NCBI GenBank assembly: GCA_944392695.1
Contig: CALXXN010000007.1
Span: 1-64,000, forward strand
Reading direction: 5' to 3'
DNA length: 64,000 nt
DNA from: an uncultured Spirochaetales bacterium
Lineage (GTDB): Bacteria > Spirochaetota > Spirochaetia > Sphaerochaetales > Sphaerochaetaceae
In this document: positions 1-64,000 of the stretch, piece by piece
Position numbering within the stretch: the stretch's first letter is position 1
How the letters are laid out: every line of letters starts with the position of its first letter
Notes under the pieces: generated by a model
Told to the model about the DNA's origin: nothing
Seen by the model: only the letters and a program-made list of their open reading frames with translations
Databases searched by the model: none
Program-made: the position numbers and the translations under genes

Positions 1-2
1 AA

Positions 3-1097
3 CCCTATCATTTTGCATATTCATGTCCTTACAGGCGTATTTTCATTCAGTCATTTCGAGTTTTGAAAAAACCTCTCCTGAACAATTTTTCAAATCAGGC
101 TGGCAAAGGCGGAGAGTTTTTTACTCCTCCTTGTATCGTAAGAATCCTCGTTGGCGTGATAAATCCGCTAAAAGGGAGAATCTATGACCCTTGCTGCGGG
201 TCTGGCGGAATGTTTGTCCAATCAAAGAAATTCATTGAAGCTCATTCTGGAAATATCAATCAAGTTTCAATTTATGGACAAGAGGCTAATCCGGAAACAT
301 GGAAACTTTGCAAGATGAATCTTGCAATAAGAGGTATCGAAGCTGACCTCGGCGACTCCCATGCAGATACATTCTTGGATGATAAGCATCAATCAAAGAA
401 GTTTGATTTTATACTTGCCAATCCACCTTTCAACCTCTCAGACTGGGGAGGTGATAAACTTACGGATGATCCGCGCTGGGCTTATGGTATCCCTCCTGTC
501 GGTAATGCAAACTTTGCTTGGATCGAGCACATGATTTCTCATCTTTCAAATAATGGCAGAATTGGTCTGGTGCTTGCCAATGGAGCACTCGCCTCTAATA
601 CAAGCAATGAAGGTGTAATCAGAAAGAACATCATTAATGCGGATCTGATCGAGGGTATTGTTTCTCTTCCTGGTCAGCTCTTCTATACAGTTCAAATTCC
701 TGTCAGCCTCTGGTTCATCTCTCGCAATAAAGCTCAGAAAGGCAAAACACTGTTTGTTGATGCAAGAAACCTGGGAGAGATGGTTTCAAGAACGCAGAAG
801 GAAATCAAAGAAGAGGAAATTAAGAGGATTGCTGAGACATTCTCTAAATTCCGAAATGGGGAAGATGTTGATGAGCTTGGCTTTGCTAAGGTTGTCACAA
901 TAGATGAAATCGCACAGCAAGATTTCATCCTTACTCCTGGACGATATGTTGGTATCCCAGAAAAAGAAGATGATGGTATTCCATTCGAGGAGAAAATGAA
1001 GTCTCTTACATCAGAGCTCTCGGAGTTTTTCAAACAGTCTCATGAACTTGAAGAGGAGATTAGGAGACAGCTGAAGGGGATTGGATATGAAATTTGA
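3..1097 (+). CDS. hsdM: Type I restriction-modification DNA methyltransferase subunit HsdM, 5'-incomplete
   Basis: N6-adenine methyltransferase subunit of a type I restriction system; with HsdS it binds and methylates the target. The SAM-binding motif DPCCGSGG and the catalytic NPPF motif (inside LANPPFNLSDW) are clear, and the C-terminal half has normal HsdM character. About 345 recognisable residues remain, against about 480-520 in the family. The frame stays open to the window edge, but the codons before about position 70 do not resemble the HsdM N-terminal helical domain. A TTG at 63 is the only nominal start. Either the gene is truncated by a rearrangement or it continues to the left through an unusual N-terminus. 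It overlaps hsdS by 11 bp, as in an intact operon. No hsdR is visible. Confidence 0.8.
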   Translation, partial: PYHFAYSCPYRRIFIQSFRVLKKPLLNNFSNQAGKGGEFFTPPCIVRILVGVINPLKGRIYDPCCGSGGMFVQSKKFIEAHSGNINQVSIYGQEANPETWKLCKMNLAIRGIEADLGDSHADTFLDDKHQSKKFDFILANPPFNLSDWGGDKLTDDPRWAYGIPPVGNANFAWIEHMISHLSNNGRIGLVLANGALASNTSNEGVIRKNIINADLIEGIVSLPGQLFYTVQIPVSLWFISRNKAQKGKTLFVDARNLGEMVSRTQKEIKEEEIKRIAETFSKFRNGEDVDELGFAKVVTIDEIAQQDFILTPGRYVGIPEKEDDGIPFEEKMKSLTSELSEFFKQSHELEEEIRRQLKGIGYEI

Positions 1098-2265
1098 AAC
1101 AAAGAGGGTCCGTGATTTAATTTCCGAAATTTCAATGGGACCGTTTGGCTCAAATATCAAGGTAGAGTGTTTTGTAGATGACGGGATACCTGTATTAAAC
1201 GGAAGCAATTTGGATGGAATCGCTCTTAACGAGAAGTCTTTTAGATATGTTACAAAAGATAAGGCAGATTCTCTTGGTAGGGCAAATGCTCATAGTGGCG
1301 ATGTAATCATTACGCACCGAGGAACATTAGGACAAATTGCTTTTATACCTCACGATTCTAAATATGAAAGGTATGTTATTTCTCAGAGCCAGTTCCGTGT
1401 AAGGTGTAATGAGAAAATCTTGCCAGAGTATCTCGTCTACTATTTTCATACGAAAGAGGGGCAATATAAATTGCTTTCTAACGCTTCTCAGGTGGGAGTG
1501 CCTGCATTGGCACGTGCTACTACAACCTTCCAAGAAATAGAGATTGAAGTACCGAGTCTGGAAACTCAGCATGAAATTGTTAAGTTCCTTGAGACAATCC
1601 GCAAGAAAATAGTGACAAATGGTAAGCTAAACGATAATTTACAGGAGCAGGCATTCCTGCATTTCAACAAGCTTCTGCAAGGGAAAGAGGCTGATACCTG
1701 CCTATCCGATTATGTTTGCCTAAACCCAAATAGACAATTGCCGAAAGGTAAAATTGCTAGATGCATTGATATGTCGAAACTATCCACTAGCGGAACATTT
1801 CCTTCAGGTTGGGAGTACAAGGAATATAACGGAGGCATGAAGTTTTGTAACGGCGATACTATTCTTGCTCGGATAACTCCATGCTTAGAAAATGGAAAGA
1901 CTGCCTTAATCAACTTTCTCGATTCCGATGAAGTAGCATTTGGCTCAACTGAATACATTGTTTTAAGTCCAAAATTCTCACATGTTTCTCCAGGTTTTGT
2001 TTATTGCTTGTCTCGATACACACCATTTGTCGACTATGCAGTAAAAAACATGAATGGAAGCAGCGGACGACAAAGAGTATCAGCAGAAACAATTAGCCAA
2101 TTCTCGCTTCCAGTAATCTCAGAAAAGGAATTCGAAACTTTTGGAAAAACGACTAATCCTTTATTTCAGCTAATGCTGTGCAATTCTATAGAGAGTCTGA
2201 GGCTAGCGAAAATGAGAGACGAGCTACTTCCCCGTCTGCTCCGAGGTGACATTGAGATCAATTAA
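1087..2265 (+). CDS. hsdS: Type I restriction-modification specificity subunit HsdS
   Basis: DNA-recognition subunit of the type I system. The 392-residue protein has the usual two halves: TRD1 at about residues 5-155, a central helical spacer ending near residue 190 (QHEIVKFLETIRKKI), TRD2 at about 200-355, and a C-terminal conserved helix (MRDELLPRLLRGDIEIN). The ATG at 1087 is preferred because AAGGGG lies 6 nt upstream; an in-frame TTG at 1081 is possible. Both half-subunits look full length, so HsdS seems intact although its HsdM partner is incomplete. It sits just outside the distal att repeat of the tRNA-Ala island, so it may belong to an adjoining older island. Confidence 0.88.
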   Translation: MKFETKRVRDLISEISMGPFGSNIKVECFVDDGIPVLNGSNLDGIALNEKSFRYVTKDKADSLGRANAHSGDVIITHRGTLGQIAFIPHDSKYERYVISQSQFRVRCNEKILPEYLVYYFHTKEGQYKLLSNASQVGVPALARATTTFQEIEIEVPSLETQHEIVKFLETIRKKIVTNGKLNDNLQEQAFLHFNKLLQGKEADTCLSDYVCLNPNRQLPKGKIARCIDMSKLSTSGTFPSGWEYKEYNGGMKFCNGDTILARITPCLENGKTALINFLDSDEVAFGSTEYIVLSPKFSHVSPGFVYCLSRYTPFVDYAVKNMNGSSGRQRVSAETISQFSLPVISEKEFETFGKTTNPLFQLMLCNSIESLRLAKMRDELLPRLLRGDIEIN

Positions 2266-2271
2266 CTATGC

Positions 2272-2291
2272 CGCTAAATTATCGTTTAGCG
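2272..2291 (+). terminator. Hairpin after hsdS
   Basis: CGCTAAA and TTTAGCG form a 7-bp perfect inverted repeat around a 6-nt loop, 7 nt after the hsdS stop. There is no U-tract, so it may be a 3'-end stabiliser rather than a true intrinsic terminator. Confidence 0.35.
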
Positions 2292-2355
2292 ATGTCCGTT
2301 AAGAACGGTATTCGGCTCAAAACATTTCAGCAAAACATTGCAGTTGAGCCCTTGA

Positions 2356-2414
2356 AATGAAACAACTCCCTGACTTGCAGAGAGTTGCTGGTATTGGAGC
2401 TGATCGGGATCGAA
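2356..2414. repeat. Distal att repeat: duplicated 3' end of tRNA-Ala and its terminator
   Basis: The 20-mer TGGAGCTGATCGGGATCGAA (2395-2414) is identical to the 3' end of tRNA-Ala at 16053-16072. The 17-mer AATGAAACAACTCCCTG (2356-2372) is identical to 16014-16030. The stretch between them keeps a decayed version of the tRNA terminator hairpin. Same order and orientation in both copies mark this as the far attachment site of an element that integrated at the tRNA 3' end. About 13.7 kb lies between the copies. Confidence 0.85.
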
Positions 2415-2593
2415 GAACCTAACAAGGTTGCCACATCTTGTCAAAAACTTATAATTCTTTCGATTGGAAGTAGTTATCCTTTTCACTTTAGCTCAATCTT
2501 CACGCCTTTTATCAGTCTTTTCAAGGTATTCTCTGTGCGATTCTCCCTTCCAAATGAGTCGCTGTGCATGCCGACAATGTGCTTCTGCACATC

Positions 2594-3976
2594 TCACGGT
2601 ATATATTCCTCCCCAGTTGTCTTGTTTATGGCCTTGAATGTGATTGCATATTCGTAATCCGCCTCTGTCTTCATGCTTGGAACATTTGGCACCAAATCAT
2701 ATTTCAGAGTTATCTCATCTTTCGGTGTCAGTCTTGATGAGAACACAAAATCGCCGGGTATGATGGGCATTGATTGTGTTTTAGATTTTGTAGAACTAAA
2801 GTTTAATGGAATATATTTCTCCGACCATCCCCCAAGAGAACTTTCGCCATAATACAGGGTTAGCCTACTAAGTCCATCAATCAGTTCCTGTGGTAATGGA
2901 TTAATAGTGACTGTCATCCATGCTGTCTTGCCTTGTGCAACTGATGTGGATATCTCCCAGTCAGTATCCGTAATTCTACTTATCGTGTGTCTCTCTGCTG
3001 CCTTCGTGCAGTATTTCCACCTTGACGACTGATAGTTAAAGTTCAAATTGTCTGGGATATAAATTGTCTGAGAATAGGATTCTGGGACATAGCATACGAC
3101 AAACCCGTAACTGGCAGATTCCCTCTCTTCGTCGTTGTCCGTGTTTACACCATTTTTGGGGAACCAGGAAGCGAAGCTGTTAAAGAAACTGTAATTGCCT
3201 TTTTCATCGAAAGAAAATGTGACTTGAGTGCCATTGCCAGGCTGTTTGAAGGACTCGTTCTTTATTATAATTTTATGTCTTGCCGCTTCATTGCTATCGA
3301 TGGAGAAAGTCTCTTCGTACTGAAGAGAGTAGCCCATTTTTGAAGCTTCTTCAGAAAGAGCGGCCAAAATTGTCGTTTGCCCTGGTATATCTCTTAGTGA
3401 GACCTTCGCATTATGCATGTTCATGGTCGTTGTTACAGTAGGTCCATTGTGGTAATTTATTTCGAGATTGATGAGATCATCAATCCAGTAGGGGATGAAT
3501 GCTTCGCATTCGAGATAAACATATGAAGTCTTGTCAGGTTCACATTCGTATTTGATTGGTATGCCTGAATCGTTTATGGTTACGGCTGTCTCTGACAGTT
3601 CGAAACCATTTCCTTTGTAGCCAATGCCTATGGCCGATATGTTGTAATTCCCGGCTTCCAGAGGAACATTCAGTTCTGCTGTCAAAAAGTCTCCGGCAGA
3701 TCGCGCTTGAGGTGAGCTGACGATTTTGATAGCTGTGCGGAGTGTATCTGCATGGAAGCGCTCGATTTCATCTCCATTGTTGTAGATGACAATCTGCTGT
3801 AGGTCATTGATATCGGCTTGAGTCATCGGAGGAAGCACTAGCGTGAGGCCCGAAGATGCTACTGTGTCATTGTCTGATGTTCCGCTATTGCCTACTGCTG
3901 GTGTGTCTGGATTACACGAGGAAAACAATGTCAGGACAAGGAGAGGCCCGATTAACAACAATGATGTTCTTTTCAT
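2594..3976 (-). CDS. Hypothetical secreted lipoprotein
   Basis: A 460-residue lipoprotein of unknown function. The start MKRTSLLLIG leads into a hydrophobic stretch and a lipobox (LFSSC, Cys at residue 20), followed by a Ser/Thr/Asp-rich tether at about 21-45, so it should be lipidated and exported. The rest is beta-rich with many aromatic residues and no catalytic motif that I recognise. It lies just inside the island and is last of three minus-strand genes, 101 bp after the zinc-ribbon gene, so they may share a transcript. Adhesin-like or surface-exposure roles are possible but not supported by any motif. Confidence 0.72.
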   Translation of the reverse strand: MKRTSLLLIGPLLVLTLFSSCNPDTPAVGNSGTSDNDTVASSGLTLVLPPMTQADINDLQQIVIYNNGDEIERFHADTLRTAIKIVSSPQARSAGDFLTAELNVPLEAGNYNISAIGIGYKGNGFELSETAVTINDSGIPIKYECEPDKTSYVYLECEAFIPYWIDDLINLEINYHNGPTVTTTMNMHNAKVSLRDIPGQTTILAALSEEASKMGYSLQYEETFSIDSNEAARHKIIIKNESFKQPGNGTQVTFSFDEKGNYSFFNSFASWFPKNGVNTDNDEERESASYGFVVCYVPESYSQTIYIPDNLNFNYQSSRWKYCTKAAERHTISRITDTDWEISTSVAQGKTAWMTVTINPLPQELIDGLSRLTLYYGESSLGGWSEKYIPLNFSSTKSKTQSMPIIPGDFVFSSRLTPKDEITLKYDLVPNVPSMKTEADYEYAITFKAINKTTGEEYIP

Positions 3977-4077
3977 TCGCTTTGGCTCCGCATATCTATG
4001 GTAAGCTCCATTCTGCTGGTTGTAAATGAGGCCACCATTTGCTTAAACGTATGCTTATGTTTTTGTTTGTGACCAAA

Positions 4078-5451
4078 TCATCTCATAAGGCCTTTTGTGT
4101 AGAGCTCTTTTATCTTGGTAAGATCAGATTTCCATGAAGCAATTGCAGAAGTCATGTTCCGAGTTGTGGATGCACCTAACACGTTTATGAATGTATTGAG
4201 GTAGCTTGCAATCAAGTGGTACGGGACACCTCTGTCATTCAGTGCCTGCAGAATATTAAGCCGATCTTGTTGATTGAGATACGAATCTTGTCCTACCGAG
4301 TATCCCGCTTCTCTTAGGATGGATTCGTCTGCCCATGTTTCAGTGCTATTTGTATAGCCCATTAGCATGCCGTTGACTGAAAACCTATTGAAGACATAAT
4401 ACAGATGGTTTTCTAAATAATTTCTGATACCTTCAAACTCAGATGTGTACATGAAGATTCGTCTGCATTGTCTGCAATAGTAGGCATTCATCTCGATAGT
4501 TTGTGGGACTTCTTCAGACTTATGCTTGAGAAGAACCTCCAGCCGCACTGGAATCATTTCATGGCCTTCTTCCACACATCTGAAGGTATTCATCACAGTG
4601 ACGACGGATGTCAACTTGCAACAAATCTTGTCTCCAGGATGCAAAGTTTCATCGCCATTATCGTTACAAGGATGCACTGAAGATTGTTTTTGTGACTTGA
4701 TGAAGGGGATTGGATCAGAAACGGAGATTTCGCCATCATTAGACATAAGATGTTCAACAAGTTCATGCTTTCCGTGTTTTTCAAGAAAGATTGCGTAGTC
4801 GGCGATTGCTCGTACATGTTTGGATACAACCTTAGAAATCAGATTCTTGAACTTTGAATGCAAAATTCTCCGATCAAGCAGGTACTCTATGTCAGGCGCA
4901 AACCATTTGTATTTCCTTTTGGCGGTTTTTACATCCAGAAAATGAAAAGAATCTGTCGTTTTCTTCTCGAGATTAACAAATATTACTTCACCAACTTGTT
5001 TCAAGAAGAGCCTGTTTCTATTTCCTATACGCAGTTGTGCATATAGCACTATACCACCATCTACATCCAAGCCTGAGTAGCCAAGCCTTACACCAATCCC
5101 TTTCAGATTCTTTTCTGGCTGATCGAAATCATATAAATACTCTGCCGATACTTTTGGGACATTTTGTTTGTCAATTTCTGTCGCAATCCTCTTGAGATTC
5201 TTTACTGATTGACTCAGCTCTGGAAGCGGCTTTTGTGAGTAGTTAATTCCTATAGCTTTTCGAATCTTTTGTTCTCGGGCTTCTGCCATTGCCTCGATGT
5301 ATGGTGGCTTTTTTATCACAGGTTCGTGCTTGATTACAGTGCCATCAGGTTTGATGATTGTTATTCCAACTTTTTCCACAATGGATGAATTCTGATTGTT
5401 GTTTTGCTGAGGTATGATTGACTTTCTGAAGTTATGGAATTTCTTTGCCAT
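4078..5451 (-). CDS. Zinc-ribbon protein of unknown function
   Basis: A 457-residue soluble protein that I cannot place in a named family. The N-terminus (1-90) is basic and probably disordered. Residues 95-235 look like a compact alpha/beta domain with a basic surface. The region 265-345 carries Cys residues including CRQCRRIF, a likely zinc knuckle. The last 85 residues (from REAGYSVGQD through QDRLNILQALNDRGV) are a helical module of a kind I believe recurs in uncharacterised accessory proteins, but I cannot name it. The ATG is supported by AAGGA 8 nt upstream. It lies 52 bp downstream of the HTH regulator on the same strand, suggesting co-transcription. Confidence 0.72.
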   Translation of the reverse strand: MAKKFHNFRKSIIPQQNNNQNSSIVEKVGITIIKPDGTVIKHEPVIKKPPYIEAMAEAREQKIRKAIGINYSQKPLPELSQSVKNLKRIATEIDKQNVPKVSAEYLYDFDQPEKNLKGIGVRLGYSGLDVDGGIVLYAQLRIGNRNRLFLKQVGEVIFVNLEKKTTDSFHFLDVKTAKRKYKWFAPDIEYLLDRRILHSKFKNLISKVVSKHVRAIADYAIFLEKHGKHELVEHLMSNDGEISVSDPIPFIKSQKQSSVHPCNDNGDETLHPGDKICCKLTSVVTVMNTFRCVEEGHEMIPVRLEVLLKHKSEEVPQTIEMNAYYCRQCRRIFMYTSEFEGIRNYLENHLYYVFNRFSVNGMLMGYTNSTETWADESILREAGYSVGQDSYLNQQDRLNILQALNDRGVPYHLIASYLNTFINVLGASTTRNMTSAIASWKSDLTKIKELYTKGLMR

Positions 5452-5503
5452 CTCGATTTCCTTGTAATTCCTGATTGGCCTGGATAACTATAGTGTCAAT
5501 CGT

Positions 5504-6628
5504 TTATGTGCGCTCAAAGCAAGTCCGATAGTCTTCTGCTATTATCGCATTCAGCGAATCCGATCCGATGCTGTAGGCATTCTCAGGGAATGGCAATCTT
5601 CTCAGTGCTTCAGTCGACTTGATTTTGGACGAATCTGTTCTCAGTATCTGATTATAGATTCCCAGGAGAGTGTTGTAATTCAGCGAGAAGAAAGCATCGA
5701 AGAACATAGCCAGGTAAGGCAAGGACTTGAGATTGTTTCTCAGTGCATCATTTTCGATTTCATGGGGAATCAGTCCTGCCTTCTGGTATGGATTGCTGCT
5801 TTCGGCTGGAATATCCGGCAGCTTGGATCTGATAGCCCCGTCGATATCATCTATTCCAAGAAGAGAGCATACCTTCAATACTGTTTCGGTACCCGGGGAC
5901 GCATGAGATGTGCAGGCATTCAGGTATTTGCTATAGGTCTGAGAATTGATTCCTGCGTGTTTTAAGAATGCATTCACCGATGTGTATCTGGTTGGGATAA
6001 GCTCATGAACCACTTGCCAGAGATTCTGTACAGCCAGATAGGGGTATCCCCAGAGGCTGGTGGCCATCTGGCTGTTCGCAAGGAAATAATCAACTATTGT
6101 CGGAGCCTCATCTGATTTCACAACGAAGAACTTGTTGATTTCCTTCACCATGTCTGCGAACTGGAAGATGCTGAAGATGTCATCCATGAAGAGCAGGTTG
6201 AAGAATATCGCAGCTTTGAGTTCTTCCAGCGATTTGGAGATTTCCGCCGGAGGAAGACTGAGGACAAATGGACTGTTTCCTTCTACAAGAGACGCGATTG
6301 TCTTCGAAATGGCAACCTTGTCAGGGAAGCGCAGAAGATAGCGTCTGGGTATTTCCAGAGAGACATGAGGCCGCCAGTACATGATGTTCCCCATGATATT
6401 CGCGCCAGTTGTCCATCCCGTGAGCAACGTATCAATGGGTATTCCGATTGCCAGTGAAATCAGATAAAGATCATTGAACCTGGGAAGAGTATTCTTCTGG
6501 ACGCAGCTTGTGATTGTAGCATATGGGATGTCAGTGATGGCCATAAGATCCTGCCTTGTCATGTTCAGGAACTTCTGCTGGTTCTCAATCCTTTTCATTA
6601 TGGCTGCTACATCAAGCTTTTCATCCAT
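5504..6628 (-). CDS. Double XRE-type helix-turn-helix regulator
   Basis: Probable DNA-binding regulator of 374 residues. An XRE/Cro-like HTH occupies about residues 5-65 (IMKRIENQQKFLNMTRQDLM, then ITDIPYATITSCVQ), and a second similar HTH lies in the C-terminal half (NAFLKHAGINSQTYSKYLNA, then LKVCSLLGID). The connecting region is helical and may serve dimerisation or sensing. The frame extends 21 codons further upstream, but the ATG at 6628 begins directly before the HTH and is the likelier start; neither start has a strong SD. It is first in a minus-strand group with the zinc-ribbon protein and lipoprotein, and is divergent from the integrase, so it may control either. Confidence 0.7.
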   Translation of the reverse strand: MDEKLDVAAIMKRIENQQKFLNMTRQDLMAITDIPYATITSCVQKNTLPRFNDLYLISLAIGIPIDTLLTGWTTGANIMGNIMYWRPHVSLEIPRRYLLRFPDKVAISKTIASLVEGNSPFVLSLPPAEISKSLEELKAAIFFNLLFMDDIFSIFQFADMVKEINKFFVVKSDEAPTIVDYFLANSQMATSLWGYPYLAVQNLWQVVHELIPTRYTSVNAFLKHAGINSQTYSKYLNACTSHASPGTETVLKVCSLLGIDDIDGAIRSKLPDIPAESSNPYQKAGLIPHEIENDALRNNLKSLPYLAMFFDAFFSLNYNTLLGIYNQILRTDSSKIKSTEALRRLPFPENAYSIGSDSLNAIIAEDYRTCFERT

Positions 6629-6840
6629 ATGAATATTTGATATCAGATGAGGCTTTTGAGTCCACGCTAAAAGCGAAAGAGATGAATACAAAACACCTAA
6701 AGTGGAATGTATGTTTTGTCTCAGGATACAAAAATCATAAAAACCTAATTATGAATATTGACAGCAGTAAGAAATGGCCATATATTGATGATACAGATTG
6801 CATAAATAAGATTTTATGAAATTTGTGCAAAGGAGATATT

Positions 6841-8103
6841 ATGGCAAGGACTCCATCAGGGCCTTATTACTACGGAATAGCAAACAGGAAAGGTGAGAAG
6901 GATCGTTATGTCCTTTGCATCCGAGACCAGAAGATGAAGTCCGGATACAAGCAGATTGTATTCCACTCATCAAAGAGGGAGGCTGGGGTCAAGGCCAAAG
7001 CTCTGTATGAGGACTATATCGAGAAGAATCAGGCAAAGCCTGCGATAGGAGAAGAGAAACCTAAAACTGTCGAATCTGCTTGCAGGATCTTCATCAAGCG
7101 CAGGTCTGATGGCCGTCAGGTCATCTGTCAGCGTCATTCAATCTCTCAGGTCACTGGCCGCTTCAATAATCATTTCATCCCATTCTTCAAGAAAGCTCTA
7201 TTGATGGATATTGCAGTCGAGGATGTCACAAAGTATCGCAATATGCTTCAAACCAAAGGGCTTGCTGACAAGACAGTCCAGTACTGCATTGATGAGGCAC
7301 GGGAGTTCTTCGACTATTGTGTTGAAGTCGGCTGGCTTGATCACACTCCGTTTGACTCGACATTCAAGATGGCCCGCCCCAAGCCGAAGAAAAACCGCAT
7401 TCCTGGAAACATTGAAGACTACCGCAGGATGCTGATGAAAGGGTGGAGCAACCCCGTCAACCATGCTGTCGCCCTTGTCTGCTTCTTCACTGGCATGCGT
7501 GTATCAGAGATCAGGGCACTCAAGAAAAGCGATTTCGAGCCTTATTATGGCCATCCATGTACAGAGGATTGTGTCGTCTTGCATATCCGCAGGAGCCTCA
7601 CCGAGAAGAATGAAGAGAAAAGTCCTAAGAACGGCCGTGAGCGCACGACAGTGCTTCCTCGCTGGGTCTATGACTTCATCAGTCCTGTCTTCCTCCTCAG
7701 TTCGACACAGCTCTGCTTCTCCAATACGCATGGCAAAAAGCCCATATCCATCGATAAGAACCTCTACCAGTTCCGCAATGCTCTGGCCTCAGTGACGGGT
7801 ATGACAGCAGAGGAGGTGAAGGCATCCGGTATCGATTTCCATTCCCTGAGGAAGATGTTCAATTCGATGATGACTGGCACGCTCTCAAGTGATATTCGTC
7901 GTGGAATCCTCGGATGGACAAGCGAGAACGTTGCTCTTGAGCATTACTTCCAGGTTCTTCCTGTCCATTACCAGAAGATTCTGGATGCCCAGAAGGTGCT
8001 CTTTGACCAGGAATCTGTCGGGTGGTTCAAGACTCATGACATTCTTGACCTCTCGGATGAATACAAGACTTCAAGGAAAAGGAACAAGGAGGAAAGTGTA
8101 TGA
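6841..8103 (+). CDS. Tyrosine recombinase (island integrase)
   Basis: Site-specific recombinase that probably inserts and excises the island at the tRNA-Ala 3' end. It is 420 residues with an N-terminal arm-binding/SAM-like region (about 1-190) and a C-terminal catalytic domain. Visible catalytic residues are Arg220 (TGMRVSEIR), His334 and Arg337 (DFHSLRK), Trp359 in the His/Trp position (LGWTSENV) and nucleophile Tyr369 (LEHYF). The ATG at 6841 has an excellent SD (AAGGAG, 6 nt away); an upstream in-frame TTG is not needed. The stop overlaps the excisionase-like gene by 4 bp. It faces away from the HTH-regulator module. Confidence 0.92.
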   Translation: MARTPSGPYYYGIANRKGEKDRYVLCIRDQKMKSGYKQIVFHSSKREAGVKAKALYEDYIEKNQAKPAIGEEKPKTVESACRIFIKRRSDGRQVICQRHSISQVTGRFNNHFIPFFKKALLMDIAVEDVTKYRNMLQTKGLADKTVQYCIDEAREFFDYCVEVGWLDHTPFDSTFKMARPKPKKNRIPGNIEDYRRMLMKGWSNPVNHAVALVCFFTGMRVSEIRALKKSDFEPYYGHPCTEDCVVLHIRRSLTEKNEEKSPKNGRERTTVLPRWVYDFISPVFLLSSTQLCFSNTHGKKPISIDKNLYQFRNALASVTGMTAEEVKASGIDFHSLRKMFNSMMTGTLSSDIRRGILGWTSENVALEHYFQVLPVHYQKILDAQKVLFDQESVGWFKTHDILDLSDEYKTSRKRNKEESV

Positions 8104-8315
8104 CTACATACTCGATTTATGAAGCAGCTGACAAGCTTGGAATCTCGGTTTCCGTCTTGAGGAGGGAAATCTACAAGAAGAAGCTCACAGGTCGCAAGTT
8201 CGGTGGCCGTGTCTACATTCTGGATTCGGATCTCGAAGACTACGTAAGGCTCTGCTCAACGGATCCTGACAATGACAAGGGATATGAGGTGAAGCTGATT
8301 TCAGGAGAGGCATGA
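8100..8315 (+). CDS. Excisionase-type helix-turn-helix DNA-binding protein
   Basis: A 71-residue protein with the compact winged-HTH of the excisionase/MerR-like (HTH_17) family: YSIYEAADKLGISVSVLRRE is the HTH and GRKFGGRVYILDSDLEDYV the wing. Proteins of this class bend att DNA and direct recombinases toward excision. The ATG overlaps the integrase stop (ATGA), so the two are translationally coupled, and the next gene starts 1 bp after this stop. The family is clear, but the excision role is inferred from position and size. Confidence 0.82.
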   Translation: MTTYSIYEAADKLGISVSVLRREIYKKKLTGRKFGGRVYILDSDLEDYVRLCSTDPDNDKGYEVKLISGEA

Positions 8316-8316
8316 C

Positions 8317-8772
8317 ATGTCGCTAGGAAGAAGAATGATTTCCAACGATGTCATCATGGAACCGGAATTCATCAAAGGTGGTGCTGAGGCACGTTCTCTC
8401 TATATGTATCTTGTCATTTCGGCCGATGATATAGGGATTGTGCCTTACCCCAGCATCCTCTCCATTTTCAACCTGACAGAGGATTCTGAGCCATTCCAGT
8501 ATCTGGTGAAGAACAAGTACATCATTGCAGTACCAGGATTTGAGTATGTCGCCATCACGCACTGGCATCTCATGAACACATTCAAGGGTGACAGGAATTA
8601 CCTGTCAACCCGGCTGGAATTCAGAAAGCGTCTTGTCCGTGATAGATACACTGGCCTCTATAGGGTGAGGGAGAGAGGCGAAGCCGCCTATAAAATGGAG
8701 GAAGACCTGCCGAAGTCTACACGCCGGAAAGCGACAAGGAAAACAGCATCAAAAGGCGAAGATTCTGAATGA
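8317..8772 (+). CDS. Phage replisome organizer-like protein
   Basis: A 151-residue protein resembling the N-terminal winged-helix domain of phage replisome organizers (DnaD-loader type). The pattern RRMISNDVIMEPEF, then the LYMYLVISADDIGIV block, then VAITHWHLMNTFKGDR matches the family order. The C-terminus is a Lys/Arg-rich tail instead of a DnaD-like domain, so this is a short form. Such proteins bind repeats at an origin, often beside or inside their own gene; here a 12-bp repeat array begins 53 bp downstream. It is coupled to the excisionase gene with one base between them. A partition or copy-control role is an alternative. Confidence 0.68.
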   Translation: MSLGRRMISNDVIMEPEFIKGGAEARSLYMYLVISADDIGIVPYPSILSIFNLTEDSEPFQYLVKNKYIIAVPGFEYVAITHWHLMNTFKGDRNYLSTRLEFRKRLVRDRYTGLYRVRERGEAAYKMEEDLPKSTRRKATRKTASKGEDSE

Positions 8773-8825
8773 ACTCGTGAATGGAAATCCTTGCAATAGA
8801 GAATGTTACAAGGATTTTCAATTAG

Positions 8826-8957
8826 TCTGGAATAGAATGTGGAATAACATCTGGAATCAAATGTGGAAAAGATTCTGTAATGTGTTCCGACTTTATTCTT
8901 GGAAGAGAATCTGGATTTGTTTCTGGATGTTGTTCTGGTTCTTGGTGTGGCCTAGAA
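8826..8957. repeat. Eleven tandem 12-bp repeats (iteron-like array)
   Basis: The stretch divides without a gap into eleven 12-mers with approximate consensus tCTGGAATnnaa; the third and later positions keep TGG in nine units. Units 1-4 and 7-9 are closest to consensus, while units 5 and 6 are decayed. The array lies directly behind the replisome organizer-like gene. It can also be read as a Trp-every-fourth-residue peptide (GTG at 8777, 62 codons, no good SD), ending in a hydrophobic segment. I favour a DNA-binding array. Confidence 0.75.
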
Positions 8958-8994
8958 GTAATTAATGAAAGAAGCAACCAAGTAAGTAAAGGAG

Positions 8995-9120
8995 GGCTTT
9001 TTCGAGCCAGCGAAGTGTTCAACGCCGCACACTTCGCTTAAAAAGCCAACTCCTTTGACGAGTGGAAAAATGAAGAGGGGGAAAATGCGGCCTTCATAAA
9101 GGTAGAGCATTTTTCCACTC
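8995..9120. repeat. Two large inverted repeats, possible origin structures
   Basis: The first structure nests two palindromes: GGCTTTTT (8995-9002) with AAAAAGCC (9040-9047), and inside it AGCGAAGTG (9009-9017) with CACTTCGCT (9030-9038). The second is a 13-bp perfect repeat, GAGTGGAAAAATG (9060-9072) with CATTTTTCCACTC (9108-9120), around a 35-nt loop. Neither flanks a recognisable gene end closely. Their place behind the repeat array suggests replication or transfer sites; a structured RNA is the alternative. No protein-coding gene is visible between 8773 and 9217. Confidence 0.6.
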
Positions 9121-9217
9121 TTGCAAGAATCAATCAGAAAAGAAGAGCCAGTCTTGGAACTGCACATTTGCAAGCTGGTTTCATCAATGCCATTGCAACA
9201 GGATTGAAGGTGATGAA

Positions 9218-9466
9218 ATGGAAGATAAAGTCAGGAAAGAAATGCAGAGTCCATTGATTCAGCTGAAGCTGAAGATGATCAGGGACAATGTTGATCGTTG
9301 GGACGCACTCTGGGCTTCATATGAAGGACGCTATAAGGGGATGTCTGAAGATGAGATCAGGGCTTTCAATGCAGAACTTCGTGTCATTGCGAACGACACG
9401 ATGAATGAGCTGTCATCAATCAGGAAGAGGCTGTCAAGGAAGAGCGTACCTTTTGAAGAAGTATAG
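9218..9466 (+). CDS. Small helical hypothetical protein
   Basis: An 82-residue, highly charged, predominantly helical protein with no motif that I recognise (starts MEDKVRKEMQSP, ends RKSVPFEEV). AAGGTGA lies 5 nt before the ATG, which supports real translation. No signal peptide or membrane segment. It follows the putative origin region, where mobile elements often keep small accessory or copy-control proteins, but nothing in the sequence assigns a role. The 176 bp after it, up to the ankyrin gene, hold no feature I can support. Confidence 0.55.
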   Translation: MEDKVRKEMQSPLIQLKLKMIRDNVDRWDALWASYEGRYKGMSEDEIRAFNAELRVIANDTMNELSSIRKRLSRKSVPFEEV

Positions 9467-9642
9467 CCAACTCGAAGCTTTATGAGACATTGATGAGGCA
9501 AGCGTAGGTGATTGCATTCCTGCAGTATTTATGGATGCCATCGAGGCACCACTATCTTATGTTTCGTTTGGGTCTTTCCATCGACCTGCACTGTCGTGCA
9601 TGGTAAACTGCCTTTGTATAATTTCGTTCTGATGGGTGTTAT

Positions 9643-12135
9643 ATGCGATTGATCATTGCGCTTTGTCTATTTTTATCTCTGTTAGCGTCTTCTTGTACAA
9701 CATCACAACTTGACTCAAGTGAAGTCTTTCTACAAGAGACGATTTCGAATGTGAATTTGTTCCAGCTAGTAGCAGAAGAGGAGGCTTCTGACGAAGAGGT
9801 GATAAGCACTATTGAGGCCTTTCGTTCTGCTGGAATAAGTGTTGACCGTGACTATGATAGGAACACTGGAGAGACTGCTTTGGCACGAGCAGTTAGTGAT
9901 GGTCGGATTGAAGTTGTTAAGGCTCTGCTGGAAGCAGGAGCACGCCCAGAAGGTCTAGAGCGAGATTGGAGTCCTTTGTTTTCCGCTGTGTTCTATGGAT
10001 ATGCAGACATCGTAGAAGTACTTCTTGAATATCATGCAAACCCCAATGCGAAAACTCCTCTTCTTTTTGAGAATGGCTACAATACACCTTTGAATATTGC
10101 TTGTAATCGAATGTACCAAATGCCAGCAGAGGCTAGGATTCAAATTGTAGAGTTGTTACTTTCTGCCGGTGCTGACCCAAATGCTGTTGGAGAGGGTGGC
10201 AATACACCATTGATGAATTCATTGAGCGTATCAACTCCGACCGATATCCCCAGTGAAATTCCAATCCTTCTCATAAAATATGGGGCTGATGTAAATTATG
10301 TAAATGATCATGGATGGACTCCGTTTTTGTATGCGGCGACAAACAATGTTGATGAGGGTCTTGTTTGGGTTCTGATAGAAGCAGGTGCAGATATACACAA
10401 GAAAACAGAAGCATCTGGTGGGGTACTTGTCACGCTTGCAAAATACAAGTCCCTTGACATGGTGAAATACTTTGTAACCGAGGGGTTCGACCCGAATGAA
10501 AGAAATATCTTGGGATTCAATCTGCTCCATGCGATTTGCGATTCTGATAAGAATTGTACTGTAGATGGAATCAGATACGCTCTTTCATTAGGATTGGATG
10601 TCAATAGCCGAACTGATTGGGGATGGACTCCATTGAGTCTCGCAGCTTCCCAAACAGATGATGTTGGAGTCATTGAATGTCTGCTTAATGCTGGGGCTGT
10701 AATCAATGTAGCTGATAATGATGGCATTACCCCTGTCATGTCCGCTTTGGCACACAACCCCAATATACAGATATCGAGATATCTAATCAGCAATGGAGCT
10801 GATTTGGTCAATGCTACCTTTAGAGGCGAAGTCAGCGCATTTACATACATTTGCGGTGTTGGAGAATATAACGACAACCTTTCATTGTTGCTTGATATGG
10901 GCTTTGATATAAATGACCAGAGCAGTACCGGCACTACACCTTTGATGTATGCCTGCAATATTTTTATGCCTGAGCCAGGAAGAATTAGATTCCTCCTCGA
11001 GAATGGAGCAGATCCAACGCTTCATGATAGCCAGTTCAAAACAGCGCTGGATTATGCAAGAGCGAATAGTCAAATTTATAACACGGACGAGTATTGGCTT
11101 CTTAATGATGCGTACTATAATCACAATCTTCAGGAATCGGACACCTTAGTGAACTCGATAGAGGAAGGTCCAGTATCAGACGCACCAGCGTCTGAAAAGC
11201 GATTGGTTGAATTTGATTCCATAGGAATATCTTTTGAATTGCCCGAAGGGCCTGTTGGAATGATCTCAACTGATGAGGAGATAATATCTGGAGTAACAAA
11301 AGACGGCGCACTGCCCATATTGGAGATGAACGACTCTGAAGCGTTATGTTACATAACAGTGACAGCATCGTATATGCCTAGCGAGACATACATCTATCTG
11401 GATGAAAGCTGGGTCAATAACCTGTTTGACATGCTTGATATCGATGAATATTACGATGCTATAGGCTTGGATTTTCAGAGGTCGTCAGTATTTGATGCTG
11501 GGCTTGTTGATTTCATAAAACTGCAGTTCGCAGGGGAAGGATACTATGCCGGTATGTATGTATCCGAATATCAGACTGTTATAAACAAGTACAGTCTCAC
11601 CTTTACTGTGTTTTCGGGCAATCAGCAACAGGGTGAAAAGGCGCTTGAAGCATTGCTTGCTTCCATTGCGTTAAGTGGATATGGAGAATTGCCAAAATGC
11701 TATTCTCCTGTAATTCGTATGGAGACTAACGGATTGACCATCGATTGCCCTGAAGGTTATTCGTGGGAGAGATCCTTGTTCCTTGATAGTGTGGCTATAC
11801 ATTCGAATTCTCCTGAAGCGGATAAGACATTGCTTACATGTTCAGTTACTGACCTCTATGAATCCTTGTCCCCAGTAGACAAGATGGCAACAAGCAGACG
11901 CAGTCTTGATTACCCGGACAAGGAGATTCTTGCTGAAGCAATCCAAGTTGACCCAGATTCAATAAGTAGTGAGATTGTTGGAGAAGATCTCTGGTACCGA
12001 ACAACTTTGGTGGATGACGGTGATGTTGTGTATTTCAGAATACGTGATGGCTATCATGAGGTATTTTCCTGCAGGGCGACATCTGAGCAGGAGGCTCTCT
12101 TGAGGGAGATTCTTGAGACAATCAGATATGAATAG
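9643..12135 (+). CDS. Ankyrin-repeat lipoprotein with two C-terminal domains
   Basis: An 830-residue exported lipoprotein. The N-terminus is a signal peptide with lipobox LASSC (Cys18). About residues 50-480 are a run of ankyrin repeats (for example ALARAVSDGRIEVVKALLEA, NTPLNIACN, WTPLSLAAS, TTPLMYACN), a scaffold for protein binding. The C-terminal 300 residues appear to be two related domains: one from IGISFELPEGPVG to about 690, another from NGLTIDCPEGYSW to the end. Each opens with a hydrophobic-strand/PEG motif and closes with an amphipathic helix. Its location in the island with restriction and integrase genes suggests horizontally carried cargo. Partner unknown. Confidence 0.82.
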   Translation: MRLIIALCLFLSLLASSCTTSQLDSSEVFLQETISNVNLFQLVAEEEASDEEVISTIEAFRSAGISVDRDYDRNTGETALARAVSDGRIEVVKALLEAGARPEGLERDWSPLFSAVFYGYADIVEVLLEYHANPNAKTPLLFENGYNTPLNIACNRMYQMPAEARIQIVELLLSAGADPNAVGEGGNTPLMNSLSVSTPTDIPSEIPILLIKYGADVNYVNDHGWTPFLYAATNNVDEGLVWVLIEAGADIHKKTEASGGVLVTLAKYKSLDMVKYFVTEGFDPNERNILGFNLLHAICDSDKNCTVDGIRYALSLGLDVNSRTDWGWTPLSLAASQTDDVGVIECLLNAGAVINVADNDGITPVMSALAHNPNIQISRYLISNGADLVNATFRGEVSAFTYICGVGEYNDNLSLLLDMGFDINDQSSTGTTPLMYACNIFMPEPGRIRFLLENGADPTLHDSQFKTALDYARANSQIYNTDEYWLLNDAYYNHNLQESDTLVNSIEEGPVSDAPASEKRLVEFDSIGISFELPEGPVGMISTDEEIISGVTKDGALPILEMNDSEALCYITVTASYMPSETYIYLDESWVNNLFDMLDIDEYYDAIGLDFQRSSVFDAGLVDFIKLQFAGEGYYAGMYVSEYQTVINKYSLTFTVFSGNQQQGEKALEALLASIALSGYGELPKCYSPVIRMETNGLTIDCPEGYSWERSLFLDSVAIHSNSPEADKTLLTCSVTDLYESLSPVDKMATSRRSLDYPDKEILAEAIQVDPDSISSEIVGEDLWYRTTLVDDGDVVYFRIRDGYHEVFSCRATSEQEALLREILETIRYE

Positions 12136-12184
12136 GTGCTCCGAGAAGACAGCCCAGACGAGTTCTGAAGACTTTGAAACATGG

Positions 12185-12252
12185 CATGAGGGTAAGTCAA
12201 TTGTCTATCCTCATGCTCATATTGAGTAGCTTTGACCTCGTTGTCTACTCAA
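12185..12252. repeat. Two adjacent inverted repeats after the ankyrin gene
   Basis: CATGAGG (12185-12191) pairs with CCTCATG (12209-12215). TTGAGTAG (12222-12229) pairs with CTACTCAA (12245-12252). They sit about 50-115 bp after the ankyrin-gene stop and could end its transcript, although neither is followed by a strong U-tract. Confidence 0.45.
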
Positions 12253-12307
12253 TCCTCGTGTATTTCAGTTTCATGAAAATGTGTACGTTGGGCAAGATAA
12301 ATAATGG

Positions 12308-12431
12308 GCGTTTACCTTTGAGAAGCAACTGACTGTGCTGTAAGTGTTTATCATGTTTACCTTGCAATAGCTGTGAAAGCGGAAGGTAAACGCTTGTTTT
12401 ACCGGGTTTTCTATCAGGTTTGATTCCCGGT
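12308..12431. promoter_or_regulatory. Repeated GTTTACCTT sites and hairpin upstream of the endonuclease gene
   Basis: GTTTACCTT occurs at 12310-12318 and 12355-12363, and inverted at 12383-12391; the outer copies extend to an 11-bp inverted repeat (12308-12318 with 12383-12393). ACCGGG (12401-12406) and CCCGGT (12426-12431) then form a hairpin followed by TTTTTC. Restriction genes are usually controlled by operators or attenuation, so these are candidate control sites; no controller-protein gene is visible nearby. No gene is seen in 12136-12529. Confidence 0.4.
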
Positions 12432-12529
12432 TTTTCTCTGAATATGTCCTTGTGTGGCCGCGATTGTCTTCTGATTCGTTCCCTGGTGTGGTATCCTTTA
12501 CTTGTACGGATAAATACCAGGGGTAAGAG

Positions 12530-13795
12530 ATGGACTTCAATCAACTTTGCAGCTGTCTGAAGCAATATGGCGCATCATGGATGATATTCAAGGAGTTGTC
12601 TGAGAATGACAATTCGAAGAATCAGGTCTATCTTGGTGGCTCCTATGAAGTCCTTCAAGAAATCCCACATGGTGAGATCACGACTTTCTCGGATTGCAAG
12701 AGACCGAACATGAAGGCGAAGCTTGATTTCTGGTGGGTCTCCGACAACGGATCTGCAGCCAATGCTCCAGGTGCCCAGCTGATTCTCTACCCCAAGTATC
12801 CGGAAGTTCGTCTTTCTGGCTTCCTCAAAAGCTGTCCTACTGCACCTTCTGCCCACTTCCAGGTAATCAATCGTGAAGATCGGACAGGAGACAAGGATGG
12901 CCGAGTCCTAGTCATGGCTCCTGTCGGAGAACGGATTTATGCCTATCTTGCTCCTCGGGGAGCTTCTATAGCGGCTCATCTTATTGGCCTTCCCCATGAT
13001 GGCCTTTTCGGCCACGTCGAATTCGGTTATGAAGATTCGAAGACCGAGCTCATCAGACATCTCAGAATACAATATGCTACAAACCCACACGAGCTTGTCA
13101 GAATGTTTCCCGATGGAGAAATCCGGCATTACAAGGCAAGAAATGCAGCGGGATACACACTTGAAGCAAGTTTCGGCATCATTCCAAATGGAACTCCGGA
13201 ACCTGATTTCAAAGGCTGGGAACTCAAGTGCTATGGCAGTTCTTCTGTCACTCTCATGACGCCAGAACCGGATGGTGGATTGTATGAAAAGCTCGGGACA
13301 AGGGATTTTGTTGAACAATATGGCCATGTAGCAGAAGACGGTGGCATGTATTTCACAGGGCCATATCGCGCTACTGAAAACACAAAGTTCGGTAGTCCTC
13401 GCAAACTTGTCGTCGAGGGGTTCAATATAGAGGATGGCAAGATTGAAGATGTTGATGGAGCTATTGTATTGCTTCAAGATGAGGATACAGAGCTTGCAAC
13501 ATGGTCTTTCTCACATCTGCTTGGACACTGGGGTCGCAAACATAACAAGGCCTGTTATGTAAGATATGAAAAGGAATCCGATACTCAAATCAATTATCTT
13601 CCTAAGGTCTTCTTAGGAGAAGGGACATCTCCGATTTTCCTGCTAAGGGCCATTCTTGCGAATGTTGTCATCTATGATCCTGGATCCAGAGTCAAGCTGG
13701 ATGGAAGCATGAAGGCCAGAAGCCAGTTCAGAATTAATCATAAGGACTTGTGTCTTCTGTATAGCAAGTACGAACATGTAGACATATCAAAATAA
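12530..13795 (+). CDS. Type II restriction endonuclease, MvaI/BcnI family
   Basis: Restriction enzyme expected to cut a short CC-N-GG-type site left unmethylated by the partner C5 methylase at 14665. The 421-residue protein carries the MvaI/BcnI-like catalytic block: AAGYTLEASFGI followed by PDFKGWELK, in which Asp226, Glu231 and Lys233 fit the D...ExK active site of the PD-(D/E)XK fold. Family members such as MvaI (CCWGG) and BcnI (CCSGG) act as monomeric nickases; the chain here is longer, with an extra N-terminal region of about 150 residues. ATG follows GGGGTAAGAG. Specificity is inferred from the methylase, not shown. Confidence 0.82.
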   Translation: MDFNQLCSCLKQYGASWMIFKELSENDNSKNQVYLGGSYEVLQEIPHGEITTFSDCKRPNMKAKLDFWWVSDNGSAANAPGAQLILYPKYPEVRLSGFLKSCPTAPSAHFQVINREDRTGDKDGRVLVMAPVGERIYAYLAPRGASIAAHLIGLPHDGLFGHVEFGYEDSKTELIRHLRIQYATNPHELVRMFPDGEIRHYKARNAAGYTLEASFGIIPNGTPEPDFKGWELKCYGSSSVTLMTPEPDGGLYEKLGTRDFVEQYGHVAEDGGMYFTGPYRATENTKFGSPRKLVVEGFNIEDGKIEDVDGAIVLLQDEDTELATWSFSHLLGHWGRKHNKACYVRYEKESDTQINYLPKVFLGEGTSPIFLLRAILANVVIYDPGSRVKLDGSMKARSQFRINHKDLCLLYSKYEHVDISK

Positions 13796-13817
13796 AGAAA
13801 ATCTTATGTCAAAAGTA

Positions 13818-13857
13818 AGAGCTTGACGTGAATGGTATTTTTGTCAAGCTCTCTTTT
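13818..13857 (+). terminator. Intrinsic terminator after the endonuclease gene
   Basis: AGAGCTTGAC (13818-13827) and GTCAAGCTCT (13843-13852) form a perfect 10-bp stem followed by CTTTTCTC. It lies between convergent genes and may serve both strands. Confidence 0.8.
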
Positions 13858-13862
13858 CTCTT

Positions 13863-14363
13863 CTACTCAAAAACAAAGTTTTCTGATGGGAAGTAGCGGC
13901 CTCCGAATTCATTCACTTTAATTTTGTCCTTACTGTTTGTTATTTTTCCAACGCCTTCAAAGTCAATAGTTATCATATTCCATAGACTATCATAATCAGT
14001 AAGTGTAAGTATCGCGTCTGTAATTGAACTAGTACGAGAAATTGCCAAATCCTCGATTGTTAACGGTCCAGGATTTGTCTTGCTCAAATTAACTGTTACA
14101 CATAAATCTCCATCTTTTAGAACAACACCAGTAATGGATTCGTTTTCCCCGATTTCTCGCTGAAGAATTTCCTCGACCTCTGATATAAAAGTTTCGGGAG
14201 AAATTTCTTGCGCTTCAATTGCAACATCACTAGTGGCTTGCTTGACTTCCTTGCTGCTTATATTTCCAAAAACAGAAACGAGAATAACAACAATAATAAC
14301 CCAAAACCACCATTTCTTATAAATTGGCTTCTTTACAGAATTCTTGGCTTCCTTTTTTTGCAT
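13863..14363 (-). CDS. Small membrane-anchored hypothetical protein
   Basis: About 166 residues: a short basic cytoplasmic end (KKEAKNSVKKPIYKKW), one transmembrane segment (FWVIIVVILVSVFG) and a mainly acidic extracytoplasmic domain of mixed alpha/beta character. The layout resembles the N-terminal anchors of many small Firmicutes exported proteins, consistent with transfer. The ATG at 14363 is preferred because GAGGT lies 9 nt upstream; the ATG at 14372 would put that SD directly against the start. It lies between the restriction and methylase genes on the opposite strand. No motif indicates function. Confidence 0.65.
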   Translation of the reverse strand: MQKKEAKNSVKKPIYKKWWFWVIIVVILVSVFGNISSKEVKQATSDVAIEAQEISPETFISEVEEILQREIGENESITGVVLKDGDLCVTVNLSKTNPGPLTIEDLAISRTSSITDAILTLTDYDSLWNMITIDFEGVGKITNSKDKIKVNEFGGRYFPSENFVFE

Positions 14364-14406
14364 AACGCCCATACCTCAAGTTTAGTTGATACTACCTTTA
14401 TTAGAA

Positions 14407-14415
14407 ATTATAACA
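14407..14415 (-). promoter_or_regulatory. Extended -10 promoter for the small membrane protein
   Basis: On the minus strand TGT-TATAAT is a perfect extended -10 element about 45 nt upstream of the 14363 start. No good -35 is visible at 17 nt, as is common for extended -10 promoters. Confidence 0.5.
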
Positions 14416-14664
14416 CAAAAGTAACTGACGAATAGAAGAGCTTACCAACATCCGTATCCAGAAATCCTGAGCGACTTGAAGAATAGTATTCTAGGCCGTT
14501 GTTGAAACACAGAAAGAAACCGAGTCTATCGATAACGGGGAATGTGTTACACGGATAAAAAGTATTATACCGCTGAGTGTAATGTCTCTTGCATAGTTGC
14601 TCCAATTTGGACTAACATCTAGGTATAAATCGGTACCAAAAGAGTCCCAGAAGGAGAGATATGG

Positions 14665-15813
14665 ATGTCCCAGCAGTTCCATTGCACGTTCTCAGATGAT
14701 TTCAGCTCGCAGCTCAAAGATGCTTGTAAAGCTATGGAGGTCTCTCCTCAGCAACTGATATCCGATGCCGTTCTGGCATTCATTAAGGCCAGGCGTGAAG
14801 TTGACTCTCCTGCCGATGTCGGCAATTTCAGTTTCATTGATTTGTTTGCAGGAATCGGTGGCATGAGGATTGCTTACCAGTCTGTGGGAGGTCACTGTGT
14901 CTTCTCTTCTGAGTGGGACAAGAAATGTCAGGAAACCTATTACAAGAATTTTGGGGAGATTCCATACGGAGATATCACCAAAATCAGTGCATCCGATATT
15001 CCAGATCATGACATCTTGGTAGCTGGATTCCCATGTCAGCCTTTCTCGATTGCTGGCGTTTCGAAGAAGAATAGTCTTGGGAGGGCTACAGGATTCGAAG
15101 ACAAGACTCAAGGAACATTGTTCTTTGATGTTTGTAGGATCCTGAAAGAGAAGAGGCCAAAGGCTTTCATGCTTGAGAATGTCAAAAACCTCAAGAGTCA
15201 TGATAAAGGCAATACATGGAAGGTGATTGAGAGTTCTCTCAAAGAACTGGATTATGAAGTTTTCAATGCGATTCTCGATGGGCAGGACTTTGTTCCACAG
15301 CACAGGGAAAGGATTCTCATCATCGGTTTTGACAAGCACCGCTACGGAGAAGGAATCAAGTACGAGTTCAATTACAAGAAGCCAGAACACAAGAAGTGTC
15401 TGAATGACATTCTAGAGAAGGATGTCCCTGAGAAATACACTCTTACACCTCATCTCTGGGAATATCTTCAGAATTATGCAGCCAAGCATAAAGCTGCTGG
15501 TAATGGATTTGGTTATGGAATGCCTGATCTGAATGGAATATCGAGAACTCTCAGCGCAAGGTACTACAAGGACGGTTCTGAGATTTTGATTAACCGTGGG
15601 GAAGGAGAAATTCCTCGCCGTCTCACTCCAAGGGAATGCGCAAGGCTCCAAGGCTTCCCTGATGACTTCAAGATTGTCGTGAGTGACACACAGTCATATA
15701 AACAGTTCGGCAATTCTGTTGTCGTTCCACTCATGTCAGCTGTCGCCGAGACTGTTGTAGAAAAGGTCAAGGAGCTTGACGGAATGTGTATGAAGGCAGA
15801 GTGCGCAGTCTGA
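14665..15813 (+). CDS. DNA (cytosine-5)-methyltransferase, Dcm/CCNGG type
   Basis: Modification enzyme of the island restriction system. Of 382 residues, the first 50 are an extra helical segment. C5-methylase motifs follow in order: I ([14 protein letters not shown]), IV with catalytic Cys124 (GFPCQPFS), VI (MLENVKNL), VIII ([12 protein letters not shown]), IX ([15 protein letters not shown]) and X (QFGNSVVVP). The target-recognition region contains GNGFGYG and [15 protein letters not shown], which I know from Dcm, M.EcoRII and related CCWGG/CCNGG enzymes; with the MvaI-like nuclease, CCWGG is the best guess. AAGGAG lies 8 nt before the ATG. The nuclease gene is separated from it by a membrane-protein gene. 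Confidence 0.92.
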
Positions 15814-15886
15814 GTATGACCGGGACCCGCTGATCAAGAAGATTGAGACTAGAGTTTTGACATCCCATTTGCCGTTTCATCCCAAG

Positions 15887-15916
15887 CATCAGGACCCTAT
15901 GGTTAGCGTCCTGATG
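15887..15916 (+). terminator. Hairpin after the methylase gene
   Basis: CATCAGGAC (15887-15895) and GTCCTGATG (15908-15916) are a perfect 9-bp inverted repeat with a 12-nt loop, 73 nt after the stop. The following TTGAATTGG is only weakly U-rich. Confidence 0.5.
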
Positions 15917-16013
15917 TTGAATTGGTGCCATGTTTGACAGCGTTGTACGCTAATGGAAAACTGGAGAAGCGGGCGATTCTCTATTCCTTTTTCTATGCTC
16001 GAAACCACTTGAG

Positions 16014-16072
16014 AATGAAACAACTCCCTGTTTGAAAGGGAGTTGCGAGTAGTGGAGCTGATCGGGATCGAA
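16014..16072. repeat. Proximal att repeat at the 3' end of tRNA-Ala
   Basis: This copy comprises the last 20 nt of tRNA-Ala (16053-16072) and its downstream terminator. It matches 2356-2414 in two exact blocks (17 and 20 nt). It is the intact tRNA end, as expected for the att side that restores the gene. Confidence 0.85.
16021..16045 (-). terminator. tRNA-Ala terminator
   Basis: CAACTCCCT and AGGGAGTTG form a 9-bp stem; on the minus strand it is followed by TTTCATT, directly downstream of tRNA-Ala. A decayed copy exists in the distal att repeat. Confidence 0.65.
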
Positions 16073-16126
16073 CCGACTACCTATTGAATGCCATTCAATC
16101 GCTCTAGCCAGGTGAGCTACAGCCCC
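16053..16126 (-). tRNA. tRNA-Ala(GGC)
   Basis: A 74-nt cloverleaf on the minus strand: acceptor GGGGCTG/CAGCTCC with one G-U pair, D-stem GCTC/GAGC, anticodon stem ATTGA/TCAAT around loop ATGGCAT (anticodon GGC), T-stem GTCGG/CCGAT with loop TTCGATC, discriminator A. CCA is not encoded. Its 3' end is the integration site of the island to its left. The 186 bp between it and asd hold no clear gene. Confidence 0.95.
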
Positions 16127-16312
16127 ATTCGTCAAACGACTTGGGTACATTACCCCAAAGCGGGAAAAATGTCCATAGGGTATGGCAAAAGTTTGGTGTT
16201 CCAGTGGAAGTCTAGTTGTTGGAAGACTTTGCGTATCTATTGCACAAACGAAACAATTGCAATACCCTTCGCTTGCTTATAGCAATATTCACCGTTTAAG
16301 GATGGGTTTGCC

Positions 16313-17332
16313 ATGGATCAGAAAATCAAGGTTGCGGTCATGGGCGCAACTGGCGCGGTCGGCCAGGTTTTCATGTGGATGCTTTCAGATCATCCGTGGT
16401 TTGAACTCGCGTATTGCACGGCTTCCGCCGCAAGGATTGGACAGAAATACGCTTCTACAGTTCATTGGGTCATGCCTTTCGAGATGCCCTCGCAGATCAG
16501 GGACATCGAACTCAGGGAATTCGATTTCGACGCCATGGAGGAAGCTGGTGTCAGGATTGTCTTCTCAGCACTTCCAGCAGCTGTCGCAGCGGAAGCGGAG
16601 CCCCAGCTCCGTGCCCGTGGCTTCTACGTTTTCAGCAATGCTGCCGCGATGCGCTATGAGTCGAATGTGCCAATCCTGATTCCAGAAGCCAATGTCGAGC
16701 AGCTCGACCTGATCCGCAGCCAGGGCTACCCCCAGACGGGTTTCGTCGTCACGAACGCCAACTGTGTCACGACGGGCCTTGCCATGGCGCTCGCCCCGCT
16801 GAGGCGCTTCGGTATCAAGACAGTAACGATCAACAGCTACCAGAGTGTCTCCGGTGCTGGTTACCCGGGCCTGTCCTCTTTTGACATCACGGATAACTGT
16901 ATCCCCTTCATCAAGGGGGAAGAGGAGAAGATCGAGAAGGAGACGAAGAAGATCCTTTCAATCAATCCTGAGATTTTCGCCTACACGGTCCGCGTGCCTG
17001 TCATGTTCGGTCATCTCGAGACTGTCTGGCTCGATTTCGAGGAGGATGTCGAGTGCGAGGATGTCATCACCGCCTGGGAGGGCTTCCAGGAGGCAGGTGG
17101 ACTCCCCTCGACTCCAGAGAAGTCTGTCGTCTACTCCGCAGAGCCTTCATTCCCCCAGTCGAAGTATGCTTTCTGGGGTAATCCAAGAGGCATGGTCGTC
17201 TACACAGGACGCATCAAGAAGCACAATGGCAAGATCGGCTTCGTCCTCCTTGTGAACAACATAGTCAAGGGAGCGGCGGGAGGTTCGATCCAGAACGCTG
17301 AGGCCTTTGTCTCACGCTACATGATGCACTAA
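16313..17332 (+). CDS. asd: Aspartate-semialdehyde dehydrogenase
   Basis: NADPH-dependent reduction of aspartyl-phosphate to aspartate semialdehyde, the branch point to lysine/diaminopimelate, threonine and methionine. The 339-residue protein opens with the nucleotide-binding GATGAVGQ motif (about residues 11-18), has the catalytic Cys near 150 in NANCVTTG, and the active-site His near 233 in GHLETVWL. The overall pattern resembles the fungal/archaeal-type ASADH subfamily. AAGGATGGG precedes the ATG. It is the first conserved chromosomal gene right of the tRNA-Ala island and appears to be transcribed alone; no lysine riboswitch is recognisable upstream. Confidence 0.93.
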   Translation: MDQKIKVAVMGATGAVGQVFMWMLSDHPWFELAYCTASAARIGQKYASTVHWVMPFEMPSQIRDIELREFDFDAMEEAGVRIVFSALPAAVAAEAEPQLRARGFYVFSNAAAMRYESNVPILIPEANVEQLDLIRSQGYPQTGFVVTNANCVTTGLAMALAPLRRFGIKTVTINSYQSVSGAGYPGLSSFDITDNCIPFIKGEEEKIEKETKKILSINPEIFAYTVRVPVMFGHLETVWLDFEEDVECEDVITAWEGFQEAGGLPSTPEKSVVYSAEPSFPQSKYAFWGNPRGMVVYTGRIKKHNGKIGFVLLVNNIVKGAAGGSIQNAEAFVSRYMMH

Positions 17333-17346
17333 GTTTTTGGACTTTA

Positions 17347-17368
17347 GAGGGGAGGGCGGCCTCCCCTC
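17347..17368. terminator. Hairpin between convergent asd and U32 peptidase genes
   Basis: GAGGGGAGG and CCTCCCCTC form a perfect 9-bp stem with a GCGG loop in the 38-bp gap between two convergent stops. It is probably a bidirectional terminator despite lacking a U-tract. Confidence 0.6.
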
Positions 17369-17370
17369 GG

Positions 17371-19398
17371 TCATTCCAAGGACACGACTGTCAGGCAGTC
17401 GCGTACCTTCACCCTGTACCGCTTGTCATTCTGATGGATGTGGAAGTCCGCCTTGCCAGTGCAGCTGGAGCAGGGCAGTCCCATAGCATCGTGTCTGTAA
17501 CAGGCGCGCGAGATGAAGCTTGGCGGGGTGTAACTGGTTATTGTTGGTTCGAAGGGCCAGTGTCCACCATGTTCCTTCCTCTCCATCCATAGATAACCAC
17601 CTGTCAACTGGATGCCCAGTTCCTCAGCGAGGAGCCAGGCCGCCGCTGCATTGGGCAGGTAGAGGTAGATGTCGGCGAAGCAACGTGTGCCAGGATGTTC
17701 CTTGATGATCCTGACCTGGCCGATGTTGTTGAGTCCGACCATTAGGTCTGGATTGGCTCTAAGTAATGTATCGAGCTCTTCCTTGAGCCCTTCCTCGTTG
17801 AAGGTGACAGGGGGAAGGGTGATGTAGCGCTGTCCATCGTCCTCACGCGGTACAAGCGACCAGGGCAGGTCCCCTTCAAGGCGCTTCCTGTCGGGGAGCT
17901 GTACCGCCTTGAAGCCCCCTTGTGGCCATTCGATTGGCTTGGTGTCCGTTTTGATGGAGTCGATCGCCTTGTAGAAGTCACGGCGCAGGGCCTTGAGCCG
18001 TGAAAGCGGGATGAAGGGGTTGAGAAGCCCGCTGTCATTGACCACTTCCAGCTTGCCTAGTGTGTAACGTGAGGTGTCTGACTGGAGGAAGACATCACTG
18101 ACTTGCCTGTGGATGTCACCAGGGGTCTTCGCTTCCTGCAATGTGACCTCACATTCAACCTTGGCTCCCAGCGCCTCTGCGATGAGCCGGTCTGGGGCTA
18201 TCGTGAAGGTGATGTCGACAGCTTGCTTCCATGTTGCTGTTGGTGGCGTTGCCTTCTTCTCATGGCCAGTGGCTGATGACTTCTTGTAGAGTGGAAGTCC
18301 TACGAGGTCTTCGTTGGCTTTGTGGCGCAGCCTGATGTAGCTGCCATCACGGGAGAGGATCTCACATGGGAAGGCTGTGGCCTTGGGCAGCCCCTTGCTG
18401 TCAGTCGTGATGTACTGGAGTCCATCCCTTGGAAGGAGCTTGCAGTCCTTCCTCACTGTGATGCTCACATCATCTTGGTCGACAATCAGGCCACAGCGCG
18501 TACCCAGGTGTCCCGGATAGCCTGACAGCAGGCTGTCCCTGTCCTTCCTGTAGTCGAACCAGCCTTGGCCACTTCTGCGGCTGAACGAGGTCCGCCAGGC
18601 TTCTTCAAGGGCATCTGCGTCACCTCCATCCAGCAGGGCACGGTAGTAGCGGGTGAGGGAAGCCACATAGCCTTCATCCTTCATGCGCCCCTCGATCTTG
18701 GCGCTCTCTATCCCCATCTCATTTAGTGTCAGCAGGGTGCGTCCAGCGGCGAGGTCCTCCATCGAGAAGAAGTAACCGTTCCTATTTGTACCATTGTCAG
18801 TGAACCAGGTCCTGCATACCTGGGCGCACTCGCCCCGGTTGGCACTGCGTCCACAGATGTTGGCACTTGCCATGCATAGCCCTGAGAAACCATAGCAGAG
18901 CGCACCGTGGATGAAGACCTTGAGCTCGATATCAGGGCAGGTGGCACGTATGTAGGCGATCTCATCAAGTGTCAGCTCCCGTGACAACACGACACGCTCG
19001 AACCCCAGGTCCTGGAGCGCCTTGACGCCTTCGACCGTGTGCACAGCCAGCTGGGTGGAACCATGCAGGGGGAGGTGGGGCCAACGCTCCTTGACCAGTC
19101 TGACAAGTCCGAGGTCCTGGATGATGATTCCATCAGGTTCGTAAGAGTCCAGCATGCCAAGGAGCTTGTCGGCTTCCTCCAGCTCGCTATCATCGACCAG
19201 CGTGTTGGCAGTCACATAGACCTTGCGCCCGTTGTCCGCGGCGTAGCGGCGTATCCTGGCCAGGTCGTCTTCTGTGAAGTTCCCAGCGCTCTTGCGTGCT
19301 GAGAAGTCCTGCATGCCGAAGTAGACTGCATCTGCGCCATTGACGAAGGCTGCCATGGCCTTGTCCAGTGTCCCTGCGGGGAGTGCGAGTTCTATCAT
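17371..19398 (-). CDS. U32-family peptidase/hydroxylase-type protein
   Basis: A 675-residue member of peptidase family U32. The hallmark block KVFIHGALCYGFSGLC, then GRSANRGECAQVCR, is at about residues 160-195 with its conserved Cys residues; the N-terminal half is a TIM-barrel-like domain (LPAGTLDKAMAAFVNGADAV). The size and extra C-terminal domain resemble the RlhA-like branch (23S rRNA C2501 hydroxylation) rather than the short TrhP/UbiU forms, so an RNA-modifying role is likelier than proteolysis. Further Cys residues near the C-terminus (GLPCSSCTG) could hold an iron-sulfur cluster. The Nudix gene starts 4 bp upstream of its start and shares its transcript. Confidence 0.85.
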   Translation of the reverse strand: MIELALPAGTLDKAMAAFVNGADAVYFGMQDFSARKSAGNFTEDDLARIRRYAADNGRKVYVTANTLVDDSELEEADKLLGMLDSYEPDGIIIQDLGLVRLVKERWPHLPLHGSTQLAVHTVEGVKALQDLGFERVVLSRELTLDEIAYIRATCPDIELKVFIHGALCYGFSGLCMASANICGRSANRGECAQVCRTWFTDNGTNRNGYFFSMEDLAAGRTLLTLNEMGIESAKIEGRMKDEGYVASLTRYYRALLDGGDADALEEAWRTSFSRRSGQGWFDYRKDRDSLLSGYPGHLGTRCGLIVDQDDVSITVRKDCKLLPRDGLQYITTDSKGLPKATAFPCEILSRDGSYIRLRHKANEDLVGLPLYKKSSATGHEKKATPPTATWKQAVDITFTIAPDRLIAEALGAKVECEVTLQEAKTPGDIHRQVSDVFLQSDTSRYTLGKLEVVNDSGLLNPFIPLSRLKALRRDFYKAIDSIKTDTKPIEWPQGGFKAVQLPDRKRLEGDLPWSLVPREDDGQRYITLPPVTFNEEGLKEELDTLLRANPDLMVGLNNIGQVRIIKEHPGTRCFADIYLYLPNAAAAWLLAEELGIQLTGGYLWMERKEHGGHWPFEPTITSYTPPSFISRACYRHDAMGLPCSSCTGKADFHIHQNDKRYRVKVRDCLTVVSLE

Positions 19399-19402
19399 GC
19401 TG

Positions 19403-19771
19403 CTATCCTAGCACGTCATGCAGCCTTGCTGCGACGATACGGTCGGCAGGAAGCCAGTCGAGAGCTTCCAGCTCATCAAGTGAGAGCCACTTGGTGGAAA
19501 GGTGTTCCCTTGGTTCGAGGCCGCCATCGACGATATGACATAGCACGCAATCCATGACAAGGTCCTTGTATTCAATGGTGAATAGCAACCTCTCCGCTTC
19601 AATGGTGGTGCCGAACTCCTCCTGTATCTCCCTGACGGCAGTCTGGAGGGCGTCTTCACCTTCCTCCCGCTTGCCGCCGGGGAATTCCCAGCCGCCGTCT
19701 TTCTTCTGGGCGGCGAAGATGCGCCCCTTGTCCATGATGACTGCCGCACTGACATGTAGCATGCTGTCCAT
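19403..19771 (-). CDS. Nudix hydrolase, MutT-like
   Basis: A 122-residue Nudix hydrolase. The Nudix box spans residues 32-54 and fits Gx5Ex7REUxEExGU (GGKREEGEDALQTAVREIQE followed by EFG). The N-terminal VSAAVIMDKGRIFAAQKKDG and the C-terminal WLSLDELEALDWLPAD are typical of MutT/8-oxo-dGTP and 8-oxo-(d)GDP cleaners, so removal of oxidised nucleotides is likely, although substrate specificity cannot be read from sequence. AGGAGG lies upstream of the ATG. It is first in a two-gene unit with the U32 protein; the stop-to-start gap is 4 bp. Confidence 0.88.
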   Translation of the reverse strand: MDSMLHVSAAVIMDKGRIFAAQKKDGGWEFPGGKREEGEDALQTAVREIQEEFGTTIEAERLLFTIEYKDLVMDCVLCHIVDGGLEPREHLSTKWLSLDELEALDWLPADRIVAARLHDVLG

Positions 19772-19823
19772 GCGCTCCTCCTGGGTGGGCTATAGCCCAA
19801 ATGTACACAAATCGTGCTTTTGC

Positions 19824-19852
19824 TTGCAAAAAGCCTTCGCTTGAATTATGTT
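19824..19852 (+). promoter_or_regulatory. Probable pckG promoter
   Basis: TTGCAA, 17 nt, TATGTT, ending about 78 nt before the pckG start, in an AT-rich stretch between divergent genes. Confidence 0.5.
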
Positions 19853-19929
19853 GTTAATGACCCGCCAAACGGAACAGGGAGTGGACCCCATGTCCGCTTC
19901 CTCCAACAAAGTCTATAAGGAGAAATTCA

Positions 19930-21750
19930 ATGACTATCAAGGACATCAAGCACGAAAAGCTCATCAAGTGGGTTGATGAGATCGCTGCCCTGACGACTCC
20001 TGACGCGGTTGTCCTCGCTGATGGCTCTGCAGAGCAGTACGACGCTCTTGTGCAGGAATGCGTCGACAATGGCCTTTGCGTCCGCCTGAACGAGGAGAAG
20101 AAGCCTCACAGCGTCCTCTTCAATTCAGATCCCTCGGATGTTGCCCGCGTCGAGAAGAGGACATTCATCTCGTCCGTCAAGGAGGAGGATGCAGGTCCTA
20201 CCAACAACTGGATCGACCCTGTTGAGCTGAAGAAGACCCTGACCGGCCTCTACACCGGTTGCATGAAGGGCCGCACGATGTACGTCATCCCCTTCTCAAT
20301 GGGTCCCCTCGGTTCCCCGATTTCCAAGATTGGTGTCGAGATCACCGATTCCCCCTACGTTGTCATCAACATGATGATCATGACCCGTGTCGGTGTCAAA
20401 GTCCTCGACCTGCTTGGCACTGATGGTTATTTCGTCCCCTGCCTCCACTCTGTCGGCAAGCCCCTTGCAGAGGGTGAGACCGATGGTGGCAAGTGGCCCT
20501 GCGCTCCAATGGAGCACAAGTACATCGCCCAGTTCCCAGAGACCCGCGAAATCTGGTCATATGGCTCTGGTTACGGTGGCAACGCCCTGCTTGGCAAGAA
20601 GTGCCTCGCACTGCGCATCGCTTCCGTCCTGGCCCGTGATGAGGGCTGGCTGGCTGAGCACATGCTGATCTTGAAGATCACCAACCCAGAAGGCAAGAGC
20701 CGCTTCGTGACCGCAGCCTTCCCATCGGCCTGTGGCAAGACGAACCTGGCCATGCTCATCCCCACCATCCCAGGTTGGGAAGTCCATACAGTTGGTGATG
20801 ACATCGCTTGGATGAAGTACGGCGAGGATGGCCGCCTCTATGCGATCAACCCAGAAGCCGGCTTCTTTGGTGTCGCTCCTGGTACAAGCGCCCAGTCCAA
20901 CTACAACGCCCTGGTCGCTGCCAGCAAGAACACGATCTTCACCAACGTCGCCCTCACAGAGGACAAGGATGTCTGGTGGGAAGGCATTGGCTACGATGCT
21001 CCCGGCAAGCTGATCGACTGGACCGGCAACGAGTGGGAGCAGGGCAAGAGCGACAAGCCTGCAGCTCATCCGAACTCACGCTTCACAGCTCCTGCTTCAC
21101 AGTGCCCCTGCATCGCTCCTGAGTGGGAGGATCCGAAGGGTGTTCCAGTGTCTGCCATCCTCTTCGGCGGACGCCGCCCGTCAACCATTCCACTTGTGCA
21201 CATGGCCCGCAACTGGAACCATGGTGTCTTCCTCGGATCGATCGTTGGCTCAGAAGTCACAGCTGCCACGCTGGACGTCAAGGCTGGTACGATCCGCCGC
21301 GACCCATTCGCCATGCTGCCCTTCTGTGGCTACAACATGGGCGACTACTTCCAGCACTGGATTGATGTTGGTGCCGCCGGCGACCCGGAGAAGCTGCCCA
21401 AGATCTTCTACGTCAACTGGTTCCGCAAGACCCCTGAGGGTAAGTGGCTCTGGCCCGGTTACGGTGACAACAGCCGCGTCCTGAAGTGGATCTTCGAGTG
21501 CTGCGAAGGCACTGCCAAGACTGTCGACACGCCGATTGGCATCATGCCGACTGTCGATGCCATCGACCGCCCGGAGGGAGTCAGCGAGGAAGACATGAAG
21601 GAACTCCTCACTGTCGATGTCGAAGGCTGGCTGAAGGAGGTTGACGACATCAGGACCAACCACTATCCGAAGTTCGGCAAGCACCTCCCAAAGGAGCTGA
21701 GCGCAATGCTCGACACCCTCGAGGCGAACCTCAAGGCTGCCAAGGCCTGA
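19930..21750 (+). CDS. pckG: Phosphoenolpyruvate carboxykinase (GTP)
   Basis: Interconverts oxaloacetate plus GTP and phosphoenolpyruvate plus CO2, linking C4 acids and glycolysis; in fermenters it often runs in the carboxylating direction. The 606-residue length and sequence match the GTP-dependent family. The P-loop kinase-1 motif [13 protein letters not shown] with the reactive Cys lies near residues 263-275; the PEP/oxaloacetate-binding N-terminal region and the [11 protein letters not shown] block (kinase-2/guanine side) are present. AAGGAG precedes the ATG. It is monocistronic, with its own promoter and a strong terminator, and its codon use looks that of a highly expressed gene. Confidence 0.96.
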
Positions 21751-21770
21751 GCCGGCTTCTAGGCCAAATC

Positions 21771-21804
21771 AACCCTGCTGGGACCTTCCTGGCAGGGTTT
21801 TTTT
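21771..21804 (+). terminator. pckG terminator
   Basis: AACCCTGC and GCAGGGTT form an 8-bp stem (21771-21778 with 21792-21799) that runs into a seven-T tract. Confidence 0.92.
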
Positions 21805-21942
21805 CATATTTTTATTTCCTTACACACCAAGTCTGTATTCATCTTTTCTGCATGAAAATCGAAAAAATTGCATATTCCCTATGGACAAAGATGCGCTCCA
21901 TCTTGTAGGATTCAGCCATCTCAGAAAAGGAGGACAAGGCTG

Positions 21943-22008
21943 ATGACACTCAACAACATCTTCACCGCCATGATGATGTCCTCCATGATGATGCCCGGCA
22001 GGGCATGA
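21943..22008 (+). CDS. Methionine-rich leader peptide upstream of the MetQ-like gene
   Basis: A 21-codon reading frame, ATG to TGA, with a strong SD (AAGGAGG ending 9 nt before the ATG). Seven of 21 residues are Met: residue 1 and the runs 10-12 and 15-17. Such codon runs are the signature of leader peptides whose ribosome stalls when the matching charged tRNA is scarce. It lies 120 bp upstream of a methionine-transport-type binding-protein gene on the same strand. The DNA GGAGGACA (21929-21936) at its SD is exactly complementary to TGTCCTCC (21977-21984) between the two Met runs, and a hairpin overlaps its last codons. Function is inferred from these features; too small for routine gene finders. 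Confidence 0.68.
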   Translation: MTLNNIFTAMMMSSMMMPGRA

Positions 22009-22021
22009 GATTCTTATTTTT
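21991..22021 (+). terminator. Candidate attenuator hairpin at the end of the Met leader
   Basis: ATGCCC and GGGCAT form a 6-bp stem with a GGCA tetraloop (21991-22006), followed after a few bases by TTCTTATTTTT. It overlaps the last Met codon, the C-terminal codons and the stop of the leader frame, so a ribosome there would block it. The spacer before the T-run makes it a weak terminator by itself. Confidence 0.4.
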
Positions 22022-22128
22022 CCATCACTTCCATTTTCCCGAGTAATTCCCAAGAACAACAAAAGAACATCCAAGACGGCCTGAGCTGTCTCCATATAGT
22101 CTTAAATCCATTTGGAGAAGGAAATAAA

Positions 22129-22941
22129 ATGAAGAAAACCATCGCTATCGCACTCATCGCGCTCATCAGCATCACAGCTGTCTATGCTTCTGGCAGCAGT
22201 GAGTCCAACCTTGCCGAGTCCACCACACTCCGTGTCGGTGCCACCCCAGAGCCACATGGAACCCTCCTCTCGCTCGTTGTCGACGACCTGGCAGAACAGG
22301 GTATCAACCTTGAGATTGTCGAGTTCACTGACTATGTCATGCCGAATGAGGCCCTCCAGTCTGGTGAGATTGATGCCAACTACTTCCAGCACCTGCCTTA
22401 CCTCGAATCCTACAACAGCGAGCATGGTTACAACCTGGTCAACGCTGGTGGCATCCATATCGAACCGATGGCTCTTTATTCAAGGCAGTATGCTTCCCTT
22501 TCTGAGATTCCAGATGGTGCCACGATCGCCATACCGAACGATCCGACCAACGAGGGCAGGGCACTCCTCCTGCTCCAGAGCGCCGGCCTGATCACACTGG
22601 CTGAGGATGCTGGTCTTGAGGCTGTTCCTGCTGATATCGCTGACAATCCTCACAACTTCTCATTCAGCGAAATCGAGGCTGCTTCCATCCCACGTGTCCT
22701 TGATGATGTCGATGCTGCTGTCATCAATGGCAACTACGCCATCCCGGCAGGTCTCATCGCCACACGTGACGGCCTCTATGTCGAGGGCGGAGACAGCCCC
22801 TATGTCAACGTCATCGCTGTCAAGGACGGCAACCAGGACGACCCAAAGGTCCAGGCTCTTGTCCAGGCATTGAAGAGCGATGAAGTCGCTTCCTTCGTCG
22901 CCGAGACTTATCCCAATGGAGAGGTCATCCTCGTCGACTGA
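22129..22941 (+). CDS. MetQ/NlpA-family substrate-binding protein
   Basis: Periplasmic binding component of a MetNI-type ABC importer, the family that binds methionine and its derivatives. It has 270 residues; after the signal peptide the mature chain follows the NlpA pattern (LRVGATPEPHGTLLSLV, YVMPNEALQSGEIDANYFQH, IAIPNDPTNEGRALLLL, DAAVINGNYAIPAGL). The signal sequence ends VYASGSSES with no Cys, so it should be cleaved by signal peptidase I and remain soluble, unlike the usual lipoprotein MetQ. No metN or metI gene is adjacent and a terminator follows directly, so it is an orphan binding protein. The upstream Met-rich leader supports methionine as ligand. GGAGAAGG precedes the ATG. Confidence 0.88.
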   Translation: MKKTIAIALIALISITAVYASGSSESNLAESTTLRVGATPEPHGTLLSLVVDDLAEQGINLEIVEFTDYVMPNEALQSGEIDANYFQHLPYLESYNSEHGYNLVNAGGIHIEPMALYSRQYASLSEIPDGATIAIPNDPTNEGRALLLLQSAGLITLAEDAGLEAVPADIADNPHNFSFSEIEAASIPRVLDDVDAAVINGNYAIPAGLIATRDGLYVEGGDSPYVNVIAVKDGNQDDPKVQALVQALKSDEVASFVAETYPNGEVILVD

Positions 22942-22961
22942 AGTCCACACCATTGAAACAC

Positions 22962-22995
22962 AAGGCCGGAGGCGCTGTCCCCCGGCCTTTGTCTT
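22962..22995 (+). terminator. Terminator after the MetQ-like gene
   Basis: AAGGCCGG (22962-22969) and CCGGCCTT (22982-22989) form an 8-bp perfect stem followed by TGTCTT, 20 nt after the stop. Confidence 0.75.
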
Positions 22996-23024
22996 ATCAA
23001 GTGGAATGGACTAATATCCAAGTC

Positions 23025-24212
23025 ATGGATCCTCTCCTTGTCTCATTGTCCGTCCTATGCGCGTTAAGCGTTGTGAACCTCATACTCCAGCTCGTGCTCC
23101 TCTTCATCAGGAAGTCGAAGAAGAAAGAGGGTGAAGGCCTACGGGAGACTCTTGATGCCCGCTTCGATGCCATGGAACTCAGGGCCGCACAAGCCAGGGA
23201 CTCCCAGCAGGCTTCCATTGACCAGTTGCGGGAAGCCCTCCTGCTGCGTACTGACAGGATTTCCGACAACCTCGAGCGCAACCTCTCCGCCTTGAGACGG
23301 GAGAACAACCAGCAGCTCGAGCAGATTCGTCACACTGTCGACGATAAGCTCCGTGAGAATCTTGAAGGCAGTCTTACAAAGTCCTTTGAACAGGTCAGCC
23401 GCCAGCTCGAGTCCGTTTACAAGGGGCTTGGTGAGATGCAGGGTCTTGCCAAGGATGTGGGCGACCTCTCGCGCATTTTCTCCAATGTGAAGAGCCGTGG
23501 TGTGTGGGGCGAGGTCCAAGCCGCCGCCATCCTTGGCGACATCCTCTCCCCGGAACAGTGGGTACGTAATTTCCATCCTCGTCCGCGTTCTCCCGAAGTC
23601 GTAGAGTTCGCAATCCGCCTGCCTGGCAGGAGTGAGGGGGATGATGTCTACCTGCCTATAGACTCCAAGTTCCCCAAGGAGGACTATGAGGCTTATCTGA
23701 AGGCATTGGATGAGGGGGACCAGGAGAAGGCCAGGGCTTTCCAAGGAGCGATGAGGGCCAGGGTGCAAGCCGAGGCACGGGATATCTGCATGAAGTATAT
23801 CGCGCCACCACGTACGACAGACTTCGCCATCCTGTTCCTGCCTTCTGAGAGCCTCTACGCCGAGGTGCTCTCCATACCAGGCTTCGCCGAGGAGCTGCAG
23901 TCGAAGTACCGTGTCACGCTCTCTGGCCCTACGACGCTGGCTGCCCTGGTGAACAGCCTGCAGATGGGTTTCCGCACATTGGCTGTGGAGAAGCGCAGCC
24001 ATGAAGTCTGGAAGCTTTTCGCACAGATGCGTAAGCAGTTCCGCCTTTTCTCGACCTCGCTTGAGGCCGCTGAGCGCAGCCTTCAGGGTGCTGTAGGTAA
24101 AATCGAGGATGTCTCAAACCGCACGACGCGCATACAGAGCCGTCTGGATGCGATAGAGCTCCCCGAGGAGGCCGATCGGCCAAGTGATGATAATCTGCTT
24201 CCAGATGCATGA
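23025..24212 (+). CDS. rmuC: RmuC-family DNA recombination protein
   Basis: RmuC proteins limit inversions at short inverted repeats and contain a restriction-endonuclease-like core. From the ATG at 23025 there are 395 residues: one N-terminal transmembrane segment (LLVSLSVLCALSVVNLILQL), a long coiled coil (about 35-150), then the conserved domain (SRGVWGEVQAAAILGDIL, YLPIDSKFPKEDYEAY, TDFAILFLPSESLYAEVL). The frame is open back to an ATG at 22953, but that start lies inside the upstream terminator, so the one at the membrane segment is preferred although it lacks an obvious SD. The C-terminus ends in a helical region and an acidic tail. Confidence 0.9.
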   Translation: MDPLLVSLSVLCALSVVNLILQLVLLFIRKSKKKEGEGLRETLDARFDAMELRAAQARDSQQASIDQLREALLLRTDRISDNLERNLSALRRENNQQLEQIRHTVDDKLRENLEGSLTKSFEQVSRQLESVYKGLGEMQGLAKDVGDLSRIFSNVKSRGVWGEVQAAAILGDILSPEQWVRNFHPRPRSPEVVEFAIRLPGRSEGDDVYLPIDSKFPKEDYEAYLKALDEGDQEKARAFQGAMRARVQAEARDICMKYIAPPRTTDFAILFLPSESLYAEVLSIPGFAEELQSKYRVTLSGPTTLAALVNSLQMGFRTLAVEKRSHEVWKLFAQMRKQFRLFSTSLEAAERSLQGAVGKIEDVSNRTTRIQSRLDAIELPEEADRPSDDNLLPDA

Positions 24213-24228
24213 ATATACGGTTGAATTG

Positions 24229-24257
24229 TTGACAATCTGCAATATTATGCATAAATT
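24229..24257 (+). promoter_or_regulatory. argF promoter
   Basis: Consensus -35 TTGACA, 17-nt spacer, TAAATT, ending 41 nt before the argF start in the 86-bp gap after rmuC. Confidence 0.65.
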
Positions 24258-24298
24258 AGGGCTCTACTGAATATGGAATGAATAATTGGAGGTGAACG

Positions 24299-25312
24299 AT
24301 GAACCTGAAAGGCAGAAGCTTCCTGACACTGAAAGACTACAGCAAGGATGAGATCCTGTACCTGATCGACCTGGCTGCGGAACTCAAGAAGAAGAAAAAG
24401 ACCCAGCCCTGTGATCCTGGTGTCATGGGACGCCTGCTCGCAGGACGTAACATCGTACTCCTCTTTGACAAGACGAGCACGAGGACCAGGTGCTCCTTTG
24501 AGGTGGCAGCCTATGATGAAGGTGCTGGTGTGACCTATCTTACGAACAGCCAGATGGGCAAGAAGGAGTCGCTTGAGGATACCGCCAAGGTCCTTGGACG
24601 CCTTTATGATGGCATCGAGTACAGGGGGTTTGAGCACAGGATCGTCGAAGACCTGGCCAAATGGTCTGGGGTTCCTGTCTGGAACGGACTGACAGATGAT
24701 GACCATCCCACCCAGGTCCTTGCCGACTTCCTGACCGCCAAGGAACACATCAACAAACCACTCGACCAGATGAAGCTCTGCTATGTTGGAGATGGCCGCA
24801 ACAATGTCGCCAACGCCCTCTTCATCGGGGCCACCAAGGTCGGCATGGACTTCTCAGCCGCCGCCCCTGCATCCCTCTTCCCTGCGGAATCATTGGTTGC
24901 TGAATGTAAGGCCTTTGCAACGGAAAGCGGCAGCAAGATTGAGATTACAGACGACCCATATCAGGCGGTGAAGGGTGCTGACATCATCTATACGGACATC
25001 TGGTGCTCGATGGGCGAGGAGGACAAGATGGCAGAGCGCATTGGCCTCTTGAAGCCTTATCAGGTGACAGCTGACCTGATGAAGGCCACAGGCAACCCTG
25101 AGTCCATCTTTGAGCACTGCCTGCCAAGCTTCCACGACCTTGAGACGACGACTGGCAAGATGGTCTTTGAGAAGTTCGGTCTCAAGGAGATGGAAGTCAC
25201 CGACGAGGTCTTCCGTTCACCACAGAGCGTCGTCTTCGATGAGGCTGAGAACCGCATGCATACGATCAAGGCTGTCATGGTCGCGACTCTCTCGACAAGC
25301 TTGAACTTCTGA
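24299..25312 (+). CDS. argF: Ornithine carbamoyltransferase
   Basis: Condenses carbamoyl phosphate and ornithine to citrulline (arginine synthesis), or the reverse in arginine fermentation. The 337-residue protein has the carbamoyl-phosphate motif STRTRCSFE (near residue 60), HPTQ (near 140) and the ornithine-binding DIWCSMGEE (near 235). The C-terminal catalytic motif reads HCLPSFH where most members have HCLPAFH. The length and GRNN motif are compatible with either the anabolic (ArgF) or the catabolic (ArcB) type, and no arcA, arcC or argG lies next to it, so the direction cannot be settled here. GGAGGTGA precedes the ATG; own promoter and terminator. Confidence 0.94.
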
Positions 25313-25317
25313 TAAGC

Positions 25318-25354
25318 AAGGCCCCTGTGGAACATCATCCGCAGAGGCCTTTCC
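25318..25354 (+). terminator. argF terminator
   Basis: A stem of about 13 bp with one mismatch (AAGGCC...GGCCTT, 25318-25351) and an AACATCAT loop, followed by TTTCCC. It lies between argF and the convergent broken gene. Confidence 0.75.
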
Positions 25355-25355
25355 C

Positions 25356-26655
25356 TTACCTGGAGCTGTCGTAGATGGTCCAGGATGCATCCGGGTTGTA
25401 ACGTACGCTCAGTGAGATGTATTGGACGTGCTGGTAATACATTCTGGTGACCTACTCTCCACCCTGCCTCACATTGCTGTGAGCCTGGGGATGGAGCTTC
25501 TTCCCGCTCAAGACGCCTGATGGCGCCAGTATCAGCGAGCTATCCCCGCTAGCCCAGCGGTTCAGGATGTCTTTACCCTCATCCAGCAGGTTCTTACAAC
25601 TGTTCTTGTCCCTGTCGTGATGTGTGCCACATGACTGGCATGTCCATTCACGGTCAGAAAGCTTCAGGTCGTGATTGACCTCATGGCACACTGAGCATCG
25701 CTTGCTCGAAGGGAAGAACCTATCGACCTTCACAAGTATCTTCCCACTGTCATTCAGCTTGTAGGTGAGCATGTTCCTCAGTTGTCCATAACCGTTGTCG
25801 TATACGGCCTTCCTGGAACATGTGGCAGTCGTAGGCGATTGTCGTATTGCCCGGTGATTCGAAGATATGATAGCTGAATTCCACACCAAAGTTGACAATC
25901 AAGGCCTGATAGCTGTCCGGGTAGGGGGTGCGTGGTTCCGAGTCCTGGTCGAGCCAGTTTGGAGCGAAGATCCAGGGACGTAGGTTGGTTGTGATCACTG
26001 GTACTGGGAAGTTCATGTCAACATAGACACGTAGCCAGTCGATAGGTCCTATTGAGACACCGATGTCGATTGTGTCCATGCGCTCGTACTTGTATGTGAC
26101 CCAGAAGTTGTTGATCTGGCTTGGATTGATTCTCTTCCAGACAGCATCCCCGTAATGTGAGCAGTAGTGGTGTAGACCTGCACGCAAGGAGAAGACATCT
26201 GCGATGCTCATCGTCAGGTCATAGAAGTACACTCCATCGTAGCCGATCGTATCTGCGAACTCACCTTCCATGTACAAGTTGACTGCCCCCTGCCAGGAGA
26301 AGTCGAAGGAGATGGGGCTGAGCCAGTGGTCGAAGGTGAAGGTATGTCGGAGTATGGAGATCGTCTCACCCAGGTTGATCTCAATCATCATGGGTGCCCC
26401 TGCGAAGGCCTCCGTCAGTGGATACTCCTCAATCACATAGCCATCACCGGTCCAGCCGTCTTGGAGTATGTAGGTGGGAAATAATCCATTGGTGTAGCAA
26501 GCCGGGCTCAGGGCGGGCATGGGCTTGTTCTTGTCAGCAGCGTACTCCTTGTAAATTGGATCGAATGAGAAGAGTTCTAGCTTGTAGTCGAAGTCAGCAC
26601 AGAGTGCTGCTGGAATCAACAAGAACAGTAGTGCGGTGTATAGGATCCGTCGCAT
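25356..26655 (-). pseudogene. Envelope beta-barrel-like protein gene interrupted by a TnpB fragment
   Basis: The N-terminal part (about 26655 to 25804) encodes a signal peptide (MRRILYTALLFLLIPAALCA) and about 265 residues rich in aromatic beta-strands, resembling an outer-membrane or periplasmic protein (possibly DUF1207-like, low certainty). After the residues CHMFQEG the frame runs into an IS200/IS605 TnpB remnant. The missing C-terminus reappears beyond it: MYYQHVQYISLSVRYNPD followed by ASWTIYDSSR and a stop at 25356-25358. Removing the insert would give a gene of about 295 codons. GGAGG lies 9 nt before the ATG at 26655. Function is presumably lost, or a C-terminally altered protein is made. 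Confidence 0.72.
25452..25803 (-). mobile_element. IS200/IS605-type TnpB (OrfB) 3' remnant
   Basis: About 115 codons of the C-terminus of a TnpB RNA-guided nuclease: NGYGQLRNMLTYKL, the zinc-ribbon Cys pairs CSVC and CQSC, and the RuvC-III block HHDRDKNSCKNLL; stop at 25452-25454. The RuvC-I and RuvC-II regions and all of TnpA are absent, so it is inactive. A CTCACA-GCAA-TGTGAG hairpin (25468-25483) near the 3' end fits the right-end stem-loop of such elements, where the omega/guide RNA scaffold normally ends. It is inserted inside the envelope-protein gene; the left junction is placed only to within about 10 bp. Confidence 0.82.
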
Positions 26656-26794
26656 TGGCCATGGCCTCCGTCTGGTATGGACCTGGGTTGGGAAAACCAA
26701 CGGGAAAGACTATGGGTGGTGGGGTGGATCCTGCAAGTCACCACGAAAGATGATCCAAAAGCGATGCATCGTGTTCATCAGATTTGCTTAAATA

Positions 26795-26823
26795 TTGCAC
26801 TGAAAAAAAAAAAATACTATACT
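26795..26823 (+). promoter_or_regulatory. Strong sigma-70 promoter of the 26830-27031 RNA
   Basis: TTGCAC, 17-nt A-rich spacer (a run of twelve A), TATACT. It points away from the broken envelope gene and no coding region follows for 260 bp. Confidence 0.7.
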
Positions 26824-26829
26824 TTATTG

Positions 26830-27031
26830 TAATAGTGGTGTGTAGTACACAGGATATGTTTTTCATGAATTCTGTCTTGTCTTGCACGCCGCTGGTGAGA
26901 TGCCTTTAGCCGCTGACGGCGGCAGACAAGCGTTTCAATCCATCGCACAGGCCGCGTGGCAGAGCGGACTGTGTGGTGGTTTTTCCCCTCCATGCTGGGT
27001 CCTGTTGCAAGAGCAGGCCCCTGTTTTTTTT
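26830..27031 (+). ncRNA. Candidate structured non-coding RNA or long leader
   Basis: From the promoter to the terminator about 200 nt fold into successive hairpins. Hairpin 1 is CTTGTCT/AGACAAG plus GCCGC/GCGGC (26876-26930). Hairpin 2 has 11 pairs, CCATCGCACAG with CTGTGTGGTGG (26940-26979), plus inner CCGC/GCGG, and is followed by five T. The terminator hairpin ends the region. The frames inside have no credible start or SD. It does not show the signatures of 4.5S, tmRNA, RNase P RNA or common riboswitches. It ends 55 bp before the tetR-type gene, so it may be an independent sRNA or that gene's leader. Confidence 0.5.
26997..27031 (+). terminator. Intrinsic terminator before the TetR gene
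   Basis: GGG-T-CCTG and CAGG-CCC form a stem (26997-27020) followed by TG and eight T. It is a strong terminator with no coding gene upstream on this strand, the main reason to suspect an RNA gene. Confidence 0.75.
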
Positions 27032-27086
27032 ATTTACACATTGCAGCCTTCTTGTTTTTTTAGACATTTTCCCGTAACATGTCGAT

Positions 27087-27692
27087 ATGCCTAAGAGGAT
27101 AGACCACGAGGAACGTAAGGAGAAGATCCTTAAGACAGCACTGGAGATTTTCGCACGTGATGGCTACAGGGACGCCAACCTGTCCGTCATCGCAGAACAG
27201 TGTGGTCTTTCGCGTCCGACGCTCTATCAGTATTTCAAGGACAAGGATGAGATTTTCTACTATGCGGTCAAGCTTGTCACAGGGCGGATGTTCACCCGCT
27301 ATGTCGCTGTCGCCTGGGATGAGTCCTATGGTGATTGTATTGACCGTATCGAGTGGATCTGCAATGACATCATCGATGAGGCAGTACGCAATGAGGCTTC
27401 CTTGCAGTCACTGATGGATGTCATGCTCCAGAGTAAAAGGGAGCATGTCGACTTCTCCCGTGTGATTGTCAAGCGTACAATCAAGATGACCATACTCTTC
27501 AAACGCCTCTTGAATGCGGGAATGCATGAGGGCCAGGTCGTCAAGTGTGACGTTGACAAGGTCTCAGGCCACATCTTCACCCTGCTTGAGGCCTTCTGTT
27601 TCCAGATCGCCTTCCTTGGCAACTTCTCGGCTTCCGATTCCAAGGACTTCATCTCCACATATCTTGACGCCTACCGCATCAGGGAAAAGTGA
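27087..27692 (+). CDS. TetR/AcrR-family transcriptional regulator
   Basis: A 201-residue TetR-type repressor. The N-terminal HTH is canonical: ILKTALEIFARDGYRDANLS, then IAEQCGLSRPTLYQYFKDKD (about residues 10-55). The C-terminal helical domain (about 65-200) would bind an unknown ligand and dimerise. The ATG follows a T-rich stretch without a clear SD. Its immediate neighbours are the candidate RNA upstream and clpB 72 bp downstream on the same strand; clpB has its own promoter, so the two are not necessarily co-regulated. No efflux pump or enzyme gene that would indicate its target is adjacent. Confidence 0.88.
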   Translation: MPKRIDHEERKEKILKTALEIFARDGYRDANLSVIAEQCGLSRPTLYQYFKDKDEIFYYAVKLVTGRMFTRYVAVAWDESYGDCIDRIEWICNDIIDEAVRNEASLQSLMDVMLQSKREHVDFSRVIVKRTIKMTILFKRLLNAGMHEGQVVKCDVDKVSGHIFTLLEAFCFQIAFLGNFSASDSKDFISTYLDAYRIREK

Positions 27693-27696
27693 ATAC

Positions 27697-27725
27697 TTGC
27701 CGATTGAGTGCGGTCTTGTTAATTT
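27697..27725 (+). promoter_or_regulatory. Probable clpB promoter
   Basis: TTGCCG, 17 nt, TAATTT in the gap between the tetR-type gene and clpB. No CIRCE element is visible. Confidence 0.45.
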
Positions 27726-27764
27726 AAGCTGCGTGGGCAGACTCCTCCACATGGAGGAAAGAAC

Positions 27765-30335
27765 ATGGATTTCAATAAATTCACAGTAAAGCTGCAGGAA
27801 GCCGTTGAGACGGCTAACAGCTATGCAGGGGAGTGTAAGCACAGCCAGCTGGAGCTTGCACATATACTCCTTGCACTACTTGAGCAGAAGGAAGGTATAA
27901 CCAAGCCGCTGCTTGAGAAGATTGGTGTGTCGACCCAGGCCTTCGAGGATGGGCTCCGCCACATCATAGACGGCCTGCCTAAGGCCTACGGGGATGTGCA
28001 GCGTTCGCTCTCCCAGAACGCATACCAGGTCCTCGACAAGGCTGACAAGGTACGCCGGGATTTCAAGGATGAGTACACGTCGGCAGAACATGTACTCCTT
28101 GCGACGCTCGAGGTGGATTGTCCTGAGCGTGAGGTCTTCATCCACCAGGGTATCACGAAAGAGGCCCTGCAGAAGGCATTGAAGGATGTGCGTGGCAGCC
28201 AGAGGATCACGAACCAGGATCCGGAACAGGGCTACCAGACGTTGAAGAAATACTGTAAGGACCTCACAGCCCTGGCCAGGGAGGGGAAGATGGACCCCGT
28301 CATCGGACGTGACGAGGAGATTCGCCGTGTCATGCAGGTGCTTTGCCGCAAGACGAAGAACAACCCTGTCTTGATTGGTGAGCCTGGTGTCGGCAAGACA
28401 GCCATCGTCGAAGGTCTTGCACAGCGCATAGCCAAGGGAGACGTGCCTGAGAGCCTGAAGTCCAAGAGCCTCCTGTCACTTGACATGGGATCCTTGGTCG
28501 CTGGTGCGAAGTTCCGCGGTGAGTTCGAGGAGAGGCTGAAGGGTGTGATCAACGAGGTCGCACGTAGCGAAGGAGAGGTCATCCTCTTCATCGATGAGCT
28601 TCATACGATTGTAGGTGCTGGTGCCGCTGAGGGCAGTACAGATGCGAGCAACCTGATCAAGCCAGCCCTTGCACGAGGTGAACTGCATGCGATTGGCGCC
28701 ACGACGCTCGATGAGTATCGTAAGTACATCGAGAGTGACAAGGCCCTTGAGAGGAGGTTCCAGCCGGTCTACACGAAGGAGCCTACTGTCGAAGACACCA
28801 TCGCCATACTCCGTGGCCTCCAGCAGCGCTACGAGGTACACCATGGTGTCAGGATCCGTGATGAGGCCCTTGTCGCAGCTGCAACGCTTTCCGACAGGTA
28901 CATCACGAACCGTTTCCTGCCTGACAAGGCGATCGACTTGGTAGATGAGGCTGCTAGCCAGCTGAAGATGGAAATCGAGAGCCAGCCCGTCGAACTGGAC
29001 AAGATCGACCGTAAGATGCTCCAGCTTTCTGTTGAGAAGAGCGCTCTTTCACGTGAGAGTGATGAGGCAAGCAAGGAGAGGCTTGAGAAGATCGACCAGG
29101 AACTTGCAGAACTCCAAGGGCGTCATGACGCCATGCATCTGCAGTGGACGAACGAGAAGGATGCGATCAATGGTGTCAAGGAACTCAAGGCTGAAATCGA
29201 GCGTCTGTCCGCCGAACAGCAGTTGTGCGAGAGGGAAGGCAACCTGAACAGGGCTGCTGAGATCAAGTACGCCTTGATTCCAGCCAAGCAGAAGGAGATC
29301 GCCGCCAAGGAGGACACCCTCAAGGAGATCCAGAAGGACGATCACCGCCTGCTCCGCGAGGAGGTCACTGAAGATGATATCGCACGCATCGTCTCCTCTT
29401 GGACCGGCGTGCCTGTCAGCAGGATGCTCTCAAGTGAGATGGAGAAGTACCTGAATCTTGAGAAGACGCTCCAGGAGGAGGTCATCGGACAGGATGAGGC
29501 GATCAGTGCTGTCGCAAACGCGATCAGGCGTAACAAGACAGGTATCGGCGACGAACACCGTCCGCTGGGCAGCTTCCTCTTCGCAGGTCCTACTGGTGTA
29601 GGTAAAACGCTCCTGGCAAAGAAGCTCGCCGCCTTCCTCTTTGATGATGAGAAGGCCCTGACAAGGATAGACATGTCTGAGTATATGGAGAAGCACTCTG
29701 TATCCAGGTTGATTGGAGCCCCTCCCGGGTATGTCGGTTACGACCAGGGTGGACAGTTGACAGAGGTCGTCAGGCGCCGTCCTTATTCCGTCATCCTCTT
29801 TGATGAGATTGAGAAGGCGCATCCAGATGTGTTTAATGTCCTCTTGCAGGTCCTTGATGATGGACGCCTGACCGATGGCCAGGGACGTGTCGTGGACTTC
29901 ACCAACACCATCATCATCATGACGAGCAACCTGGGCAGCAAGCAGATCCTGGAAGAGGGTGGCAAGGTCAACAAGGAAGAGGTCTTGTCAATCATCGAAG
30001 GCTCCTTCAAGCCCGAGTTCATCAACAGGATCGATGAAATCGTCGTCTTCAACCCGCTTGGTCCTGAGCAGGTCAGGAAGATCGTCACCCTGCAGCTCAA
30101 GTTGCTTGCCGGACGCCTCGAGCGCCGTGGCTACAGCCTGACCTGGGATGAGGATGTGGCTTCATTCATCGCCCGTGTCGGTTTCGACCCGACATATGGT
30201 GCACGTCCAATCAGGAGGGCGGTGCAGAATGAGATCGAGAACCCATTGGCCAAGGCCATGCTCTCAGGCACGCTCACAACAGAGCGTCCAATACTGCTGA
30301 CACTGTCCGGAGAGGATGTCGTGATCAGCCAGTGA
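27765..30335 (+). CDS. clpB: Disaggregase chaperone ClpB
   Basis: Hsp100 AAA+ unfoldase that, with DnaK, pulls polypeptides out of aggregates. The 856-residue order is complete: N domain (1-150), AAA-1 with Walker A GEPGVGKT near residue 205, the M-domain coiled coil (about 400-520) that marks ClpB/ClpC and distinguishes it from ClpA, and AAA-2 with Walker A GPTGVGKT near 607 and the sensor/arginine-finger region after it. No IGF/IGL-type ClpP-binding loop was seen, consistent with a non-proteolytic role. GGAGGAAAG precedes the ATG. Monocistronic. Confidence 0.95.
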
Positions 30336-30345
30336 CAATCATCAA

Positions 30346-30374
30346 CTGACGCCACCCGTCCTGGGCGGCGTCAG
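30346..30374. terminator. Bidirectional hairpin between clpB and the nucleotidyltransferase gene
   Basis: CTGACGCC and GGCGTCAG form an 8-bp stem, with flanking AA/TT pairs, between convergent genes. It slightly overlaps the nucleotidyltransferase stop. Confidence 0.65.
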
Positions 30375-30949
30375 TTTCCCTTGGCCTCCAGCATGCGTGT
30401 GACTTTGACCAGGTCGGCCTTTGTGTCGACATCTGTCCGCACATTGGGACCTGCCTGGTAGAAGTCATGGGCGTTGAAACGGACCAGGTCACGAAGCCTG
30501 GTGCTCTTGTCCTTCCTATACATCATCACCAGGTCTTGTGAGAGGGCGACCGGGTGTCCTGCACCCTCCCTTGTGAAGGGGCGGGCGGCCAGATGCCCTT
30601 CCAAGTGCCTCCCACATTCCTCGTAGTCCGCTTTCCTTATCAACGGCAGGTCCCCGGGGAGGATCATCAGCGGTCCATCGACCACTGAGAGGGCGGCTCT
30701 TATCGATGACTCCTGGCCTGTCCCATAGTCTGGGTTGTGTATCAAATGGACAGGGTAGGAGGATAGGAAGGCGTCCATCTCTGTCTTCATATGCCCTGTG
30801 ACGACCCAGATGGATTTTGTGTATTCCAAGGCATGTTCCAGCGTCCATGCGAGCAGGGGCCGGCCCACTATGGGCATCAACAACTTGTTGCCCCCGTCTC
30901 CCATCCTGGTTGAAAGCCCTGCTGCAAGTATGATCACATTCATGGACAT
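30371..30949 (-). CDS. MobA/MocA-like nucleotidyltransferase
   Basis: An NTP-transferase of the MobA-like superfamily. The 192-residue protein has the signature LAAGLSTRMG...NKLLMPIVGRPLL (nucleotide-binding loop and catalytic Lys), then PGDLPLI and GAGHPVALS, characteristic of the MocA/CoxC/MobA group that attaches CTP or GTP to molybdopterin. No molybdenum-cofactor or xanthine-dehydrogenase genes are nearby, so the substrate is unproven; other sugar or cofactor nucleotidylyltransferases share this fold. The ATG at 30949 has GAGGTG 6 nt upstream; a GTG at 30958 and an ATG at 30943 are the alternatives. Divergent from the DUF554 gene. Confidence 0.82.
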   Translation of the reverse strand: MSMNVIILAAGLSTRMGDGGNKLLMPIVGRPLLAWTLEHALEYTKSIWVVTGHMKTEMDAFLSSYPVHLIHNPDYGTGQESSIRAALSVVDGPLMILPGDLPLIRKADYEECGRHLEGHLAARPFTREGAGHPVALSQDLVMMYRKDKSTRLRDLVRFNAHDFYQAGPNVRTDVDTKADLVKVTRMLEAKGN

Positions 30950-30978
30950 CTTTGCCACCTCGGTGCTAGGATTTTGTC

Positions 30979-31662
30979 ATGTCAGCTACCATCATAAACG
31001 CTCTTGCCGTCCTTGCCGGTACCGCATTGGGCCTGCTCTTCGGCAAACGCATGAGCCCCTCATTCCGCGACATCGTCATGCTGTCGTCTGGTGTTGTCAC
31101 CTTGGTCCTCGGAGTGCAGATGGCCTTGGCCGTCCCCTCTGCTGTAGCAGCGCTCTTCTCCATCCTGCTTGGAGGCTTTATTGGACATGCCTTGCGGCTT
31201 GAGGACAGGATCGAGGCGCTGGGAAACAAGCTTGGAGGCCGGGCTGGTGGCTCTGATTTCGGCAAGGGCTTCCTCAATGCCTCCCTTCTTTTCTGCACCG
31301 GTTCCATGAGCATAATCGGTTCGATCGAGGCTGGTACAAGCGGGGACATGGAACTGATCCTGGTCAAGAGTGTCATGGATGGTTTCATGGCCATAGTCTT
31401 CGCCGCAGCCTATGGGAAGGGCGTCGCGGCATCAGTCCTGACAATCCTCGTCTACCAAGGTTTCTTCACATTGCTTGGTGGTTGGATAGAGCCATTGCTC
31501 GGGGAGGTCGGGATCACTGCTATGAGCGCAGTTGGTGGTTTCCTCCTTGTCTTCCTCGCCCTGGGACTAATGGGGGTAAAGAGCGTGAGGACAGGCAACT
31601 TCCTGCCAGCCCTCGTTTTCGCACCAATCATGCAGGCCCTCTATGGGCTCCTTCCACTGTGA
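30979..31662 (+). CDS. DUF554-family membrane protein
   Basis: A 227-residue integral membrane protein of the DUF554 (YdfK-like) family. About six or seven hydrophobic segments are visible, with family motifs GTALGLLFGKRM near the N-terminus, LLFCTGSMSIIGSIEAGTSG in the middle and VGGFLLVFLALGLMG near the end. Function unknown; a transporter-like role has been guessed for the family from topology only. It is followed 14 bp later by thpR on the same strand, so the two probably form an operon. Its start codon lies 29 bp from the divergent nucleotidyltransferase start, leaving very little room for promoters. Confidence 0.88.
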   Translation: MSATIINALAVLAGTALGLLFGKRMSPSFRDIVMLSSGVVTLVLGVQMALAVPSAVAALFSILLGGFIGHALRLEDRIEALGNKLGGRAGGSDFGKGFLNASLLFCTGSMSIIGSIEAGTSGDMELILVKSVMDGFMAIVFAAAYGKGVAASVLTILVYQGFFTLLGGWIEPLLGEVGITAMSAVGGFLLVFLALGLMGVKSVRTGNFLPALVFAPIMQALYGLLPL

Positions 31663-31676
31663 GTTATCATTGAGCC

Positions 31677-32201
31677 ATGAGATTGTTCATCGCATGTCTC
31701 TTTGATGATGAGACGCTTGATGCCTTATGTGCTTTGCGTGATGACCTCCACCTGGTGGCAGGACGTGCCTCATACACTGTGAAGGAGAACCTACACCTCA
31801 CATTGGAATTCCTCGGGGAATGTGACGGGCGGCAGGCTGATGATCTCGCCAGGCTCATCGAAAACCTGGACTTCGAAGCCATGGAGCTTGTCTTCAACAA
31901 GGCAGGTTGTTTCCGTGGCCGTGATGGGGACACCTGGTGGACGGCTCCGAAGCCTGACAAAGACCTGTTCAGGCTTCATTCATCCCTGATGGCTGGACTT
32001 GCTGATCTTGGTTTCAAGCCTTCCCACCGCGGTCCGTACAAACCTCATGTGACACTGGCCCGCAGGGTAGGGCCTGTGGCCTTCCATCAGGTCCATCCTG
32101 TTATTGCGGTGGTGAGGAAGGCCGCCCTGATGCTCAGTGAGCGCACGACGTATGGCATGCTCTATACTCCACTATATGTGAAAGAGGCCGCCCATCACTG
32201 A
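31677..32201 (+). CDS. thpR: RNA 2',3'-cyclic phosphodiesterase (LigT/2H family)
   Basis: A 2H phosphoesterase of 174 residues. The two catalytic H-x-T/S-x motifs are HLTLEFLG (near residue 40) and HVTLAR (near 124), placed as in ThpR/LigT proteins that hydrolyse RNA 2',3'-cyclic phosphate ends to 2'-phosphate. The opening MRLFIACLFDDETLDAL is typical of the family. The physiological substrate is generally unclear. It starts 14 bp after the DUF554 gene and ends inside a hairpin shared with the convergent glgP. Confidence 0.9.
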   Translation: MRLFIACLFDDETLDALCALRDDLHLVAGRASYTVKENLHLTLEFLGECDGRQADDLARLIENLDFEAMELVFNKAGCFRGRDGDTWWTAPKPDKDLFRLHSSLMAGLADLGFKPSHRGPYKPHVTLARRVGPVAFHQVHPVIAVVRKAALMLSERTTYGMLYTPLYVKEAAHH

Positions 32202-32209
32202 GCGGCCTC
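32184..32209. terminator. Hairpin between convergent thpR and glgP
   Basis: GAGGCCGC (32184-32191) and GCGGCCTC (32202-32209) form an 8-bp stem that overlaps the thpR stop and lies 17 nt from the glgP stop. Confidence 0.6.
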
Positions 32210-32225
32210 CTTCATCATCATTTCC

Positions 32226-34748
32226 TTATTTGCGGAAAATCGGGTTGTAGGCATCTTCGAGCACAGTGTCCTTCGTGCTTCGTTTCACCGGGCAGGGCTT
32301 CACATGCCAGATCTCATCAGCGTACTCCTTGATTGTACGGTCGGAGGAGAACTTGCCTGATGCGGCGATGTTGAGGATGGCCTTGCGGTTGAAGCTGTCC
32401 GGGTCTGTCCTGTAGAGGTTGGTCGCCTCGTTGTGCCTGTCGTGGTACATCCTGAGGTCGGCGAAGATGCAGTATTTGTCACCCTGTTCGAAGAGGCTGC
32501 GGCGCAGCGGTTCGAAGATGTTCGGCTCATTCAGGTTGAAATGATTCGAATCAATCAAGGTGATGACATGCTGGATCAGCTCATCCTTCTGGACCCACTC
32601 GGAAGGCCTGTAATCCTTCTTCAGCTCTGTGATCTCCTCTTCGGTGTGGCCGAAGATGAAGATGTTGTCCATGCCGACTTCCTCTGCGATTTCCACATTG
32701 GCTCCATCCAGCGTGCCCATCGTCAGGGCACCATTGACCATGAACTTCATGTTGCCTGTGCCGGAAGCTTCGAGTCCTGCAGTGGAGATCTGTTCTGAGA
32801 TGTTGGTCGCTGGTATGATGTTCTCAGCCATCGTGACCCTGTAGTTGGGCATGAAGTAGACAGACAGGAGGCCCTTTACCGCCGGGTCATGGTTGATCAC
32901 ATGTGCGATGTTGTTGATGAACTTGATGATCAGCTTCGCATTGACATAGCCAGGAGCTGCCTTGCCGCCGAAGAGGAAGGTGGTCGGTGGGAATGAGGCG
33001 GCGTAGCTGGCATCGTTCTTCAACCTGTCGTAGATCATGAGTATGTCGAGGGCGTTCATTAACTGCCTCTTGTACTCATGGATCCTCTTCACCTGGACAT
33101 CGAAGAGCATGTCCGGGTTGACGATGATGCCGCTGTCACGGCGCAGGAAGCCTGCCGCGCGGACCTTGGCCTCGTTCTTTATCTTGGCGAAATCCTCCCT
33201 GAAGGCCTTGTCATCAGCGAAAGGTGCCAGCTTGGAGATTTGTGAGAAGTCTGTGATCCAGCCATCGCCAATGGCTTCAGTGATCTTGGCGGCGAGGGCG
33301 GGATTCGCATCCAGCAGCCAGCGGCGCTGGGTTATTCCATTCGTCTTGTTGTTGAAGCGCTCTGGGAAGATCAGGTTGAACTCAGGGAACATCTCGCTCT
33401 TCAAGAGGTCGCTGTGGAGCTGGGCGACGCCGTTCGTGCTGTGGGTGCCGATGATGGCGAGGTTGGCCATGCGGACCTGCTTGGGGTTTGACTCCTCGAT
33501 AATCGAGATCTTGGCGATCTTGTCGCTCTGGAGCGGGAAGTGTGAGACGGCCTCCTGGAGGAAGCGGTGGTTGATCTCATAGATGATCTGCATATGGCGT
33601 GGCAGGAGGGACTCGAGCATGGGGATCGACCACTTCTCGAGGGCTTCCGGCATCAGTGTATGGTTGGTGTAACCCATCGTCCGCACAGTGATGTCCCAGG
33701 CATCATCCCAGCTCAGGCCTTCCTGGTCGATCAGGATCCTCATCAGTTCAGGTACGGCGATCGAGGGATGCGTGTCGTTCAGCTGGATCGCAGCCTCGTC
33801 AGGGAACTTGGACCAGGAGTACTTCTCCTTGCGCTTGAAGCGGCGGACGATGTCTGCCAGTGAACAGGCGACAAAGAAATACTGCTGCTTCAGCCTCAGT
33901 TCCTTGCCCATGTAGAGCGTGTCGTTGGGGTAGAGGACCTGTGAGATGTTCTCTGCGTTGATCTTGTGCCTGACTGCCTCGGTGTAGTCACCGGAGTTGA
34001 ACTCCTGGAAGGAGAACTCCATCGGGCTCTGGGCCGACCAGAGACGGAGCGTGTTGATCGTCTTACCCCCGTATCCGATGACTGGTGTGTCATAAGCCAT
34101 GCCATTGACCTGTTCGGCAGGGATCCATTTGAAGATGTCGCGTCCGTTCTCACGGATGACCTTGACCTCACCGCCGAAGTAGACAGGATAGACCAGGTCG
34201 CTCCTCTTCAGCTCCCAAGGGTTGCCATCCTTGAGCCAGCTGTCAGGTTGTTCGACCTGCCAGCCATTACGTACCTGCTGGTTGAAGATGCCATAGTTGT
34301 AACGTATGCCATAACCATAGGCAGGGATCTCAAGGGTGGCGAGTGAGTCGAGGAAACAGGCTGCCAGACGGCCCAGTCCTCCATTTCCAAGACCTGCGTC
34401 AGGTTCCTGGTCGACCAGGTCTTCGAGTTGGTAGCCAAGGCTCGAGAGGGCGTCCCTTACAGGCTTCTCAAGACCAAGGTTGATGATGTTGTTCGTCATG
34501 GCGCGGCCCATGAGGAACTCGAGTGAGAGGTAATAGACCCTCTTGGCGCTCTTGGCCCTCTGGGTCTTGCGGGAGAGGTCCCACTGGTGGATCACACGGT
34601 CACGGATGGCCATTGCAAGGGCCTGGTAGCGTGCACCTTCTGTTGTGTGATAGACATCGGCGTCGAAGTTGTACTTCAGCTGTTCTGCGAAGTCCTGGGC
34701 GATGTCCTTCGCGCTGCGTCCGTAACGTGTACGGGGTTCTGTAGACAT
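32226..34748 (-). CDS. glgP: Glycogen/alpha-glucan phosphorylase
   Basis: Phosphorolysis of alpha-1,4-glucans to glucose-1-phosphate with pyridoxal phosphate as cofactor. From the ATG at 34748 the protein is 840 residues, normal for the family; the frame is open 32 codons further up, but AGGAGG sits just before this ATG and the extension looks non-family. The PLP-site block EASGTGNMKFMVNGALTMGT is near residue 660 with the cofactor Lys, and family motifs such as NGGLGRLAACFLDS and LNDTHPSIAVPELMRILID are intact. It is a single gene, not part of a glg cluster. Convergent with thpR. Confidence 0.95.
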   Translation of the reverse strand: MSTEPRTRYGRSAKDIAQDFAEQLKYNFDADVYHTTEGARYQALAMAIRDRVIHQWDLSRKTQRAKSAKRVYYLSLEFLMGRAMTNNIINLGLEKPVRDALSSLGYQLEDLVDQEPDAGLGNGGLGRLAACFLDSLATLEIPAYGYGIRYNYGIFNQQVRNGWQVEQPDSWLKDGNPWELKRSDLVYPVYFGGEVKVIRENGRDIFKWIPAEQVNGMAYDTPVIGYGGKTINTLRLWSAQSPMEFSFQEFNSGDYTEAVRHKINAENISQVLYPNDTLYMGKELRLKQQYFFVACSLADIVRRFKRKEKYSWSKFPDEAAIQLNDTHPSIAVPELMRILIDQEGLSWDDAWDITVRTMGYTNHTLMPEALEKWSIPMLESLLPRHMQIIYEINHRFLQEAVSHFPLQSDKIAKISIIEESNPKQVRMANLAIIGTHSTNGVAQLHSDLLKSEMFPEFNLIFPERFNNKTNGITQRRWLLDANPALAAKITEAIGDGWITDFSQISKLAPFADDKAFREDFAKIKNEAKVRAAGFLRRDSGIIVNPDMLFDVQVKRIHEYKRQLMNALDILMIYDRLKNDASYAASFPPTTFLFGGKAAPGYVNAKLIIKFINNIAHVINHDPAVKGLLSVYFMPNYRVTMAENIIPATNISEQISTAGLEASGTGNMKFMVNGALTMGTLDGANVEIAEEVGMDNIFIFGHTEEEITELKKDYRPSEWVQKDELIQHVITLIDSNHFNLNEPNIFEPLRRSLFEQGDKYCIFADLRMYHDRHNEATNLYRTDPDSFNRKAILNIAASGKFSSDRTIKEYADEIWHVKPCPVKRSTKDTVLEDAYNPIFRK

Positions 34749-34918
34749 GCTGCCTCCTGTTTTTCGTATATGGAACGCGATTACTCTATAGGATTGGCAA
34801 AGTGTGCGCAAGAGCCTTTTCCAACATGCACATTCTTCTGACATGATGAATTAGTAGAGCTGTCTTAAGATTCCTCGGAGCTTATTGGAAGTGATATGGA
34901 AAACATTTGGTTTCTTTA

Positions 34919-34948
34919 TTGACAAGCTTCACCCCCTTCTGATATCTT
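34919..34948 (+). promoter_or_regulatory. Promoter of the tRNA-Thr/rpmG/tRNA-Trp/secE/nusG unit
   Basis: Perfect -35 TTGACA, 18-nt spacer, TATCTT, 58 nt upstream of tRNA-Thr. All genes to nusG follow on the same strand without a clear terminator. Confidence 0.65.
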
Positions 34949-35005
34949 TGCTTCTGCACGTGTGCCATGCCTTACCAGCATGAGCGGAAGTGCTTTTGAT
35001 CAACC

Positions 35006-35078
35006 GCCCTTGTAGCTCAGTCGGTAGAGCACCACCATGGTAAGGTGGGGGTCAGCGGTTCAAATCCGCTCGGGGGCT
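35006..35078 (+). tRNA. tRNA-Thr(GGT)
   Basis: A 73-nt cloverleaf: acceptor GCCCTTG/CGGGGGC, D-stem GCTC/GAGC, anticodon stem CCACC/GGTGG with loop ATGGTAA (anticodon GGT), T-stem AGCGG/CCGCT, discriminator T. No encoded CCA. The tRNA-rpmG-tRNA-secE-nusG order is common in bacteria. Confidence 0.95.
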
Positions 35079-35104
35079 GTTCCCATCCAGCGAGGAGAAA
35101 AATC

Positions 35105-35284
35105 ATGGCCAACGCAAAGAAGAACACGCCTGTTGAGAAGATCGCCCTCCAGTGCACAGAATGCAAGCATAAGAACTACACGACCTCGAAGAACCGCCGC
35201 AACATCACCGGCAAGCTCGAGCTTATGAAATACTGTCCGTTCGAGAGGAAGCACACCCTCCACAGGGAAACCAAGATCAAGTAA
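35105..35284 (+). CDS. rpmG: 50S ribosomal protein L33
   Basis: Small 59-residue component of the large subunit near the E site. [20 protein letters not shown] is followed by the NYTTSKN block and [20 protein letters not shown]. It has the zinc-ribbon pair CTEC, but the second knuckle reads CPFE where Zn-binding L33 has CPxC, so one ligand Cys is missing. GAGGAG lies before the ATG at 35105; the frame is open upstream through tRNA-Thr but cannot start there. It is flanked by two tRNA genes in a single unit. Confidence 0.95.
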
Positions 35285-35312
35285 GGACTTCCCCTTAAGT
35301 CGGCGTTCCAGC

Positions 35313-35386
35313 GGGCCAGTAGCTCCAACGGTTAGAGCATCGGTCTCCAAAACCGAGTGTTGTACGTTCGAATCGTACCTGACCCG
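35313..35386 (+). tRNA. tRNA-Trp(CCA)
   Basis: A 74-nt cloverleaf: acceptor GGGCCAG/CTGACCC with a C4-A69 mismatch, D-stem GCTC/GAGC, anticodon stem TCGGT/ACCGA with loop CTCCAAA (anticodon CCA), T-stem GTACG/CGTAC, discriminator G. CCA is not encoded. The flanks extend the acceptor helix: CCAGC/GCTGG directly, then GTCGGCG/CGCCGAC beyond a 2x2 internal loop. Confidence 0.94.
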
Positions 35387-35426
35387 CTGGACCGCCGACG
35401 GACTTTAGAAGGAGGATAGGCAAAAG

Positions 35427-35609
35427 ATGTTCAAGAGAATCGGAAAATATTTCAAGGAATGCTGGCTTGAGATGAAGAAGGTCTCCTGGCCTGGCAGGAC
35501 AGAGGTCCTCCAGTCCGCCAAGATCGTCATCTTCTCAACCGTCGTCTTCGCCATCATCCTCGGCCTTGTCGACTTTGTCCTGCTGAGGGGTATCTACCTC
35601 ATCTTCTAG
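35427..35609 (+). CDS. secE: Preprotein translocase subunit SecE
   Basis: Essential 60-residue clamp subunit of the SecYEG channel. The protein has the conserved amphipathic helix ending in the SWPGRTEV motif and one transmembrane segment (IVIFSTVVFAIILGLVDFVL), the minimal single-span form. GGAGGATAGG precedes the ATG. Its usual partner nusG starts 11 bp downstream; secY is encoded at 59524 in the same cluster. Confidence 0.95.
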   Translation: MFKRIGKYFKECWLEMKKVSWPGRTEVLQSAKIVIFSTVVFAIILGLVDFVLLRGIYLIF

Positions 35610-35620
35610 TAGGGGGACTG

Positions 35621-36187
35621 ATGGCTAAGGGCTGGTACATCGTACATACATACTCCGGCTACGAGCAGAAGATCCAGCGGACCATTGACAAGATGCGTCA
35701 GATGGATACGGATTTCGCCTTGGTGGTCAGTGAGGTCAAGGTCCCGATGGAGACCGTGACCGAGGTCAAGGATGGCAAGAAGAAGGAAGTCAAGCGCAAG
35801 ATCCTTCCTGGGTACATCCTTGTCGAGATCGACTTCCCTGAGGACGCCAGCTGGAAGAACACATATTCCAAGATCAAGCGTATCCAGGGTGTCACAGGTT
35901 TTGTCTCTGCCATGGAGGGCCGCAAGCCCACCCCGATGAGCGCCGCTGAGATGAAGGGCATCATGCAGAAGACAGGCGAAGTGCCGACGGAGAAGGAGTT
36001 CCGCCCACACCAGAACTTCCAGGTGGGGGAGGAGGTCCGCATCATAGATGGTCCCTTCGAATCCTTCAGTGGCACGATTGATGAAATCGACACTGTCAAG
36101 GGCCGTTTGAAGGTCTCAGTCCAGATTTTTGGGCGTTCAACGCCTGTCGAGGTCGAGTTCCTTCAGGCTGAGAAGGTCGACTGGTAA
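35621..36187 (+). CDS. nusG: Transcription antitermination/elongation factor NusG
   Basis: Binds RNA polymerase and modulates pausing, rho termination and transcription-translation coupling. It has 188 residues: an NGN domain opening WYIVHTYSGYEQKIQRTI, and a C-terminal KOW domain (GEEVRIIDGPFESFSGTIDE). A loop with many lysines (EVKDGKKKEVKRK) interrupts the NGN domain but is within normal variation. It follows secE by 11 bp and is followed by a terminator-like hairpin before the rplK leader. Confidence 0.96.
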   Translation: MAKGWYIVHTYSGYEQKIQRTIDKMRQMDTDFALVVSEVKVPMETVTEVKDGKKKEVKRKILPGYILVEIDFPEDASWKNTYSKIKRIQGVTGFVSAMEGRKPTPMSAAEMKGIMQKTGEVPTEKEFRPHQNFQVGEEVRIIDGPFESFSGTIDEIDTVKGRLKVSVQIFGRSTPVEVEFLQAEKVDW

Positions 36188-36193
36188 GCGTCA

Positions 36194-36232
36194 CGGGACG
36201 GGTCTTGACGACCGTCCCGCCACGTGTTTTTT
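36194..36232 (+). terminator. nusG terminator
   Basis: CGGGACGG (36194-36201) and CCGTCCCG (36212-36219) form an 8-bp stem; six T follow after CCACGTG. The T-run overlaps a TTGACA (36231-36236) that could be a -35 for rplK, but no good -10 follows. Confidence 0.65.
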
Positions 36233-36278
36233 GACATCGTCAAGGAAAATGAGCCAAACTCCCTGCCCGGACCAGTCC

Positions 36279-36308
36279 GGCCAGGTGGGAGCCAGATCGC
36301 ATGACTGG
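36279..36308 (+). promoter_or_regulatory. Candidate L1-binding leader of the rplKA operon
   Basis: GTGGGAG (36285-36291) followed by the CCAG/CTGG stem with ATGA on its 3' side resembles the conserved GGGAG...ATGA elements by which free L1 represses its own operon. It lies 53 nt before rplK. The resemblance is by eye only. Confidence 0.35.
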
Positions 36309-36360
36309 CGATAATACCAGCGCATGGCCCATGGCCGATGCGTAAGGAGAAAGAAAGAAA

Positions 36361-36795
36361 ATGGCAAAGAAGAAGGTTACTGCTGTCATCAAGCTGCAGT
36401 GCCCTGCCCAGAAGGCCACACCGGCACCTCCAATCGGACCTGCCCTTGGACCTCATGGTGTCAGCGCACCCCAGTTCGTCCAGCAGTTCAACGACAAGAC
36501 CAAGGGTTATGAGCCCGGTCTGATCCTCCCTGTCATCATCACCGTCTATCAGGACAAGAGCTTCACCTTCATCCTGAAGACCCCTCCAGCAGCCGTCCTC
36601 ATCAAGAAGGCGCTTGGTCTGGAGACCGCAAGTGGGACACCGAACAAGGTCAAGGTCGGTACCCTCACCCAGGCTCAGCTCACTGAGATCGCGACCACTA
36701 AGCTGCCTGACCTCAACGCCTACGATATCGAGGCGGCCAAGAGGATCATCGCAGGTACGGCCAGGTCCATGGGCGTGGAGGTTGAGAAAGCATGA
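36361..36795 (+). CDS. rplK: 50S ribosomal protein L11
   Basis: Binds the GTPase-associated region of 23S rRNA. The 144-residue chain is full length and shows the N-terminal proline-rich segment ([19 protein letters not shown]), the linker and the C-terminal rRNA-binding domain ([20 protein letters not shown]). AAGGAGAAAG precedes the ATG. The stop overlaps the rplA start (ATGA), so translation is coupled, consistent with joint L1 feedback. Confidence 0.97.
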
Positions 36796-37472
36796 AGAGA
36801 GGCAAGAAATACCAGGAAGCGCTGAAGAAGGTCGAGAAGGGCAGGCTTTACTCCCTCGATGAGGCCGCACAGCTCGTCAAGGACTGCGCCTATGCCAAGT
36901 TCACCGAGACTGTCGAGATCTCTGTCGCACTCAACCTGAAGAAGAGCCAGAGTGTCCGTGATACGGTCGTCCTGCCAAACCAGTTCCAGGCCCAGAAGAG
37001 GATCCTTGTCTTCGCCAAGGGCGACAAGGCCCAGGAGGCCCTTGATGCTGGTGCCGCCTATGTTGGTGATACAGACCTGATCGAGAAGATCCGTGGCGGT
37101 TGGATGGATTTCGATGTCGCAGTCGCAACCCCTGACATGATGAAGGACGTAGGCCGCCTCGGCCCCATCCTCGGCCGCCGTGGCTTGATGCCGAACCCCA
37201 AGACCCATACGGTCACAAACGACATCAAGGAAGCGCTTGCCGAGCTTGGCAAGGGACGTGTCGAGTTCCGTGCTGACAAGACAGGTGTCGTCCACCTCGC
37301 CATCGGCAAGGTCGACATGGAGCCTGCCAAGGTCGCCGAGAACGCCAAGGCCACGCTCGATGAGATCGTCAGGAAGAAGCCAAGCGATGCCAAGGGTGAC
37401 TTCGTCATCTCTGTCGCTCTCTCGTCCACGATGGGACCTGGCGTCCCTGTCGACGTCAAGGCCGTCATCTAA
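36792..37472 (+). CDS. rplA: 50S ribosomal protein L1
   Basis: Forms the mobile L1 stalk and acts as autogenous repressor in many bacteria. 226 residues, normal length, with the family signature around [19 protein letters not shown] and the C-terminal [13 protein letters not shown]. It overlaps rplK by 4 bp; rplJ starts 14 bp downstream after AAGGAGG. Confidence 0.97.
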
Positions 37473-37486
37473 GGAGGATCCTGATC

Positions 37487-38005
37487 ATGGAAGACTACAA
37501 GACCCGTATCACTCCTGCTAAGGAGGACGCCGTCAAGGCGATCAAGGATGAGTTCTCCGAGTACAATGGCTACATTTTCACGGACTACCGTGGAATGACA
37601 GTCGCCCAGATCACGGAGCTGAGGAATGTGCTGCGCAAGAATGATGCCGCCTACCGCGTCATCAAGAACCGCTACGCCAAGCTCGCACTCCACGAGATGG
37701 GCAAGGATGGTGCTGACGAGCAGATGGTCGGACCGACCGCTGTCGCCCTCGCCAAGGGAGATGAGTCCAATGTCGTCGCCAAGGCCCTTTATGAAGCCAT
37801 CAAGAACGGTTCTCCGCTCCAGGTCAAGGGTGGCATCATCAATGGTGAGGTGATGAGTGCGGATCAGGTGGAAGCCCTGTCTAAGCTTCCTGGCAGGCTG
37901 GAACTGCTGGCTTCCCTCATGGGCACGATGAAGGCCCCTGTGCAGAAGCTCGCCGCTACCTTGCTCGCCTATGTCGAGTCAAAGGGTGGCGTCGCTGCCG
38001 AATAA
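37487..38005 (+). CDS. rplJ: 50S ribosomal protein L10
   Basis: Stalk base that carries L7/L12 dimers. 172 residues with the rRNA-binding N-terminal domain (FTDYRGMTVAQITELRN, VIKNRYAKLAL) and a C-terminal helix for L12 binding. The rplA-rplJ gap is only 14 bp, so the classic separate L10 leader upstream of rplJ is absent; any L10 feedback must act elsewhere, perhaps in the gap before rplL. Confidence 0.97.
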   Translation: MEDYKTRITPAKEDAVKAIKDEFSEYNGYIFTDYRGMTVAQITELRNVLRKNDAAYRVIKNRYAKLALHEMGKDGADEQMVGPTAVALAKGDESNVVAKALYEAIKNGSPLQVKGGIINGEVMSADQVEALSKLPGRLELLASLMGTMKAPVQKLAATLLAYVESKGGVAAE

Positions 38006-38081
38006 GAACCTATGCGGTCCCAGTCTTCAAATCCGCAGCCTGCTGGACCGTTTGGAATAAACTCATTAAGGAGAAGATAAT

Positions 38082-38456
38082 ATGGCTACCAAGGAAGAAA
38101 TCCTCGAATCAATCGCACAGATGTCCGTCATGGAGGTCGCCGACCTCATCAAGATGATGGAAGAGAAGTTCGGCGTCCAGGCCGCTGCCGCCGCTGTCGC
38201 TGTCGCCGCTGGTGCTGGCGAGGCCGCTCCTGCTGAAGAGGAGCAGACCGAGTTCAACGTCACCCTCAAGAGCGTCGATGCCGCCAAGAAGATCGCCTGC
38301 ATCAAGGAAGTCCGCGCCATCACAGGTCTCGGCCTGAAGGAAGCAAAGGACCTCTGCGAGAACGGTGGTGTCATCAAGGAGGCTGTCAGCAAGGAAGAGG
38401 CTGCTTCCATCAAGGAGAAGCTCGAGGCCGCTGGCTGTGTCGTCGAGGTGAAATAA
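38082..38456 (+). CDS. rplL: 50S ribosomal protein L7/L12
   Basis: Multicopy stalk protein that recruits elongation-factor GTPases. The 124-residue chain has the N-terminal dimerisation domain, the Ala/Gly-rich hinge ([13 protein letters not shown]) and the conserved C-terminal domain ([20 protein letters not shown]). A 76-bp gap after rplJ contains CGGTCC/GGACCG pairing, and AAGGAGAAG precedes the ATG. Confidence 0.97.
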
Positions 38457-38464
38457 GACCTCAA

Positions 38465-38534
38465 GTGAGTAGGAGGGGGGAGTCCTCCTCCCTCACGATT
38501 CGTGCCACCTTCGGCCCTCTCAGGGCCAGGTGGC
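38465..38534 (+). promoter_or_regulatory. Two hairpins between rplL and rpoB
   Basis: The first hairpin is GTGAG/CTCAC with inner GGAGG/CCTCC (38465-38496). The second is GCCACCT/AGGTGGC with inner GGCCC/GGGCC (38504-38534). There is no U-tract; they match the position of the partial attenuator and RNase III site that lowers rpoBC expression relative to rplJL in other bacteria. Confidence 0.6.
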
Positions 38535-38607
38535 CCATTGTGTCTATTGTGATATTCCCCCTGGGGGCCTTGTCAGTCCCCGGAAAAGCATATGATGGAG
38601 GGTAATG

Positions 38608-41600
38608 ATGCTCGCCAAAGGCAAAGTCATTGAGCGAAAGTACATCGGTTCCGATTTCCAGGAAGTCTGCGAGCTTCCCAACCTTATCGGCGTCCAGCTG
38701 GACAGCTATGAGAAGTTCCTGCAGGGCGATAGGATCAGGAAGGGTTTGGAGCCCGATCCGGCCTACGGCCTGGAGAGCGTTTTCCGCAACACCTTCCCGA
38801 TTGTCAGCCCCAATGGGGACATGACGCTGAACTACGATGGCTATGTCCTTGACTATGACAACATCAAGTTCTCCGAGTCGGAGTGCAAGAAGAAAGGACG
38901 CAGCTACTGCGTGCCGGTCAAGGCCCGCATCAACCTTGAACTGAAGAACGGGGAGTTCATCGAGAAGGAGATCTTCTTCGGTGACATCCCTCTGATGACA
39001 GAGCGCGGCACATTCATCATCAATGGCGCCGAGCGTGTCGTCGTCTCACAGATCCACCGCTCCCCTGGTGTAATCTTCCAGGTCGAGAAGGGCGTCTACT
39101 CCTCCCGCATCATCCCTTACAGGGGTTCCTGGCTGGAGTTCGAGATCGACGAGAAGAAGAACTGCATATACGCCAAGATCGACCGCAAGAAGAGGATCCT
39201 TGGAACACTCTTCCTGCGTGCCATCGGCATCGATTCCCGTGAGAAGATCATCGCGGCCTTCCACAAGAGCGAGCGCCTCTCCATAGCAGGTGAGGAGCGC
39301 AGCGCTGCTGAGAACCGCTACAGCTTCCGCGATATATACATCGAGAAGGACGGCCAGTCTGTAAAGCTCGTCCGCGCTGGAGACATCCTGCACCCGCATG
39401 AGATCGAGGCCCTCGTCGAAGCGGGCATCCAGGAGGTCGATGTCGTCGACATCAAGAGTGAGGACACCCTTCACAGCGAGATCATCCTCGCCACCCTCGA
39501 GGCTGAGAAGAAGATCACAGCCGACGGTGAGGACGAGCCCAGCAAGGAGGAGTACCTCGGCGCCATCTACAACATCCTGATGCCTGGTGAGATGATCGCC
39601 ATGGAGAGGGCGGAGAAGGAGCTTCCCGAGATGTTCTTCTCCGAGAGGCGCTATGACCTGGGAAAGGTCGGCCGCTACAAGTTCAACAAGAAGTTCGGCA
39701 AGGAAGGCGAGGAGATGGACACCTCCGTCACCGTCCTCCAGCCTGCTGACATCGTCAACACGATGGCCTTCCTGATCCGTGTCTTCAACAGGGAAGCTAA
39801 TGTTGATGATATTGATCATCTCGGCAACCGCCGTGTCAGGAGTGTTGGTGAGCTCCTCCAGACCCAGCTGAGCGCAGCTTTCAGCCGCATGGAGCGCATC
39901 GCACGTGAGAGGATGAACCTCGAGAGCGACTCCAACGTCCGCCCCCAGGACATCATCTCGATCAAGCCTGTCGTCGCCGCGGTCAAGGAGTTCTTCGGCT
40001 CCAGCCAGCTGTCCCAGTTCATGGACCAGGTCAACCCGCTTGCCGAGCTGACCCACAAGAGGAGGCTCAACGCCCTTGGTCCCGGTGGCCTGTCACGTGA
40101 CAGGGCTGGCTTCGAGGTCCGTGATGTCCACTACACCCACTACGGCAGGATGTGCCCGATCGAGACGCCTGAAGGTCCGAACATCGGTCTTATCGTCTCA
40201 CTGGCAAATTATACGAAGATCAACGAGTATGGCTTCCTCGTGACGCCCTACCGCCGTGTCGTCGACGGTGTCGCCACACGCGAGGTCGTCGAGCTCGACG
40301 CCAACGACGAGGAGCGCTACTACATCGCCCAGGCTTCCGCCAAGATCGACAGCGAAGGCCATTTCCTCGACAAGGAAGTCCCTGTCCGCCACCAGGGTGA
40401 CTACTCGACACGCGAGCCCAAGGACATCAAGTTCATGGACGTGTCGCCGAAGCAGGTCATCTCTGTCGCGGCATCACTGATCCCCTTCCTCGAGCACGAT
40501 GACGCCAACCGTGCCCTGATGGGTTCGAACATGCAGCGTCAGGCGGTGCCCCTGGTCTTCCCAGAGGCCCCGAGGGTCGGTACAGGCATGGAAGGCAAGG
40601 CCGCTTATGACTCAGGTGTCCTTGTCAAGGCCAAGAGGGGAGGCGAGGTCATCTACGCATCCGCGACCGAGGTCCGCATCCGCGTCAACCCGGACGAGGC
40701 CGAGATCAAGGGTGAGATCGACCGCTACGAGGTCCAGAAGTTCCAGAGGACCAACCAGGACACCTGCTTCAACCAGAAGACGATCGTCTCTGTCGGCCAG
40801 AAGGTCGAGAAGGGCACCGTCCTCGCAGATGGCCCTGCCACACAGAACGGTGAGCTGGCCCTTGGCCGCAACATCCTCGTCGGCTTCGTTCCTTGGAACG
40901 GTTACAACTACGAGGACGCCGTCCTCATCTCAGAGCGCGTTGTCAGGGAAGATATCTATACCTCGATCCACATCAAGGAGTTCTCCATCGATGTCAGGGA
41001 GACCAAGCTGGGTCCTGAGAAGCTGACCCGCGACATCCCGAACACTTCTGAGCGCATGGTCGCATCCCTCGATGGCGATGGCATCGTCACCATCGGCACC
41101 TATGTCCGCCCGGGCAACATCCTGGTCGGAAAGGTCACTCCGAAGTCGGAGAGCGACACGACTCCTGAGTTCAAGCTCCTGAACTCCATCTTCGGCGAGA
41201 AGGCCAAGGAGGTCCGTGACTCCTCCCTCAAGGTCCCTCATGGCACCGAGGGTACGGTCATTGACATCCAGAGGATGAAGAAGAGCGAGAAGGACGAGCT
41301 GCCACCTGGTGTCGAGGAGACTGTCAAGGTCCTCATCGCTACAAAGCGCAAGCTGACCCAGGGTGACAAGATGGCAGGACGCCACGGTAACAAGGGTGTC
41401 GTCTCACGCATCCTCCCTGAAGAGGACATGCCATACATGGAGGATGGTACTCCACTCGATGTCTGCCTCAACCCACTCGGTGTCCCGTCACGAATGAACA
41501 TCGGACAGTTGATGGAGACACAGCTCGGCTGGGCTGCCGTGAAGCTGGACGAGTGGTATTCGTCGCCTGTCTTCCAGTCGGCGAGCATGGAGCAGATCGA

Positions 41601-42111
41601 GGCCAAGATGAAGGAAGCGGGCCTTCCTGTCACCAGCAAGACCGTGCTGCGTGATGGCAAGACCGGTGTGCCATTTGTCAACCCAGTCTTCTGTGGCTAC
41701 ATCTACTACCTGAAGCTGCACCACCTGGTCGATGACAAGATGCATGCACGCTCCACTGGTCCTTACTCACTGGTCACCCAGCAGCCGCTGGGAGGCAAGG
41801 CCCAGTTCGGTGGCCAGCGCCTTGGAGAGATGGAGGTCTGGGCCCTCGAGGCCTACGGCGCCGCCAACACCCTCCAGGAGCTGTTGACGATCAAGAGTGA
41901 CGACATGATCGGCCGTGTCAAGATTTACGAGTCGATCGTGAAGGGTGAACCCGCCCAGAACGCAGGAATGCCCGAGGCCTTCAACGTCCTCGTGCAGGAG
42001 ATCCGCGGCCTCGCCCTCGATATGAGCGTCTATGATGCCAATGGACATCAGGTCGCACTTACCGAGCGTGACGAGGAACTCATCCAGAAGGCCGACAAGG
42101 GCAACAATTAA
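38608..42111 (+). CDS. rpoB: RNA polymerase beta subunit
   Basis: Catalytic core subunit of RNA polymerase, 1167 residues from the ATG at 38608; another ATG three bases earlier is possible, but GGAGGG is better spaced to the second. The rifampicin-binding region is present ([20 protein letters not shown]...[18 protein letters not shown]). At the cluster-I position usually Ser531 the sequence reads LGPGGLSR as in sensitive enzymes, but the second residue after QLSQFMDQ is Val rather than the more usual Asn. Other conserved blocks include [24 protein letters not shown] and [11 protein letters not shown]. rpoC follows after 11 bp. Confidence 0.97.
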
Positions 42112-42122
42112 GGAGAGGATGG

Positions 42123-46502
<4,380 letters not shown>

Positions 46503-46512
46503 AGCCTGTTGG

Positions 46513-46592
46513 TGACACTCCACGTCACGGTGAGACGCTTGGCGTCTCATGCTGACTGCGGAATTCTATAGATGCGCCGCCTGCGCGGCGCA
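46513..46592 (+). promoter_or_regulatory. Three successive hairpins between rpoC and rpsL
   Basis: GTGAC/GTCAC (46513-46529), TGAGACGC/GCGTCTCA with a TTG loop (46532-46550), and TGCGCCGC/GCGGCGCA with a CTGC loop (46573-46592). The last two are perfect 8-bp stems. No U-tract follows, so processing or translational control of rpsL-rpsG fits better than termination. Confidence 0.55.
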
Positions 46593-46651
46593 GTGCCTCA
46601 TGCCGTCTGTGAGGACATGGGGCAGCAAAAAAGAATGGAGCGTATCGAAAG

Positions 46652-47504
<853 letters not shown>

Positions 47505-47524
47505 TCGGTCGTACATCGGTCAAA

Positions 47525-47548
47525 GGGCGGTCATTGGACCGCCCTTTT
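47525..47548 (+). terminator. rpsG terminator
   Basis: GGGCGGTC and GACCGCCC form an 8-bp perfect stem with an ATTG loop, followed by TTTTCTT; AAA upstream extends the pairing with the U-tract. Confidence 0.92.
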
Positions 47549-47555
47549 CTTGTCT

Positions 47556-48626
47556 TCATGTATCAATTGTGAAATCAAGTATGGTGATGACAAGCTGCAC
47601 ATCATCATTGGCGATCGAGTATGAGATGGATCCGTGTCCCTTGCTCCAGTCTTGTACGTTGTCATCGAATGTACGTATGAATGCAGAGTAGGCCGCATTG
47701 CTGGTGAAGCGTACTGAGGCGTTCCCATCATTTGAGGCTTCGGTGAATAGCTTGTCGAGGACAGCGCTCATGTCCGCCTCTTCATCGTAGAGCGAGCCTG
47801 AAAGCGCATGGAGGTTCCTCTCAAGGGACAGTGCATCGGGAAGGGCTTCGTAATAGCTGTAAGGTTCATGGTCCCTTTCCATCATCTCTTGTGTGATGTT
47901 GAAGTATGTATGGCTCATGTAGCCATCCTGGTCATCCCATGTGAGGTCGACAAGGCTGTACACGCCATCGATATTGACGATGTTCCATTCATGTGGTCCT
48001 CCATCCGCGTCTCCGCTGACAGTGGAGGAGGGGATTCCTGACAGCCTCAGGAGCAGGTTGAAGGCTTCGGCATAACCCTCGCATGCAGCCTCTCCCCTGA
48101 GGAGCGCCCCCTGTGGCGTGTAGTCCTCATCCTCATCAATGCTGTAGTCGATGGCCTGTGCCAGGACGTCATGGATGAAGAGCTCTTTTTCGAAGTCTGA
48201 CCATTCGAGTGGCATCACTTCGCTTATTTGTCCATGCACCGCGGTCATGGCAGCCCATGTGGCCTCGGCCTCATCCCTGCCCATTGCAGGAGTGAAGCTG
48301 ATACCTTCTATCCCATATGATTCATCCGGGCCTGCATAGTAATAGGCGTAGGAGTCACCTACATGGAAGAGCTCAGGGTAGTCGTTGAGGATGTTCTCAA
48401 GTACGGCATCAATGCATTCAACGCTGACAGGGTGGGGTAGTTCCACTTCATAGTCATAAGAGGAGAGGGACTTGTAGACAAGGTCGGCAAGATCCTGCTG
48501 GTCCCTGTCCAACACATGCTGGTAGGCAATGACCGTGTCAAATGGATAGGGTGTGTCAGGAGCCCCAGCGAGTGGGATGATTGTGGATAACAGTGTTAAT
48601 ACGATTGTAATGAACTGCTTTGGCAT
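47556..48626 (-). CDS. Exported transglutaminase-like domain protein
   Basis: A 356-residue secreted protein with a Sec signal peptide (MPKQFITIVLTLLSTIIPLA, no lipobox). The middle holds a transglutaminase-like Cys-His-Asp triad: Cys in RGEAACEGYAEAF, His in GGPHEWNIV, and Asp in YSLVDLTWDD, spaced as in bacterial transglutaminase/protease-fold proteins. Such domains in bacteria are usually peptidases or cell-envelope enzymes rather than true cross-linkers. The C-terminal 100 residues are unassigned. It lies downstream of the TSCPD gene on the same strand (61 bp apart) with a GC-rich inverted repeat between them. Confidence 0.82.
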   Translation of the reverse strand: MPKQFITIVLTLLSTIIPLAGAPDTPYPFDTVIAYQHVLDRDQQDLADLVYKSLSSYDYEVELPHPVSVECIDAVLENILNDYPELFHVGDSYAYYYAGPDESYGIEGISFTPAMGRDEAEATWAAMTAVHGQISEVMPLEWSDFEKELFIHDVLAQAIDYSIDEDEDYTPQGALLRGEAACEGYAEAFNLLLRLSGIPSSTVSGDADGGPHEWNIVNIDGVYSLVDLTWDDQDGYMSHTYFNITQEMMERDHEPYSYYEALPDALSLERNLHALSGSLYDEEADMSAVLDKLFTEASNDGNASVRFTSNAAYSAFIRTFDDNVQDWSKGHGSISYSIANDDVQLVITILDFTIDT

Positions 48627-48653
48627 GTGTGGAGCCTAGCAGGTCAGGGGTGT

Positions 48654-48680
48654 GAGGGGGAAGTGCTGGCCATCCCCCTC
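48654..48680 (-). terminator. Inverted repeat between the TSCPD and transglutaminase-like genes
   Basis: GAGGGGG and CCCCCTC form a 7-bp stem just after the TSCPD stop; no U-tract follows on the minus strand. Confidence 0.4.
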
Positions 48681-48687
48681 AGCGGCT

Positions 48688-48942
48688 TCAGTCCTCCATG
48701 GCCTCGTGGATCGCTTTCGACAACTGGTCTGGACAGCTGGTTGTCTTGAAGCCGCAGGTGGTTCCTGCGACCCTCTCAGCGACGGCAATGGCGTCCATGC
48801 CCTCGACAAGGCGGCCAATGCCCTTGAGGTTGCCGTTGCAGCCTCCTTCGAAGACGAGGTTGTGGATCCTCCCCTCGTCATCGATGTCGAAGGAGATCTG
48901 ACGGGAGCATGTCCCCTTTGTCTTATAATCGTGGTGTGTCAT
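48688..48942 (-). CDS. TSCPD-domain protein
   Basis: An 84-residue protein made almost entirely of the TSCPD domain named for its motif, seen here as TTSCPDQLSKAI near the C-terminus. Conserved Cys residues also occur in KGTCSRQISFDI, FEGGCNGNL and GTTCGFK; the family resembles the metal-binding C-terminal domain of some class II ribonucleotide reductases. Stand-alone members are common in anaerobes and of unknown function. The ATG at 48942 has GGAGG upstream; the frame opens 7 codons earlier without a better start. Divergent from tuf. Confidence 0.85.
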   Translation of the reverse strand: MTHHDYKTKGTCSRQISFDIDDEGRIHNLVFEGGCNGNLKGIGRLVEGMDAIAVAERVAGTTCGFKTTSCPDQLSKAIHEAMED

Positions 48943-49028
48943 CCTATATCCTCCGGGCTGCAAGATAGGCCCAAAGCCATATTTCCGGCAAGCCCTTTCT
49001 GTGAAAGATTTTCCCTATTGCCGCCATG

Positions 49029-49057
49029 TTGACAAAAAAACATGGTCTGGATATAGT
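49029..49057 (+). promoter_or_regulatory. Strong promoter of the tuf-S10 transcript
   Basis: TTGACA, 17-nt spacer, TATAGT, a near-consensus sigma-70 promoter, 268 nt upstream of the tuf start. No other coding region lies between. Confidence 0.78.
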
Positions 49058-49063
49058 AGGCAT

Positions 49064-49325
49064 CGTGTCCGCGCATAGGACTGCCTGTCCGTGTGCGGAG
49101 ATGAGAGCCAAACTGGCTTCGCCGATGAGGTGGGTTATGTGGTTCCAGATACAGTAAGTTCTTTGATAGCTTATACGTATGTCGTCCAGCCCCAAGTGCT
49201 GTCCGACCTCTGGTCCCTCTCTTTCCTCCATCATCACGGATAGCCGCTGTGCTTTCGAATTGGTAAAGGCCTTGGCCTTTATGACAATATTTTATTTGTG
49301 ACCCGAAAGTCACAAGGAGGAACTG
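49064..49325 (+). promoter_or_regulatory. Long structured 5' leader of tuf
   Basis: About 260 nt of untranslated leader. Near its start is a hairpin of about 13 bp (TCCGCGCA...GTGCGGA with inner GGAC/GTCC), then AGCCA/TGGCT. At 49264-49281 there is a TAAAGG/CCTTTA inverted repeat. TTGTGAC/GTCACAA (49296-49315) forms a 7-bp stem whose 3' arm abuts the GGAGG Shine-Dalgarno sequence. It looks like a control region, but I cannot match it to a known RNA family. Confidence 0.5.
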
Positions 49326-50516
49326 ATGGCTAAGGAAAAGTTTGAAAGAACCAAGCCACATGTTAACGTCGGTACCATCGGCCACGTCGACCATGGTAAG
49401 ACCACCCTTACGGCCGCCATCACCATGCACTGCGCCAGGCTGTTCGGTGACAAGGCCCTCAACTACGATGCAATCGACAACGCACCGGAAGAGAAGGCCC
49501 GTGGTATCACCATCAACACAAGGCACGTTGAGTACCAGTCCAAGAACCGCCACTATGCGCACGTCGACTGCCCGGGTCACGCCGACTACATCAAGAACAT
49601 GATCACCGGTGCTGCCCAGATGGATGGTGCCATCATCGTCGTCGCTGCTACTGACGGCGCCATGGCCCAGACCAAGGAGCACATCCTCCTTGCACGCCAG
49701 GTTGGTGTTCCTTGCATCATCGTCTTCATCAACAAGTGCGACCAGGTCGACGATCCCGACCTCATCGATCTCGTCGAGGAGGAGATGAGGGACCTGCTCA
49801 CCGAGTACGGCTTTGACGGTGCCAACTGCCCTGTCATCCGCGGTAGCGCCTATCTCGCAATGACCAACCCCGACGACCCAGAGGCCACAAAGTGCATCGA
49901 CGAGCTCCTGGATGCCATGGATGAGTACATCCCGCTTCCGGAGAGGGCTGTTGACAAGCCATTCCTGATGCCGATCGAGGACATCTTCTCCATCTCTGGC
50001 CGTGGTACTGTTGTCACAGGTCGTGTCGAGTCTGGTGTCATCCATGTCAACGATCCTGTTTCCATCGTTGGTATCAAGGAGACCAAGGACACGGTCGTCA
50101 CTGGCGTCGAGATGTTCAACAAGCTTCTTGATGAAGGTCAGGCTGGCGATAACATCGGTGCCCTGCTCCGCGGTATCGACAAGAAGGAAGTCGTCCGTGG
50201 CCAGGTCCTCGCCAAGCCAAAGTCAATCACCCCACATGCCAAGTTCGCTGGCACTGTCTACGTCCTCAGCAAGGACGAGGGTGGCCGCCACTCTCCGTTC
50301 TTCACCGGCTACCGCCCGCAGTTCTACTTCAGGACCACGGACATCACCGGTACCGTCACCCTGCCTGAGGGCAAGGAGATGGTCATGCCTGGCGACCACA
50401 CCGAGATCAACGTTGAGCTGATCCACCCAGTCGCCATGGACAAGGGCCTCCGCTTCGCTATCCGCGAGGGTGGTAGGACAGTCGCTTCTGGTCAGGTCAC
50501 CGAGATCAAGGACTGA
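49326..50516 (+). CDS. tuf: Elongation factor Tu
   Basis: GTPase that delivers aminoacyl-tRNA to the ribosome. The 396-residue chain has G1 [11 protein letters not shown], switch I RGITIN, G3 DCPGHADY, G4 NKCD, and domains 2 and 3 of normal length. GGAGG lies 5 nt before the ATG. It heads the S10 cluster; rpsJ starts 76 bp later after a modest GCCGG/CCGGC hairpin (50539-50560). Confidence 0.98.
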
Positions 50517-50592
50517 GCGAATCGAGACTGAACAGCAGGCCGGGGGCTGAGGCCTCCGGCAGGCTGGCCATGATTTTTGGAGATTTTTCAAA

Positions 50593-50901
50593 ATGGCTAA
50601 CGAAAGAATCCGCGTGAGACTCAGAGGCTTCGATGTCGAGCTTGTCGAGCAGAGCTCGAAGTCCATCGTCCAGACGGTCGTCAAGGCCGGAGCGAAGGTG
50701 TCAGGTCCAGTGCCCCTTCCAACCCGTATCAACAAGTTCACCGTCCTCAGGTCACCTCATGTCAACAAGAAGGCCCGCGAGCAGTTCGAGATGAGGACGC
50801 ACAAGAGACTGATTGACATACTGGACCCTACTCCCAAGGTTGTGGAAGCCCTCATGAAGCTCGAACTCCCTGCCGGTGTGGACGTTGAAATCAAACAGTG
50901 A
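50593..50901 (+). CDS. rpsJ: 30S ribosomal protein S10
   Basis: 102 residues, standard length ([20 protein letters not shown]...). Also the NusE partner of NusB in antitermination. The gap before it holds the GC-rich hairpin and GATTTTTGG but no full terminator, so tuf transcripts probably read on. rplC follows after 16 bp. Confidence 0.97.
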
Positions 50902-50917
50902 GAGGTGGAGATAAGAG

Positions 50918-51541
50918 ATGTTAGGGCTTATCGGCAAAAAGATTGGAATGACGCAGGTCTTTGACGCCAATGGCGTCCTCACACCTGTGACTGTCATAAA
51001 AATAGAGGACAACGTCGTCGTGGGCAGCAGGACGCAGGAAGCCAATGGCTACAGCGCCGCTGTGCTTGCCTCCGGTGACTTGAAGAAGAGCCGCACCACG
51101 AAGCCTTATGCTGGTCAGTTCAAGGCCGCTTCCTGCGAGCCAAAGAAGACCGTCATGGAAATCCGCGACTTCGATCAGGAAGTCAAGGTCGGCGACGTGC
51201 TCGGTGTTGATATGTTCAAGGACATCAGTTTTGTTGATGTCACAGGCACTTCCAAGGGCAAGGGCTTCCAGGGTGGTATGAAGCGCCACGGTTTCGGTGG
51301 TGGTCGCGCGACCCATGGTTCGAAGTTCCACAGGGACATTGGTGGTACAGCCATGTCTTCAACGCCATCACGCACCTTCAAGGGTCACAAGATGGCTGGT
51401 CACATGGGTGCCGAGAGGACCACGGTCCAGAACCTCAAGGTTGTCGCCGTGGACAGCGAGATGCAGGTCCTCATGGTCAAGGGAGCCATCCCTGGTCCGA
51501 CAATGAGCACCGTAATCGTCAAGAAAGCAATCAAGAAGTAG
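50918..51541 (+). CDS. rplC: 50S ribosomal protein L3
   Basis: 207 residues, near the peptidyl-transferase centre. Opening [19 protein letters not shown] and the loop [20 protein letters not shown] are diagnostic. GAGGTGGAG precedes the ATG. The rplD start follows within 12 bp. Confidence 0.97.
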
Positions 51542-51553
51542 GTGGACACTGAA

Positions 51554-52183
51554 ATGGAAGCAAAAGTCTATTCAACAACGGCTCAGGAAGTGCGCACCAT
51601 CAACCTCAACGACGAGGTCTTCGCCCACGAGGTCTCTGACGGAGCCATCTATTACGCCGTCAACAACGAGCTTGCCAACCGCCGTGTCGGCACCGCTTGC
51701 ACCAAGACCCGCAGCGAGGTCAATTACAGCAACACGAAGCCCTACAAGCAGAAGGGTACGGGTAATGCCCGCCGTGGCGACAAGAAGAGCCCCATCATGG
51801 TCGGTGGTGGCACGATCTTCGGACCCAAGCCCCGTGACTACTCCTACTCCATCCCCAAGAAGATGAAGAGGCTTGCCTACAAGAGCCTTCTCAGCATGGG
51901 TGTGCAGGATGGCAGGCTTGTCATCGTCGAGGACTTCACAAGCGAGGCTGGAAAGACCAAGGACATCGTCAAGATCATGAAGGCCTTCGAGACAGAGGGT
52001 CAGCGCACTGTCATCGTCATGAAGGATGACGACGCCATGCTCCGCAGGGCGGCCAGGAACATTCCTTACCTTCATGTACTCGCGTACGACAAGCTTTCCG
52101 CCAAGGAGCTCCTCTATGGACGCAAGATCATCGTCCTCGAAGGCGCCGCCGAGAACCTCGGAAAGTTCTATGCTGAGAAGTAG
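51554..52183 (+). CDS. rplD: 50S ribosomal protein L4
   Basis: 209 residues with the exit-tunnel loop ([20 protein letters not shown]). The ATG at 51554 has AGGTGG upstream; a GTG four codons earlier overlaps that SD and is less likely. In enterobacteria L4 is the S10-operon repressor; no matching leader is evident here. Confidence 0.96.
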
Positions 52184-52193
52184 GGGTGGAGAG

Positions 52194-52496
52194 ATGAGAG
52201 CAGATCAGGTGATTATCAGGCCGATCGTCAGCGAGAAGTCTACCGCTGCCCGTGAGGCTGAATGCAAGAGGTACACCTTCCAGGTCGACCCCAAGGCCAA
52301 CAAGTTCGACATCAAGGCCGCTGTCAAGGAGATCTGGGGTGTCGAGGTCACGGCTGTCAACACGATGAACGTGAAGGGCAAGCCCAAGTTCTCAAGGGGC
52401 CGTGGTGGTTACATCAAGGGCAGCACGGCTTCTTGGAAGAAGGCCATCGTCACACTCGCCAAGGGCCAGTCAATCGCTGCCTTCGAGGGTGTATAA
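52194..52496 (+). CDS. rplW: 50S ribosomal protein L23
   Basis: 100 residues at the tunnel exit, docking trigger factor and SRP. Starts MRADQVIIRPIVSEKS at 52194 after GGGGTGGAG; the long open frame upstream lies inside rplD and is not used. Confidence 0.96.
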   Translation: MRADQVIIRPIVSEKSTAAREAECKRYTFQVDPKANKFDIKAAVKEIWGVEVTAVNTMNVKGKPKFSRGRGGYIKGSTASWKKAIVTLAKGQSIAAFEGV

Positions 52497-52511
52497 GGGA
52501 GATAAGCAACC

Positions 52512-53336
52512 ATGGCATTGAAGACATACAAACCATACACCCCCGGACTTCGTCAGAAGACCGTCCTCTCCTTCGATGAGATCACGGCTTCGAAGCCCGA
52601 GAAGAGCCTCACGAAGAACCTCAAGAAGCATGCTGGCCGCGACACCTTCGGACGCATCTCTGTGCGCCGCCGTGGTGGTGGTCACAAGAGGGCTTACAGG
52701 AAGATCGACTTCCGCCGTGACAAGATTGGTGTCCCAGGGACTGTCAAGACAATCGAGTACGACCCAAACAGGAGCGCCAACATCGCCCTTGTCTGGTACG
52801 CTGATGGTGAGAAGAGGTACATCCTCGCTCCCAAGGGGCTCAAGGTCGGTACCCAGGTCATGGCTGGTTCCAAGGCCCCTCTCACAGTCGGAAACGCCCT
52901 TCCTCTGAAGGACATCCCGCTTGGCCTCACCGTCCATAACATCGAGCTGACACTTGGCCGTGGTGGCCAGCTTGTCCGCTCCGCTGGTGAGGGTGCGACA
53001 GTCATCGCCAAGGAAGGCGACTATGTCACACTGCGCCTGCCTTCAGGCGAGATGAGGATGGTCTTCGGTGAGTGCGCCGCCACGATTGGTGAGGTCGGAA
53101 ACGAGGACCACATGAATGTCTCCCTCGGCAAGGCTGGTGCCAGCCGCCACCTCGGCCGCAGGCCAAAGGTCCGTGGTGTTGCCATGAACCCAATCGACCA
53201 CCCACATGGTGGTGGTGAGGGTAAGACCGCCGCTGGACGCCACCCGGTCACACCGTGGGGCAAGCCGACCAAGGGCGCCAAGACCCGTTCCAAGAAGAAG
53301 CCTTCAGGCAAGTTCATCGTCAAGAAGCGCAAGTAG
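52512..53336 (+). CDS. rplB: 50S ribosomal protein L2
   Basis: 274 residues. The conserved peptidyl-transferase-proximal segment [20 protein letters not shown] is present, including the key His. GGGAGATAAG precedes the ATG. rpsS starts 9 bp downstream. Confidence 0.97.
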
Positions 53337-53345
53337 GAGTAGAGA

Positions 53346-53618
53346 ATGGCAAGATCTATTAAGAAAGGCCCCTTCGTGGACGAGAGCCTGCTGAAGAGGG
53401 TTGAGGATGCAAACAGAAGTGGTCAGAAGCCGATGATCAAGACCTACTCACGTAGCTCGATGATCATTCCTGACATGGTTGGCTTCACCATCTCCGTCTA
53501 CAATGGCAAGACCTGGATCCCGGTCTACGTCACAGAGAACCTCGTCGGCCACAAGCTTGGCGAGTTCGCCCCGACCAGGGTCTTCCGCGGCCATGCATCG
53601 GACAAGAAAGGCAAGTAA
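53346..53618 (+). CDS. rpsS: 30S ribosomal protein S19
   Basis: 90 residues ([20 protein letters not shown]...). Signature [14 protein letters not shown] lies at the C-terminus. GGAG precedes the ATG; rplV begins 10 bp after the stop. Confidence 0.97.
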
Positions 53619-53628
53619 GGTGAATACG

Positions 53629-53985
53629 ATGGAAACTAAGAAAGGTTATCAGGCTGTCGCCAAGTATCTCATGGTCTCCCCATCGAAGGTCCGCCCTGTC
53701 GCTGACCTCGTCAGGGGCAAGAGCTACCCTGAGGCCGTGGCGGTCCTGGAGGCCATGCCCCAGAAGGGTGCACGCCTCATTTTGAAGGTTCTCAAGTCCG
53801 CAGGTGCCAATGCCTTGTACACCAATAGGAAGCTGGATGAGGATTCCCTCTATGTCTCCAAGCTCACCGTCGATGACGGTCCGAGGCTGAAGAGGGTCTG
53901 GGCCCGCTCCCATGGAAAGCGCGACATCCTGCTGAAGAGGATGTCCCACATCACAGTCGTCGTAGATGAAAAGGCAGGTAAGTAA
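53629..53985 (+). CDS. rplV: 50S ribosomal protein L22
   Basis: 118 residues starting METKKGYQAVAKYL, with the tunnel beta-hairpin region (KRVWARSHGKRDILLKRMSH). The ATG at 53629 has AAGGTG upstream; the open frame into rpsS is not used. The rpsC ATG follows the stop directly. Confidence 0.96.
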   Translation: METKKGYQAVAKYLMVSPSKVRPVADLVRGKSYPEAVAVLEAMPQKGARLILKVLKSAGANALYTNRKLDEDSLYVSKLTVDDGPRLKRVWARSHGKRDILLKRMSHITVVVDEKAGK

Positions 53986-54696
53986 ATGGGCCAGAAAGTA
54001 AATCCAATTGGACTTAGGTTGGGGGTCAACAAGACCTGGAAGTCAAAGTGGTATGTCGATCCTAGGGATTACGCCGACACCCTGCACGAGGACCTCGTCC
54101 TCCGCAAGGCCCTCCTGGCCTGCCCAGAGGTCCAGAACGCAGACATCTCCGACGTCGAGATCATCCGCAAGCCCCAGCGCATCACCATGGTGATCGCAAC
54201 GGCCCGCCCTGGCATCATCATTGGCGCCAAGGGTGCCAATGTCGAGAAGCTTGCTGAGAAGATGCAGAAGCTGACCGAGAAGAAGCTCCAGATCAAGATC
54301 AAGGAGATCAAGAAGCCTGAGGTCGATGCCCAGATCATCGCCCAGAACGTCGCCAAGCAGCTGGAGAACAGGGGCGCTTTCCGCCGCATCCTGAAGAACA
54401 GCATCTCCCGCGCCATGGCTGGCGGTGCCCAGGGCATCAAGATCAAGGTCTCCGGCCGTCTCGGTGGTGCCGACATCGCAAGGTCCGAGTGGATGAAGGA
54501 GGGCCGTGTCCCACTCCACACACTCCGCTCTGACATCGATTATGGTTTCAAGACCGCCAACACCTCTTATGGCGCCATTGGCGTCAAGGTCTGGGTCTTC
54601 AATGGTGAGATCTACGCCAATGGAGCTCCCGAAGAGGAGGCCGCCGGTGGAGTCGTAAGGAAGAAGGCCGCCCAGGCGGACGCGCCAAGGAGTTAG
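53986..54696 (+). CDS. rpsC: 30S ribosomal protein S3
   Basis: 236 residues with the KH domain ([20 protein letters not shown]) and the C-terminal domain ([20 protein letters not shown]). It starts on the base after the rplV stop, so translation is coupled. C-terminus Ala/Glu/Lys-rich. Confidence 0.97.
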
Positions 54697-54700
54697 TGTC

Positions 54701-55117
54701 ATGCTTAGCCCCAAGAGAATAAAGTTCAGAAAGAAGCAGCGCGGCACGCGCGATGCGGTCGCCCACCGCGGCAACACCCTTTCCTTCGGAGAGTATGGCC
54801 TGATGGCCACTGAGCCCAGGTGGATCACGAACCGCCAGATCGAGGCCGCCCGTGTCGCCATGACCCGTCATATCAAGAGGGGTGGTAAGGTCTGGATCCG
54901 CATCTTCCCCGACATGCCCTATACAAAGAAGCCCGCTGAGACCAGGCAGGGTAACGGCAAGGGCGCTCCAGAGGGATGGGTCGCAGTCGTCAAGACTGGT
55001 GCCATCATGTTTGAGATGAGCGGTGTCGACGAGCAGCTGGCCCGTGAGGCCCTCCAGCTCGCTGCAAGCAAGCTGCCCATCAAGACGAAGTTCGTCTCGA
55101 GGACACCCCAGGAGTGA
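54701..55117 (+). CDS. rplP: 50S ribosomal protein L16
   Basis: 138 residues ([16 protein letters not shown]...), close to the A site. The motif [15 protein letters not shown] is typical. Only 4 bp separate it from rpsC, and rpmC follows after 4 bp. Confidence 0.97.
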
Positions 55118-55121
55118 GATT

Positions 55122-55328
55122 ATGAAGAAGAGCATGAAGAAAATGTCCTATAACGAGATGGTCGCCGAGCGCGACAAGCTCCGCAAGGAGCTCCTCAACC
55201 TCCGCGTCGAGCAGGTCATGAGCCACCTCGACAACCCACTGGCCCTCAGGACGGTCAGGAGGGACATCGCCAGGCTCAACACCCTGATCCACGCCCAGGA
55301 CATCGGCATCAACAAGGCTGACAAGTAA
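55122..55328 (+). CDS. rpmC: 50S ribosomal protein L29
   Basis: 68 residues (MKKSMKKMSYNEMVAERDKL...), two helices with the RTVRRDIARLNTL motif. ATG at 55122, with GGAG inside the rplP end as SD. Confidence 0.95.
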   Translation: MKKSMKKMSYNEMVAERDKLRKELLNLRVEQVMSHLDNPLALRTVRRDIARLNTLIHAQDIGINKADK

Positions 55329-55340
55329 GAGAGGACGGAG

Positions 55341-55592
55341 ATGGAAGACAGGAAGAAATCATTCACCGGAGTTGTAGTGAGCGACAAGATGGACAAGACC
55401 ATCGTCGTCCAGGTCACTAACAGGACGCTGCATCCTCTCTACAAGAAGTATGTCAACAGCACAAAGAAGTTCAAGGCACATGACGCCAACAACGAGGCCC
55501 ATGTCGGTGACACGGTCCGCATCGTCGAGTGCCGCCACTTCAGCAAGGACAAGTGCTGGAGGCTCGTCCAGATCGTTGAGCGCGCCCGCTAA
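55341..55592 (+). CDS. rpsQ: 30S ribosomal protein S17
   Basis: 83 residues, OB fold; [20 protein letters not shown] and [18 protein letters not shown] are diagnostic. GGACGGAG precedes the ATG. rplN starts 11 bp downstream. Confidence 0.97.
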
Positions 55593-55603
55593 GGAGATCA
55601 GCC

Positions 55604-55969
55604 ATGGTACAGATGCAGACTTATTTGAATGTCGCGGACAACAGTGGTGCCAAGAGGGTGCAGTGCATCAAGGTCCTCGGAGGCAGCCACAGGTATGTCG
55701 CCAGTGTTGGTGACATCATCGTCGTCGCCGTCAAGGATGCCCTCCCGAACGGCGCGATCAAGAAGGGTGACGTCCTCAAGGCCGTCATCGTCCGCACAAA
55801 GAAGGAATACCGCAGACCTGACGGTACGTATATCAGGTTCGATGACAACGCATGCGTTATCATCGACGCCAACAATAACCCGCGCGGCAAGCGCATCTTT
55901 GGACCAGTCGCCCGTGAACTCCGTGACGGCTACATGAAGATCGTCTCGCTGGCGCCGGAAGTGTTGTAG
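55604..55969 (+). CDS. rplN: 50S ribosomal protein L14
   Basis: 121 residues ([20 protein letters not shown]...), at the subunit interface. Conserved [24 protein letters not shown] precedes the ATG. Confidence 0.97.
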
Positions 55970-55980
55970 GAGATTAGAGG

Positions 55981-56280
55981 ATGAGACTTAAGAAAAACGA
56001 CACAGTCAAGATCATCGCCGGAAAGGACAAGGGCAAGATCGGTAAGATTGTGAAGACCCTCCCATCTGAGGACAGGGTCATCGTCCAGGGGGCCAACATG
56101 GTCCACAAGACCATCCGCCGCAAGAACCAGAACGACCAGGGAGGGATTGTGACAATCGAGGCTCCAATCCATGTCTCCAACGTCGCCCTTGTCAGCAAGG
56201 ACAAGACGAGCAGGGTCGGTTATAAGTTCGAGAACGGTAAGAAGGTCCGCTACGCGAAGAAGACAGGAGAGGTGCTTTGA
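55981..56280 (+). CDS. rplX: 50S ribosomal protein L24
   Basis: 99 residues, an early assembly initiator. The KOW motif ([20 protein letters not shown]) is at the N-terminus. Its stop lies 2 bp before the rplE ATG. Confidence 0.97.
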
Positions 56281-56282
56281 CC

Positions 56283-56840
56283 ATGGCAGAAGAGAAGTTT
56301 GTCCCCAATTTCAAGGTGCGCTACAAGGAGACTGTCGCTCCTGAGCTCTTCAAGGAGTTCGGCTACTCTTCAGTGATGCAGGTCCCCGCCCTCGAGAAGA
56401 TTGTCGTCTCTGTCGGTGTCGGCGAGGCAACAACAAACAAGAAGCTGCTCGACAGCGCCGTCAAGGAGCTTGAGCAGATCACTGGCCAGCATGTCGTCAA
56501 GACAAAGGCACGCAAGTCCATCGCCAACTTCAAGGTCCGTGAGGGTCAGGAAATCGGCGCCATGGTCACTCTGCGTGGTGACAACATGTGGTACTTCCTT
56601 GAGCGCCTCATCTCAATCGCCCTCCCACGCGTCAAGGACTTCAGGGGTGTCAATCCCAACGCCTTCGACGGTCACGGGAACTATTCCCTCGGTATCACCG
56701 AGCAGATCATCTTCCCTGAGATCGACTATGACAAGATTGAGCGCGTGAGCGGCCTCAACGTCGCAATCGTCACTACGGCCAGGACCGATGAGGAGGCTTT
56801 CGCCCTCCTGAAGAAGCTTGGCATGCCGTTCGCCAAGTAA
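56283..56840 (+). CDS. rplE: 50S ribosomal protein L5
   Basis: 185 residues, binds 5S rRNA; the [20 protein letters not shown] and [20 protein letters not shown] blocks are diagnostic. The ATG at 56283 is preferred to the TTG two codons earlier; GAGGTG upstream is the SD. Coupled to rplX. Confidence 0.97.
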
Positions 56841-56851
56841 GGAGGCTCCAC

Positions 56852-57037
56852 ATGGCAAAGAAGTCTTTGATAGTGAAGTGCAAGAGGGAACCCAAGTTCT
56901 CCACACGCAGATACAACCGTTGCAGGATCTGTGGCCGCCCACGTGGGTACATGCGCAAGTTTGACATGTGCAGGGTGTGCTTCCGCAAGCTCGCAAGCGA
57001 AGGCCAGATTCCTGGCGTCACGAAGTCCAGCTGGTAG
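56852..57037 (+). CDS. rpsN: 30S ribosomal protein S14, type Z
   Basis: 61 residues; the short zinc-binding form with [20 protein letters not shown] (two CxxC pairs). AAGGAGG precedes the ATG. The zinc-free long paralogue is not in the window. Confidence 0.97.
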
Positions 57038-57049
57038 GAGGTTGTCAAA

Positions 57050-57448
57050 ATGGCAGTTAGCGATCCAATTGCAGACATGCTGACCAAGATCAGGAATGCA
57101 AGTCAGGCTAAGCATGAGAAGGTGGACATTTCCGCCAGCAAGATGAAGCTCCAGATCGTCAAGATCATGAAGAACGAGGGCTACATCAAGAATTTCAAGA
57201 AGATAAACAAGGACAACCTCCCGGTGATCCGTGTCTATCTCAAGTATGATGAGTCCCAGGCTCCTGTGATCCATGGCCTCAAGCGCATCTCCACTCCTGG
57301 TCGCCGTGTCTACAGCGGTTACAAGGATATGCCGAGGGTCTACAATGGCTATGGTGTCGTCGTGGTCTCTTCCTCTTCTGGTGTCATCACTGGTAGGAAG
57401 GCGGCCGAGAGCAAGGTCGGTGGCGAGCTGATCTGCTCGATCTGGTAA
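57050..57448 (+). CDS. rpsH: 30S ribosomal protein S8
   Basis: 132 residues. [20 protein letters not shown] and the C-terminal [20 protein letters not shown] are diagnostic. In other bacteria S8 represses the spc operon by binding near rplX-rplE. TAGGAGG precedes the ATG; 11 bp to rplF. Confidence 0.97.
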
Positions 57449-57459
57449 GGAGGTTGGAG

Positions 57460-57999
57460 ATGTCACGTATTGGAAAACTCCCTGTCGCCATCCCGGCAGG
57501 TGTCAAGGTCGACGTCACAGATGGCCTGATCACCGTCACCGGCCCCAAGGGGACACTTACCCAGCCGGTCAGGAAGGAGGTCTCCATCGCAGTCGAGGGT
57601 AACGAGGTCATCGTGACCCGCCACGACGATGAGAAGGAGAGCAGGAGCTACCACGGCCTCTACAGGCAGCTGGTCAACAACATGGTGACCGGTGTCAGCC
57701 AGGGCTTCTCCAAGACCCTCCTGGTCAATGGTGTCGGCTACAGGGCAGAGCTTAAGGACAAGATCCTCACACTCGCCCTTGGTTATTCGACCCAGATCGA
57801 CTACATCGTCCCTGAGGGCATCCAGGCCGCCGTCGACGGAAACAAGATCACCATCTCCGGCATCAGCAAGGAGAGGGTGGGCCAGGTCTGCGCTGAAATC
57901 CGCAGCCTGCGCGGACCCGAACCTTACAAGGGCAAGGGCATCAAGTATGAGACCGAGACTATCCGCCGCAAGGTTGGTAAGTCTGGTGGCAAGAAGTGA
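57460..57999 (+). CDS. rplF: 50S ribosomal protein L6
   Basis: 179 residues ([19 protein letters not shown]...), two duplicated alpha/beta domains; C-terminal [20 protein letters not shown] is conserved. AAGGAGG precedes the ATG at 57460; a TTG two codons earlier is unlikely. Confidence 0.97.
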
Positions 58000-58011
58000 G
58001 GATAGGTCCAG

Positions 58012-58371
58012 ATGAACAGGATTGTCGATAAGAACCGCAAGCTTGCCAAGCGCAAGGCACATATCAGGAAGAGGGTCTCCGGTACTCCGGAGCGCCCCAG
58101 GATGACGGTCTTCAGGAGCAACATGCACATGTATGTCCAGGTCATCGATGATACAGAGGGTAGGACACTTGTCTCAGCTTCGACTCTCGAGGCTGCGCTC
58201 AAGGACCTCCGCAACTGTGTCGCCGATGCTACCAAGCTCGGAGAGGCCATCGGTAAGCGCTGTCTGGAGAAGAACATCGACAAGGTGGTCTTCGACCGCA
58301 ATGGCTACATCTACCATGGCATAGTCAAGGCCATCGCCGATGGGGCCCGCTCAGCCGGCGTCAAGTTCTAA
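58012..58371 (+). CDS. rplR: 50S ribosomal protein L18
   Basis: 119 residues, 5S rRNA binder; [20 protein letters not shown] and the C-terminal [19 protein letters not shown] are typical. The SD is GAGGATAGG. 10 bp to rpsE. Confidence 0.97.
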
Positions 58372-58381
58372 GGGGATTGAG

Positions 58382-58891
58382 ATGGACAGACAGCAGAAAG
58401 ATAAGGAAGTCAAAGACGGGTACGTGGAAAAGCTCATCAAGATCAACCGCGTCACGAAGGTCGTCAAGGGTGGTAAGAACTTCTCGTTCTCAGCCCTGGT
58501 CGTCGTCGGATACGGTGATGGAAGAGTGGGTTATGGTTTCGGTAAGGCGAATGATGTCACCGATGCCATCCGCAAGGCTACAGAGAAGGCCAAGGCCCAT
58601 CTGATCACAGTCCCGATGCAGGGTTCCACCATCCCACACGAGATGCTTGGCAAGTACAAGAGCGCCAGCGTCCTGGTCCGCCCAGCTGTTCCTGGCACGG
58701 GCGTCATCGCTGGTGGTGCGGTCAAGGCTGTCGCTGATGCTGCAGGAATCAAGGACATGCTCAGCAAGAGCCTCGGTTCCAAGAACAACATCAACACGGT
58801 CAAGGCCACCTTCGACGCTTTCGAGCATCTCTTCGATGCCAAGGAAGTCGCAAAGAACAGGGGCAAGTCCCTTAGCGAGATGTGGAGTTGA
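58382..58891 (+). CDS. rpsE: 30S ribosomal protein S5
   Basis: 169 residues, with the dsRBD-like N-terminal domain (VKGGKNFSFSALVVVGYGDG) and the GTGVIAGGAVKAV motif. ATG at 58382 after AAGGGG; the frame is open back into rplR but the family start is here. Confidence 0.97.
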   Translation: MDRQQKDKEVKDGYVEKLIKINRVTKVVKGGKNFSFSALVVVGYGDGRVGYGFGKANDVTDAIRKATEKAKAHLITVPMQGSTIPHEMLGKYKSASVLVRPAVPGTGVIAGGAVKAVADAAGIKDMLSKSLGSKNNINTVKATFDAFEHLFDAKEVAKNRGKSLSEMWS

Positions 58892-58893
58892 AA

Positions 58894-59079
58894 ATGGCTG
58901 AGAAGAACATTAAAATCACTTTGGTCCGCTCGGTCGCAGGTAGCACGCCCCGCCAGAGGGCCACTGTCAAGGGACTGGGCTTGGGCAAGATGCACAGCTC
59001 TGTCGTTCAGGCGGCCACACCTTCCATCCTTGGAATGGTCCGCACTGTCGCCCACATGGTGAAGGTTGAGGAGATTTAA
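58894..59079 (+). CDS. rpmD: 50S ribosomal protein L30
   Basis: 61 residues (MAEKNIKITLVRSVAGSTPR...), with VKGLGLGKMHSSVVQ. It starts 2 bp after the rpsE stop and ends 1 bp before rplO, so the three are translationally linked. Confidence 0.96.
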   Translation: MAEKNIKITLVRSVAGSTPRQRATVKGLGLGKMHSSVVQAATPSILGMVRTVAHMVKVEEI

Positions 59080-59080
59080 G

Positions 59081-59512
59081 ATGGCACAGATCAAGGCACC
59101 AGCCGGTGCTAATAGGAAGAAGACCATCGTTGGTCGCGGCGCCTCCAGCAAGGGCCGCGCCTGCGGTCGTGGTCATGACGGACAGAACAGCCGCTCCGGC
59201 GGTGGTGTCCGCCTTGGGTTCGAAGGCGGCCAGATGCCTCTCTACAGGCGTGTGGCCCGCCGTGGCTTCACTAACGCCCCCTTCAAGGTGAGCTATGTGC
59301 CACTCTCCCTCTCAGTCCTTGATTCCGCCTTCGCAGAGGGCGAGGTCGTAACGCTCGACAGCCTCAAGGCCAAGGGCATCGTCAAGGGTAAGGATGTCCA
59401 GGTCAAGGTCCTGGCCAACGGAGAGCTCACACACGCGCTCACGATCGAGGGTCTCAAGCTTTCCGCTTCCGCCAAGGAGGCTGTTGAGAAGGCCGGAGGC
59501 TCCGTCAAATAA
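59081..59512 (+). CDS. rplO: 50S ribosomal protein L15
   Basis: 143 residues, Gly/Arg-rich N-terminal extension (GRGASSKGRACGRGHDGQNS) and a globular C-terminus. ATG at 59081 with GAGGAG upstream. secY starts 11 bp downstream, as is usual. Confidence 0.97.
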   Translation: MAQIKAPAGANRKKTIVGRGASSKGRACGRGHDGQNSRSGGGVRLGFEGGQMPLYRRVARRGFTNAPFKVSYVPLSLSVLDSAFAEGEVVTLDSLKAKGIVKGKDVQVKVLANGELTHALTIEGLKLSASAKEAVEKAGGSVK

Positions 59513-59523
59513 AGAAGGTAGTC

Positions 59524-60840
59524 ATGTCGAACTCACTTGTTGATATGATGAGGATGAAGGACGTCCGGAAGAAGGTCCTGGTGACGATCGGCTTGCTTAT
59601 AGTAAGCCGCATCGGCACTGTCATACCTATCCCCGGTATCGATCCTGTCATGCTCGAAGCCTATTTCCTGTCCTCTGCACAGAGCACGACGATAGGCTTC
59701 ACTGAATATCTGAACTTCTTCTCAGGCGGTGCCTTCAGCAACTTCAGCCTGTTCATGCTGGGTGTAATGCCTTATATCAGCACCCAGATCATCGTACAGC
59801 TGCTGATGCTTGTTGTCCCATCGCTTAAGAAGCTCGCCCAGGATCCCCAGGGGGCAAGGAAGGTCCAGCAGTACACGAGATACGGCACCATCGTCGTCTG
59901 TCTCATCCAGTCCTTTGCTGTGACCGTCTATGCCACCAGCATCCCGCAGGCGATTGTGATGGGCCGCGTGCCCTTCACCCTGATCGCGATGATCACTGTC
60001 ACCGCCGGTTCGATGTTCCTCGTCTGGCTGGGAGACAAGATCACGCAGTATGGTGTCGGCAATGGTATCTCATTGCTGATCGCCGCTGGTATCGTGGCTA
60101 GGATGCCGAGCGCGTTCTCGACGCTTTTCTCCTCGATTTCCGCTGGAACCCTCAGCTGGGTCGCAGTCCTTGTCGTCATCGTGATGTACGTCTTCGTCGT
60201 CATCATGGTCGTCTACGAGGAGAAGGGAATGAGGAAGATTCCTGTCAAGTACGCCAAGCGCGTTGTTGGCAACAAGATGTACCAGGGTGGTTCGAACTTC
60301 ATGCCGTTCAAAATCAACCCTAGTGGTGTCATCCCTGTCATCTTCGCTTCGGCCCTGCTTTCGTTCCCCTTGCAGATCGCGACGAGCCTTGCTCCGAACG
60401 TGGGCTGGCTGAGTGCGGTCGCCAATTTCCTCAATCCACAGGGCGCCCCCTATCTGATCATCTACACCCTGTTGATAATAGGTTTTGCATTCTTCTATAC
60501 TCAGATCAGCCTGAATCCTGAGGAGATTGCGAAGAACATAAGGGATAACGGTGGCTCCATTCCATCATGTAGCAATGAGAATATGGAGAAGTACCTCAGG
60601 AAGGTCCTCAACAGGATCGTCCTCCCTGGTTCTTTGTTCCTCGCCTTCATCGCACTGATCCCGACGTTGATCCAGAAGTTCTTCAACTTCCCAGCCAATG
60701 TCGCGATGCTCTTTGGTGGTACATCACTGATCATCATGGTCGGTGTCTGCCTTGAGACAGTGCGCCAGCTTGATTCACTGATGAAGCTGCATCACCATGA
60801 CGGTTTTATGACCACGGGTCGTAAGATCAAGAAAATTTAG
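59524..60840 (+). CDS. secY: Preprotein translocase subunit SecY
   Basis: Channel-forming subunit of the Sec translocon; 438 residues with ten predicted membrane spans. Recognisable blocks are GTVIPIPGIDP (after helix 1), GGAFSNFSLFMLGVMPYIST (plug/helix 2), the QGGSNFMPFKINPSGVIPVI loop, and the C-terminal MKLHHHDGFM. AGAAGG precedes the ATG. Partner secE lies at 35427. rpmJ starts 12 bp after the stop. Confidence 0.97.
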   Translation: MSNSLVDMMRMKDVRKKVLVTIGLLIVSRIGTVIPIPGIDPVMLEAYFLSSAQSTTIGFTEYLNFFSGGAFSNFSLFMLGVMPYISTQIIVQLLMLVVPSLKKLAQDPQGARKVQQYTRYGTIVVCLIQSFAVTVYATSIPQAIVMGRVPFTLIAMITVTAGSMFLVWLGDKITQYGVGNGISLLIAAGIVARMPSAFSTLFSSISAGTLSWVAVLVVIVMYVFVVIMVVYEEKGMRKIPVKYAKRVVGNKMYQGGSNFMPFKINPSGVIPVIFASALLSFPLQIATSLAPNVGWLSAVANFLNPQGAPYLIIYTLLIIGFAFFYTQISLNPEEIAKNIRDNGGSIPSCSNENMEKYLRKVLNRIVLPGSLFLAFIALIPTLIQKFFNFPANVAMLFGGTSLIIMVGVCLETVRQLDSLMKLHHHDGFMTTGRKIKKI

Positions 60841-60852
60841 GAGTTTTACACT

Positions 60853-60969
60853 ATGAAGGTTAGAGCAAGTGTCAAACCAATCTGTGACAAGTGCAAGGTG
60901 ATCAGGCGCCACGGAGTTGTCCGCATCGTCTGCGAGAACCCCAAGCACAAGCAGAGACAGAAAGGCTAG
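60853..60969 (+). CDS. rpmJ: 50S ribosomal protein L36
   Basis: 38 residues ([20 protein letters not shown] then [18 protein letters not shown]), with the Cys-Cys-Cys-His zinc site intact. AGGAG lies upstream at somewhat long spacing. It is too short for most ORF finders. infA, often between secY and rpmJ, is absent. Confidence 0.97.
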
Positions 60970-60982
60970 GAGGCAAAGGAAT

Positions 60983-61348
60983 ATGGCACGTATCGCAGGT
61001 GTCGACCTGCCGAACAAGGCAGTCAAAATCGCCCTGACTTACATCTACGGAATCGGCAGGACCTCCGCCATGGAGATCTGCACGAAGACGAATATCGACC
61101 CAGACGTGAGGATCAACACACTCAGTGCTGATGATGTCGCCCTCCTCAGGAAGGTCATCGAAGACGAGTACAAGATCGAGGGTCATCTCAGGACCGAGGT
61201 CGCGCTGAACATCAAGCGCCTGATGGACATCGGCTGCTATCGCGGCCTCCGTCACAGGAAGGGCCTTCCTGTCCGTGGGCAGAGGACAAAGACCAACGCC
61301 CGCACCCGCAAGGGCAAGAAGAAGACCGTCGCTGGAAAGAAGAAATAA
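60983..61348 (+). CDS. rpsM: 30S ribosomal protein S13
   Basis: 121 residues ([20 protein letters not shown]...), with [20 protein letters not shown] near the C-terminus. ATG at 60983, with AGGAGGCAAAGG upstream; the open frame through rpmJ is not used. Confidence 0.97.
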
Positions 61349-61366
61349 GGGACGTTTGGGAAGAAT

Positions 61367-61744
61367 ATGGCTACACAGAAGAGAAAAGTCAAAAAGACTG
61401 TCATTGAGGGTAATGTCTATATCCAGGCGACCTTCAACAACACCATCATCACCATCACGGACCTCGCTGGTAACGCCCTCTCCTGGGCTTCTGCTGGTGG
61501 CATGGGTTTCAGGGGCGCCAAGAAGTCCACTCCCTATGCTGCGCAGACGACTTGTGAGAGCGCCGCACGCAAGGCCATGGATTACGGTCTCAAGAGTGTC
61601 AATGTCTATGTGAAGGGACCCGGTGTCGGACGCGAGAGCGCCATCAGGACACTTGGTGTGCTCGGACTCAAGGTCCGCACTATCCGTGACGTCACGCCTA
61701 TCCCGCACAATGGCTGCCGCCCCCGCAAGACCCGCCGCGTCTGA
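61367..61744 (+). CDS. rpsK: 30S ribosomal protein S11
   Basis: 125 residues; [20 protein letters not shown] and the C-terminal [18 protein letters not shown] are diagnostic. rpsD, which usually follows, is missing; a gap with two hairpins leads to rpoA instead. Confidence 0.97.
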
Positions 61745-61751
61745 TGTGGAA

Positions 61752-61798
61752 GCACGGCTCCGGCCGTGCACCCCATCAGGGGCCGTTCGTTGAACGGC
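61752..61798 (+). promoter_or_regulatory. Paired hairpins between rpsK and rpoA
   Basis: GCACGGC/GCCGTGC with loop TCCG (61752-61769) and GCCGTTC/GAACGGC with loop GTT (61782-61798), both 7-bp perfect stems without a U-tract. They are likely a processing or translational control point before rpoA. Confidence 0.55.
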
Positions 61799-61820
61799 TC
61801 AGACCAAACAAGGAGTAATC

Positions 61821-62879
61821 ATGGCACGTAAAAACCTTCTTAAGGGTTTCAAGAGACCTACTGGCATCACTTATGACCATAACGTCTCGGATCCCAAGTA
61901 CGGGAAGTTCATCGCCTATCCCTTTGAGAGGGGCTATGGCACGACGGTCGGCAATACGCTGCGCCGTGTGCTCCTGTCCTCAATCCAGGGCTATGCCGTG
62001 ACTGCCGTCCAGTTCACGACCTTCTCATCAGAGGGCCGCGAGCCACATCTGGTCACCAGCGAGTATGAATCCATCCCCGGCGTCAGGGAGGACATCGCGG
62101 ACATCGTCGCCGCCTTGAAGCGTCTTGAGATCTCCATGCCTGAGGATAGCGAGGGCACGACGCTCACCATCAGCTGCCAGGGCCCCGGCATCATCACCGG
62201 CAAGGACCTGGAGAGGGACATGGTCACCATCATGAATCCTGAGCTTGAGCTCTTCACGATGATGGAGGACTGCAACCTCGAGATGGTCGTCGAGATCAAC
62301 CTCGGCCGTGGCTACGTCCCTTCCGAACTCAACGAGAAGTATGTCGAAGAGCCCGGCGTCATCGCCGTCGACGCCTTCTTCTCACCTGTGAAGAAGGTCA
62401 AGTACTCCATTGAGCCGACCCGTGTCGGTCAGAGGAACGACTACGACAAGTTGATCCTCGAAATCACGACCGATGGCACGATCTCCCCTGAGAACGCACT
62501 TGCCCAGGCCGCAAAGATCATCAAGGAGCACTTCACGATCTTCATCAACTTCGATGAGAGCCAGGTGTCGAGCAACGAGGACGTCGATGAGGAAGAGGCC
62601 AGGGTCCGCAAGATCCTTGACACACCAGTTGAGGAGCTTGAGCTCACGGTCCGTTCCTCCAACTGCCTCAAGAACGCCAACATCAAGACAATCGGGGACC
62701 TGACGAAGAAGACTGAGGACGAGATCGCCAAGACCCGCAACTTCGGCAAGAAGTCGCTTTCGGAGATCAAGGAGAAGCTCAAGGAGTGGAACCTCTCCCT
62801 TGGCATGACCGACTACAGTGTTCTGAAGAATGCGATAAAAGTCCCAGAGACAAAGGAAGAAAACGACAATGAAGCATAG
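61821..62879 (+). CDS. rpoA: RNA polymerase alpha subunit
   Basis: 352 residues. The N-terminal assembly domain ([20 protein letters not shown]) is joined by an acidic linker (near residue 255) to a CTD with [20 protein letters not shown] and [14 protein letters not shown] for UP-element and activator contacts. AAGGAG precedes the ATG. It overlaps rplQ by 11 bp. Confidence 0.97.
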
Positions 62880-63276
62880 GATTGGTTTCAATGCGCTGTC
62901 CAGGAAGTCGAGTCAGCGCAAGGCGCTCAAGCGCAACATGGTCACATCCCTCTTCCGCTATGAGAGAATTGAGACCACTAAGGCAAAGGCTCTTGAAGTG
63001 AGGCGCATGGCAGAGAAGATGATCACACGCGCGAAGGTGGACAGTGTCCACAACCGCCGTGAGGTCGCCAAATATGTCTACGATGAAGCCATCGTCGCCA
63101 AGCTCTTCAACGAGATCGCACCTCTTTTCCAGGACCGCAATGGCGGTTACACCAGGATCCTCAAGACCGGTACAAGGCTGAATGACGCTGCCGAGATGGT
63201 CATTCTCGAGCTCGTCGAGAAGACCGAGAAGAAGGAATCCAAGGCTGACAAGAAGTCCAAGAAGAAGGACGCTTGA
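62869..63276 (+). CDS. rplQ: 50S ribosomal protein L17
   Basis: 135 residues: [20 protein letters not shown] and the [20 protein letters not shown] block, with a Lys-rich C-terminal tail ([16 protein letters not shown]) beyond the family core. It starts within the last codons of rpoA. It is the last gene of the superoperon; a strong terminator follows. Confidence 0.97.
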
Positions 63277-63302
63277 AGTCCAGACAGGCACCACGCCTGA
63301 AG

Positions 63303-63328
63303 CCGCCACGACCGTGGCGGTTTTTTTT
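63303..63328 (+). terminator. Terminator of the ribosomal superoperon
   Basis: CCGCCAC and GTGGCGG form a 7-bp stem with a GACC loop, followed by eight T, 27 nt after the rplQ stop. Confidence 0.95.
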
Positions 63329-63355
63329 GCCCCCTGCACACTTTGTAAACCTGCC

Positions 63356-63384
63356 TTGACCTAGGCATTATGGACGGTTATCAT
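63356..63384 (+). promoter_or_regulatory. rny promoter
   Basis: TTGACC, 17-nt spacer, TATCAT, ending 29 nt before the rny start and directly after the superoperon terminator. Confidence 0.6.
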
Positions 63385-63413
63385 ATATCTCACCAAACTC
63401 AGGGAGGTCTATA

Positions 63414-64000
63414 ATGCCATTGTTATATGTCTTCCTCAGTTGTATCGCAGGCATCGTCATCGGCTACCTAGGCCGTTGGATCTGGGCCAAGTTCAAGCTT
63501 TCATCCATTGAGCAGAAGGCGGTCCGTCTCGATAAGGAAGCGGTATCAAACGCCGAATCCCATGCACGTGAGATAGAGCTCGAGGCGCGCGACAGGATGC
63601 TGAGGGAGACTCAGCAGAGTGAGCGCGAGGCGAGGGAAAGAAGATCGGAACTGCAGAAGTCGGAGCGCCGGCTGCAGCAGAAGGAAGAGAATCTCGAACA
63701 CAAGCAGAACGAGCTTGATGCGCTGAAGAAGCAACTAGGGGAAAGGGAGGAGAGGATTTCCTCCAAGGAGAAGGCCCTCGAACAGAGGGAGTCGACACTC
63801 ATCGACGAACTCGAGCGTATCGCAGGCATGAGCCAGGATGAGGCCAAGGCCCTGATCATCGAGGAGATGCAGCAGAAGGCCCGTCATGATGGCCAGGTCT
63901 ACATCAACAAGATCGAGGCTGAGATCAAGCTTTCTGCTGACAAGGTCGCACGTGACATCATCGTAGAGTCGATCCAGCGCCTTGCTACAGAGGTGAGCAG
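63414..64000 (+). CDS. rny: Ribonuclease Y, N-terminal part (runs off the window)
   Basis: Membrane-anchored endoribonuclease that initiates mRNA decay. The 195 visible codons give a short N-terminal transmembrane segment (LLYVFLSCIAGIVIGYLG), a long Glu/Arg/Lys-rich coiled coil (about residues 30-140), and the conserved block ERIAGMSQDEAKALIIEEM that precedes the KH domain. KH and HD domains would lie beyond 64000. GGGAGG sits 6 nt before the ATG at 63414. It has its own promoter after the rplQ terminator. Confidence 0.92.
   Translation, partial: MPLLYVFLSCIAGIVIGYLGRWIWAKFKLSSIEQKAVRLDKEAVSNAESHAREIELEARDRMLRETQQSEREARERRSELQKSERRLQQKEENLEHKQNELDALKKQLGEREERISSKEKALEQRESTLIDELERIAGMSQDEAKALIIEEMQQKARHDGQVYINKIEAEIKLSADKVARDIIVESIQRLATEVS

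Follow-up and report, generated by a model that had tools for sequence, protein, structure and literature searches.

A conserved methionine-rich leader peptide precedes methionine uptake and synthesis genes in a spirochaete family

The leader locus and its surroundings

The window analysed here is a stretch of 64,000 nucleotides from an uncultured Spirochaetales bacterium. On its forward strand, positions 21943 to 22008 hold a 21-codon frame with the translation MTLNNIFTAMMMSSMMMPGRA and a TGA stop, which matches the covariance model of the leader at 81.9 bits. The leader Shine-Dalgarno (SD) region (21928-21936) carries AGGAGG at 21928-21933, 9 nucleotides upstream of the ATG. The leader has a first Met run at codons 10-12 (21970-21978) and a second at codons 15-17 (21985-21993). 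Its seven Met residues are the highest count among the window's 196 SD-preceded open reading frames of 15-30 codons, counting both strands; in simulated windows, the top count was five in about 2,500 such frames.

The leader ends 120 nucleotides before a 270-amino-acid gene on the same strand (22129-22941, SD region 22114-22121), which we take to be the regulated gene and refer to as metQ. Its product matches Pfam Lipoprotein_9 (NlpA/MetQ family, 5e-94) and the NCBIfam MetQ subfamily (2e-67), the latter under the strict MetQ cut-offs. The first-pass annotation had described a Met-rich 21-codon leader with a strong SD and seven Met, 120 nucleotides before a MetQ-type gene, and all of this is confirmed. 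It had also called the gene an orphan, which holds for its own locus alone: another contig of the genome carries metN and metI as a pair, without a leader (G000:C25; MetI 76% identical), and several relatives have metN-metI immediately before the leader and metQ. The leader itself is present once in the window genome.

Upstream, a 13-pair stem followed by a T run (21771-21805, forward strand) forms the intrinsic terminator of a PEPCK gene, and it is inferred from sequence alone that this terminator isolates the leader transcript from the upstream gene. A likely promoter, TGGACA-18-TAGGAT, follows at 21882-21911 on the same strand, and in relatives this position carries TTGAAA-18-TATTCT or TTGCAT-17-CATAAT. 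The promoter call rests on the consensus match alone, and the number of such matches is equal to that in shuffled sequences. Further downstream, on the reverse strand (25455-25898), a TnpB/Cas12f-like transposon protein survives as a C-terminal remnant with a TNB domain (4e-21).

Conservation of the frame, its helices and the genes behind it

Relatives of the locus were collected via the MetQ-like protein, a sequence pattern and the covariance model; most of the genomes are metagenome assemblies. The pattern ATGATGN{0,3}CCCN{3,6}GGGCATRR matched in 71 of 139 genomes of the window's Sphaerochaetaceae-like family and its reversed control in none, and the covariance model placed the leader in 81 of 138 genomes of this family. 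Named carriers are uncultured Spirochaetales and Sphaerochaetaceae and Candidatus Ornithospirochaeta avicola. In a 395-genome sample of the class, the model found no leader outside the window's own family, and when the pattern was run across the class, matches beyond the family were merely scattered, close to the control level. One model match (L239 in G108:C13, E 0.0012) was judged a false positive. In the Treponema and Firmicutes loci, the regions upstream of close MetQ homologues contain no such leader. At one locus of another spirochaete family (G053:C24:562964-563066), a SAM-I riboswitch lies directly upstream of the MetQ homologue, occupying the leader peptide's place; that this reflects a swap of regulator between families is again inferred from sequence alone.

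Leader statistics were computed over 63 loci, which encode 62 distinct peptides. All 63 start with ATG, lengths range from 19 to 25 codons, and all three stops are used (TAA, TGA and TAG at 27, 19 and 17 loci). Met makes up 27% of internal residues. ATG triplets number 339 in frame versus 9 and 1 in the other two frames, and 166 versus 9 and 1 when the last 24 nucleotides are excluded; these counts rule out an RNA-only origin of the ATG repeats. Several variants keep the frame: ATGATG-TG-CCC is accompanied by a longer, 5-nucleotide loop in hairpin P1 that restores it, three loci (L022, L038 and L043) have moved the stop codon into the P1 loop, and one (L235) has rebuilt P1 as ATGCGC-TAGC-GCGCAT, with CGC/GCG pairing. 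Sequence comparison thus shows that the leader frame and its Met codons are under selection. In the N-terminal half, both sequence and length drift. A comparison of this kind had been proposed as a check in the first-pass annotation, and its outcome, conserved Met codons and drifting N-terminal codons, supports the interpretation offered there.

Two helices are conserved along with the leader, as sequence comparison also shows. In P0, the leader SD pairs with the leader's own Met/Ser codons; in the window the 5' arm is GGAGGACA (21929-21936) and the 3' arm TGTCCTCC (21977-21984), and relatives pair GGAGAGACA with TGTCTCTC, TAGGAGGTATGCA with TGCATGTCTTCTA, and GAGGAAAGACAT with ATGTCTTTCTTC. 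Native P0 pairs averaged -14.0 kcal/mol versus -11.3 for re-paired sequences, with none of 20,000 permutations as good. Given that the loci are related, such p-values overstate their independence; the safer test, with 10 divergent cluster representatives, gave 35 of 20,000 permutations as good. P1 (ATGCCC-GGCA-GGGCAT, 21991-22006, forward strand) is opened by the final ATG of the second Met run and covers the last codons and the first base of the stop. Its form ATGCCC-N4-GGGCAT is close to invariant across relatives, more than a mere hairpin would need, which hints at a recognised element. Consensus folding recovered both P0 and P1 in most subsets of loci, and fold comparisons found no conserved antiterminator alternative to them. 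A third hairpin, P2 (AGACGGC-CTGA-GCTGTCT, 22074-22091, forward strand), was found by folding; many relatives have hairpins of altered sequence at this position, about 45 nucleotides downstream of the stop.

Behind the leader, the next gene in the 63 loci encodes MetQ in 54, a permuted MetQ-like protein with its halves swapped in 6 (followed by an M20 amidohydrolase), an oligopeptide-binding protein within a transporter operon in 2, and MetN in 1, where the operon reads metN-metI-metQ-M20. More divergent model matches precede metA (NCBIfam MetA_acetyl, 1e-119), metY (NCBIfam, 637 bits against a cut-off of 495) and a gene whose neighbours are an aminotransferase-like frame and a divergent MetQ-like gene. 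The comparison shows that the genes behind the leader constitute a lineage-wide regulon of methionine uptake and synthesis. The link to methionine drawn in the first-pass annotation is supported by these other methionine genes, metA and metY among them; the lineage-wide regulon, the pairing of codons with their own SD and the hairpin over the stop were all absent from it.

Two observations concern individual members of this gene set. At L227:513-2803 (reverse strand), the leader lies upstream of an iron-containing alcohol dehydrogenase and an aminotransferase-like frame, divergent from a MetQ-like gene; these may be a methionine salvage operon. Several loci (L145:3048-3950 on the reverse strand, L146, L117, L136, L152, L159 and L228) encode a MetQ/NlpA-family protein that appears to be circularly permuted, with residues 29-157 matching profile positions 131-257 and residues 194-298 matching 28-132. 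The leader lies upstream of these genes, in the loci read an M20 amidohydrolase adjoins them, and the protein could conceivably take up N-acyl or otherwise modified methionine.

Proposed mechanism and rival explanations

Immediately after the leader stop lies a C/U-rich, G-poor tract (22009-22048, forward strand), whose rut-like character is inferred from its composition. The comparison of loci establishes the tract itself: over the 63 loci, the 40 nucleotides after the stop contain 7.9% G and 21% C, and C exceeds G in 62 of 63 tracts versus 15 of 63 controls of upstream non-coding DNA. Its pairing with either the leader SD or the metQ SD is no better than that of swapped pairs, which fits a tract kept single-stranded. 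Two candidate roles were rejected: as an anti-SD for metQ it shows no covariation, with native pairing worse than permuted, and pairing with the leader SD after stalling, suggested by constrained folding, failed the permutation test. An intrinsic terminator downstream of the leader was looked for at the window locus and not found, and Rho is present in the window genome and in all relatives checked. The missing terminator, the G-poor tract with its excess of C and the encoded Rho together favour Rho-dependent attenuation as the output. This step is inferred, and we stop short of calling it probable; control of translation or of RNA stability are the alternatives.

The best explanation for these observations is likely to be a ribosome-mediated, methionine-specific attenuator, on comparative evidence only, without expression or ribosome data. 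A separate short transcript would begin just upstream of the leader, and a ribosome would load at the leader SD while the Met/Ser codons are still to be transcribed. Given ample Met-tRNA, it would complete the leader and depart; P0 would then mask the leader SD and P1 would close, so that the leader is read about once. The closed leader would leave the C/U-rich tract free of ribosomes, and through this tract the downstream gene's expression would be ended, with Rho as the likeliest agent. Under Met-tRNA shortage, the ribosome would stall at the Met codons and hold P0 open, a stall in the second run would hold P1 open too, and a stalled ribosome beside the tract would allow metQ expression to continue. 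The case for methionine sensing, though inferential, is well supported; the Rho output is not shown. Stalling and the direction of control are likewise inferred, and the first-pass proposal that stalling raises transporter expression remains an inference without expression data. A weak point of the model is that a stall in the first Met run leaves the tract exposed, and how stalling would block Rho is doubtful. Also counting against it are the missing intrinsic terminator, the lack of a consistent shift in predicted metQ SD accessibility between ribosome states, and the near-invariant P1 stem. A bolder reading, somewhat more likely wrong than right in our judgement, is that the leader represents an undescribed, family-specific class of methionine attenuator in which the Met/Ser codons are the anti-SD of their own leader, closure follows a single pass, and Rho, not an intrinsic terminator, exerts control.

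In translational attenuation, the Ser/Met codons (UCCUCC) would instead mask the metQ SD as its anti-SD and free it only when covered by a stalled ribosome, with P0 the competing fold. In one subset of loci (g16b: L036, L140, L174, L183 and L184), CATCAT-AA-GGAGAG upstream of metQ is complementary to codons CTCTCCATGATG, to -18.3 kcal/mol, and consensus folding of this subset pairs the codons with the metQ SD instead of the leader SD, which may reflect translational control specific to that subclade. Over 62 loci, however, codon pairing with the metQ SD is no better than in re-paired sequences (z -0.2), and predicted metQ SD accessibility hardly shifts between ribosome states, with small effects and no consistent change. 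As a general account, this alternative is unlikely.

Less likely still are a riboswitch and an arrest peptide. A riboswitch would bind SAM or methionine and switch its fold, the leader frame being secondary. The conserved helices, the near-invariant P1, an SD sequestration like that of SAM-III and the occurrence of SAM-I before a metQ homologue in another spirochaete family speak for it. Against it, ATG is conserved in frame only (339 versus 10), the stop is kept by function and not by base, no Rfam family matches, and no conserved aptamer-like core is seen beyond P0, P1 and the codons; we consider it very improbable. An arrest peptide, in which a small molecule would prompt the nascent chain MMMSSMMMP itself to stall its ribosome, gains some support from S-M-M-(M)-P being common at the peptide end. 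However, what follows the Met run differs between relatives (VRA, GRA, FGA, VWA) and is missing in some (MMMP followed by the stop), Pro becomes Arg where P1 is rebuilt, and the N-terminal half is unconserved, so that this account too is highly unlikely. The methionine-specific attenuator remains our preferred reading.

Comparison with known systems

Similar to the his, trp, leu, thr, ilv and phe attenuators, the leader is a short frame rich in the codon of its operon's amino acid, and like the his/trp/leu type it is a short 5' leader with hairpins by the frame and operon-specific genes behind. Unlike that type, it is specific for Met, its codons pair with its own SD, and no intrinsic terminator was found. 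Compared with the attributes of known classes, it has a short frame enriched in the regulating codon (its translation being inferred), downstream genes that make or import methionine (metQ, metNIQ, metA, metY and a peptide transporter), and C-rich, G-poor, unstructured RNA after the stop in genomes encoding Rho. It lacks mutually exclusive folds ending in an intrinsic terminator, and Erm-type SD sequestration with covariation, for which one subclade suggests an exception. We infer that the leader works like an attenuator yet is not a textbook member, because the defining intrinsic terminator was sought and not found.

SAM-I, SAM-III, the methionine T-box and MetJ likewise control methionine uptake and synthesis genes. 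An Rfam search of the window matched no riboswitch or other known family; genomes of the window's genus have no SAM-I above the cut-off, and the leader does not qualify as a member of the Rfam SAM-I family. Attenuators for His, Leu, Thr and Trp (Rfam) as well as Ile/Val and Phe appear in a 2013 survey of RNA regulons (PMC3766115), and one on methionine regulation in Proteobacteria describes repressors and riboswitches with leader peptides unmentioned (PMC4239095). Neither Rfam nor the open-access literature searched held a methionine leader-peptide attenuator, and nothing relevant was found in that literature on a Sphaerochaeta leader peptide or on Met codons with Rho. Met may be missing from the attenuator lists we found because Met starvation also starves initiation.

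Leaders of the tnaC and mgtL type use Rho-dependent termination. As in these, the frame is followed by an unstructured C-rich stretch usable by Rho, and the position of the ribosome would decide the outcome; the present leader has a run of amino-acid codons in place of the nascent-chain sensor of tnaC or the Pro codons of mgtL, and the role of Rho is inferred. New relative to known attenuators are the Met specificity, the spirochaete distribution, the self-masking leader SD and the absence of a terminator. If the leader proves functional, it would reveal how Met-tRNA can be sensed in a cell via Met codons. The defined motif could enter Rfam and help to annotate transporters. The leader occurs in many gut and sediment spirochaetes of a mostly uncultured group, and the comparison provides, for this large group, a regulon of methionine uptake and synthesis together with a leader whose codons hide its own start site.
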